From positions 1 through 39,308 of IMG/VR virus record IMGVR_UViG_3300049846_002207: a DNA stretch of 39,308 nucleotides. The stretch is one strand, 5' to 3'. A model generated the notes under the pieces. That model saw only the letters and a program-made list of their open reading frames with translations. It had not been told where the DNA came from and ran no database searches. Source of the DNA: a virus. The position numbers and the translations under genes were made by a program. Numbering within the stretch: position 1 is the stretch's first letter; each line of letters opens with the position of its first letter. Below, one piece after another: positions 1 through 39,308 of the stretch.

Positions 1-131
1 GCCCACGCGTGGCTTATACTCTGAAAATAACAGAGGAAGGCAAGTATCGAAATCGCAAGCTGTGGGTTAATCGCAAGCTTGATGCGAAAACGATTTGGAA
101 GGTTAAGAGTGATTTTGAGGCTCTTGGTTGC
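1..131. repeat. Left copy of the contig-end overlap
   Basis: Bases 1-131 match 39178-39308 except at position 5 (A here, G at 39182). The change lies in the third base of a proline codon (CCA versus CCG). Because one reading frame passes unbroken through either copy, this looks like an assembly overlap on a circular or circularly permuted genome rather than a true terminal repeat. The mismatch suggests more than one strain in the sampled population. Confidence 0.9.
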
Positions 132-287
132 GGCGAAGTGAAGTCAGCTAATTTCCATTCAGCTTTAGAGTCGATCATCGGCAAGCTAGCAGTTGTCGAG
201 CTTGCGTATGCTCCGAATAAGAATAATCCTGATAAGCCATATCAGAATGTTACTTTTCAAGAGCAGACTGAATCCATTCCGTTCTAA
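1..287 (+). CDS. DUF669-family protein, 3' part
   Basis: Continuation of the gene that begins at 39048; the frame is the same on both sides of the circular junction. Residues seen here include VAYTLKITEEGKYRNRKLW and a C-terminal tail ending in TESIPF. The acidic, aromatic end recalls the C-terminal tips of phage SSB-like proteins that bind partners, but that is an analogy only. The next gene (305-817) is convergent, leaving 17 bp in which I see no clear terminator. An in-frame GTG at 9 is not the real start, because the frame continues upstream through the junction. Confidence 0.75.
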   Translation, partial: PRVAYTLKITEEGKYRNRKLWVNRKLDAKTIWKVKSDFEALGCGEVKSANFHSALESIIGKLAVVELAYAPNKNNPDKPYQNVTFQEQTESIPF

Positions 288-304
288 TTAAAAATAATTG
301 CGGC

Positions 305-817
305 CTACCAATTGTCGAATGCATCGTCTCCAGACTTGTTGTGTTTTTTCCTTGCAGTTGGTAGGTCGCGCCTTAAGAGGGGGGCGCGTGAGCATAGATC
401 AGTGGTTAACCATTCAGAGTAAAGAGCAAGCAGATGCTCAAGCGAATCTGAGCACACTGCAAAGCCACCTCGTTCAATTACATTTGTTAAAAAGTCGCAT
501 TGAGCTTCTCTCAGAGTCGATCGACGACCAGGGGACTTTACTTCGACGGCAAGAAATTGACCTTGTGGCGTTACACCAAGAATATCTGCGCAGCCTACAA
601 CGGTTTGAGAATTTAGATACGCGCCTGCACTTGCTGAATAGACAGCTTTCGATTCAACATGAAAGGCAAAGACGCCTATTTGTTTTAGGGCTTCTATCAT
701 TTGTTTTTGCAGCTGTCTTTCTGGCTTATTATTTTTCCGACCAGTCGGGCGCTTAGGGAGTTGGTTAGTGGCGTGTTTTTCGATTGCGTTTTGTATTCGT
801 TTTTTGAAATCATTCAT
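305..817 (-). CDS. VRR-NUC nuclease (PD-(D/E)XK fold)
   Basis: A 170-residue protein with the VRR-NUC signature: a charged N-terminal helix with E33, then GCADILG (D78), then AVEVKSPG (E92 and K94) and a downstream Q106. These match the D...ExK core of the PD-(D/E)XK fold. Phage VRR-NUC proteins act as structure-specific or Holliday-junction-type nucleases in replication and recombination. It lies on the opposite strand to its neighbours, convergent with the DUF669 gene and divergent from 852. The start at 817 has no obvious Shine-Dalgarno; Met40 would truncate the domain. A 459-nt ORF on the other strand (298-756) is a shadow. Confidence 0.85.
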   Translation of the reverse strand: MNDFKKRIQNAIEKHATNQLPKRPTGRKNNKPERQLQKQMIEALKQIGVFAFHVESKAVYSASAGAYLNSQTVVGCADILGVTPQGQFLAVEVKSPGRRSTLREAQCDFLTNVIERGGFAVCSDSLEHLLALYSEWLTTDLCSRAPLLRRDLPTARKKHNKSGDDAFDNW

Positions 818-851
818 GCATAGATGATAATTTTTTCACGAGGAGGGGCAA

Positions 852-1061
852 GTGAATAATTTTATGATGTTCGCGTTAACACCGAAGCAAATTCAAATTG
901 CGCACGTGGTGTCTGTAATAAATTCGAGGGGATATAAATTACACCAGTTTGAGAAATTATCTGCAGACTGTTGGCTCGTATGCTATTGGGGGAGTGAGCT
1001 AATACAGATCGCTAAGCAAGATGATTTCGAGATCCAAACGCTTTCAACGCTGGAGAATTAA
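852..1061 (+). CDS. Small hypothetical protein
   Basis: A 69-residue protein starting at GTG 852 with a very strong AGGAGG ribosome binding site at about 841-846. It has mixed composition, two Trp residues (CWLVCYWG) and no signal peptide. I do not recognise a family. Its stop at 1059-1061 lies one base before the start of the papain-fold peptidase, so the two are probably translated together. The strong site after a 34-bp divergent gap marks this as a likely start of a (+) transcription or translation unit. Confidence 0.7.
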   Translation: MNNFMMFALTPKQIQIAHVVSVINSRGYKLHQFEKLSADCWLVCYWGSELIQIAKQDDFEIQTLSTLEN

Positions 1062-1062
1062 C

Positions 1063-1656
1063 ATGCTGATTAAACTTCGCAGAATCATTTTACAATTATC
1101 TATTCCAATTCAAAAGCTGATTCAAAAGATACACCCACGCGAGTGCGACGTTCCTTATTCTTACGTTCGTCAGGTTGTAGCGTCGCTTCGTAATGGGGAC
1201 ATTCTTGTATCAAACGAGTCTTGGCATCTAAGCAACCTCACGATTCCGGGTCGGTTTAACCATGCTGCTGTTTTCTTCGGTGGCTATGTTTACGAAGCCG
1301 TAGCTCAAGGTGTGGTCAGGGTTGATCCTGTGGATTGGTTCATGCGAAAGAATGAGTTTGCAGTCTGTCGTCCGGTTTGGGAGGGGCGTATTTGGCACAA
1401 GAAAATGCACCAGTTTTTATTGAAAGCCGTTGGCAAACCCTACGACTTAATGTTCGGTGACACTAAAACAGACCAGTCATTCTATTGCAGTGAGCTCAGT
1501 TGGCTTGCTTGGGAGGCAATGTTGCCACACGTGAAATGGACATTGGACTTCACTCGTCGCGAAGTGATGGGGCAAAAGACAATCTTAGCGCAGGATTTTT
1601 ATGATGCTGCGAAAAAAGGAAAAACAATAATTGTTGCAGAATACCTGCAACGCTAA
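1063..1656 (+). CDS. YiiX-like permuted NlpC/P60 (papain-fold) cysteine peptidase
   Basis: The protein has 197 residues. I chose ATG 1063 over 1021 because GGAG sits just ahead of it and the gene then abuts its neighbour. The pattern GDILVS, then GRFNHAAVFFGG (His67), then Glu78, then FYCSELSWLAW (Cys142) matches the permuted papain fold of YiiX/LRAT-like proteins, in which His precedes Cys. Family members cleave or transfer amide or ester bonds; some act on peptidoglycan or lipids. The N-terminal 25 residues are basic and amphipathic and may touch membranes. It is not near the lysis-type genes, so a role in host takeover, exclusion or lysis is open. Confidence 0.75.
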   Translation: MLIKLRRIILQLSIPIQKLIQKIHPRECDVPYSYVRQVVASLRNGDILVSNESWHLSNLTIPGRFNHAAVFFGGYVYEAVAQGVVRVDPVDWFMRKNEFAVCRPVWEGRIWHKKMHQFLLKAVGKPYDLMFGDTKTDQSFYCSELSWLAWEAMLPHVKWTLDFTRREVMGQKTILAQDFYDAAKKGKTIIVAEYLQR

Positions 1657-1668
1657 TGGAGGGGAACA

Positions 1669-1905
1669 ATGGCAAAACGTAAAGCAACCGGAGCACATAA
1701 ACTAGCAGTAGCAGTCACAAAAAGAGAAGGACTTAAGAAGTCCCTAACTGTGGCTCAAGTGAAAGAAGTAATTAATTGCATCTTTGATGAGTTATGGATT
1801 TCTGATCTTGATTCAAATCTGATTAACCAACTGATGGGCGAAGCTAAGGCAAGACAAGCAAAGCTATTCAAGAAAAAGTTAGCTGAAGTCGGGAAAGAAA
1901 AATGA
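1669..1905 (+). CDS. Small basic protein, HU-like appearance at low confidence
   Basis: A 78-residue lysine-rich protein with GGAGGGG before ATG 1669. The segment KREGLKKSLTVAQVKEVIN and the following helix vaguely recall the N-terminal helices of HU/IHF proteins, but the DNA-binding arms are absent, so I do not assign the family. It ends in a charged helix. Its TGA stop overlaps the start of the 28-residue membrane protein in an ATGA junction. It is the first gene of a micro-gene cluster running to 2791. Confidence 0.65.
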   Translation: MAKRKATGAHKLAVAVTKREGLKKSLTVAQVKEVINCIFDELWISDLDSNLINQLMGEAKARQAKLFKKKLAEVGKEK

Positions 1906-1988
1906 CATTCATCTTCGGCTTCATTTTAGGCATAGCAGTAACATGCGCGGTAATTTATTGGGCTTTCGATATTCAGATTGAGGAGTAA
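1902..1988 (+). CDS. 28-residue single-span membrane micro-protein
   Basis: ATG 1902 overlaps the preceding stop (ATGA). The product is 28 residues: about 20 hydrophobic residues starting MTFIFGFILGIAVTCAVIYW, then an acidic end (DIQIEE). That is one transmembrane helix, probably with the C-terminus exposed. There is no independent strong ribosome binding site, so it is likely made by translational coupling. No family is recognised. It could be a membrane regulator or a lysis or exclusion peptide; this is inference from shape only. Confidence 0.6.
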   Translation: MTFIFGFILGIAVTCAVIYWAFDIQIEE

Positions 1989-1991
1989 GGG

Positions 1992-2327
1992 ATGAAAGGC
2001 AAAGAGATAAAGTTAACGAAAAAAGAAAATGAGGCTATCGAGAAAGTAATTGTTTGTGCTGAGGCTTGTCAGCAGCTTGTTGAAAAAACTGTAAAGCATT
2101 TTGAAACCAACAAAACGGTTGAACATGAGTGGTGGATGGCCTGCGAAAAAAAGTACAAAATTGATTCTCGTGAGTATAATTGGTTTTACGACAGAAGAAA
2201 AAAGGCGATTATCTGCACGGGAACTGCGTCAAATGCGAGGCTTCAAAAGTTTGACGAGGATGCCTTGCTTCGTAGGGCCATCAGAGAGTCAATTAGAGAA
2301 TGTTTTGATTTGGAAATAAAGAAGTGA
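1992..2327 (+). CDS. Hypothetical protein with duplicated gene start
   Basis: An 111-residue soluble, charged and mostly helical protein; GGAG in GAGGAGTAAGGG precedes ATG 1992. It contains two Cys in VCAEACQQ and an aromatic patch EHEWWM. The first 35 bases of this gene recur at 2458 with one change (34/35 identical), so the cluster seems to have grown by duplication or recombination at a gene start. Its TGA overlaps the GTG start of the next membrane protein. No family is recognised. Confidence 0.7.
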   Translation: MKGKEIKLTKKENEAIEKVIVCAEACQQLVEKTVKHFETNKTVEHEWWMACEKKYKIDSREYNWFYDRRKKAIICTGTASNARLQKFDEDALLRRAIRESIRECFDLEIKK

Positions 2328-2461
2328 AACCATTCTGCGCACCAGACCTGCCATTCTTTGAGACTGTGCTCTGGCAAGCTAAGCAAATCGGAGCATCGCT
2401 TTTGCTTTTCGCTGTTATTTTCATCATTGGCTATTTAATATTTTTGAGGGTGAATAAATGA
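2324..2461 (+). CDS. 45-residue single-span membrane protein
   Basis: It starts at GTG 2324 in a GTGA overlap with the upstream stop. It encodes 45 residues: an N-terminal stretch with Cys and Pro (KPFCAPDLPFF) and then one strongly hydrophobic helix (ASLLLFAVIFIIGYLIFL) followed by RVNK, which suggests N-out, C-in. Its own stop overlaps the ATG at 2458. It is the second of three such tiny membrane genes in the cluster. No family is recognised. Confidence 0.6.
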   Translation: MKPFCAPDLPFFETVLWQAKQIGASLLLFAVIFIIGYLIFLRVNK

Positions 2462-2508
2462 AAGGCAAAGAAATAAAGTTAACGAAAAAAGAGAGAGGTA
2501 CTAAATAG
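2458..2508 (+). pseudogene. 16-codon truncated copy of the 1992 gene start, possible leader peptide
   Basis: ATG 2458 overlaps the upstream stop (ATGA). The product would be MKGKEIKLTKKERGTK. Its first 35 bases match the start of the 1992 gene with a single change, then the frame ends at TAG 2506. That TAG overlaps the ATA at 2505 that opens the next frame. Either it is a remnant left by recombination, or it is a leader peptide whose termination feeds ribosomes to the next gene. Confidence 0.55.
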
Positions 2509-2675
2509 AATATTCCGCTTATGAAAAGCTCAAGCTTGAGCGAGACGCGGCTGTGGAGGCGTTGAAATATATTAATTGCAGCGATGAAGATATTATGGGC
2601 AAGTGGGTTACTGGTTTTCACCTTAGAGACAAAGCCCGCGCTGTTTTGGCGATGATTGAACGGGGGGAGAAGTGA
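2505..2675 (+). CDS. Small coiled-coil protein, probable AUA start
   Basis: The open frame directly follows the leader and encodes 56 residues if read from ATA 2505. It contains YEKLKLERDAAVEALKYI and ends ARAVLAMIERGEK, a style common in small helical phage proteins, so coding is convincing. No ATG, GTG or TTG lies near the frame's beginning; the first is a GTG about 15 codons in. GAGAGAGG sits six bases before ATA, which supports initiation there or a mutated ATG. The stop overlaps the GTG of the next membrane gene. Confidence 0.6.
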   Translation: MEYSAYEKLKLERDAAVEALKYINCSDEDIMGKWVTGFHLRDKARAVLAMIERGEK

Positions 2676-2791
2676 GGAGTGAATTGGTATTTCACATTTT
2701 GTTTAGCTTGTTGCTTTTTAGTATTGCGGCTGTACCGCTATTATTATGGTATGAGCAGGTGTTGCCGTTAATATTGAAATGCTTGAAGTGA
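2672..2791 (+). CDS. 39-residue single-span membrane protein
   Basis: It starts at GTG 2672 in a GTGA overlap with the previous stop, with GGGGGGAG a few bases upstream. The product has one hydrophobic helix (FHILFSLLLFSIAAVPLLLW) and a basic C-terminus ending KCLK. It is the third tiny membrane gene in the cluster, again coupled to a soluble small protein in front of it. No family is recognised. It is also the last gene before the structured-RNA candidate. Confidence 0.6.
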   Translation: MRSELVFHILFSLLLFSIAAVPLLLWYEQVLPLILKCLK

Positions 2792-2803
2792 TTTATGGGT
2801 AAT

Positions 2804-2918
2804 TACTTGAATGAGCTGAGGCGGATATGCGCGATAGGCCGCCGCTTCCTTAGCCTGAGCAACTAAGGGCAGCTCATTGAGGCAATCTCGATATGTCCCG
2901 ATTGCAAGGGGCCTCAAA
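2804..2918 (+). ncRNA. Candidate multi-stem structured RNA
   Basis: Four helices can be drawn by eye. P1 pairs AATGAGCTG (2810-2818) with CAGCTCATT (2870-2878). Inside it, P2 pairs GGCGG (2820-2824) with CCGCC (2839-2843), and P3 pairs CCTTAG (2848-2853) with CTAAGG (2863-2868), giving a three-way junction. A following hairpin pairs GCAATC (2882-2887) with GATTGC (2900-2905), or TTGAGGC (2877-2883) with GCCTCAA (2911-2917); the latter competes slightly with P1. No convincing ORF fills the gap. It ends about 20 bases before the AGGAGG of the 2939 gene, so it may be a leader element. It is not a tRNA. Confidence 0.5.
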
Positions 2919-2938
2919 ATTTAAAACAGGAGGGCATT

Positions 2939-3079
2939 ATGCCATTAAAAAAAGGTACATCAAAAAAAGCATTTCAGTATAACGTGAAAAAAGAAATCGA
3001 GTCAGGAAAATCTCCAAAGCAGGCCGTCGCGATTGCTTATGCTCAGAAGAAAAAAGCAGGCAAGAAAAAAGGCAAGTAA
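2939..3079 (+). CDS. Small Lys-rich conserved phage-type protein
   Basis: A 46-residue protein after a textbook AGGAGGGCATT site. It begins MPLKKGTSKKAFQYNVKKEI, continues with SPKQAVAIAYAQ and ends in a Lys/Gly tail. Short proteins with an MPLKKG start and a KQAVAIA motif are frequent in phage genomes; their function is not known to me. The strong positive charge suggests nucleic-acid binding. It is followed immediately by the exonuclease gene, so the two are probably made together. Confidence 0.75.
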   Translation: MPLKKGTSKKAFQYNVKKEIESGKSPKQAVAIAYAQKKKAGKKKGK

Positions 3080-3706
3080 TTGAGGATTAATCTTGCTCAA
3101 GGCAGTGCAGAATGGATCTCGTGGCGCTCACAAGGCATCGGAGGAAGCGATATTGGCTCAGTCGTCGGGATTAATCCATATAAGGATATGCTGACACTTT
3201 GGCGAGAGAAAACTGGCCTCGATAAGCCTGCAGATCTGTCAGAAAACACCCGCGTAGCAAGAGGGCACTTGCTTGAAAACGAAGCGAGGTTGATCGCTCA
3301 AGTTGAGCTTGATTTTATTTTCACGCCGGAAACATATCAGCACGATGAACATCCGCAGCTTAGGTCCTCACTTGATGGCATATCCGAAGACGAGAAAACC
3401 ATAATCGAGATAAAATGTCCCTCGAAAGCCACCCATAACGAAGCAAAAGACGGGGAAATCAAGCCTTATTATCTAGCTCAGTGCCATTACAATATGTTCG
3501 TGAGCGGTGCTGATGTTTGTTTTTATGTGTCCTATAATCCGAAGGATACAGATAAAGACACTTTTGTTTATAAGCGAATCGAGAGAAATCCCGGTTATAT
3601 GGAGTATTTGAAGACCTATGCTCTGATTTTCTGGGAGTATGTCGAAAAAAAAGTCGAGCCGGATTTTGTTGTTGATGCATTTGATTGGGGGTTGAGTGAC
3701 AATTAA
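3080..3706 (+). CDS. YqaJ-type viral recombinase exonuclease
   Basis: The protein has 208 residues and starts at TTG 3080, one base after the upstream stop. Order of motifs: EWISWRSQGIGGSDIGSVVG at 11-30, RGHLLENE with E66/E68, SSLDG with D99, IEIKCPS with E110 and K112, and AQCHYNM with Q134. This is the lambda-exonuclease/YqaJ core, a 5'-3' double-strand exonuclease that makes single-stranded tails for annealing or strand exchange. With the Sak4-like ATPase, the DUF669 protein and the VRR-NUC nuclease it forms a full recombination set. Length is normal for the family. Confidence 0.92.
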   Translation: MRINLAQGSAEWISWRSQGIGGSDIGSVVGINPYKDMLTLWREKTGLDKPADLSENTRVARGHLLENEARLIAQVELDFIFTPETYQHDEHPQLRSSLDGISEDEKTIIEIKCPSKATHNEAKDGEIKPYYLAQCHYNMFVSGADVCFYVSYNPKDTDKDTFVYKRIERNPGYMEYLKTYALIFWEYVEKKVEPDFVVDAFDWGLSDN

Positions 3707-3709
3707 GCA

Positions 3710-3991
3710 ATGCTTAATTTTTCTAGGAAAGTTAGCCATTTCAGCCACGTATTTTTGGATAAGGATCTATCCTCTGACATATGGGTTACGGGCGACATTG
3801 AGGAGTCAAACGGCTCGATTAATATCGAAATTGATTCAGTTTTCGCTAGAATTTCAAAGGATAGTCCGTGGCTAAATTTAACCTCGACAATAATAGAGAA
3901 CGAGAATTATTGTGATAAGCTGTATGATAAAATCACAGAATGGTATTCAAACGAGTGCTTAGGGATAGTGGATGATAAAACAAGATGTTAA
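3710..3991 (+). CDS. Hypothetical acidic protein
   Basis: A 93-residue acidic protein; ATG 3710 is three bases after the exonuclease stop, with only a weak GGGGG far upstream, so coupling is likely. Strand-rich segments (DIWVTGDIEESNGSINIEID) suggest a small beta fold. No membrane segment or known motif is seen. The 3' end overlaps the LuxR-type gene by 20 bases. Unrecognised. Confidence 0.65.
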   Translation: MLNFSRKVSHFSHVFLDKDLSSDIWVTGDIEESNGSINIEIDSVFARISKDSPWLNLTSTIIENENYCDKLYDKITEWYSNECLGIVDDKTRC

Positions 3992-4442
3992 AAATTTCAT
4001 CAAGCAAGCTAGAAAAAACTCAATCAATGATACTGAGTTTACAAAAATTCTGGTCGAAAAATCAAAAAAGCTGACCGAAAAAGTTAAGTTACTAAACGCC
4101 ATGATTCGGGAGCTTAACGCTAGTATTCCGACATGGTCTCCAAAGAGATTGCGCGATGGGCATCTTGGAAATTGCGATCATGGCGGGGCAGTTAGAAGTT
4201 TGATGGAGGTTAAATACTTCAAGGAGACTTTCTCAGTGCGTGAGCTTGAAGTGATAATTTTCCTTATGCGAGGAATGTCGAATAGGGAAATCTCTGAGAG
4301 TTTATTCGTCGGAGAAAAGGCGATTAAGTATCACATGACAAATATTTTAATGAAATTAAGATGCAAGAGCAGAGTCGAGGCGATTTTCAAGATCGCAAAA
4401 CTGCTAGATGAGGACGAGAGAAATGGTGACGCTAGGGAATGA
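3972..4442 (+). CDS. LuxR/GerE-type transcription regulator
   Basis: A 156-residue protein. Residues 86-145 are a clear GerE helix-turn-helix: FSVRELEVIIFLMRGMSNRE, then EISESLFVGEKAIKYHMTN and a final helix with SRVEAIFKI. The N-terminal 50 residues form a Lys-rich coiled coil, and there is no receiver or acyl-homoserine-lactone domain. Such stand-alone LuxR heads bind DNA as dimers. It could regulate the phage's own divergent promoters or host genes; the target is unknown. The gene overlaps both neighbours, so it belongs to the exonuclease transcription unit. Confidence 0.85.
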   Translation: MIKQDVKNFIKQARKNSINDTEFTKILVEKSKKLTEKVKLLNAMIRELNASIPTWSPKRLRDGHLGNCDHGGAVRSLMEVKYFKETFSVRELEVIIFLMRGMSNREISESLFVGEKAIKYHMTNILMKLRCKSRVEAIFKIAKLLDEDERNGDARE

Positions 4443-4677
4443 AGACCGGGGTTATTTATATACTTATTATTTTGATGGAAGCTTGCATGAGATTTTAATC
4501 TACGACGATTTTACATGTGAATGGTACGACGTGAAAGAGTTTTTAGCTTCAAATTATCCAAAGCAATATGAAAAGCACAAAATGAAATCCGATGTCTTAT
4601 ATGCTGCTCATTTATTAGCAGAGCCAGATTGCATGGACTTAGCTAAGGCAGATGCCGAAAGAAAGCTTGAAGGATGA
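4423..4677 (+). CDS. Hypothetical small protein
   Basis: An 84-residue protein. I prefer ATG 4423 because AGGA and GAGAG precede it; an in-frame ATG at 4408 would add five residues. It is rich in Tyr and Asp at the start (YLYTYYFDGSLHEILIYDD) and ends with an acidic helix. Its 5' end lies inside the LuxR gene and its TGA overlaps the next ATG (ATGA). No family is recognised. Confidence 0.65.
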   Translation: MVTLGNEDRGYLYTYYFDGSLHEILIYDDFTCEWYDVKEFLASNYPKQYEKHKMKSDVLYAAHLLAEPDCMDLAKADAERKLEG

Positions 4678-5372
4678 TTTATTTCGACGATTTCGGATTT
4701 CCGTGCGATCAGACCGGCGATGTTGGGGACTCTGCAGTCAGAGCGGGCTTGCTTAAGCTCTGCGCTAGTGGTGAAAAATGGCAGTATTCTTTACTTGATT
4801 ATGAGATCAGAGACGGAAAACTCTGCAGACATCCGCACATGCTACCATGGTGCAATTATCGAAACATGAGCCGCGACAATACGATGCCGATCATAGCTGG
4901 ATTTAATAAGCTTAAATTACACGACGCGCCAAAACGTGTTTTCTTCACACTATTGAAGCGTGGTTTTATCGGCACGAATATCGAGCGAGATTGGCCCGGC
5001 ACACGCAAGAAACCGTGGCCCCATATCATGCGCGGGGGCGACCCGAAAGATAATGGTAAATGGCGTTTATTCGATTTTCCAGACCTATTTTGGAGTCCTG
5101 GTGTGATCGGCGCTTTGATACTAGCGGGCCGGGTTAAAGCATTCTATCCGATTCTGCCTATTTGTTACGCATGGCATCTATTGAGCATTATCTGGACCCG
5201 ATTTAGCAAAAAAGAGATCAATCAAATGATCGCCGAGTGCTCAATTTATGGCACGCTTAAAGCTCTGCGCTTGGTTAATCCGGGCTGGGAGTCCGTCTCT
5301 GCCAAATACTGGCAGAGCCGAAATGAGCACAAGATGCATGAGCTTTTGAAGCAATTGATCGAATCAGCTTAG
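4674..5372 (+). CDS. Conserved-looking hypothetical protein with one hydrophobic segment
   Basis: A 232-residue protein. The N-terminal region (DDFGFPCDQTGDVGDSAVRA, then RHPHMLPWCNYRNMSRDN) has the look of a widespread phage protein of unknown function, with conserved Gly-Asp-Ser, His-Pro and Ser-Arg-Asp clusters. A hydrophobic stretch near residues 150-175 (IGALILAGRVKAFYPI...) may be a membrane helix or a buried core. It is the last gene of the (+) arm and ends 9 bases into the convergent 5364-5555 gene. Function not assigned. Confidence 0.7.
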   Translation: MIYFDDFGFPCDQTGDVGDSAVRAGLLKLCASGEKWQYSLLDYEIRDGKLCRHPHMLPWCNYRNMSRDNTMPIIAGFNKLKLHDAPKRVFFTLLKRGFIGTNIERDWPGTRKKPWPHIMRGGDPKDNGKWRLFDFPDLFWSPGVIGALILAGRVKAFYPILPICYAWHLLSIIWTRFSKKEINQMIAECSIYGTLKALRLVNPGWESVSAKYWQSRNEHKMHELLKQLIESA

Positions 5373-5555
5373 TTTCCCGTCAGTCCATTTTTTCCCATAA
5401 GCCATACGAATAGATGCTTCAATATACTCGCGCATAGTTACGTTAAGTTTTTTTGCCTCTAGTTTTGCCGTCTCTAAGTGAGCCTTGCAAATTCTGACAG
5501 ATCCTAGCTCTGGATTTTTGATTAAAAAGTCCTCGATTTTTTCTCGTTTTTTCAT
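5364..5555 (-). CDS. Probable ribbon-helix-helix DNA-binding protein
   Basis: A 63-residue protein with GGAGG nine bases before its ATG. The core SVRICKAHLETAKLEAKKLN followed by VTMREYIEASIRMAYG fits a ribbon-helix-helix: one strand (SVRIC) and two helices. Such proteins bind short palindromes as dimers and often repress their own operon. It is the last gene of the small (-) cluster whose control region holds a perfect palindrome. Its 5' half is overlapped for 113 bases by the C-terminal part of the upstream gene. Confidence 0.65.
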   Translation of the reverse strand: MKKREKIEDFLIKNPELGSVRICKAHLETAKLEAKKLNVTMREYIEASIRMAYGKKWTDGKLS

Positions 5556-5787
5556 TTTGTTTTTCCTCCATTAAAAATTCATTTATTAAATCAATCGAAA
5601 AATCTAACCCTTCACACCTGCCATCATTTATAAAAAGTTGGCGCCACCCTTCGTCACCGAGAGAATCATCAGTATTTGAATGCCCGCATCTGTGAGAGTT
5701 TTCCCTATTCCATTGCTCGGCCTTATTGCGCATTTTTGCCAGCTTTTTTGTTATGCCTACAAGCTTTCCAATTTCTCGCTTTGTCAT
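5443..5787 (-). CDS. Hypothetical protein with read-through tail over the next gene
   Basis: A 114-residue protein whose start overlaps the upstream stop (ATGA at 5784-5787). The N-terminal part, to about residue 77 (MTKREIGKLVGITKKLAKMR to INEFLMEE), looks like an ordinary small phage protein. The last 37 residues are Lys/Arg/Gln-rich and share DNA with the ribbon-helix-helix gene in another frame, so they are probably a by-product of a lost stop codon. Unrecognised. Confidence 0.6.
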   Translation of the reverse strand: MTKREIGKLVGITKKLAKMRNKAEQWNRENSHRCGHSNTDDSLGDEGWRQLFINDGRCEGLDFSIDLINEFLMEEKQNEKTRKNRGLFNQKSRARICQNLQGSLRDGKTRGKKT

Positions 5788-6044
5788 TTTTTGCCTCGTT
5801 TGTTTTTCCTTTTAAATTCTAAGAATTTCTCAACTTCTGTAAAATAATATGTTTCATCTGCGCACTTTTCGCACAAAACTAAAGCCTCATCGCCCCAGTC
5901 GCCCGTATCTGTTAAAGGATGCGAGAAATAGTTAACTCCAGCACTTTTTCCACAACCATAACACTTATTAACTTCGGAATATTTTCCTTTATCTCTAAAA
6001 TGATTCTTTTGTCGCTCAACTTGAGCCTGTGATCTTTTTTTCAT
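5784..6044 (-). CDS. Small zinc-ribbon-like protein
   Basis: An 86-residue protein after a strong AGGAGGG site. It has CYGC near residue 28 and CEKC near residue 58, separated by about 30 residues: a two-CxxC zinc ribbon or knuckle. The ends are Lys/Arg-rich. Such proteins often bind nucleic acid or act as adaptors; no specific role can be given. It is the third gene of the (-) cluster and overlaps the next start by four bases. Confidence 0.7.
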   Translation of the reverse strand: MKKRSQAQVERQKNHFRDKGKYSEVNKCYGCGKSAGVNYFSHPLTDTGDWGDEALVLCEKCADETYYFTEVEKFLEFKRKNKRGKK

Positions 6045-6058
6045 TTTCGCCCTCCTTC

Positions 6059-6283
6059 TTATTGAGTGATTTGTTGATAAACCCTTAAATTTTGTTGGGC
6101 ATAAAGCGTAGTGAATTCAGTTCCAAGCTCTACAATGCAATATGTATCGTTTATCGGCTTTATTTCTATTTCTGCCATTATATCTGTGATCATTTCGGCA
6201 GTTAAATTAAGCTCATCTTTTTTAAAAGTGTAGTCTTCTAAAATTATCATGTACCACATTTGATTTAGGTTTTTGTTTTCCAT
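6059..6283 (-). CDS. Hypothetical acidic protein
   Basis: A 74-residue protein. Several ATGs are in frame; I prefer 6283 because GGA lies seven bases ahead and it begins one base after the upstream stop. An ATG at 6295 would overlap the upstream gene. Alternating strand and helix segments (WYMIILEDYTFKKDELNL) give a small alpha/beta appearance. No family is recognised. Confidence 0.6.
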   Translation of the reverse strand: MENKNLNQMWYMIILEDYTFKKDELNLTAEMITDIMAEIEIKPINDTYCIVELGTEFTTLYAQQNLRVYQQITQ

Positions 6284-6284
6284 A

Positions 6285-6449
6285 TTATTTTCCATTCCTT
6301 TTTTTAAGTTCTTTTTTTGTTTCAATTATTATTTTTTTGCATTTTGAAAAAGATGGAGAATTAATGCTTGAATTGAAAAGATGCATAGCCAATTCGTTTG
6401 TATTGCAATTTTCAAAATCTCTTATTATTTGCTTAGCTTTGTTTTTCAT
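6285..6449 (-). CDS. Small helical protein, first gene of the (-) cluster
   Basis: A 54-residue basic, helical protein; ATG 6449 follows GGGAG at a good distance, so the longer frame up to 6485 is not needed. It contains two Cys (ENCNTNELAMHLFNS and FSKCKK). No family is recognised. As the first gene after the palindrome region it is the most exposed to control by that operator. Confidence 0.6.
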   Translation of the reverse strand: MKNKAKQIIRDFENCNTNELAMHLFNSSINSPSFSKCKKIIIETKKELKKRNGK

Positions 6450-6608
6450 TTTAGTCTCCCTTGCTATAAATACAGTATGCACCATGCGGCATAAAAAAGC
6501 AGCATAAAAAGCACCATTGTATCGTATCGATACATGCTTAAAATAAATGCGGCGTTTTTATGCTATATGCGATATATTGAATATAGAAACAAACACAAAG
6601 GAGATAAT
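6450..6608. promoter_or_regulatory. Divergent control region with operator-like palindrome
   Basis: This lies between the (-) cluster and the (+) gene at 6609. It holds a perfect inverted repeat TGTATCG-TAT-CGATACA at 6518-6534. Around it, GCATAAAAA occurs at about 6489 and 6502 on (+) and once on (-) (TTTTTATGC, 6555-6563), and ATGCGGC occurs at 6484 and 6547. AT-rich stretches such as GATATATTGAATATAG could serve as -10 elements, but no canonical -35/-10 pair is clear. The layout suits a repressor-controlled divergent promoter pair. Confidence 0.6.
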
Positions 6609-6842
6609 ATGAAACTTAAAAAAGTGTATCATGTAGCTGTCAAAACACGCCGATCTAGATACTTTACTGGATTCGCTTTCCCGACTGAGAAAGATGCTTT
6701 TAATTTCGCTGATGAAGCAGATGCGGGCGGATGCGAAGTGTTTTTTAATATCGATCTAATCTCAGCTGAGAAATTTAACGAAATATTCTCAGCCAAGAAA
6801 AAAAGAAAGAAAAAAGCTAGACGTAAACCTCGAAGCCTTTGA
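6609..6842 (+). CDS. Small basic protein
   Basis: A 77-residue protein after AGGAGATAAT; the longer frame upstream (6534) lacks a ribosome site and enters the control region. Residues 1-60 form a mixed alpha/beta unit (KVYHVAVKTRRSRYFTGFAF), and the tail is a dense Lys/Arg stretch (KKKRKKKARRK), likely for nucleic-acid contact. It is a lone (+) gene facing the end of the structural arm and overlaps the 6817-7362 gene by 26 bases, tail to tail. Unrecognised. Confidence 0.65.
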   Translation: MKLKKVYHVAVKTRRSRYFTGFAFPTEKDAFNFADEADAGGCEVFFNIDLISAEKFNEIFSAKKKRKKKARRKPRSL

Positions 6843-7362
6843 TGCCAAAGTATCCAGTGCCCGTGCCACCAGTGAATGCTGCGATAGCTCTTAATCTCTC
6901 GCCGGGCATTAGGATGATTCCGTGTGGTTTTCTGTATCGCCAAATTGTATCGGACGACGAGAAATCTGCAGTCGATTCATGCATAATGCTCGGAGTGCCT
7001 CCGCCCCACATACGTCCAGAAAGCGCATGAAGTGCATAGCCACCAGTCTGCACGCCGTCCGATGCTAATGCCTTTCTCTCGTATTCTAGATAATAATTTG
7101 CACCAGAGATCGCGGCCCATTCGTAGTCCCAGCCAGAAATTGTCGTGATCCAAGTCGAAGTCTGATTATTATAGGCTTGAATTTCAACCGAGACAGCAGT
7201 CCCCGTCGCAAGAGTGCCACCGCTCACATAATAAAAAGACGGAAACACAACTGCATAGCCATTTGAGCTAGCTGTCGTATATGCGACAGTCAAAGTATTA
7301 TGAGCCATCGAAGCTTCTGTGTTGATACCAACTTGTGTGATGCCATTTGTATATGTAGCCAT
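6817..7362 (-). CDS. Virion surface/tail protein, beta-rich
   Basis: A 181-residue protein, rich in Gly, Ser, Thr and aromatic residues, with no signal peptide (MATYTNGITQVGINTEASMA). The composition and its place at the distal end of the tail operon suggest a small host-contact or fibre-tip protein. GAGG precedes ATG. It shares style but no visible homology with the 7367-7894 protein. Last gene of the structural arm. Confidence 0.6.
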   Translation of the reverse strand: MATYTNGITQVGINTEASMAHNTLTVAYTTASSNGYAVVFPSFYYVSGGTLATGTAVSVEIQAYNNQTSTWITTISGWDYEWAAISGANYYLEYERKALASDGVQTGGYALHALSGRMWGGGTPSIMHESTADFSSSDTIWRYRKPHGIILMPGERLRAIAAFTGGTGTGYFGIKGFEVYV

Positions 7363-7366
7363 TTAA

Positions 7367-7894
7367 TTACCTCGGTCTATAGTGGATTATGATTCCGCAA
7401 TTTTGCGGATTGCCCGTTTGAACTGAAATTATATCAAGCCTCAAAGCCTCGCCCTCGCTCACGTTTAACGGCGTCGATGTTAAAACCGGAGCCGTCAAAC
7501 CAGTGCCAGATTCGCCCGTCCCAACTCTCGCCCAGTTTCCAGCTGTAGACGCGATCTTCGGAGTTGTCGAGAAAATAGTTGAATACGCACCGCCCGAAGT
7601 CGCTTGCTTTTTAATATCAAGCTCAGTCGTGCCACCGCTGCCAGCGATGTTGTTGAACATATAAACCGCGAAAATCTCGGCATCAAATTCAAAGATGCAG
7701 ATCCCATCAGCGCCGAGAGTCCCAGCGCCGTTTTTATATGGACCATTGATAAAAAAATCTTTCTTCTCGTGCGTACGGTGACCAATAAAATTGATCATCG
7801 ATCCGATTTTGCTAAATGTTGCTTCGGAGACGGCTGCCCGATATTTCACTTCAAGCTGATCAATATAGTTTTTCTCGTCTGCTAAAATTGCCAA
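7367..7894 (-). CDS. Virion protein, probable tail-tip or fibre accessory
   Basis: A 175-residue protein with a helical N-terminus (NYIDQLEVKYRAAVSEATFS) followed by a jelly-roll-like beta region rich in Gly, Thr and Ser (FEFDAEIFAVYMFN, ALRLDIISVQTG). A short helix attached to a beta head is a common plan for trimeric fibre-tip proteins. It lies directly after the large hub-like gene. Function is inferred from position and fold style only. Confidence 0.6.
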   Translation of the reverse strand: MAILADEKNYIDQLEVKYRAAVSEATFSKIGSMINFIGHRTHEKKDFFINGPYKNGAGTLGADGICIFEFDAEIFAVYMFNNIAGSGGTTELDIKKQATSGGAYSTIFSTTPKIASTAGNWARVGTGESGTGLTAPVLTSTPLNVSEGEALRLDIISVQTGNPQNCGIIIHYRPR

Positions 7895-7903
7895 TCTAAC
7901 CCC

Positions 7904-10651
7904 CTACAGGTAACGATACGGATAACCGTCATCCTTAAACCCTATCAAGTCTACATAATACGTGTTATCAGGCGTAAATCCAAGCGCATCCTCAACAGTG
8001 ATAGTCGTCCCGGTAACATCTGAGACTTGCGTCTCCTCTGAATAAGCCGACCAGTCGTATTTATGAATTATCACATAAGCCCCGACAAAAAACTTCGATG
8101 CGTCCCCCGCCCCAACAGTGAAAACCGTTTGGCTAGATCCAGACGCAATCTGCACCTGCGGATCGCTAAAGCAAAACATATTCTTATAAATCGCACTGTC
8201 AGTCGTCTCTGTCGTGTCTGGATAATTTGCCACCTCGACATAATATCCAGCAGACGGCGGCGTGCTTAATGCTGGACTAACTGTCATCGCATAATTATTA
8301 CCACTAACAAACCCAGTCAGCGTAACCTCTTCGGCGAAAGTCATATCAACACTTCTAACCAAGATTTGCTCACCGATGAAGTCGACCCATTTTGTTTTTT
8401 CAATCTCTGGAGACGCAGTCCCGAAGCTGTCTGTTATGATAACAGTCGTCGTCGTTGAGCCAGTGCCTACAATACTTGCAGGGCTAAATACTCCGAATCT
8501 AGCCCCTTGAGCCGAGTACTGCGTATCGACAAGCTCAAGCTTTATGTTTCCAGACTTAATATCCATCGATTTATTAACGACCTCAAAAAGCCTTGCATCG
8601 AAATCCCTACTTGCAGCTCTTGTATCGACAAGCTGCAGAGTCGAATTTCCATAAAGCACAATATCACCGACATCAACGCTAAACGCTTTCCCGTAAAAAG
8701 CATTGATCACGATTCTCTCTGCACCGAATTTATACCGATCAAGTATCCGATTTCTCAAAATACCGATGATTAAATCAGTGTCAGAGCTAGGTCGAAGCCC
8801 GGGAGCTTCGATTGTGAATACTCGATTTCCGACTGGGATGCGTGTTTTTGAATCCGCACTTTGAGTTAAGTCCCCGCTTAAAAATTTATCATTATCGATT
8901 ACGTTGTTATTGTATTTAAAAAGCAGATTATTATAGAAGTTTTTATTGATCGATCTGCTGATCTTATTCTGCTCTGGCCTTGCCGTGTTGGTGTCGTCAA
9001 GCTTAGCAATAGATGCGACAGCTAATGGCGGAGCAGAGTATCCGACTGAAATTTTCCCCTTGCGCGGGAGCGTGAAGGCGCCCGTAGGAAACAATAAATT
9101 CTGATCTATGAATTCTCGACCAGTGATGTTTTCAGTTAAATAATAATCATAGTCAAAAATACTAGAAGTGAATGTCTCAGAAATTCGATCAAATTCTGGC
9201 ACGTCGACTTGGTCCCCGCCGAGACCCAATCCCTCTGGATAAACATTATACTGAGATTTGAAACTAGCTGTCGCTGTCGATACAAGATTTGATACTAGTG
9301 TGACGGAGCTTTCCATCACGATATATGATCCAAACTCGGTCACATTCACGGAGCTAATTTGCTTTAATGTGATATTATTTGCGCCGTATGTATCACCTGT
9401 CACGGTGACATAATCACCTGGCACAAGTCCGTATTTGTCTTTGACGTTAATGCCTTGGAAATAATATGCATTATCAACAGTGCCAACCTCCTCGACTTCG
9501 AGGACAGATGAAATCTCCACACCTGTTGCAAAATAAGTATTATTTGACTCTGACATCATTATCTTAAGAGCCAGATCAAAAGCATTTCCCTCAAGGCGAT
9601 AGAAGCTAGAAACCTCGTCGTCGATCACATGCTGAGCGCCCGCTGCTCTGATGTCGTCTGCTACAAATGCCTCGCGTGTGCATCCTGTAAACGTCGTCGC
9701 AGTCAAGCCAGTGTATCGGATGATCTCGTCGTTGATTCTGATATAAGTTTTTAAGCTAGTATCTGCAGGCGGCGTTAAAAATCCAGTCGTTGATGCGACA
9801 GTTATCGTTGTGTCTGAGTTAAGATTTGTCGCAGCTTGCGTCGTCTGTGCAGTTGATTCTGCTCCCTCTGTGATAGCGACAAGCACCATAGATGCTGCAG
9901 TAGCATTAGACAAAACAGCACGGCGAACTTGCGCTGCTGTCGAAACTCCGCTCTGTATAGCAACAGAAATCGCATTTCCAACTATGCTCACGACCTCAGA
10001 TCCAGCCGTCCCAGTATTTGTATATTCAATCGACACAGTCCCAACAACGCCTCTGCGAGTTTGATACCTGATCGATTGCACGACTGCTGATCTAAAATTC
10101 GCATTGGCAGTTAGCTTCGTTTTTACTGGCTGAAAAATCTCAGCTTTCTTTTTTGCTTCTGGATGCGCAATGTTTAAAACAATCGAACTACCGGCGACGA
10201 CTTCATCAATAATACCAGTGAATAACACGATAAAATCTTGCGGATAAGCCGTGTCAGTGTATCCAAGATAGACTGTGGCCTTTCTTCCTAGCACATCATC
10301 AACGACGACTCCGGGAGAGATTAATTCTGTGATCTGATTATCAAGATCGATCAGGCTAATCTGCACAGCTGAGATTGAGCTTGTACCGCCCTTATCTTGT
10401 AACAACTGCTGACTGACAGTGCTCGTTGATCCGTCGAGAGAAATTAAATCAGCTTGATCGGTGACTTCATTTAATCCGCCGATAACCCAATCGCTCCCGA
10501 TATATAAATCAGGATCTCCGATGCGGACATATTTTTGGATTGTGCCTGCGCCGTAAATCGTGTCGACGCCGTCAATTTCTAAGACTAATTGTGGCTTTTG
10601 AACTATGCCGAGCGAGGCCTCTCGTGCGTTTTCTGTTAGAGTGAAAGCCAT
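7904..10651 (-). CDS. Large tail hub / distal tail structural protein
   Basis: A 915-residue protein, the largest tail-tip product. The first 190 residues (LVLEIDGVDTIYGAG, ISLIDLDNQITELI, GRKATVYLGY, FTGIIDEV) look like a baseplate-hub type module. They are followed by an inserted domain near residues 200-260 (GSEVVSIVGNAISVAIQSGV) and long beta-rich segments with a DEIIRYTG motif. No peptidase or lysozyme motif is visible. AGGGG precedes ATG. Position after the fibre and lysis-type genes and before the two small distal genes supports a tail-tip role. Homology is judged by eye only. Confidence 0.65.
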   Translation of the reverse strand: MAFTLTENAREASLGIVQKPQLVLEIDGVDTIYGAGTIQKYVRIGDPDLYIGSDWVIGGLNEVTDQADLISLDGSTSTVSQQLLQDKGGTSSISAVQISLIDLDNQITELISPGVVVDDVLGRKATVYLGYTDTAYPQDFIVLFTGIIDEVVAGSSIVLNIAHPEAKKKAEIFQPVKTKLTANANFRSAVVQSIRYQTRRGVVGTVSIEYTNTGTAGSEVVSIVGNAISVAIQSGVSTAAQVRRAVLSNATAASMVLVAITEGAESTAQTTQAATNLNSDTTITVASTTGFLTPPADTSLKTYIRINDEIIRYTGLTATTFTGCTREAFVADDIRAAGAQHVIDDEVSSFYRLEGNAFDLALKIMMSESNNTYFATGVEISSVLEVEEVGTVDNAYYFQGINVKDKYGLVPGDYVTVTGDTYGANNITLKQISSVNVTEFGSYIVMESSVTLVSNLVSTATASFKSQYNVYPEGLGLGGDQVDVPEFDRISETFTSSIFDYDYYLTENITGREFIDQNLLFPTGAFTLPRKGKISVGYSAPPLAVASIAKLDDTNTARPEQNKISRSINKNFYNNLLFKYNNNVIDNDKFLSGDLTQSADSKTRIPVGNRVFTIEAPGLRPSSDTDLIIGILRNRILDRYKFGAERIVINAFYGKAFSVDVGDIVLYGNSTLQLVDTRAASRDFDARLFEVVNKSMDIKSGNIKLELVDTQYSAQGARFGVFSPASIVGTGSTTTTVIITDSFGTASPEIEKTKWVDFIGEQILVRSVDMTFAEEVTLTGFVSGNNYAMTVSPALSTPPSAGYYVEVANYPDTTETTDSAIYKNMFCFSDPQVQIASGSSQTVFTVGAGDASKFFVGAYVIIHKYDWSAYSEETQVSDVTGTTITVEDALGFTPDNTYYVDLIGFKDDGYPYRYL

Positions 10652-10659
10652 CTAAACCC

Positions 10660-11019
10660 CTATTTAAAACATTTTTTTCTAGTTTCGGACCAGCCCTTTA
10701 CATCTTGAGCCCAGTTGTGAATCGCTTGCATATCAGCAGGCTTATATCCGCCCATCAAATTACACTCTGTCAGATCAACGATCTGCAAGAATTTAATTTC
10801 ATAGGGGATCTTTGATAAGATTTCAAACTTAAGGCAATGCACAGCCTGAGTCGCTTTCGGCATTTCCTCTGCATTAACAACATAATTCAAAAATGACTGC
10901 TCAACCTTCTGAGCGTCTCTAACCAAAATTGCATAATGAAACTGCACTGACTCTGGAAATTCTGGAAATTTTCCGACTGCACATCCAGATAAAAACAAAA
11001 GTAAAATTAAATATTTCAT
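10660..11019 (-). CDS. Lipoprotein, possible outer-membrane spanin
   Basis: A 119-residue protein with a type II signal peptide: MKYLILLLFLSGC with lipobox LSGC (Cys13) followed by AV, which permits outer-membrane sorting. The mature part is helical with two further Cys. It overlaps the preceding gene by four bases (ATGA). An N-terminally hydrophobic, coiled-coil protein followed by a lipoprotein recalls Rz/Rz1 spanin pairs, but it is much longer than classic Rz1 and not Pro-rich, so this is a hypothesis. Confidence 0.65.
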   Translation of the reverse strand: MKYLILLLFLSGCAVGKFPEFPESVQFHYAILVRDAQKVEQSFLNYVVNAEEMPKATQAVHCLKFEILSKIPYEIKFLQIVDLTECNLMGGYKPADMQAIHNWAQDVKGWSETRKKCFK

Positions 11020-11276
11020 TTTCGACCTGCATTTATTGCGTCGGCATATTCCTTGGCAATTTCCTCTGGAGTTTTCTCTGGATTTTTCGCAATATCCTCA
11101 AGCTCTTTACGCTCTTTCTCTTGCTCAGCATCCCGCTTTTTATCTTTAAAAAGCTTGCTGACAAAATCTAACAGAGCCTGCCCGCCAAATCGCAACGCCA
11201 TTTGAGCGACCCAAGCTTGAAAACCTTGAAGCTTTAAAACTTGTGCGACAATTAATTTTGCAATTTGAGCGAGCAT
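11016..11276 (-). CDS. Small amphipathic/charged helical protein, lysis-type cluster
   Basis: An 86-residue protein after AGGAG. Residues 1-42 are hydrophobic to amphipathic (LAQIAKLIVAQVLKLQGFQA), the rest is a highly charged helix (KDKKRDAEQEKERKELEDIA). It may be membrane-attached. Its stop overlaps the lipoprotein start. Candidate inner spanin or holin-like component; the hydrophobic part is too amphipathic to call a transmembrane helix with confidence. Confidence 0.6.
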   Translation of the reverse strand: MLAQIAKLIVAQVLKLQGFQAWVAQMALRFGGQALLDFVSKLFKDKKRDAEQEKERKELEDIAKNPEKTPEEIAKEYADAINAGRK

Positions 11277-11289
11277 GTAAACTCCTTGA

Positions 11290-11523
11290 TTAAACTTCTG
11301 GTGAAATTTTTTCGATTTGCGCCGCGATTGCAGCCTTTAAAACTGGCAAAACATGAGGAGCAATCAAATCTATCGCAGCATCATCCCAAGTGCCTGGGAT
11401 AAGGCGCTTTAGTTGATCTTTCAACTCTTGCTCCAAATTCGCATATCCAGGTCCTGCTTGGAATTTTTCAAGCATCAACTCAAGCTCTTTAAGACCTTCT
11501 TTTTCTGCAATTTCTAAACCCAT
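11290..11523 (-). CDS. Small helical protein in lysis-type cluster
   Basis: A 77-residue protein; I chose ATG 11523, preceded by GGGAG, rather than an upstream in-frame ATG. It is acidic and helical with a central Pro-Gly turn (KRLIPGTWDDAAIDLIAPHV) and a C-terminal hydrophobic helix (LPVLKAAIAAQI). Neither part is long enough to be a sure membrane span. It begins one base after the stop of the 11525-11770 gene. Unrecognised. Confidence 0.6.
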   Translation of the reverse strand: MGLEIAEKEGLKELELMLEKFQAGPGYANLEQELKDQLKRLIPGTWDDAAIDLIAPHVLPVLKAAIAAQIEKISPEV

Positions 11524-11524
11524 T

Positions 11525-11770
11525 TTAATCTCCCTTTTCTTTGTTGATGTCGAGTTTCCCCTCGATTCGGGCAAGCGCCTCTCTGACCTCAGAAAGACGC
11601 TCGACTAATTTAGAATCTAAATTCTCATGTCTAACTCGCAAATCATCAACATCTTTTTGCGTGCGATTATTAGCTTGCACAGCCTGATTTAATCGGCCCT
11701 CTTGACGAATAGCCCAGATAACGCCACCGACTGCCATCAAAACTATTTCGACATTCGGTATGGGATTCAT
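11525..11770 (-). CDS. Membrane-anchored coiled-coil protein (holin/XhlA-like style)
   Basis: An 81-residue protein with an N-terminal membrane helix (VEIVLMAVGGVIWAI) and a long coiled coil (RTQKDVDDLRVRHENLDSKL onward). This plan is seen in XhlA-like lysis accessory proteins and in inner spanins, though usually XhlA has the helix at the C-terminus. It overlaps the small lipoprotein gene upstream by four bases (ATGA). Probably part of a lysis or envelope cluster; the exact role is undecided. Confidence 0.6.
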   Translation of the reverse strand: MNPIPNVEIVLMAVGGVIWAIRQEGRLNQAVQANNRTQKDVDDLRVRHENLDSKLVERLSEVREALARIEGKLDINKEKGD

Positions 11771-11898
11771 TCAAATAACCCTAGTTTATTACAAAGAGAG
11801 TATTTTGAATCACCTACAGGCTCACAGTTTTTCATTACAACTTTACTTGATGCGCATCCGCCGAGCATGAAAAAAGCTAAAAATAAAATCACTCTCAT
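11767..11898 (-). CDS. 43-residue lipoprotein
   Basis: A short gene starting at ATG 11898, ten bases after the previous stop, with GGGGGACGGT upstream as a ribosome site. The product begins MRVILFLAFFMLGGCASSK: a signal peptide with lipobox LGGC, then about 28 mature residues with two more Cys (NCEPVGDSKYSLCN). Size fits an Rz1-like outer-membrane lipoprotein, though it is not Pro-rich. It directly precedes, and overlaps by four bases, the membrane coiled-coil gene, the reverse of the usual Rz-then-Rz1 order. Confidence 0.65.
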   Translation of the reverse strand: MRVILFLAFFMLGGCASSKVVMKNCEPVGDSKYSLCNKLGLFE

Positions 11899-11907
11899 AC
11901 CGTCCCC

Positions 11908-12582
11908 CTATTTACAGGATTCAGGCTTGATAAGCTTCAAAGGTATCGGCCTGATTTGATTAGTATCGTGCTTATATGTGTCGCCTGTCGAGCATTTTCC
12001 GCCAATACAAGACGGCTGATTATCACTCCCGCAGACACCATAGAAGCCATCTTTCCATGCTCTAACATTCGCGCCAATTGGGATCGCTCCATTAGCATAT
12101 ATCTCATAGTAACCAAACTCATTCGTTAAAACTGGACCCGCTAGCGGATTGCAAATTCCGACCATACAAAGGGCCATATGCCAAATATCGACCTTAGCAT
12201 CTTTCAGCGGTTTATATTTTCCAGACACTGGATCATGCTCGTAAACCCAGCCAAATGATTTCATCTTAACTTGCTCTGTGCATACCAGACTAATGTTGCC
12301 TTTTTTGCAAAGTACTCCGGCTCTATCGCATTCTTTTCCTTCGACATCTGAGTCAAGGCAAAGCTGAGCGTCTGTAAACCATGGATCTTTTTGCCATGTT
12401 TTCGCAGAGCCAATCTGATAAATCTTTCCGACCTTAAGACCAAGCTCTGTCAATCTCACCGGCTTCTCACCGGGCTCCTCTGCGACCTGAGTCGTAGGTG
12501 TCGGATCTTTTGCACCGTCGTCGGTTACGCATCCGGTGAATAATGTGATAACGCAGATCCATGCCAATATATTTTCTCTCAT
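11908..12582 (-). CDS. Cys-rich lipoprotein with carboxypeptidase-regulatory-like domain
   Basis: A 224-residue protein with lipobox FTGC (Cys17), mature start CVTDDGAKDP, and AGGAG before ATG. The mature part holds about a dozen Cys, in spaced pairs such as CMVGIC and CIGGKC, so a disulfide-bonded extracytoplasmic protein is likely. The stretch PLKDAKVDIWHM...TNEFGYYEIYANG resembles a carboxypeptidase-regulatory-like (transthyretin-type) beta domain. A phage-made surface lipoprotein next to fibre genes could block superinfection, but it could also be a lysis or virion protein. Confidence 0.65.
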   Translation of the reverse strand: MRENILAWICVITLFTGCVTDDGAKDPTPTTQVAEEPGEKPVRLTELGLKVGKIYQIGSAKTWQKDPWFTDAQLCLDSDVEGKECDRAGVLCKKGNISLVCTEQVKMKSFGWVYEHDPVSGKYKPLKDAKVDIWHMALCMVGICNPLAGPVLTNEFGYYEIYANGAIPIGANVRAWKDGFYGVCGSDNQPSCIGGKCSTGDTYKHDTNQIRPIPLKLIKPESCK

Positions 12583-12592
12583 AAATACTCCT

Positions 12593-15370
12593 TTAGTAGT
12601 TACCAGTTCTGACTATCGAAAAATAATTTAGAAACCCAGTGCTAGAAAATGTGGGCGTTGTGCCTGAATTTGCGCTGCGAATTGTAACCAAATCTCCAGC
12701 AAGTAAAGGAATACTATGCACTGATACTAGCGGGTAAAGAGTCCCATTCGCTCCGCCGGCGTTCTCGACGCCTGTATATACGTTTGTGCCATTTACATGA
12801 ATTGATACTGCGCCAAATTGCCCGGCTGTATAAGTTGCGGCTTGTGTGGTTTGCGCAGATATGGAATAGGTCCCGCTAGAAGGGACCGTATATGTACCCG
12901 ACGAGTAGGCATTATGGGTGTCTTTGACCTTCGTGCCAAATGTCGTCGTATTATATGAACTATTTAGCGTCCCAGTTGGTGGCGCACCTGTGTACAAAGC
13001 CGCCACAGTTTCGCTCGCTGCGATTTGGGATGGGCCTTGAACCTGAGTGACCATCAAATAAGAGTAAGTCGAAGTTCCGTCAATTGAGACAGTACTTACT
13101 GAATGGTTGGCCGTTGATGTTACGACAAAGTAAAGAGTTGTTCCAGCGGTGAGGTATCTAACTCCATTTATGTTGTTTGTAACTAGAGCCCCAGCAGCAG
13201 CGCACCTTTGATCGTCGGCTAGCAATACAGTACCGCCAACTGAACTTGTAGTTACAAGAAGCGTATAAGTTGCGCCGCTCGACATATTCGCGCCAGTCCA
13301 AAGAGCTTTTCCCCTAAGTTCATAATAACCATTCACAGGAATAGTTACGATGTTCCCAGAAATCATTCCATGAGTGTCGTGTATTGTTGTGTCTAAAGGA
13401 ATTTGCTGTCTAGCTGCATTTGAATTGTAAGTTGTTCCGCCAGTATCGTGACCATGGCAAGAAATAACCCTGGTGCTCGCATCGCTCGACACCACAACAC
13501 TTGATGACCAACCAGAAACCGGCGCCTCATAGCTGAAAGCGATTTGATCTCCAGTACCATATGCAACGGGAGTCGTCGCATTCCAAACTTGAGATACAAC
13601 TACATCGGTTAAAGTAAAAAACAAAACGCTAGTTGATGTTGATGGCTGTACTGCTCCGTTATAATGTACACCAGCCGATGAATCGTAAAACCTCGCTCCG
13701 GCCACAGAATAAGACGCAGTCCAATTTGTAGTATTCAGAGTAACACCAGATGGAGTACTAGCAGCTAAGTTTCCAGTAATTGCAGAGGTTGACCCAAGCG
13801 TGATAACGCCTCGAACGAAAATTTTATCTCCCCTTTTGCTCCAATACCCGGCCACGCTTCCATTTCCGACTGTGAAGTTAGTTATTGTAGGAGTGTACGC
13901 AGTTTCGTCGGTCACTGGTGATCCATATAGCTTAGCTTGCGGACCCAGACTCCAATTATCGAACCGAATTGTATAAGCCGTCGCAGTAGTCGTCGAAACG
14001 TGAGCGATCAAACGATATGAGGTTGACGAGCTTGAAGTTTGAAACTCAAAAGCAAACTTCTCAACGATGCTTGAATTTTTGAGTTTGTATGGAGCTGGCT
14101 GAATCAGAGTTGAGTTAGTTACATCGTATATCCAGAATTGTAGATCATCATCTGCGTATGTCCCAGATGCGATAAGATATTCAAAGCTACATTGTAAAAC
14201 TTTTCCCTTATCAGATGCATCGATCGTAAAATCATAACTAAAGCCCTCGCCCTGTCTGTCAGCGGCGTCGTGAGTAAAAAGAAAATTCGACGTGCCTCGT
14301 AGGCTAGAGTCAGTTGATATAGCATAAGTGACGCCCGGACTTCCCCCGGTGCCATTCACAGGAGTACTGCTCGCGCCGTCATCGTATGTTACCCAAACGC
14401 CAATCGCAGTCCCATCTGCAGCATCTATGTAATTGATGCCACCACTGCCAGAGCCACCGCTACCAAGCTCGCGCTCGACTCCGAGAGAATCTAACTCGTA
14501 AAATCCACCAGACTTTGCGTATAGTTTTCTATAACCACTCGCTGGAGTCGACGGAGTTGAACCCTCCTCCTCAAATGTCGGAGCAGCTGTGAAAGTCTTA
14601 ATACCAGAGATTGTCTGAGTTGTGCCTGCAGTTAAAATTTCAGATTCAGATCCAGATGCCCCGCACTTCCATTTAGATGCTAATGCGTTCTCATGCAATA
14701 GCGTTGCGTTGGTTGCAGTTCTCTCAACCGTCAATCCAGCGCCCTCTGAGCTTGCATCGTTACCGCCGTTATTGATGGTAATGTTAACGTCCTCAACATC
14801 AAGAGTCGCAGTGTTAAGCGTTGTAGTTGTGCCGTTAACTGTTAGGTCTCCAGTTATAACAACATCATTCGCAAAAGTTTTATTGCCTGCAAAAGTTTGA
14901 GTAGTAGTCGACACGCCACCTGGATTCGTTGCATCAGCAGGCTGTAAAGTCAGAGCCTGTCCAGTTATAGAAGCACCGCTTGCATTAGGAGACGATCCAA
15001 ATGTTGAAACTGTCACGTCTCCAGTATTCGTCCCAGACAAGTTCGCGGCGCTCATATTGCCGGTGGCAATAATAGTCCCGCCGCCGTAAATGTTTTTCTC
15101 AACACCTAATCCGCCCTCAAGGATAACTGATCCAGTGTCTTTACTCGTGCTCTGAGTTGTGTCAGCGCATCCGATTGTACCACCGACGTTTAGATTTTTC
15201 TCAATCCCAACTCCGCCCTCTGTGATAATAGCACCAGTGTCTTTACTTGTGCTCTGAGTTGTATTTGAAAAAGTTGTCGCAGCTACCGTCGATGTCGTTG
15301 AATCTGTACGAGAGACGAATGCGTTATTGAAAGAAGTTTGGTTGGCTAATTGCCCATTTGTTACTGAGAT
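12593..15370 (-). CDS. Tail fibre, probable AUC start
   Basis: A fibre of 925 residues if read from ATC 15370. GGAGG lies exactly seven bases before that ATC, and the protein then begins SVTNGQLANQTSFNNAFVSR, a typical fibre N-terminus. The first ATG is 105 codons later. Residues 37-104 carry two 34-residue repeats (TTQSTSKDTG... EGGVGIEKNLNVGG), a shaft pattern. The middle and C-terminal parts are beta-sandwich domains rich in Thr/Ser/Gly. It follows the tail-tip gene, so it is likely the receptor-binding side fibre. Confidence 0.8.
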   Translation of the reverse strand: MSVTNGQLANQTSFNNAFVSRTDSTTSTVAATTFSNTTQSTSKDTGAIITEGGVGIEKNLNVGGTIGCADTTQSTSKDTGSVILEGGLGVEKNIYGGGTIIATGNMSAANLSGTNTGDVTVSTFGSSPNASGASITGQALTLQPADATNPGGVSTTTQTFAGNKTFANDVVITGDLTVNGTTTTLNTATLDVEDVNITINNGGNDASSEGAGLTVERTATNATLLHENALASKWKCGASGSESEILTAGTTQTISGIKTFTAAPTFEEEGSTPSTPASGYRKLYAKSGGFYELDSLGVERELGSGGSGSGGINYIDAADGTAIGVWVTYDDGASSTPVNGTGGSPGVTYAISTDSSLRGTSNFLFTHDAADRQGEGFSYDFTIDASDKGKVLQCSFEYLIASGTYADDDLQFWIYDVTNSTLIQPAPYKLKNSSIVEKFAFEFQTSSSSTSYRLIAHVSTTTATAYTIRFDNWSLGPQAKLYGSPVTDETAYTPTITNFTVGNGSVAGYWSKRGDKIFVRGVITLGSTSAITGNLAASTPSGVTLNTTNWTASYSVAGARFYDSSAGVHYNGAVQPSTSTSVLFFTLTDVVVSQVWNATTPVAYGTGDQIAFSYEAPVSGWSSSVVVSSDASTRVISCHGHDTGGTTYNSNAARQQIPLDTTIHDTHGMISGNIVTIPVNGYYELRGKALWTGANMSSGATYTLLVTTSSVGGTVLLADDQRCAAAGALVTNNINGVRYLTAGTTLYFVVTSTANHSVSTVSIDGTSTYSYLMVTQVQGPSQIAASETVAALYTGAPPTGTLNSSYNTTTFGTKVKDTHNAYSSGTYTVPSSGTYSISAQTTQAATYTAGQFGAVSIHVNGTNVYTGVENAGGANGTLYPLVSVHSIPLLAGDLVTIRSANSGTTPTFSSTGFLNYFSIVRTGNY

Positions 15371-15399
15371 AGCGCAGCCTCCAGGTTATAAAAATACAT
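15361..15399 (-). other. 12-codon upstream ORF overlapping the fibre start
   Basis: ATG 15399 with GGAG six bases ahead reads MYFYNLEAALSQ and stops at 15361-15363, a few bases past the ATC start of the fibre in another frame. It could be a leader peptide that brings ribosomes to the weak AUC start. Alternatively it is the true N-terminus joined to the fibre by a -1 frameshift or by a sequence error. Confidence 0.45.
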
Positions 15400-15402
15400 A
15401 GT

Positions 15403-16185
15403 CTACTCCGTTATAACTTTAAATTTTAAAATCCCAGAATCATAATATCCAGGCAGACCTTTATCATAAAGCTCTTTCAGTCTATAACCAGACCCGTCTG
15501 ATTCAATATCGGTGCTTTCTAAGATTAATTTTTCATAGGTGTCCCTATCATTTATATTCGCCATATATTCGATAGGTCTTTTTTCAACACAATGATCGAG
15601 AAATGCTCTAACATTCGTTAGCGCACTTGTGTCTGTTTTTAATTTCTGCCCAGTCGGTTGTCTGATTTCAGTGATATATTTAAGCGAGCACTCTAGGAAT
15701 CTTTCTTCTCCAAAGCTCTGCACGCTCACTTTGTTACCACTCGCTGATTTTGTCACAACAGCATTAAGCGCACGCTTATTGTTTTGCGTGGCAACGTGAT
15801 CCTGTAAAGTAAACTGTGGCTCGAAATATGATCCACTAGCAGACGCACCTACAACTGATGTTGTGGCTAAAGAATCAGCTGCAGTAATACCAGCCAGTGA
15901 GCAGATATTTTGACTCGCATTAACGCCTGTCGATCCAAGAAAATCGAAAGCACTGCTACCTGAAATTGTGATGATTCTCGTCGTGCGATTTACGCTGCAT
16001 GTATAAGTATAAGATCCGACATCATTCATCGCCTCGGCTATCAGTTCGCAGTATCTTGTCAGAGTATAAGACCCAACTGGCAACGATGCTGCGTATGTCG
16101 TCGCGCCCTCTTTGAAATCGATATACTTATTTTCACTCGTGACGATATGCCCATAATAAAATATCGAATATGTCGTTAAACTCAT
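15403..16185 (-). CDS. Distal tail / tail-tip structural protein
   Basis: A 260-residue protein directly after the tape measure, overlapping it by four bases (ATGA) with AGGAG just ahead. The N-terminal half is beta-rich with an inserted region (YCELIAEAMNDVGSYTYTCS) seen in several virion proteins of this style; the C-terminal half is more helical and charged. Its location is where distal-tail (Dit) or tail-tip adaptor proteins are normally encoded. No motif proves the family. Confidence 0.65.
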   Translation of the reverse strand: MSLTTYSIFYYGHIVTSENKYIDFKEGATTYAASLPVGSYTLTRYCELIAEAMNDVGSYTYTCSVNRTTRIITISGSSAFDFLGSTGVNASQNICSLAGITAADSLATTSVVGASASGSYFEPQFTLQDHVATQNNKRALNAVVTKSASGNKVSVQSFGEERFLECSLKYITEIRQPTGQKLKTDTSALTNVRAFLDHCVEKRPIEYMANINDRDTYEKLILESTDIESDGSGYRLKELYDKGLPGYYDSGILKFKVITE

Positions 16186-18047
16186 GTGGCTCCTATCACG
16201 CGTGCGCCTTGCGTATCAAAAGCTTCTTGCAAAATATCGACGATTTCAAGTCCGGTCTGTCTGCGATCGAGCACGTTGCCCTCGATAGTTACATTAATCG
16301 CCGGTTTTGGCTCCGCAACAGCAGCATTCTCATCGATCTCTGTCGTCTGACTTGGCGCTGTCGCAACGCCTCCGCCCGTATCTCCGCCGACTCCGCCACC
16401 TGCGCCAACTGCTCCGCCCGCCCCGCCGCCTGCAGATGCCGCAAGAATTCCCCCGAATGTTGCAAGTGCAGCGCCCGCTGCGATCAAAGGCCCACCAGAT
16501 CCAAAACCGGCAAAGCTCTGCGCGATACCTTGCAAAATAAATCCTGTACCTAATTGCACTAATGCATTTCCAAACGCCTGCAAAAGCGTTTTTCCAAATG
16601 CTTCAAGCGCATTTTCTCCACTCACAATAGCCTGACCAAATGATGCAAAAGCCTGCCCTGCAGCTTGTCCAACACCTTGAAGCATCGCCTTGCCCATGGC
16701 TTTAAAGTTAGCCGATGCATTGGCTCTTAACTCCGCAGCTGCCTCAACTATTCCATCAGCGACTAGAGAAAACGCACCTGCAACGCCTACATATGAATTT
16801 TTTATCTCCTCATTGTCTTGCTTAATTTGATCTTTGAGCGCGTTGCTTGTTCCTTTAACTTCGTTAAGCTTCGCGATAAATCCATCAATGCCAGCATTGA
16901 TTTTGCTAGATACTTCTGGATTGAAAATATCACTAAATGCTTGCTGTGTATTTTGAGAAGTCTCAAGCAAAACCTGCCCAGTCGCATTTGAGATCTCACG
17001 CATTGTTGTCGTGATCCCGTCAAGTGCGTTAATACCAAACTTCTTTAAGACTCCATTTACTAACTCAAGCCCGCGAGTAATGTTTTCGACAATAATAAAA
17101 CCAAGACCCTCGAAGGCCTGCTTAACAAAACTAAATAGAAATCTAAATCCGTTATAAAGCCCTTCGACTGCAGGCAAAACAACGCCTGTTATTGCCCGGC
17201 CAAAAGAGATTGCATCAATAACAAATTGATCGAAACTAAGCTGACTTAATCCCTCAAGTTTATCCGCAATTGCTCCAAAGCCATCAGCTATTAAGCTAAT
17301 AGCCTTCCGAATAACCGGAGAGTTAGTTATTAGCTGACCTATGTTTTCAAATATATTTCCAAACTGAATATTTAGCTTATTTAAAGCGCCGTCCAAAGTG
17401 TTAGAGCTTTGCTCAGCTAAGCCGCCGAATCTGTCCTCGATAAGCTTTAATGTCGCAGCAAATCTTTCATTCTTTGGAATATTTTGATCAAGCTTAATGC
17501 CGTATCTGCCAAGTACTTCCGTGTTCCCGGCAGCGGCCTTGGAAATTAGCTCAAAACCAGTGGAAGCATCCTTGCCTAAAGCTGCAGCAAGATTCAAAGA
17601 AGCTTGAGTGGCCCTCTCTAAACCGTCACCGCTTAGCTTTCCAATAGTCACGAGCAGTTTTGCACCTTCCAAGGTAACGCTCTTTGAAACTCCGAGAGTC
17701 CTCTCTAAAGACTCCGAATATTCAACAAATCTTGACGAAGCGGCCTGAGTGAAATTTCCAGTTGAAAATAAAGCCGCATTAAATGAGTTAATAACTCGCT
17801 CGCCCTCGCGAGCTTCATCGATAGCTTTCTTAAGGCCAAGCGCCGCAAGGCCTGCGCCAACAGCTGCAACAGCTGCAGAAAATTTTAAAACACTCGAGCT
17901 TATTTTTGAAAAATCAAAGCCCTTTTCAAATTCTTTTCCAGCGTTTCTAGCTGTCTTTTCAGCCTCTCGCTCTATTCTTATAAATGATTTTTTTATCGAT
18001 CCGTCGTCTAAGACGACCTCTACGGGTATTTGAATTGTATCAGCCAC
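16182..18047 (-). CDS. Tape measure protein
   Basis: A 621-residue protein: charged N-terminal coiled coil (IRIEREAEKTARNAGKEFEK), hydrophobic Ala/Gly-rich helices, a long helical middle, and a Gly/Ala-rich hydrophobic C-terminal region (GGAGGAVGAGGGVGG). This is the standard tail tape measure plan, which sets tail length and may enter the host membrane. At roughly 1.5 angstrom per residue this implies a siphovirus tail near 90 nm, an inference. It follows the G/GT chaperone gene, as expected, overlapping it by eight bases. Confidence 0.9.
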   Translation of the reverse strand: MADTIQIPVEVVLDDGSIKKSFIRIEREAEKTARNAGKEFEKGFDFSKISSSVLKFSAAVAAVGAGLAALGLKKAIDEAREGERVINSFNAALFSTGNFTQAASSRFVEYSESLERTLGVSKSVTLEGAKLLVTIGKLSGDGLERATQASLNLAAALGKDASTGFELISKAAAGNTEVLGRYGIKLDQNIPKNERFAATLKLIEDRFGGLAEQSSNTLDGALNKLNIQFGNIFENIGQLITNSPVIRKAISLIADGFGAIADKLEGLSQLSFDQFVIDAISFGRAITGVVLPAVEGLYNGFRFLFSFVKQAFEGLGFIIVENITRGLELVNGVLKKFGINALDGITTTMREISNATGQVLLETSQNTQQAFSDIFNPEVSSKINAGIDGFIAKLNEVKGTSNALKDQIKQDNEEIKNSYVGVAGAFSLVADGIVEAAAELRANASANFKAMGKAMLQGVGQAAGQAFASFGQAIVSGENALEAFGKTLLQAFGNALVQLGTGFILQGIAQSFAGFGSGGPLIAAGAALATFGGILAASAGGGAGGAVGAGGGVGGDTGGGVATAPSQTTEIDENAAVAEPKPAINVTIEGNVLDRRQTGLEIVDILQEAFDTQGARVIGAT

Positions 18048-18333
18048 CTAAGCCCCCGCCTGTGTTCTTAATATAGTCTTCTAATGTGATAGATTGTTGT
18101 ACTGGATAAGCGTCTCTGTGAAGTTTACGGTGAAGACTTGATCTCTTATCCTTTTTTAAATTTGGCCAGTCTTGGATTGTTAATTGTTTAAGCATTTCTT
18201 GAGCCTCAATCCTAGTTATAAGCTGCCAGTATTTTTCGACCTCATCTGTGTCAAACCCCTCAACAATTTGAGGGGTCCATCCATAAAAATAACAGAGCTT
18301 AGCCAACTTAAAATCAAATTCGTCAACTAACTT
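18040..18333 (-). CDS. Tail assembly chaperone, frameshift extension (GT-like)
   Basis: This frame is reached by a -1 slip on the A8 run: join 18572-18333 with 18333-18040, 177 residues in all. The codons after the slip read KLVDEFDFKLAKLCYFYGWT without a stop and continue to the 18040 end, so the frame is coding upstream of any start codon. A TTG at 18306 exists but lacks a ribosome site, and starting there would lose nine clearly coding residues. In lambda the GT form recruits tail tube protein to the tape measure. Confidence 0.85.
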   Translation of the reverse strand, partial: KLVDEFDFKLAKLCYFYGWTPQIVEGFDTDEVEKYWQLITRIEAQEMLKQLTIQDWPNLKKDKRSSLHRKLHRDAYPVQQSITLEDYIKNTGGGLGG

Positions 18334-18572
18334 TTTTTTGGAGTCAAGTATTCAAAAAGGCCGACAACGTGATCAGCCTCCATGCCCTCAACTACTTCTT
18401 TCGGAATACCAAGACCATTTAAGTAATCGCACATCACTTCATAGATCTCGTCTTCTTTTTTGTCTTTCATCTTTCTCGTGAAATCACGAGTTAAGGCAAA
18501 AGTAGGTTTCTTTACCAAGTACTCTTGCCCATAAATTCTAACCTTAATCGGCTCGCTCTTAACAAAATCCAT
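18327..18572 (-). CDS. Tail assembly chaperone, short form (G-like)
   Basis: An 81-residue protein between the tail tube and tape measure genes, where the lambda gpG equivalent is expected. It ends FEYLTPKKS at TAG 18327. Codons 79-80 are AAA AAA inside a run of eight A (18339-18332 on this strand). Most ribosomes stop here, making the short form that coats the tape measure during tail assembly. Sequence similarity to gpG itself is not visible; the assignment rests on position, size and the slippery site. Confidence 0.85.
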   Translation of the reverse strand: MDFVKSEPIKVRIYGQEYLVKKPTFALTRDFTRKMKDKKEDEIYEVMCDYLNGLGIPKEVVEGMEADHVVGLFEYLTPKKS

Positions 18573-18576
18573 TCAA

Positions 18577-19500
18577 TTAACCACCCACAACAGACTGAGA
18601 ATAATCACCGATGCAAATAATGTTTGCGCGTGTTGATTTAGATGAATCAGGGTAGCACTTGAAAGTTAGAGGCAATGTAACAGGAGCTTCACCTGACAAA
18701 GTCAAACCTTCCAAGATTGGGATAGCTTTCCAAGCAGTGATGTCCAGAGACTTATCTGCAGAAAGCAATCGCTTAGGGTGAATGTTCAATTGTGTTGCGA
18801 ATGTCAGCAAGTTTTTAAAATCTCTCGCTTGACCGATACCAAGAACCTCTGTGCCAGCTGATCCAACTGGGATCATTGAGCCTTGAGTCTTTGTCAAAAC
18901 TTTCTTCAATTTTGCGAAAGTAGTCTCAAGCATTGTCAATGTGACAGTAACTTCCTCAAGCCCGTTAACAAATTCAACGACTGGAGTGACGCCTGATTCA
19001 TGGCAAGAAACTGGAACTGTGCTTTGAGAGAAAGCGATTTCAATTTCGCCCTCTAAGCATCCAAGCTCATCGTCGTTATCGCCAAGAGTTGATGTTGAAA
19101 ATGCGAATCCAGATCCACCAGATGAAGGATCATGTGCTTCTGGTGCATAACCGTAGTTGGCATCAGTGATAGTTACTACGTTGCCAGATGCACTTGCTCC
19201 GAAGTCAGCACTCGCATCGATAGCAGATGCAACAGCAGTCGCAACAGATGCCGCCGTGGCATTCGCGGAAATATCCACCTCAATGGCAGTAAATCCAGCC
19301 GGGGCGGGTGCTACCCCTCCGTTCGCTACATCGATCCATACGTAGTACTTAGAACCGTCAGCAGCGTATAAGAAAAAGTATTTGTTATTCAAGGCAGACG
19401 AAACATCCGCGATTGTTGTAACTGTTTGAACCTGATATGCGTCAACTCCGAAAGTGACGATACTTGGCTCCACTCTGATATTGGCTGAATTTCCTGCCAT
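18577..19500 (-). CDS. Major tail tube protein
   Basis: A 307-residue protein upstream of the chaperone. Residues 40-125 look like an inserted domain (YYVWIDVANGGVAPAPAGFT, then GNVVTITDANYG) that is frequent in phage structural proteins; the rest carries the alternating strands of a tube protein with a helix near LETTFAKLKKVL. The final part is a smooth beta region ending DYSQSVVGG. Size and gene order support major tail protein. Confidence 0.8.
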   Translation of the reverse strand: MAGNSANIRVEPSIVTFGVDAYQVQTVTTIADVSSALNNKYFFLYAADGSKYYVWIDVANGGVAPAPAGFTAIEVDISANATAASVATAVASAIDASADFGASASGNVVTITDANYGYAPEAHDPSSGGSGFAFSTSTLGDNDDELGCLEGEIEIAFSQSTVPVSCHESGVTPVVEFVNGLEEVTVTLTMLETTFAKLKKVLTKTQGSMIPVGSAGTEVLGIGQARDFKNLLTFATQLNIHPKRLLSADKSLDITAWKAIPILEGLTLSGEAPVTLPLTFKCYPDSSKSTRANIICIGDYSQSVVGG

Positions 19501-19517
19501 GTTTTTTCTCCTATTAG

Positions 19518-19970
19518 TTAAGTTAAGTTCTCAAAATACTCTATCGAAATTAGTCCAGTTGTGTACATAAATCTGTCTGACTCTGTCTCGACGTAATTTA
19601 TGCCATTATCACTATCAAATTTTACGACTCTGTTGCCGTTTGTCAAACTCGTATTTTCATGGAAATCTTTAATCAAAAGAAACATATCCTCTAAGATCTG
19701 CTTCTCTGTCGTCGCCTTAGCCGAAGCATTCGTCTCTAGGGCTGCATATCGCCTTGTAATGCTAACCTGGAATGTCCTCTGAATCGAAATACAGCCAGAC
19801 ATTGGTCGACCAGTATTAGTCGCAGATCCGATGCCGAGGCCATACCCAATTCGCAAAAATGTCGAAGGATTTTCCTCAAGCTTATATGGATTCGATAATC
19901 GATAATGCCCTGTTAAAACAGCTTCAATCCTGGTTATTAATGCATCGTAAACCGTTGAAACTTCACTCAT
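19518..19970 (-). CDS. Tail terminator / completion protein
   Basis: A 150-residue protein between connector and tube genes, the usual place for the tail terminator (lambda gpU type). It begins with a helix (TVYDALITRIEAVLTGHYRL) and continues with strands (ISIQRTFQVSITRRYA) and another helix (TEKQILEDMFLLIKDF), the alpha/beta plan of that family. ATGA overlap with the connector stop at 19967-19970. Confidence 0.7.
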   Translation of the reverse strand: MSEVSTVYDALITRIEAVLTGHYRLSNPYKLEENPSTFLRIGYGLGIGSATNTGRPMSGCISIQRTFQVSITRRYAALETNASAKATTEKQILEDMFLLIKDFHENTSLTNGNRVVKFDSDNGINYVETESDRFMYTTGLISIEYFENLT

Positions 19971-20806
19971 CGGTATAACCCACCAAGTCTTGATTTTTCA
20001 AACAGATCCAAATGGCCATTTTCGTTAACGTCGTATGAAGCCATAATGCTATCCATTTCTCGACGATAATCAACAATGGCCTTCTCCCTTAGAGCAGCGT
20101 AATCATTACCAAGCGCACGCATGATAATCTCAGCACACTTGTGCACAGATGCCCGCTCTAACTCCTCTGGATTCATGATCTGATCTGGAGTCCAGATATG
20201 ATCTCGCTTGATAAGCTCTGCAATTATCTCCTCTGATCCAAGTATATGCTGCTCGTGCCAGTTAGTTTTTCCAGTAGAGAATGCGTCTAAAATATCACTT
20301 CTCGTTAGATCTGGATAATAAGCCGCAAGAGCTGTGTCTGCAGAAAACTTGTGACCAATGTAATTTAGAATGGTGCCAGCCGTTAAGCTTGCGCTCCAAG
20401 ACAGTCTGGCCCAATATTTGTTATATATTTTCAAAGTCGAAAGCGCCGGAATATCCTCGCTCGATTGCTCCAAACACCATGTTTCATAGCGATCTGTCGA
20501 CCAACGAATAATGCCGTCTTGAGCAAGGCTAGCCCCTCCAGACGATGTTTCATCGATTACATCAACAGCTGCATTCCAAGAATCACCGTCCCAAATATCA
20601 ACTGACACAGTCGAAGCAACAGCGTTCGGTGTTGATCCGATGTCAAAATATCTATGCGTGAATGGCAAATCAGAGCCAATATAAAGATAATCATCAGTAA
20701 CCGCATAAGCGAAAGTCACAGTCTGAGCAAAATAATCGTTTAAGCTCTTTGACACATCGATTAGCGTTGTGTTGTCCTCCCAAATTATACGGTTATTGAT
20801 CAGCAT
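19967..20806 (-). CDS. Head-tail connector/adaptor with C-terminal EF-hand-like loop
   Basis: A 279-residue protein. The N-terminal 160 residues are beta-rich. Residues from about 175 onward are helical (YPDLTRSDILDAF..., EELERASVHKCAEIIMRALG) and resemble head-tail adaptor proteins of the gp6/DUF1320 type. The last residues carry DVNENGHLDLFE, which fits the calcium-binding EF-hand loop (Asp1, Asn3, Asn5, Gly6, Leu8, Asp9, Glu12). Only one loop is present, and calcium binding is unproven. Confidence 0.65.
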   Translation of the reverse strand: MLINNRIIWEDNTTLIDVSKSLNDYFAQTVTFAYAVTDDYLYIGSDLPFTHRYFDIGSTPNAVASTVSVDIWDGDSWNAAVDVIDETSSGGASLAQDGIIRWSTDRYETWCLEQSSEDIPALSTLKIYNKYWARLSWSASLTAGTILNYIGHKFSADTALAAYYPDLTRSDILDAFSTGKTNWHEQHILGSEEIIAELIKRDHIWTPDQIMNPEELERASVHKCAEIIMRALGNDYAALREKAIVDYRREMDSIMASYDVNENGHLDLFEKSRLGGLYR

Positions 20807-20816
20807 TTATAAACTC

Positions 20817-21236
20817 CTATAGTGTATTTAAAAATTGAACAATTATATCATAGTACTTTTGTATTCTCTCAGGCGTCACTATTTTACCAAAATGTTTAAC
20901 TGGAGTGTTCTTCAAAATAACAAGTTCCCTCAAAGCCTCTGGGTATTTACATTTATCAAGCTCATTGAAAACCGGACCATAAGCTAGGTCGGCCTTGTCT
21001 CTACCGCCATTTATAGCTGTGATCCCAAGCACGATGTTCTCAGCAATTAAATCGCGCTTTATCTTTTGATTAAAAGCCAGCATTTTCTCAGCCTTCATTA
21101 AAGCCAATGACATGCTTGGAGCTTGTTCGTTTCCTAGATAATCTCTTATCAAAGATGTCTGAACTTCATCAGAAAATCCTTTAATAAGAGACCGCAAGTG
21201 TTCAAGTGATGTAATTTCAATCCCGTTTAAAATCAT
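20817..21236 (-). CDS. Conserved-looking protein after the large fibre, possible fibre chaperone
   Basis: A 139-residue helical protein overlapping the large fibre gene by four bases (ATGA). It begins MILNGIEITSLEHLRSLIKG, has a long helical middle and an ITAINGGRDKADL loop. Proteins of this style occur right after fibre genes in other phages; a role in fibre folding or attachment is inferred from coupling only. No enzymatic motif. Confidence 0.6.
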   Translation of the reverse strand: MILNGIEITSLEHLRSLIKGFSDEVQTSLIRDYLGNEQAPSMSLALMKAEKMLAFNQKIKRDLIAENIVLGITAINGGRDKADLAYGPVFNELDKCKYPEALRELVILKNTPVKHFGKIVTPERIQKYYDIIVQFLNTL

Positions 21237-24200
21237 ACTGACTCAATTCTTAGAACCGATCCGGCTCTAACGCTAACTGATGTTCCAGCATTTTCTGATC
21301 TGAATTGTATCGCCACAGTCCCTGATACAGTCACCGTGAAAGAACCCCAACCAACACAAACCGCATCCGTGTTCACGACCGGAGTTGTAGCGGCTACTAC
21401 GTCAGTTGTTGCAGTTAATTGGTCATATTGGAAGTTGGCCGCAGTACCATTAGCAGCAGCAGAAATAAGCCATTTACCAAAGCATGGTGTTATCGTCGCA
21501 GTCCCAGCACCTAATCTAAACCCAACGCCTGTAGCTGCCGCAGATGATTGAAACAATCCCTGATATTGGAAAATGTAGTTTCCAGTCGCAAGAGTGCCAG
21601 TCGTTAATTCAGTCACTGCTGAATAGGTATTAAGAGTTGTCGCCTGCGTTGCCGTAACTCTTAAAGCTACTCGAGTCCCATGCGAATCTACTTTTGTTTT
21701 ATCTGCGGCTGACATGAAACCGGCGACTGATGTTGTAGCGGCGGCATGGTGAGTTCCACTTGAATAAGAACCATGTTGGGCACTTGGCAATAATGCAGAG
21801 GCATCGAGGCTTGCTATTCCATTAGCAGCGCCCCTTTGAGCTGTTATTCTTGCGTCAGCTGCGGTGTTAAAATCGGAAATAGTCGAAGCCGTCTGCGTGC
21901 CTGTGTGATTAGCTCGACTCAAAAGAAAAGCATCCGTTTGGTTCGCAGTCGCTCCAGTCGCTATGCCGTCAAGTTTTGTTTTATCAGTTCCGGTCATAAA
22001 TCCAGATGCCCCGCCTGCGACAACTGCCGCGTGAAGAGCTCCATCTGTTTGAGCACCATGGGCGTGAACGTGATCGGCTCTAGAAAATTCTGTGTTGCTA
22101 ACTCCCTCTGAGTTAGCAGTACCAATCGTTTGCGGAGTAGCACTTAAGAAAGCATCAGCACCGTTAAAATAGTGTCTTGATTTGTGAGTCTCAACAGTAA
22201 CTGAATTAATCGTACCAACGGAAGTGAGGTCATTTCCCCCCATGCTTAAGTCACCAGTGAGCGCCCTTGTGCCGTCAGCAAGTAGATATTGAGGATGGTC
22301 GTCGTCAGAAAGACCCGTTAAAGCTCCATGGTCAGAAACTCCAGTAGCCGCCGAACTCGCAGATGCAGGTCGTGGACGCTCGTCGATGATGCTAATAATA
22401 TTTGAAGTCCCTTGCTTTGTAATGATTGAAGCAACGCGAATAACCCCGTCTTTAAACCAAGACGGCACCGTTGGAGCTGTGCCAGCTTCCGCTAATAATT
22501 GAGAGTTATATTCAGCCTGTGAAAGGACCAAATATCTTTTTAATAAAGACCCCTCACCGCTTTGATAGAGCCAATGTCTAGCGTATTTATTTGTTCCAAC
22601 GGTTGCTTCTGTCCCAGAATTATCATCGTATTTATCATTTGGCACAGTGTCTTGAGAAGTCGTTAAAGTGTAACCACTCGCCCCGTCTCTGATAACTTTT
22701 GTCCAAGTGAAAGCTGTTCCACTCGCCGGACTGAATTTGTTATAAGACTGGTAAACAACTCCTGACGTAATATCTAGCTTTCTTGCAGTCGCGTTTTCGG
22801 TGACTGTTAAACCGCTAGAAACAAATGTCCCAAAGACATCTCTAAAATAAGCATTCATTTTGTTCGGAGCGTGGTGAGAGTCTAGCGGGCTTAAGTCGAT
22901 CAACTCGACTGTAGACCCATTAGTAACTGCACGTCCAAGCAAAATTACGTTAGATGTTTCAGGGTATGCAGCATTTGAAGTCAGTGTTAAAGACGAGTTA
23001 AAATAAATGTAAACGTCTACATTAGCGCTCAGTGTTATCGAAGTAGAATTCCATTCGTGCTTAAGCAATATGTGATCTGGAAAACTTCCAGTCATCAAGT
23101 ATCCAAAACCCGCTGCCACGTTAACAACAAACCCAGCACCAGCAGAAAGTTCACCGCCGTCCATGAGTCCCATTGTTGGGGCTGATTCAATTAGGTCTAA
23201 AGCATCGGTCAATTCTGACGACTGCGAACCAAGGTACAAAGGACCTGCTGAAACAAATCCGCCGTTTTCTGGGTCCGTGTATGTTATTGTTAACGTGTCA
23301 GCAGCATCAGCAACGATTGAAACTTTAGTTCTGTCGTATGAACCTTTGATCGAACCAAAAGCGCCGGTGTGATCAACATCAATATCATATGTGCAATCCT
23401 CGACTCCAAGTACTTCAATTCTTAACTCTGGTGCCGAGCCGATGTTCGGCACTTTAACACCATACTGAAAACCAGAAATCATCGTTGAAACAATTCTGAC
23501 TAAAGCTCCATTGTCGGCTTCAATAAATGTCCCGACGCCTGAAGATGTTTTAAACAAACACCCTACTAGATTCAATGATGCTCCAGAACCAGAGACATCA
23601 AACATTTTTGACGGCAATGGCGCCGATATTGCCTGATAGTTGAAACCATTCATAACTAACTGCGCGACAGTGCCAGAGTTCGTTATCTTAAAACCAATAT
23701 CAAAATGAGTTAAAGCCGCACAAGCCTGCATCAATAATGTGCTAGGTGCCGCAGTTCCAACAAGCTCAACAAGCACGTCACAATATTCAAAAGTCACGTC
23801 TCTTAAAGTAAAAACCGAACCGACTTCATTGCCAGATGAATTGTAATATACTGCTGCGATGCCTGTGTCAGTGACACCTTTAAGGTTAAAACCTTGCAAT
23901 GTAAAACCGTCAGCACCAACTATCAAATTATCACTTGGGTCATTGGCTTCAATTGTCGCCTGGTCTGAGACCACAGAGATATATTCATAACCAGTTATCT
24001 TGTCCTCTAAATATGTCCCAGGTCCTACGCTAATTATAAACTGATTTGTAACCGAAGGGCTTAGCGTTACAACGTAGTCAACTGCATCCTTAATAGAGTT
24101 AAAATCTCCGCCCTTTTTTGCTACCGTTATAATGTTGCTGTCGAAATTTGAAATGAAAAAAGGAGCCGAAGCATTAATTGTTGTCTTACTTCTAGCTGTG

Positions 24201-26116
24201 TATCCTGTTAGGTTTCCGGATGTTGTCGCGTTGTTAATGTTTACGTTTGTTGTGCAATCAATAAACTGCGGAGATTCAACATGAATATCCGCATTAGATC
24301 CTGTGTTGTCTGAATAAATCCCAGTGACACAATCTTTCAAAGTTATGGCTGATAAAATTGCGGTGGCACCGTCAGAAACTCGAACGCCATAGAGTGAATT
24401 GTCAGCATAACAAGCGTTGATTCTTAGCGATGCGCCGGACTTCACATAATAAGCCGTATCTGTAGTGATACCAATGGACCCAGCAGTTGCAACATCCAAT
24501 TCAGCATTAGATCCATCAACTCTATTCTGATAAATAGTGTTAGCCGTTGGGAAGTTGTAATAGTTTTCCGCGTTGATATAAGCCTGGAAACCACCAGTAG
24601 AGACAATGTCAATGCCATATAAGTAGTCTCCATTGAAATCAACATACTCTAAATAAGCTAAAGTATCGCTTGATGACGCTGACAACTTAACACCGTTTGA
24701 GTTGTTCATTGAAATCTTGTGCATCTGCCCGTAGGCACCACCAAGGTTTTCATAGAACACGCCGAACTTGGTTGAGTTCACGTCATTGATTGTTAAAAAT
24801 GACAACTCAACATATGGAACATCGATATAAAAAGCGTGATGATTTCCATCTGGAACAATCACAGTTGGCTGAATTGTTGAACCAGTGACAGAGCAATAAG
24901 AAGGCGGGTTAATTATCGGTTCGTTAAAAACGCCTGGGCCAACTTGAACCAAATATCTGTTCGTTGAACTAGGGCTCAATGAATTTTTAATGTAATCACA
25001 AGCTGCGGAAACAGACGTAAAGTCACCACCATATTTTCTTACGGTGACTATGTTTCTATCTTTTCCAAAAACATTAACTGATGAAGCTGCTACTATTGTT
25101 ATTTTTTGAAAGTCGTCTGGACCAAAAACTGTTCCAGATGCTCCGACGTGATCAACATCTACATCTAACGTGTTTCCAACGCAAGTCACGCCAAAGGCTT
25201 TAATGCTAGTAGCATTCCCTGTATTTGGAAGGTAAATTCCTTTTGCAAATTTCTCTATATTCAAACCATTACAGTCAAATTCAGCACCATCTTCAACAAG
25301 GATAGCCGATCCACTAGTGATGTTTGTTGCCCTTATAGAGCATGAGTTTAAACTTAATTTTGTATTTACGCCTGTTACCTTAAACGCATAATTTGGCTGT
25401 GGTGCGCTGGTTCCGTTTACGACGACATTCGAGCATATCAACTTTGAAGCAATATCATATGATCCATTGTTGTCACAAAGCATCCCGTTATTGAATTGAT
25501 AACCATCTCCAAAATAACAATCTGTCACAATAACTGTACTTACAGCCTGATTAGAATAACATCTTAAATGCGTATCATTAGCCCCAAAAGTTACGTCGTG
25601 GACAATGAATGTTCCATTCGTTGCACCAGTTTGGGCAGAATAATAAATTGCAGGAACACCAGAACCCGTAACACCACGAATAAAGACAGAACAAATCTGA
25701 GAATATTCATACCCATTTATTAATGAAACAGCAGGATTCGATGGCTCAATAATTGTTGCTCCATCACCAGATCCAATAACAAAAACATATGGCTTCATGT
25801 TGATGACTGACTCTGTAAAAACACCAGCACCAACTTTAATCAAATAAGGATTAGATGCTGAGTTTGTTGTAATAGCAGCGAGCGCAGATGTAATGCTAGA
25901 ATATTCGCCAGTTCCTGGGTTTTGTTTTACATTAACAATGTTAAAACTTGAAAGCCTTGGGTCAGAATCAGTTACCCCAACAAGAGAGTAAGAAGTTCCG
26001 TTTTCATCTTTATAAGCAAAAGTATTATAAGTGCTAGAGTAAAATAGTGATTTATACCCTGCTGAAGGAGTGTCAGTCGTTGCATTTGATTGTGATTTTA
26101 ATTGAATTTCACTCAT
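21233..26116 (-). CDS. Giant fibre with three right-handed beta-helix modules
   Basis: A 1627-residue protein, the largest in the genome. Three homologous modules start near residues 60, 355 and 660; each begins with a strand plus GGDF or GEYSSI, a helix, then VGPGVF/VGAGVF-type turns and an irregular beta-helix, like pectate-lyase/pectin-esterase folds. Near 1258-1285 is GLSDDDHPQYLLADGTRALT, a linker common in tail fibres, and the C-terminal 200 residues form a trimer-style head. It sits among head genes, after the decoration protein and before the connector, so it may be a head fibre or a polysaccharide-binding/cleaving spike. Confidence 0.8.
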   Translation of the reverse strand: MSEIQLKSQSNATTDTPSAGYKSLFYSSTYNTFAYKDENGTSYSLVGVTDSDPRLSSFNIVNVKQNPGTGEYSSITSALAAITTNSASNPYLIKVGAGVFTESVINMKPYVFVIGSGDGATIIEPSNPAVSLINGYEYSQICSVFIRGVTGSGVPAIYYSAQTGATNGTFIVHDVTFGANDTHLRCYSNQAVSTVIVTDCYFGDGYQFNNGMLCDNNGSYDIASKLICSNVVVNGTSAPQPNYAFKVTGVNTKLSLNSCSIRATNITSGSAILVEDGAEFDCNGLNIEKFAKGIYLPNTGNATSIKAFGVTCVGNTLDVDVDHVGASGTVFGPDDFQKITIVAASSVNVFGKDRNIVTVRKYGGDFTSVSAACDYIKNSLSPSSTNRYLVQVGPGVFNEPIINPPSYCSVTGSTIQPTVIVPDGNHHAFYIDVPYVELSFLTINDVNSTKFGVFYENLGGAYGQMHKISMNNSNGVKLSASSSDTLAYLEYVDFNGDYLYGIDIVSTGGFQAYINAENYYNFPTANTIYQNRVDGSNAELDVATAGSIGITTDTAYYVKSGASLRINACYADNSLYGVRVSDGATAILSAITLKDCVTGIYSDNTGSNADIHVESPQFIDCTTNVNINNATTSGNLTGYTARSKTTINASAPFFISNFDSNIITVAKKGGDFNSIKDAVDYVVTLSPSVTNQFIISVGPGTYLEDKITGYEYISVVSDQATIEANDPSDNLIVGADGFTLQGFNLKGVTDTGIAAVYYNSSGNEVGSVFTLRDVTFEYCDVLVELVGTAAPSTLLMQACAALTHFDIGFKITNSGTVAQLVMNGFNYQAISAPLPSKMFDVSGSGASLNLVGCLFKTSSGVGTFIEADNGALVRIVSTMISGFQYGVKVPNIGSAPELRIEVLGVEDCTYDIDVDHTGAFGSIKGSYDRTKVSIVADAADTLTITYTDPENGGFVSAGPLYLGSQSSELTDALDLIESAPTMGLMDGGELSAGAGFVVNVAAGFGYLMTGSFPDHILLKHEWNSTSITLSANVDVYIYFNSSLTLTSNAAYPETSNVILLGRAVTNGSTVELIDLSPLDSHHAPNKMNAYFRDVFGTFVSSGLTVTENATARKLDITSGVVYQSYNKFSPASGTAFTWTKVIRDGASGYTLTTSQDTVPNDKYDDNSGTEATVGTNKYARHWLYQSGEGSLLKRYLVLSQAEYNSQLLAEAGTAPTVPSWFKDGVIRVASIITKQGTSNIISIIDERPRPASASSAATGVSDHGALTGLSDDDHPQYLLADGTRALTGDLSMGGNDLTSVGTINSVTVETHKSRHYFNGADAFLSATPQTIGTANSEGVSNTEFSRADHVHAHGAQTDGALHAAVVAGGASGFMTGTDKTKLDGIATGATANQTDAFLLSRANHTGTQTASTISDFNTAADARITAQRGAANGIASLDASALLPSAQHGSYSSGTHHAAATTSVAGFMSAADKTKVDSHGTRVALRVTATQATTLNTYSAVTELTTGTLATGNYIFQYQGLFQSSAAATGVGFRLGAGTATITPCFGKWLISAAANGTAANFQYDQLTATTDVVAATTPVVNTDAVCVGWGSFTVTVSGTVAIQFRSENAGTSVSVRAGSVLRIESV

Positions 26117-26316
26117 AAAACTGTATTAACTCCATCAATAATTAAAACGCCATCAATGAATTGAGTTTCCGTCACTATGTTTTGACGGTTTTCTTTTATC
26201 TTGTGATAAACATTAATAGGTATTCTTTTAACATTCAAATCAACAAAAGGATTATCCTGAGTGCCATCTGGCTCAATGTAAGACCCTGATAGGTATATTG
26301 CATCGATTGTACTCAT
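26113..26316 (-). CDS. Small fibre-adjacent protein
   Basis: A 67-residue protein overlapping both neighbours by four bases. It is beta-rich (DAIYLSGSYIEPDGTQDN, VNVKRIPINVY) with no signal peptide. Close coupling to the giant fibre and to 26313-26714 suggests that all three act together, perhaps as an adaptor that fixes the fibre. Unrecognised. Confidence 0.6.
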   Translation of the reverse strand: MSTIDAIYLSGSYIEPDGTQDNPFVDLNVKRIPINVYHKIKENRQNIVTETQFIDGVLIIDGVNTVL

Positions 26317-26714
26317 GCCAACTCCTCCACATTTATAGTTGGAGTTCCAGTTGTCGATTTTGCGTAGATGATGATTGCATCGGTTATGTCATAAAATCTT
26401 TCGCCACCGCTTGGTATTACCATGCCGACATAGCCAGAAACGCCAGATGAATAATTAACCTTTATCTCTATACCTGTTCTATTTTGAATTGATATTGCAT
26501 TTCTATTTGCAAGGGGTGTGGCTGGAAGAGCTGTCCATGTTGAAGAATTTAAAGTCACTTCTGTGACTCGTCCACCTGTGCTTAATCCCTGTTGGCTGAA
26601 TGTTCCTTCTCCAGAAGTTCTTACAAAAACATCTCCAGCATCATTTGTTCCAAACTTTAATCGCTCAAGCTGAGAACTGCTTTCACTTGCTAGCGTGGGA
26701 TCTATAGTCGGCAT
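26313..26714 (-). CDS. Small virion protein upstream of the giant fibre
   Basis: A 133-residue protein from ATG 26714, with GGGGG a few bases ahead; an in-frame TTG at 26717 is not needed. It has a low-complexity N-terminus followed by a compact beta domain (TEVTLNSSTWTALPATPLA, NAISIQNRTGIEIKVNYSSG) like those of small phage virion or fibre-attachment proteins. It is the first gene after the terminator at 26727-26765, so it depends on read-through or a local promoter. Confidence 0.65.
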   Translation of the reverse strand: MPTIDPTLASESSSQLERLKFGTNDAGDVFVRTSGEGTFSQQGLSTGGRVTEVTLNSSTWTALPATPLANRNAISIQNRTGIEIKVNYSSGVSGYVGMVIPSGGERFYDITDAIIIYAKSTTGTPTINVEELA

Positions 26715-26726
26715 CAAACCCCCAAG

Positions 26727-26765
26727 GAAAAACGGACGACCCGCACATCAAATGGGCCGCCCGTT
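26727..26765 (-). terminator. Rho-independent terminator after the decoration gene
   Basis: On the (-) strand an 11-bp stem (ACGGGCGGCCC with GGGTCGTCCGT, two G-U pairs; genome 26754-26764 and 26732-26742) closes an 11-nt loop and is followed by a run of T. It lies just after the decoration gene stop, so capsid and decoration transcripts can end here while some read on into the fibre genes. Confidence 0.8.
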
Positions 26766-26770
26766 TAAAA

Positions 26771-27178
26771 TTACTTAGCCATTACTGCAAAAACCATTTC
26801 GATCTTGCCAGCAGTCGCGTCTGCGACTTCGATGCCAAGAACTACTTTCTCGCCGGCATCAAGCTCAACGCCTGCAGTGCCGCCGATTGCGTCAACAGCG
26901 TGCATAGAATCCAAGGTCAAGTTAGCTACTGCTTTATTTGACCAGAACTCAGTACCGCCTGCACCTTTACCCAAGTCCAAAACAAGCGAGCCACCAGATG
27001 TAACTGCTGTCTTAACGTGAGCGTGCAAAAGTTTAACAACGCATGATCCGCTAGCTTCCAAAACGTCAAGGTCTGCTTGAGCGCCTGTGTCCTCTGCGAA
27101 ATCATACACAACCCGCACGATTTCAAAATCTTTTGCGAACTGTGCGCCTACATATTTTCTATCTGCTAATGCTGCCAT
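26771..27178 (-). CDS. Probable capsid decoration protein
   Basis: A 135-residue Ala/Gly/Val-rich beta protein with no Trp-rich core (VRVVYDFAEDTGAQADLDVL, GEKVVLGIEVADATAGKIEM). It follows the major capsid gene with one small gene between and is backed by a strong terminator, as expected for an abundant virion protein. Head decoration or stabilising protein is the best fit by position and composition. No cysteine cluster or catalytic motif. Confidence 0.65.
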   Translation of the reverse strand: MAALADRKYVGAQFAKDFEIVRVVYDFAEDTGAQADLDVLEASGSCVVKLLHAHVKTAVTSGGSLVLDLGKGAGGTEFWSNKAVANLTLDSMHAVDAIGGTAGVELDAGEKVVLGIEVADATAGKIEMVFAVMAK

Positions 27179-27182
27179 TTAA

Positions 27183-27404
27183 TTACTCCTTTATTTTTTT
27201 TACTTTTTTTATCTTAAAGCCTGCAGACGAGATATAGCAAACCTGTCTTGAACCATAGGAGTTAAATCCCAAAATCTTAACAGGCTCTTTAATTTTGCTA
27301 AGAGCTTCCGCCAACTCATCTGGTGAATTGGCGACCAAGGCAATAATATTGCCGTATGGATTAAGTGATTCAAAACCGTGTGTCTGTATCTCGTCTTTAA
27401 GCAT
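27183..27404 (-). CDS. Small protein between capsid and decoration genes
   Basis: A 73-residue protein with a helical middle (SPDELAEALSKIKEPVKILG) and a basic end (KIKKVKKIKE). Small proteins of this plan often lie after capsid genes, but I do not recognise it. It starts ten bases after the capsid stop and its ATG is preceded by only a weak ribosome site. Confidence 0.65.
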   Translation of the reverse strand: MLKDEIQTHGFESLNPYGNIIALVANSPDELAEALSKIKEPVKILGFNSYGSRQVCYISSAGFKIKKVKKIKE

Positions 27405-27413
27405 TTATTAACC

Positions 27414-28301
27414 TTATGTTGCGTAAATTTGGATATGCTTTTTGTTGCCTGCAACGCCAAGAGCTGCGCCGAATACAACGTCAACTGACAACACGTATCC
27501 GAATTTCTTCTGAGCGTGCAAATCAGACAATTTGAAAGTCGGCATAGTCTGCATTACCAAGTGCATGAAGTCTGGATGCATAGCAAGTGCTGCATCAGCA
27601 CCAGCTGCTGCGGGTGACAATTGCAAGATACCGTCTGAGTTATCCTCGAAAATGTTGAATCCGAAACGCTTAAGAGCCATTTGGCCACCGATGATTGGAG
27701 CATCAGCTGCACCGTAATCACTTGAAGTCAAAGTAGCTGCGTTCAAAATATCGCTCATGTAGCTAGGATCAACCAATAAGAACCAGCCCTTATTTCTGTC
27801 CCATTTCGCAGCTGAAGCTAGTCTTCGGATCGAGTTGATCTGAGAAGCATTCATGTCTGTGATACCATTTAACAAATGGTCTGGAGCAGAAGTTGATGGA
27901 GACACTAAAGAATAAAGATAGTTGTTGATTTGCTTGTTGATAGCAAACAACAGAGACTGTCTTAATTCTGAGTCTTGAGCTTCAAGTTGAGATTGCAAGT
28001 TAGCAAGATCTTGGATCTCGAAAGCTGCAACAGCACGCTTGTTAGCTTGAACAGAAATGCGAGTCATGCTCACTTCTTCTGTGTCGAATGAATCCGCATT
28101 TGTTCCAACAGTCAAAAGCTGACCAGTGGGAGCGTTGATTTGAGAAACGTAAACAGTATCACCCTGCTTTTTGATTTCTCCGTCGTAATCTTTGTTAACA
28201 AGAGCGCCAAGCAATAATTGCTCGCGAAGCTCTTTCATGAACATTGGGGCCCAGAATTTCTGGATCTGATTAGATACCGATGCTAAATCTGTAACTGCCA
28301 T
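27414..28301 (-). CDS. Major capsid protein (HK97-type fold)
   Basis: A 295-residue protein after the scaffold gene. Features: N-terminal arm (KFWAPMFMKELREQLLLGAL), an E-loop-like strand region (GDTVYVSQINAPTG), a helical spine (LEAQDSELRQSLLFAINKQI) and a C-terminal beta/A-domain stretch (RFGFNIFEDNSDG, VLSVDVVFGAALG). Order scaffold-capsid-decoration is typical. No protease domain is seen nearby, so maturation without a dedicated protease is likely. AGGAG precedes ATG. Confidence 0.88.
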   Translation of the reverse strand: MAVTDLASVSNQIQKFWAPMFMKELREQLLLGALVNKDYDGEIKKQGDTVYVSQINAPTGQLLTVGTNADSFDTEEVSMTRISVQANKRAVAAFEIQDLANLQSQLEAQDSELRQSLLFAINKQINNYLYSLVSPSTSAPDHLLNGITDMNASQINSIRRLASAAKWDRNKGWFLLVDPSYMSDILNAATLTSSDYGAADAPIIGGQMALKRFGFNIFEDNSDGILQLSPAAAGADAALAMHPDFMHLVMQTMPTFKLSDLHAQKKFGYVLSVDVVFGAALGVAGNKKHIQIYAT

Positions 28302-28315
28302 TTTAAAACTCCTTT

Positions 28316-28924
28316 TTATTGTTTAATAACATCCTTGAGCCGAGCTTTCATTTCCTTCGCTGGCAATCTTAACCACTCGTCGTAAGTGATGTCTGCAGAT
28401 CCACCGGCTGGGAAATTGTTCGGCATAGCTTTTTTGTCAGGTGTCTTGATAATCTCGGGATAAGTTTTTTTGAACTCCTCCACGACTTTAGAAACCGATA
28501 GCGGATCAACTGCTTTAGTCGCCGGATCGATTACTACCTTATCAAGATCGAAGTGAATCCAATACTTGTTGTCAACTTCTCCGCCTAGATTCTTAAGGAT
28601 AGAACTCAATTTCATTGAATTAACTTTTTGCTCCTCGATCTCTTGCAAGACTTTGGCCTTCTCAGCTAACTCTTTGTCCTTTAGCTCCAAGAGTTTCTTG
28701 TAATCCTCTTTCTCTCTAAGCTCTTTCTCGACCCGCTCCCTCTCAGCATTCTCGACTTCTTTGAGCTTTGAATTAAGCTTTTCAAACTCAGTTTGAAGCT
28801 TCTTCTTTTCTCCTAGAAGTTTTCTATGCGTATCATAGGAAACTTGATCTTGCTTGACTTCGGTATCGTCCCCACTGGGGTCCACTTTTTGGTCGTCACT
28901 GACAACCTTATCCTGAACTGACAT
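28316..28924 (-). CDS. Capsid scaffolding protein
   Basis: A 202-residue highly charged protein: an acidic N-terminal region, a long coiled coil from about residue 30 to 105 (EKKKLQTEFEKLNSKLKEVE and beyond), a central folded part, and a basic C-terminal helix (YDEWLRLPAKEMKARLKDVI) of the kind that contacts coat protein. Position directly before the major capsid gene and composition fit a scaffold. AGGAG precedes ATG. Confidence 0.85.
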   Translation of the reverse strand: MSVQDKVVSDDQKVDPSGDDTEVKQDQVSYDTHRKLLGEKKKLQTEFEKLNSKLKEVENAERERVEKELREKEDYKKLLELKDKELAEKAKVLQEIEEQKVNSMKLSSILKNLGGEVDNKYWIHFDLDKVVIDPATKAVDPLSVSKVVEEFKKTYPEIIKTPDKKAMPNNFPAGGSADITYDEWLRLPAKEMKARLKDVIKQ

Positions 28925-28946
28925 TTAAAATGCTCCTTTTTTTTGT

Positions 28947-29465
28947 TTATCGCGTCAATCTCTTTTTTAAGACTGACTTAAATCCATCTCTGACGAAGTT
29001 AATCAAAGCCTTGTAGTCCTTGTCGGTCAAGAACATAAATGGTCTGCCTTCTTCTGTGACCTTAACAGCTACAGCTTTGTTTGTTGGTAGGTCGTCTTTT
29101 TTTAATTTCTTTCTAATACCAGTCACATCAATAACGAATTTTCCAGCAGAAATAACTTTAACCACAAGACTATCAAGCATCTGTCCGGTCATTGTTAAAT
29201 TAGATCTATTCGGAGTCGTTAACTCTGATAATTCTCCAGCTTTTTTAAGCCCTTTTCTTATTCTCTTTGTCGACTCAGCAAGCGGAGCAAGTTTCTCTCT
29301 AGGTTGTAAATTTCCGCTAACACCATATCCAAGACGAGTCCTGACTCTCACCTTTTCAATAATAAATTCACCGATCTCCATAGTTCGCTTATTGTTAAGA
29401 CTTTCTTTCAAATCTTTCTCAACACTAGCCCTAACTCTGTTAACGCTGATGGATACTTTACTCAT
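28947..29465 (-). CDS. HK97-gp10-like neck/minor head protein, copy 2
   Basis: A 172-residue basic protein. The motif LTMTGQMLDSLVVKVI followed by EEGRPFMFLTDKDYKALINF is the hallmark of gp10-like neck or tail-completion proteins, where a helix, a beta hairpin and a C-terminal helix join head to tail. Its neighbour at 29458 carries a similar LTLSGDMLASIEF. It lies between portal and scaffold rather than after the capsid gene. Start overlaps the preceding stop by eight bases. Confidence 0.7.
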   Translation of the reverse strand: MSKVSISVNRVRASVEKDLKESLNNKRTMEIGEFIIEKVRVRTRLGYGVSGNLQPREKLAPLAESTKRIRKGLKKAGELSELTTPNRSNLTMTGQMLDSLVVKVISAGKFVIDVTGIRKKLKKDDLPTNKAVAVKVTEEGRPFMFLTDKDYKALINFVRDGFKSVLKKRLTR

Positions 29466-29931
29466 ACTTCCTTAAGATCTTAGCTAGATCTTCGTCCGTA
29501 ATCCCTAGGAAATTTCTCGCTAACTTCTTTCTGTTCTTTCGATTCTCATCGCCATATGTGCCAAGGATATTACCCTCCGCCCTTCCCACGACATCGTCGT
29601 CAAATACACCAATGCGGATCTCTGTGGCATTTCTCTTGTGGCGTATTTTATCAAACTCAATGCTCGCAAGCATATCACCAGAAAGGGTTAAGTCGACGTT
29701 CTTATTCTTTCCGGCTATCTTAAAGTCTAGGCTTTTCATATATGTTTCAGAATAACCAGCGAACTCTTTCTCGTCCGAGCTAGACACTACGCCGTATTTA
29801 TCTGGCTTAATGCCAATGCCCTTTTCTGATCTGCGACGAATAAAATCAACGATGTCCTGAGCTATCTCCTCGGCAACATCGTCCTCGACTTTGATCGGTA
29901 ACTCAAACCAAGCCTCAGTTACTTTCGCCAT
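29458..29931 (-). CDS. HK97-gp10-like neck/minor head protein, copy 1
   Basis: A 157-residue protein that overlaps the end of the portal gene by 17 bases. It has an N-terminal helix (VAEEIAQDIVDFIRRRSEKG) and the segment LTLSGDMLASIEF, then a beta strand and a C-terminal helix (LGITDEDLAKILRKYE). The plan parallels the next gene, so the two are probably diverged paralogues. Neck or head-completion role is inferred from the motif and position. Confidence 0.6.
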   Translation of the reverse strand: MAKVTEAWFELPIKVEDDVAEEIAQDIVDFIRRRSEKGIGIKPDKYGVVSSSDEKEFAGYSETYMKSLDFKIAGKNKNVDLTLSGDMLASIEFDKIRHKRNATEIRIGVFDDDVVGRAEGNILGTYGDENRKNRKKLARNFLGITDEDLAKILRKYE

Positions 29932-31336
29932 TCTCTACAGGCTCCTCTTGATCGATCGGCTCATCCTCTGGCTCCTCGACTTCGATCGTGTTTTCTTCGT
30001 CGATCTCTTTGATAAACTCCTCAATTTCTTCTTCACTCATCTCTGGATATAATTTTTTGAGCGCATATTTTCTTGAGATAAGTCCAGCCTCAAGCTCTAG
30101 CTTAATGTCTGCAACAAGCTGACTTCTATCCATAAGCGGAGTCGGATCTCTAAACTCAACAGTTACCTTAGCTAATGGAGAAAACAATGCAGACTGCTCG
30201 ATCTGCATTTTGCTAACCCAGTATGGATGCATGTGATGCATAACCAGATCCCATAGCTCAGTCTCGATCGCTTTAAATATCTCGACTTGCTTCTCTTTCA
30301 TCGATGATGCATCGATATGGTCTAGTGCTTTACTAAAGCCAGAGATTGCGCTCTTTCCGTCTGTGTTCATCGCTTGACTTGAAACTAAGCCCTTCGACTC
30401 AAGCCACATATTAAGCTCTGCAGTGATTAGATTTAGCACTGCATCGATCTCGACTTGTGGCTTGATCACTCCGACTTCTGGTCTAGCTGTCGGATTATTC
30501 GGATCAGACTTAAAGCTCCAAAAAGCATTCGGATTCATCTCGAGATTTTTCTCATCGAGATCCACGCCGTACATCACACTAAAAGCCTGAAACATTACTG
30601 CATAGTTTAGATCGCTAAGCAGAATCGGAATGATCTTAGTCATCTTAAGCGTATCCTCGTCTGCTAATGGCATAATCAAGTTTTCAGATAAATTGCCATA
30701 TACAAACGGGAGTCTGCCGAACATATTCACGCCGTCGCCATTATCGAACGCAAGCATTCTGTCGATCAGCACTGTCTTATCCTCGTCGATAATAACCCAT
30801 TCATCATTCGAGTAGATGCTGAAAATCTGCTTATTATCTTTTGTCTTTCCATCAAGGATAACGATATGTGTTGGCTTTGTTGGATTAACAGGATCAAGAG
30901 ATATTGCAACGAATCTATCCGACGGGATGAATCTCAATGCGGGCTTCATGTTGTACACGTAAGGCTGGATTAATGTGTTCTTGTAGAGATTCAGCGCCTC
31001 GTTAGATTGATTCATTCTAAAGTTCGCACGCATCTCGTGCTCATACCAAGACAGAAGCTCCTCGTCTTGCTCAGTGCCATCAACTACTTCTCGCACTACT
31101 TGCGAGCCATATATTGTCGACTGCTTATCAACTATCTTTCTTAAAATATTTATCGGCACAATTCTATTTTTGGCGACAGCATACGACTTCGGAGACAGCT
31201 GCTCCTTTAGATCATTCTGGACATAAGTCAGTAGGTCGCCCTCGAAAATATTGAATAGCTTTTTGTTGTGCTCTAATAGTTGTGCGTGTTTCTTAGTGGC
31301 TTCAAGTAGGACGGGAATCTGCTCTTTAAGACTCAT
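29915..31336 (-). CDS. Portal protein
   Basis: A 473-residue protein directly after the large terminase, overlapping it by four bases. It has a beta-rich wing (VPINILRKIVDKQSTIYG; LRFIPSDRFVAISLDPVNP), a helical stem region near FSKALDHIDASSMKEKQVEI, and an acidic C-terminal tail (EEPEDEPIDQEEP). This is the plan of SPP1-type/HK97-type portals, the dodecameric DNA entry ring. Length is normal. Confidence 0.9.
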   Translation of the reverse strand: MSLKEQIPVLLEATKKHAQLLEHNKKLFNIFEGDLLTYVQNDLKEQLSPKSYAVAKNRIVPINILRKIVDKQSTIYGSQVVREVVDGTEQDEELLSWYEHEMRANFRMNQSNEALNLYKNTLIQPYVYNMKPALRFIPSDRFVAISLDPVNPTKPTHIVILDGKTKDNKQIFSIYSNDEWVIIDEDKTVLIDRMLAFDNGDGVNMFGRLPFVYGNLSENLIMPLADEDTLKMTKIIPILLSDLNYAVMFQAFSVMYGVDLDEKNLEMNPNAFWSFKSDPNNPTARPEVGVIKPQVEIDAVLNLITAELNMWLESKGLVSSQAMNTDGKSAISGFSKALDHIDASSMKEKQVEIFKAIETELWDLVMHHMHPYWVSKMQIEQSALFSPLAKVTVEFRDPTPLMDRSQLVADIKLELEAGLISRKYALKKLYPEMSEEEIEEFIKEIDEENTIEVEEPEDEPIDQEEPVENGESN

Positions 31337-32616
31337 AGTTGAATTGTCCTTTGTTCTTTGATAGGCAAAAACGGATCAAGCTTCCATAAACCATAGCCTA
31401 ACGCATCGCTAATATGCGTCAACATTTTATTTTCACCCTTTTGGTCTGGCTTGTTGTCTTTCCATACCACTTTCTGCAGATCATTAATGAGCTTTTTGCA
31501 TTTCGGATCGATCATAACTCGACCCTCCATAAGTATTCGGTTTACGTTATTGACCCTATCCATAACAAATGGATTTCTAGAACTTTCAACATAGAATCCA
31601 TTGTTTTTTAATATTTCAAAATCACTTATGCCGGATGTTTTTCTATTCGCACCAGTGGAGTCAGGTATTACTCGAGCACCACCGAAACCCTTTTTCTTTA
31701 AAGTGTCGCACATTTTATAAGTATCGGAGTTTTCCAAATACACTTCATCGATAAACATAAACTTTCTATCAACATACTGAAACACAACTGCAGTCATCGG
31801 GTTCACGTTAAAGTCCATCCCGACAAATATTGTCCCCGGCGTCAAAAGTGTTGGCTTAACGTGATCATCATATTTAAATCCATAGTAAACCTGGCCCTCT
31901 GATTCATCAGTGAATGTGCCCTCAAGAAATCGCTTTCGATCTTTCTCGGGTAACTTCTCTAATATCTTTAGATATTCATCGTCTAAGTTAGCGATGTTGT
32001 CGATCGGATTCATTAGCAGATGATCATAATCTTTCGGGTCAACTTTTGTTTCTTCAATCGGGTCAATGCCTTTGATGAATAGCCAATAACTCCAGTGCGA
32101 TTTTGTCGGAGGGTTTTCATCGTAAAATAGTTTTTTCTTAAGCGAATTCTTTTCAGCTAATCTCGTCTTAACCAAAGGGATGCTCGAATATGGAATCTGT
32201 GAACACTCGTTGAAATATATCGTCGAGTATTCTGTCCCTAAGATTTTCTCGATGCGTTCTTTATCATCAAGGCCTGCTACCCATATCTCAGATCCGTTCG
32301 GCAGAGTGTAGTAATAATCGGTTTTGTTTGGCTTCGCTCTTAGCTGAGGAAATGCAAGTGACAGGACCTTTGGGAGCGTATCAAGCCAAATGGATCGCTT
32401 AGCATGGTTAAAATTCAAACGCACTATTAGATGCTTCGATTTCGTTTTGCACGCTCTGATTATGATCTGTCTAACAATGATCGCTGTCTTGCCAGATCGA
32501 CTTCCGCCAAAGAGCATGATCTCCTTAGCGTCGCCTGACATTTTTCTGACGGCTTCTTTTTGCTTTTCGGTCTTGATGAATTTTAGCTCATCGACCTCAT
32601 GCTTTTTCGTCGTCAC
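31333..32616 (-). CDS. Terminase large subunit
   Basis: A 427-residue packaging motor. Walker A GGSRSGKT is at residues 37-44, Walker B with catalytic Glu137 in STIYFNECSQ. The nuclease domain shows FVGMDFNVNP near 267, VIPDSTG near 320 and HISDALGYG near 403, the acidic cluster of RNase-H-like terminase nucleases. The family is the PBSX/Terminase_3-6 type. It starts at GTG 32616, 20 bases inside the small subunit gene, without a clear ribosome site, so coupling is likely. Confidence 0.95.
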   Translation of the reverse strand: MTTKKHEVDELKFIKTEKQKEAVRKMSGDAKEIMLFGGSRSGKTAIIVRQIIIRACKTKSKHLIVRLNFNHAKRSIWLDTLPKVLSLAFPQLRAKPNKTDYYYTLPNGSEIWVAGLDDKERIEKILGTEYSTIYFNECSQIPYSSIPLVKTRLAEKNSLKKKLFYDENPPTKSHWSYWLFIKGIDPIEETKVDPKDYDHLLMNPIDNIANLDDEYLKILEKLPEKDRKRFLEGTFTDESEGQVYYGFKYDDHVKPTLLTPGTIFVGMDFNVNPMTAVVFQYVDRKFMFIDEVYLENSDTYKMCDTLKKKGFGGARVIPDSTGANRKTSGISDFEILKNNGFYVESSRNPFVMDRVNNVNRILMEGRVMIDPKCKKLINDLQKVVWKDNKPDQKGENKMLTHISDALGYGLWKLDPFLPIKEQRTIQL

Positions 32617-33040
32617 TGTCTATCTTTATTGTTATCTTTGAATCATTCAAATCAATGTCTTGCTTCTCTCGCCATTTGTCTGGCTGTCTGTTCTTTAGCC
32701 AAAAGATCATTGATGTTGGGTCTGGCGGATAATGCTCTATGTATTCATGAGTCACAACTTCGCCGTTTTTATTTAAGAAAACTTTTGTTGCTTTGGCTGA
32801 ATAGCCTGTTGCTCTTTGAAGTAGAGTTGCCTCTACCATTGAGTCAGCTACCTCTTTCACTTCTTTTAGGGACCGCAGAAAGTCTGGGTTTGATTTTTTC
32901 CAGTCTTCTAGTGTTCTTTCTGAAATTCCAACAATCTCTGCGACCTCTGAATCCTTAAGAGAATGCTCGTACATTTTCAGGATTTGTTTTTTTAGCGCCT
33001 CATTGAATAGAGACGGCCTTCCCATTTTTTTCTTAGCCAC
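32597..33040 (-). CDS. Terminase small subunit
   Basis: A 147-residue protein. GTG 33040 has GGGAGG seven bases ahead, so I prefer it to the GTG at 33055. Residues include a helix-turn-helix (ALKKQILKMYEHSLKDSEVA, then GISERTLEDWKK), a helical oligomerisation part and an acidic end (DSDDEKA). Small terminases bind pac or cos DNA and load the large subunit. Its place just before the large subunit gene is standard. Confidence 0.88.
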   Translation of the reverse strand: MAKKKMGRPSLFNEALKKQILKMYEHSLKDSEVAEIVGISERTLEDWKKSNPDFLRSLKEVKEVADSMVEATLLQRATGYSAKATKVFLNKNGEVVTHEYIEHYPPDPTSMIFWLKNRQPDKWREKQDIDLNDSKITIKIDSDDEKA

Positions 33041-33180
33041 TGGCTGTCCTCCCACTGGGATTTAGTCTTGATCGCGCACTAATTTGTTGAATTTGTCAAT
33101 ATGCTATCCATAGAATAATACCAATAGCCCGTCTTTTTTCGAGTTTTCACCACTCAAGATCGCATTATCATGCTGACAGT

Positions 33181-33798
33181 TTAGCCTTTAATTATTTTCT
33201 CTGGGCTATTTTTATCGATAATCATCTGAGCGATATTAACAAAACCGAGAAGTTCAAGCGAGATACTGCCAGATAATTTTCTTCTCTTTCTCCAAACGCC
33301 GTCACCGTCACGAGATCCAGCATCGTTAGTGTTGAACTCTATAGTGACCAAATCTCCGTCAAAGTCCTCGACAATACCAACATGCCCACGAGATTTATCC
33401 TTGCGAGATCTCCAGAAAATAAGAGAGGCCCTTGTTGGATTTTTCGATTTGTATTTCTCATTGATCTTTGCCCATACTCGCTGCGTGCTGCCACCTTCTG
33501 GCATTGGGTTTTGCAAATTTAGTTTTAAGCAAGCCGATTGCACAACGTGCTGAACGCCATACATGCAGTATGGAGATCCAAGCGATCCGCCTTGCGATTG
33601 AATTAGCGCATCGATTTGTGGTGAGCGATTGTTGCCCTTTGTTTCTCTCACTCCAATCCATGCAGATGCCATGAAAATAATTTCGTCTTGGATTTTCTTT
33701 TTTAATGTAACAGTGCCATCGTCAACGGGGGGTTTATCAATAATTGGCGACGGTTGTTTTGGCTTAAGAATGTCTTTAAGAAAATCCCAGAATGCCAT
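33181..33798 (-). CDS. CHAP-domain endolysin
   Basis: A 205-residue protein whose CHAP fold runs from about residue 40 to 175. Cys78 in GSPYCMYGVQ, His139 in RGHVGIVED and Glu154/Asn156 in TIEFNTN form the catalytic set. CHAP enzymes cut peptidoglycan as amidases or endopeptidases. The N-terminal 30 residues (LKPKQPSPIIDKPPV) are a Pro-rich linker without a signal peptide, so holin-type release is needed. It lies before the terminase genes, far from the lipoprotein/lysis-type cluster. Confidence 0.88.
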   Translation of the reverse strand: MAFWDFLKDILKPKQPSPIIDKPPVDDGTVTLKKKIQDEIIFMASAWIGVRETKGNNRSPQIDALIQSQGGSLGSPYCMYGVQHVVQSACLKLNLQNPMPEGGSTQRVWAKINEKYKSKNPTRASLIFWRSRKDKSRGHVGIVEDFDGDLVTIEFNTNDAGSRDGDGVWRKRRKLSGSISLELLGFVNIAQMIIDKNSPEKIIKG

Positions 33799-33800
33799 GC

Positions 33801-34082
33801 TTATTTTTGCCTCATCTTGAAGTTTTCAGTGATAGCTTTTGCGATCGTATCGCATATCACTTCAATCAGTTTTTCATCGATAGAAAGGTTAATGCTAACC
33901 CTTGCGAACACGCAATGGATAATTTCATGTATCAGCGTTATTTGCGTTTCTTCTGGGCTTAGGGATGCGTCGATTACTATTTCGTTTCGATCTTGATCGT
34001 AAAAACCATATAGACTTGTTTTCGATAAAAGATCTTTTTTTAAAATCACTTTTGTTTTTTTGCCAAAAATCATTAAGTTCAT
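33801..34082 (-). CDS. Zinc metallopeptidase-like protein (HExxH)
   Basis: A 93-residue protein with HEIIH (His52, Glu53, His56) after strands typical of compact phage metallopeptidases (YDQDRNEIVIDASLSPEETQ). The following helix (DEKLIEVICDTIAKAI) supplies a Glu that may be the third zinc ligand. Fold resembles ImmA/IrrE- or SprT-like mini peptidases. Its 5' 158 bases are also read in another frame as the end of the HNH gene. Substrate unknown. Confidence 0.75.
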   Translation of the reverse strand: MNLMIFGKKTKVILKKDLLSKTSLYGFYDQDRNEIVIDASLSPEETQITLIHEIIHCVFARVSINLSIDEKLIEVICDTIAKAITENFKMRQK

Positions 34083-34479
34083 TAATGGCTCCGTCCTGGA
34101 TTTTTTTGACGTTAGTTTTCGCTATTTGTTTTGTTTTTTTGATGAATTCCTCAAGCGTGAGGTCGCGCTTCATGTAGTTGCATGGCCCACAGCATGGCAT
34201 GACATTTCCACGGACATAGCCGAGGCGAGAATCAATGCGATCGATGCCTTGGTATGTGATGTTAAACTTCTCGTATACTCTGTGCTTATATAAATTCGAT
34301 GGGCCTGCTTGGCAGATATAGCATTTGAGAGAGATCAGATATTTGAAATCCTCGAAGGATAGTGAGAATTCGAGTTTTCTTTTTTTGGCTTTGTGTCTGT
34401 ATTTCCCTAATAGCTGATTAACCGAGGCATCAAATTCTCGTTTGAGCGCCCGTTTTTTGGCACGATAGGTATTTGCCAT
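33925..34479 (-). CDS. HNH endonuclease
   Basis: A 184-residue basic protein. Zinc pairs CYIC (Cys53, Cys56) and CGPCN (Cys97, Cys100) flank GIDRIDSRLGYVRGNVMP, an HNH core with Asp80/Asp83 and Asn92. The nuclease domain ends near residue 130; the last 52 residues are Lys/Arg/Asn-rich and overlap the metallopeptidase in another frame. HNH enzymes close to terminase genes often assist packaging, whereas free-standing ones may be homing enzymes. The start has no strong ribosome site. Confidence 0.82.
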   Translation of the reverse strand: MANTYRAKKRALKREFDASVNQLLGKYRHKAKKRKLEFSLSFEDFKYLISLKCYICQAGPSNLYKHRVYEKFNITYQGIDRIDSRLGYVRGNVMPCCGPCNYMKRDLTLEEFIKKTKQIAKTNVKKIQDGAINELNDFWQKNKSDFKKRSFIENKSIWFLRSRSKRNSNRRIPKPRRNANNADT

Positions 34480-34532
34480 GCAGATATTTCAGCACGAAAT
34501 ATGGGCAATTGAATTTAAGAAAGTTTAAGATT

Positions 34533-34769
34533 TCATCTTTCTCTTATGCGCTGCAATATAATATCTGGATGTTCGTCTGGCTTGTGGCCTCTTGCGTGCC
34601 ATAGCTCCTGTAAGGCCACGTACTGGTATTCTCCGGCGAGAAGCCATCTAACATAGTCATCCGGCACTTCGTCGATTGTACGGCCTTTGTGGGCGCCAAA
34701 AGTGATCTCCCAAGGGCCCATTACGCAGGCTGGGCATTGGCTTGGCTTAACTTCGTTGTCTTGCTTCAC
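34533..34769 (-). CDS. DUF3820-type small protein
   Basis: A 78-residue protein starting at GTG 34769, with GGA seven bases ahead and 23 bases inside the upstream gene. The core ITFGAHKGRTIDEVPDDYVR followed by WLLAGEY matches the DUF3820 (putative quorum-sensing-regulated virulence factor) pattern, also found as a C-terminal part of some exonucleases. The N-terminus has a CPAC pair that may bind zinc. Function in phages is unknown. Confidence 0.78.
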   Translation of the reverse strand: MKQDNEVKPSQCPACVMGPWEITFGAHKGRTIDEVPDDYVRWLLAGEYQYVALQELWHARGHKPDEHPDIILQRIRER

Positions 34770-35241
34770 AGAAAAATCCAGAATCAGGCTTTATCATGTA
34801 CAATGGGGAATCTTTATCCGCCCCTGCGCGGTGTAGATAAATTCCCCTGCGAAGCGAAATATAGGCATTTAACCTGTCTTGTGGGTTTTTAACAACCTTG
34901 TACTCACTACAAAGAAGTGCAGCGTATATTAGGGCGCCATTGGAAATATATTCGCCTACAGCATCCTCGACGATATGCTTAAAGCCATAAGAAAAATAAA
35001 CTCTATTTTTTGGAAGTAATGGATGGATATTCTTTAAAAACCTAATAGCTTTGTCGACTTCTCTAAAGACAAATTTTCTTTTTTCATCGTCCGTGCGCCT
35101 ATGCCACCACATGAGCGGCTCAAGTCCCGCGTCCCAGGCAACAAACTTAAATGCACCCACATCAACGCTCGTCGCTTCGACTAATGGAAACCCGTCCAAT
35201 TGCTCATCCTGCTTGAGATAAACTTCAAAATTTCTCGCCAT
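34747..35241 (-). CDS. Hypothetical protein near replication module
   Basis: A 164-residue protein with GGAGG seven bases ahead of ATG. The segment VYFSYGFKHIVEDAVGEYIS followed by NGALIYAALL is a helical motif I have seen as a type in phage early proteins of unknown function (SYGxKH...GEYxSNG), but I cannot name a family. It lies between the iteron region and the DUF3820 gene. No enzymatic residues are evident apart from the His-Glu pair. Confidence 0.65.
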   Translation of the reverse strand: MARNFEVYLKQDEQLDGFPLVEATSVDVGAFKFVAWDAGLEPLMWWHRRTDDEKRKFVFREVDKAIRFLKNIHPLLPKNRVYFSYGFKHIVEDAVGEYISNGALIYAALLCSEYKVVKNPQDRLNAYISLRRGIYLHRAGADKDSPLYMIKPDSGFFCEARQRS

Positions 35242-35537
35242 ACTTTTGCCTCCGCTGATGGGGAGGTGTAAATTGAACTAAAATTGAAGTCAATTATTTG
35301 TCGCATCGCAATGGTCGTTTTTAAGGTCGTTTTCGGGGTCGTTTTCGGAAAAAAACCCCATTCACTATACAAAAATAAAATGCATTTTCATTTTCCGATT
35401 TTTTTCTAAATTTTTACCTACCTCTATTTCAATATTTTTACGACTTTACGACCTTTTTAGTATTTATATTAATAATATTATATACTTAAGTAGGTCGTTT
35501 TTTGGTCGTTTTTTGGTCGTAAAGTCGTCTTTTTTTG
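35242..35537. other. Candidate replication origin with iterons
   Basis: This 296-bp gap lies next to the primase-helicase gene. Cluster 1 is GGTCGTTTT at 35313, 35325 and 35337, exactly 12 bp apart. Cluster 2 is GGTCGT at 35493, 35504 and 35515, 11 bp apart. ACGACTTTACGACC (35440-35453) is the exact reverse complement of GGTCGTAAAGTCGT (35515-35528), enclosing 61 bp that include a stretch of nearly pure A/T (35456-35490). Tandem sites, a palindrome and an easily melted core are the marks of an iteron origin. A small ORF through cluster 1 (35181-35372) is a repeat artefact. Confidence 0.65.
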
Positions 35538-38042
35538 TCATTCTTTGCAAATATAGGTAACAAATCCGCTGAAAGTGACTCCGCCCTTTCCTTTTGAATT
35601 CTTCTCAAGTTTCGACTTTACCTCAAGTTCCCTAAAAAACTGCTGCTTTGATAGGCATCCACGGTTTGCCATTTTACACCAGTGCGCGAAGTCGGAATAT
35701 ATATCTTTGCCTAAAGTTGTAGCATTTTGACTGCTCTTTTGCTCGATTATAAATTTAGAATCCCATTCTCCAGTCCTAATCTCTTCTAAATAAAGAGTGA
35801 CACTGTCAGTCAAGCTTTGCCATTCTTTAACAAAAGTTTTCGATGATTCTGTCTCTATATACTTAAACTCCGCTGAGATTAAATCAGCGAGCCCAATTTT
35901 TGCGAAATCCAATACGCTACCAGAGTCACGCATCCATATCTGATCGGCGAACTCAATAAAGCTAGCAGCTGATGCGTTTTCGCTATCAAAGGATTTTTTG
36001 AATTTAACTATCGAAACCCTGTTATTTAATGCGCCCGAATTTCCCTCGTATGTGTTCGGCATGATGTTGCAACAATAGATATGCAGAAAGGGGAGTGTAG
36101 CTCTAACTTTCTTAAGTCCTTTTCTATCAATATCAACGGGAGATTTGTCGCGAACCCCCTTCAATGTGTTTACGTCAAGCTCACATCCCTTTGGAAGCTC
36201 TAGAACTATATTTGCAATTTTCCCGATAGCGTTTTCCCAATTGAATCTGTCGCCTCCATTGCCTTGAATTATTGGCAACACGCTTGAGACGTTTTGCTCG
36301 CCAAGTAGTTTTTTAATTAGCAGGGCGAAAGTTGACTTGCCGGAGTTTGAAGCGCCCTCAATGAAAAAAATCCATGGGACGAACGGCACAAGCGCTGCTC
36401 CCATCATTTGCTTAAGTATGCGAAAGTTTTCTTGTCCGATGTCGTTTATTCTGCCCTTAAGATATTCGTTAAACATCCCGTTTCTTGGCAGGCCATCAGT
36501 CTTTAAAAATGGAAATGGGGCGCAGTAGGCTAGATAATCATTTTTGTCGTGCTCTTTGTATTTTAAATCGACCTTTCCTTGCTCATTCACTTCGACTTCT
36601 ATGGTCGTGTCGCTGAAATTAAATTTGTTAGGACTTGAAGTAAAAAAGCAGTTATTTTCAGGGGCTATTGGGATTTTTGCTATCACTTGATTTGATAGGT
36701 TCTTTACCTTAGTTATGTTCGCTTTGTTTTTGTACGCATGAATCGACATCTTATCTATGAGATCACGAAACTGCTCTTTGCCAATTCTTTCCCAGTGAGT
36801 GTCTGCCCATCTGAAAAATTCATCACCTGCTTTGCAGATTTCTGGCATTTCTTGAAGTATTTTGTCAGCTATTTCGCCCTCTGATAATCCAATCATTGGA
36901 TTTTCGCGAGCTTGATTTTCAACTTTTTGCTTCTCTGTTAAGTCGACAGGTTCATGTCTTTTGCCGGGATTTAGATGCGAATAGACTTTGCATTTTCCAG
37001 AGCAGTAGGCTTTTTTGATTGGATCATAGCATGAGAATTTGTAGCTATTTTTTTTGGCATATGCATCGATAACCATTTTCATAGTTTCTTCGACTCTCAT
37101 TATGTCTCTTTCGTACATCCTATTTGCCCATTTTTTCATTCTGTGGACAGCCAGGCTGACTGCTAGCCCTGTCTTTTGCATATCGCAAATCATGCGAAAT
37201 GCTATATCGTGCCGGTTGAATTGAGGTAGATGGCAATCCATCATTTTTTCGATGCATTTTTTTCCGTCGAAAGTTTCATACGCAAGAGATTCATCCTCAT
37301 CAAGCATAAGTCCGTTTGGGACTTCGACGAGTTGACTTGGTTTGAATTGTTTTTCAGCTCTTGTTTTTATTTCTTCTGTTTCTTTGTCGTCGATACATAG
37401 CCAGTCAATTTTCTGCTCTGGAGAAATTGGGTGCTTGTATGAAAGATTCTGTTGTACTTTTGCGATTTCTCTAATTTGCTCAATGGTTAAATTTTCCCAG
37501 CCAAAACCACAGTCTGTTAATCTTGTTTTGTATAGTTTTGTTTTTAAATTTAATGACCTATAAGCTCGAAATTTTCTTGATGGGTCCCATATCGCGAGGT
37601 CGATTGTTTTAAATTCTTTTTGAAGTTTTGAAAGAATCTCTTTGACGTGCAGGCTGACCTCTCTATGTCCGCCCGATTTTATCCCAAATGCATCCATATG
37701 TACGGCAACATGAAAGCCCTTGTTGCCCGAAAAATAGATTTGGAAATCGCATTTACTTTCATCAAGTTTTTGGACAAAAAGCTTAACATCCTCCCACGCC
37801 TCCGCTCCCGGCGTTTCGCTTTCTTTGTCGTCAAAATCTAGATGGATAGTTTCAAATACTGGACATATTTCGCCCGAGTACTCCTTAAATTCTTCTCTGG
37901 CTTCTAAATCATAAAAACAATGATAAGCCTCAGAATCACTTGAGTGTTTTGCTATTAGCTCCTCAAGTTGATCCGCCTTTACAATTGCGCTGCCGGATAG
38001 CTTTGACCTAGTTGATTTTACGAAATAGTTTGAATCTATCAT
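35538..38042 (-). CDS. Primase (AEP/PrimPol-type) fused to SF3 helicase
   Basis: An 834-residue protein from ATG 38042, preceded by AGAGGG; a longer frame to 38138 runs into a hairpin. N-terminal AEP motifs: HLDFDD (Asp69, Asp71), SGNKGFH at 105-111, IWDP with Asp153. A three-Cys stretch near 340-355 (CYDPIKKAYCSGKC) may bind zinc. The C-terminal D5/SF3 helicase has Walker A EGASNSGKST near 562, Walker B IVLELP near 612 and sensor YCCNIMPN near 657. Such proteins prime and unwind DNA in phages such as NrS-1 and in plasmids. No separate polymerase gene is seen. Confidence 0.93.
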   Translation of the reverse strand: MIDSNYFVKSTRSKLSGSAIVKADQLEELIAKHSSDSEAYHCFYDLEAREEFKEYSGEICPVFETIHLDFDDKESETPGAEAWEDVKLFVQKLDESKCDFQIYFSGNKGFHVAVHMDAFGIKSGGHREVSLHVKEILSKLQKEFKTIDLAIWDPSRKFRAYRSLNLKTKLYKTRLTDCGFGWENLTIEQIREIAKVQQNLSYKHPISPEQKIDWLCIDDKETEEIKTRAEKQFKPSQLVEVPNGLMLDEDESLAYETFDGKKCIEKMMDCHLPQFNRHDIAFRMICDMQKTGLAVSLAVHRMKKWANRMYERDIMRVEETMKMVIDAYAKKNSYKFSCYDPIKKAYCSGKCKVYSHLNPGKRHEPVDLTEKQKVENQARENPMIGLSEGEIADKILQEMPEICKAGDEFFRWADTHWERIGKEQFRDLIDKMSIHAYKNKANITKVKNLSNQVIAKIPIAPENNCFFTSSPNKFNFSDTTIEVEVNEQGKVDLKYKEHDKNDYLAYCAPFPFLKTDGLPRNGMFNEYLKGRINDIGQENFRILKQMMGAALVPFVPWIFFIEGASNSGKSTFALLIKKLLGEQNVSSVLPIIQGNGGDRFNWENAIGKIANIVLELPKGCELDVNTLKGVRDKSPVDIDRKGLKKVRATLPFLHIYCCNIMPNTYEGNSGALNNRVSIVKFKKSFDSENASAASFIEFADQIWMRDSGSVLDFAKIGLADLISAEFKYIETESSKTFVKEWQSLTDSVTLYLEEIRTGEWDSKFIIEQKSSQNATTLGKDIYSDFAHWCKMANRGCLSKQQFFRELEVKSKLEKNSKGKGGVTFSGFVTYICKE

Positions 38043-38371
38043 TTTAAACCCTCTTGCATTTTTTTCGTTTGACATAAAGAAATAGACGACATAACCTGCA
38101 CCCCTCTTGCATTTGGTTCTATGTTTCAGTTTGCGCAAAAGGCTTCGAGTTCTCCTCGGGGCCTTTTGTCTTTTTGGAGCCTAAAACCGTACTCGTAAAA
38201 TCATTGCCGTTTCAACAAAATAAACCCTAGTACTCACGCCCGGCGGCGCACCACTATATATAGTTAGCCCATATTTTACGCATTGCCACATGCTGATTTT
38301 TATCTTGCACTTTGGTCGAGGTCCTAGTTAACGTGTGTTCACGGAAAAACATAAAACAAAGGAGACATTCG
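38043..38371. promoter_or_regulatory. Divergent control region between the two arms
   Basis: A 329-bp stretch with no convincing gene, placed between the primase start and the recombinase start, so promoters for both arms must lie here or nearby. It holds a hairpin (38137-38167), a GC-rich spot (CGCCCGGCGGCG near 38239) and AT-rich patches (CTATATATAG near 38253; CATATTTTACG). TTGCAC at 38305 could be a -35 for the (+) arm but its -10 is poor. I cannot place promoters with confidence. Confidence 0.5.
38137..38175 (+). terminator. Hairpin with T tracts, terminator-like
   Basis: AAAAGGC (38137-38143) pairs with GCCTTTT (38161-38167), and inside CGAG (38146-38149) pairs with CTCG (38155-38158). 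On (+) it is followed by GTCTTTTT, the form of a Rho-independent terminator. No (+) gene ends here, so it may stop antisense transcripts from entering the recombinase unit, or act as a structured leader in the primase transcript. Confidence 0.5.
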
Positions 38372-39046
38372 ATGGCACTGCCAACAATGAAAACGTCAAT
38401 TCAGACGGATTTCAGCAAGTACAAATTTCTGATCTATGGACAGCCGAAGGTGGGAAAATCCACTTTCGCTAGCAAATTTAACAATGCTCTATTTATAGCA
38501 ACAGAGCCGGGGCATAATTTCCTAGAGATTTTTAAGATCGATATTCGCACATGGGCTGACTTCAAAGAGACAGCGAGAGAATTAACGACGACGAAGCATG
38601 ATTACAAGATGCTCGTGATCGATACGGTCGACAATCTCTATAAGATGTGTGAGCAATTCGTTTTGGAGCAGAATAAAGTGCAGCACGCATCTGATCTGCC
38701 ATACGGAAAGGGTTTCAATTTAATTAAAGATGAGTTTACAAAAGTCATGAATTATCTCGGAAACTCTGGCTTCGGATTCGTTTTTATCTCTCATGCGAAA
38801 GAGAAAGAGCTTAAGACGAAAACTTCAAGTTGGACAATGATGTCGACCTCTCTTGGAAATCAAGCAGAGTCATTCGTGTGCGGGTTATGTGATTTCATTT
38901 TCTATTGCTATGTAAACGACAAAAACGAGCGATTGATGAAAACCAAGGCTGAGAAATACGTGAACGCTGGGAGCCGTGGTTTTGATTTACCGTCGCCGAT
39001 GCCAATGGATTTTAATTTATTAACAACTAAATTTAAAGGGGGATAA
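38372..39046 (+). CDS. Sak4-like RecA-fold recombination ATPase
   Basis: A 224-residue protein; ATG 38372 has GGAG seven bases ahead, so the longer frame to 38312 is rejected. Walker A GQPKVGKST at 23-31, Walker B LVIDT with Asp84, and a FVFISHAKEKELK segment near 140 match Sak4, a short Rad51/RecA-like phage ATPase that works with an SSB-like partner in strand annealing or exchange. The partner is probably the DUF669 protein directly downstream. First gene of the (+) arm. Confidence 0.88.
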   Translation: MALPTMKTSIQTDFSKYKFLIYGQPKVGKSTFASKFNNALFIATEPGHNFLEIFKIDIRTWADFKETARELTTTKHDYKMLVIDTVDNLYKMCEQFVLEQNKVQHASDLPYGKGFNLIKDEFTKVMNYLGNSGFGFVFISHAKEKELKTKTSSWTMMSTSLGNQAESFVCGLCDFIFYCYVNDKNERLMKTKAEKYVNAGSRGFDLPSPMPMDFNLLTTKFKGG

Positions 39047-39047
39047 A

Positions 39048-39308
39048 ATGAGCAGTATTTTGGATCTATTCGATATGCCAGACACTCAGAGCGAGAAAAA
39101 AGAGTTTGAGAAACTACCAGAGGGCACATATCAGGTTGAAATTGAGGAAGCAAAACTCGACGAGGCTAATCAGTATGGCCCGCGCGTGGCTTATACTCTG
39201 AAAATAACAGAGGAAGGCAAGTATCGAAATCGCAAGCTGTGGGTTAATCGCAAGCTTGATGCGAAAACGATTTGGAAGGTTAAGAGTGATTTTGAGGCTC
39301 TTGGTTGC
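39048..39308 (+). CDS. DUF669-family protein, 5' part (continues at base 1)
   Basis: This is the 5' part of a gene cut by the contig ends. It starts at ATG 39048 directly after the Sak4-like ATPase stop (39046), with a GGGGG Shine-Dalgarno just upstream. Joined through the circular junction at 39177/1 it ends at 287 and encodes 138 residues. The acidic N-terminus and the segment YQVEIEEAKLDE followed by a beta-rich body resemble phage DUF669 proteins. These commonly sit beside single-strand annealing or Rad51-like recombinases and are thought to be single-stranded-DNA binding. The family call is by pattern and gene order; ssDNA binding is inferred. Confidence 0.75.
   Translation, partial: MSSILDLFDMPDTQSEKKEFEKLPEGTYQVEIEEAKLDEANQYGPRVAYTLKITEEGKYRNRKLWVNRKLDAKTIWKVKSDFEALGC
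39178..39308. repeat. Right copy of the contig-end overlap
   Basis: Duplicate of bases 1-131 with a single base difference. Removing one copy gives a closed unit of about 39,177 bp. The packaging mode (cos or headful) cannot be read from this. Confidence 0.9.

Follow-up and report, generated by a model that had tools for sequence, protein, structure and literature searches.

A candidate replication origin of clustered iterons directly downstream of a fused primase-helicase gene in an uncultured phage

The repeat region beside the gene for a fused primase-helicase in the virus record IMGVR_UViG_3300049846_002207, all 39,308 bases of which were analysed and are called the window here, is, judging from its sequence, very probably the replication origin of a phage. 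The fuller reading, of which we are confident without regarding it as settled, is that positions 35313-35528 form a cis-acting origin whose iterons are bound by the adjacent primase-helicase, rings of which would melt an AT-rich core and thereby allow priming. A candidate origin, perhaps bound by the primase-helicase or a partner, is what the original prediction had proposed for this region, and an origin bound by the primase-helicase is supported as the best reading, with relatives keeping repeats in the same layout; it gives a concrete candidate origin in an uncultured phage lineage.

The record carries a direct terminal overlap of 126 bp (6-131, repeated at 39183-39308) and only its first five bases fall outside it; most probably, therefore, the record is an entire phage genome of ~39.2 kb that was assembled as a circle. 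Since it has its own large terminase gene (31333-32616, recognized by family search) and its long open frames follow the usual portal-capsid-tail order, it represents a full phage and not a satellite of the PICI kind, i.e. one devoid of full packaging and virion genes of its own. The terminase has many relatives at 55-68% identity (L003-L058), nearly all of which come without the window primase, so that the replication module is mosaic with respect to the packaging genes. The early region also encodes a small protein with a LuxR/GerE-type DNA-binding domain (3972-4442, E 3.5e-16).

The repeat array, its AT-rich core and the adjacent gene

The whole origin candidate is contained in a noncoding gap of 296 bp (35242..35537, no strand assigned; 69% AT vs 58% for the genome) directly 3' of the primase-helicase gene, and the next gene runs in the same direction. 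Within the gap, GGTCGTTTT occurs at 35313, 35325 and 35337 with a 12-bp period and GGTCGT at 35493, 35504 and 35515 with an 11-bp period, and the 14-bp sequences ACGACTTTACGACC (35440-35453) and GGTCGTAAAGTCGT (35515-35528) are exact inverted copies of each other, 61 nt apart. These repeats and their coordinates, as first proposed, proved correct throughout, and they cluster far beyond what shuffled sequence produces. All five genome-wide copies of GGTCGTTTT lie within 35313-35512, with none on the other strand, and GGTCGT/ACGACC is found seven times in ~210 bp, whereas in 30 shuffled genomes no 6-mer formed a cluster of more than 6 copies, 4-5 being usual. Similarly, the best 9-mer cluster counts five copies in the window vs 2-3 in 15 shuffles, and a sliding scan singled out the gap region as the best iteron cluster of the genome.

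When two half-arms are counted as well, the array comprises nine sites in three clusters (four direct, two inverted and three direct), an arrangement that the original prediction had missed. Measured from the stop codon on the primase strand, the direct sites lie at 9, 17, 28 and 39, the inverted ones at 84 and 92, and the remaining direct ones at 195, 207 and 219; the repeats thus begin only 9 bp past the primase stop codon, i.e. directly 3' of the gene. The first set (35493..35528, minus strand) consists of one ACGACT and three ACGACC sites as read on the primase strand, with 8- and 11-bp spacing, 9-45 bp past the stop. It is followed by an AT-rich core (35454..35492, no strand; 36 of its 39 bp are A/T), a candidate melting site, and by the second set (35440..35453, plus strand), two opposite sites with GGTCGTAAAGTCGT on the primase strand that form an exact inverted repeat of part of the first. 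A second AT-rich stretch (35346..35439, no strand) separates this from the third set (35313..35345, minus strand), three AAAACGACC sites with a 12-bp period in the same orientation as the first set.

The AT-rich core that had been claimed for the region is real and coincides with the least stable duplex of the entire genome, which starts at 35453 in 40-bp windows; with windows of 30, 40, 60, 80 or 100 bp, the top-ranked unstable segment always falls in the gap. GC skew was uninformative as an origin marker, as it tracks gene orientation and the third-position skew shows no switch, and Rfam returned no match.

The adjacent gene (35538..38042, minus strand) encodes 834 amino acids that combine, by Pfam, PHROG and motif evidence, an AEP-type primase with D5_N and an SF3 helicase, the latter two being what is looked for in an initiator gene of this kind. 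Pfam matches include DUF5906 (1e-10) and D5_N (4e-5), plus DNA_primase_S at 0.001, below the cut-off, and PHROG DNA primases match down to 8e-26. The primase part contains the AEP motifs HLDFD (DxD at 69/71) and SGNKGFH (105-111), and the SF3 helicase part the Walker A motif GASNSGKST; alignment shows that both the AEP and Walker A motifs are kept in relatives. The C-terminal region is predicted, with low confidence, to be a winged helix: the model of the last 135 residues (pLDDT 66.6, itself of low confidence) places two helices and two strands in winged-helix order. It gave no significant fold match, and its top non-significant ones are mostly winged-helix proteins, including Orc/Cdc6, and phage primases. 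A Pox_D5 match is found at the C-terminus of two homologues (L087 and L046) and also of that of phage Javan633. A PDB sequence search returned nothing useful, and the full-length structure model (pLDDT 47) was set aside. The replication/recombination module further includes a divergent Sak4-like recombinase gene (38312..39046, plus strand; PHROG 124, 2.8e-46), and the gene next downstream of the gap (34747..35241, minus strand; 164 aa) belongs to no confident family.

A layout kept in relatives and a block exchanged between two of them

Searching IMG/VR by the primase, Sak4 or YqaJ alone yielded none or one close relative, no relative of the window primase was found in the genome contigs, and a first scan with a two-member alignment recovered only an already known contig. 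It was among the relatives of TerL, which are common and mostly without the window primase, that a contig (L087) with the same fused protein was encountered (45% identity over 830 residues), and a scan with the conserved helicase block added two more, L093 and L094. Short repeats, oriented both ways, occupy the same 3' place in all three relatives. The repeat words differ, being ACGAC in the window and TCCGA, TGCGA and ACGAG in the three relatives, with CGA as the common core, and the layout is common to all: a direct pair, an inverted pair ~46 bp on, and then direct copies ~160 bp on. With the final site of the first direct set as the zero point, the two inverted sites are found at 46 and 54 bp in the window, 47 and 54 in L087, 44 and 54 in L094, and 46 and 53 in L093, and the direct copies follow at 156/168/180, 166, 163 and 160 bp, respectively. 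Relatives sharing the primase and lacking nearby repeats, which had been named beforehand as evidence against an origin, were therefore not what these searches turned up, the cases of L087 and L093 being the weaker ones; these two have few repeats, which a simple cluster score does not single out. In 80-bp windows, the 3' region is the weakest duplex of its locus in L093 and L094, as well as in L046, L089 and Javan633, and is among the top five in L087. The strongest repeat of the L087 locus is a coding tandem repeat of CAACAGCTC units at the contig end (15310-15395), unrelated to the origin.

Is such a layout specific enough to be recognized when the word itself is left free? A strict scan accepted every 5-mer that was preceded by a direct neighbour at 10-12 bp and followed by inverted copies at 42-48 and 50-56 bp and by a direct copy at 150-182 bp, ranges that were chosen after the four members had been seen. 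The window, L087 and L094 each contain a single such place, always at the primase gene's 3' end, and there is none in the 20 kb that make up the rest of the L087 contig (L088); L093 has the relaxed form only, without the 10-12 bp neighbour. Order-2 shuffles amounting to 175 Mb contained 3 strict and 403 relaxed matches. Other loci, 3.19 Mb in total with both strands counted and some of the loci overlapping, contained a single strict match; situated at L076:4375, it lies 40 bp past the stop codon of a different, Toprim-carrying P-loop protein that is primase-helicase-like, which is to say at another repeat cluster directly 3' of a gene of this sort. Fixed spacing with a free word offers a way of finding such origins without knowing the word. 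The cluster that the scan found blind (L076:4335-4600) consists of GGAAC/GTTCC repeats that surround an AT run of 60 bp immediately 3' of the Toprim P-loop gene and may be regarded as a candidate origin of another initiator type.

The relaxed layout also occurs 3' of the helicase gene in L046 and in the Streptococcus phage Javan633 (distances of 45-47/53-55/161 bp in the latter), and the crr of P4, fetched later, conforms to the strict one. In Javan633 (L159:6204-6650), the primase is followed on its 3' side by eight ACGTAAC repeats, and the locus has its weakest duplex there as well. Further origin candidates are the TGTAACA-like repeats at L089:5862-6170 and the GGACAGG repeats at L046:2229-2415, each 3' of an SF3 helicase gene; both loci are related to the window by Sak4 (L046 also by TerL) and have other primase parts. 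A panel made up of 12 more records, of cultured or deposited phages and satellites that encode such helicases, was evenly divided: in R18.1, Javan76, Javan647, LP-101, Chancellor and Javan308, the best repeat cluster of the locus lies 3' of the gene, in five of these six together with the weakest duplex, and in the other six it does not. A universal layout is ruled out, none of the 12 records nor Sfi21 having it 3' of the gene, and three distant primase-helicase phages (Seuss, SANTOR1 and vB_BboS-125) have no such repeats there. Taken with the precedents discussed below, the panel therefore indicates that repeats 3' of such genes are of a known and widespread, not universal, kind, and the exact layout is a feature of the window protein family and a few others.

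A closer tie between helicase and repeats comes from L093 and L094, two phages that are nearly identical elsewhere. Their DNA is 80-99% identical from just upstream of the primase gene through about codon 375, falls to 30-60% over a stretch comprising the helicase, the C-terminus, the repeats and the small gene that follows, and then returns to 92-99%; in the proteins, the primase halves are 95.9%, the D5_N/SF3 parts 48% and the C-termini 35% identical. From this drop it follows that the helicase half and the repeats were replaced together and the primase was kept. The exchanged block corresponds to L093:4500-6470 and L094:4200-6260; a second divergent stretch is seen at L093:7370-8560. Such a joint change of a helicase and its presumed binding sites, next to a primase that stayed, amounts to a natural experiment; it links helicase and repeats better than proximity does and is the strongest sequence evidence suggesting that the repeats are read either by the helicase part or by the adjoining small gene. 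Because it lies inside the exchanged block, the small gene, whose positional counterpart in the window is 34747..35241, could encode a binding partner.

It is quite possible, if rather less likely than not, that helicase and origin are exchanged as one cassette with a fixed scaffold and a free word, the scaffold (a direct pair, 46 and 54 bp to an inverted pair and ~160 bp to direct copies, also seen in P4 crr, Javan633, L046 and L076) perhaps reflecting the footprint of a double ring used by several unrelated initiator families.

Proposed mechanism and alternative readings

How might such an origin fire? The adjacent primase-helicase would recognise the ACGAC(C/T) iterons in double-stranded form, most likely via its C-terminal winged-helix domain; the domain is probably the one involved, we infer, because SaPI Rep and SCCmec Cch2 use their C-terminal domain to recognise the origin that lies past their gene (PMC7581432). 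The opposed arrays around the 39-bp AT core would then allow two helicase rings to assemble face to face, open up the core and load themselves with no separate loader, upon which the fused primase could make primers on the exposed strands.

An element like P4 crr, i.e. one whose iterons are bound by the primase-helicase and needed in cis and where replication starts elsewhere, seems improbable to us, even though it has a real precedent: in P4, the crr iterons follow alpha on its 3' side and the annotated origin is a different site, ~4.5 kb off, that bears these repeats as well, and crr was picked out by the very same layout scan. The window genome, by contrast, holds no second iteron cluster (GGTCGTTTT being confined to this region), and its weakest duplex sits inside the iteron cluster. 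We give somewhat less credence still to an origin of the stem-loop type, known from the archaeal plasmid pRN1 and from phage BIP-1, in which the 14-bp inverted repeat with its 61-nt loop would be read as a hairpin. A comparably sized stem-loop, located 3' of the AEP-SF3 gene, is required by pRN1 (PMC4234260), and the window sequence does fold well as a single strand (z -5.3); yet the z-scores of the relatives (-0.4 in L087, +1.0 in L093 and -2.8 in L094) show that no long stem-loop is conserved across the four members, whereas the iteron layout is, and the third set of sites belongs to no stem.

The same gap lies in front of the next gene, for which a GGAGG ribosome site is present, and the small gene at that place was exchanged along with the repeats between L093 and L094. 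Both facts would suit an operator array through which a regulator, possibly the primase-helicase or the product of the next gene, controls transcription into the downstream genes. This is nevertheless the least likely of the readings, and very unlikely in absolute terms, because the clustered word is found at no other promoter or anywhere else in the genome and promoter-like matches stay at background level; moreover, an operator needs neither the weakest duplex nor paired inverted arrays at the fixed distance of 46/54 bp.

Comparison with known systems

The original prediction had taken NrS-1 PrimPol as its analogue, and here another comparison serves better. NrS-1 polymerase resembles the window protein in having an AEP domain fused to a helicase domain, but it recognises a single-stranded priming motif, TTTGGTTA (PMC8718748), four copies of which occur in the window genome and none near the repeat region, so that initiation of the NrS-1 type is not what the sequence points to. 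SaPI/PICI Rep, P4 alpha and SCCmec Cch2 are the better models, being helicases with an origin or cis region directly downstream of their gene.

The origins of PICIs and SaPIs lie 3' of rep (PMC6092414, PMC7581432), the order being pri-rep and then ori. The window differs in being a 39-kb genome with terminase, portal and capsid-type genes of its own and in having primase and helicase fused, with an AEP domain, and binding is here predicted. Cch2 shares a D5_N-type helicase and a C-terminal domain binding direct repeats downstream of its own gene, and it differs in its few 5-nt iterons and separate primase-polymerase (PMC7581432). pRN1 ORF904 likewise unites an AEP domain, an SF3 helicase and a winged helix and has an essential cis element 3' of its gene, which in contrast is a stem-loop and not an array of iterons (PMC4234260).

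Two further systems are comparable. P4 has a fused primase-helicase, alpha, with the cis-required iterons of crr just 3' of the gene, laid out as a direct pair with an inverted pair ~43 bp on and repeated 180 bp on; unlike in the window, a second, distant iteron cluster is annotated as the origin and crr as cis-required. The primase part of P4 also differs from that of the window. The Streptococcus phage Sfi21, a full phage, has an annotated noncoding origin of 302 bp directly 3' of a putative primase, Sak4 and SSB genes in the module, and AGTAAC repeats, its best repeat cluster and its weakest duplex at the same 3' place; it differs in that its origin has no match to the window layout scan and its primase functions are spread over two genes. 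On the best reading, the region in the window would work like the SaPI/PICI origins, P4 crr and the Sfi21 origin, and appears as a further case of an origin type for which phage satellites and some phages offer precedents.
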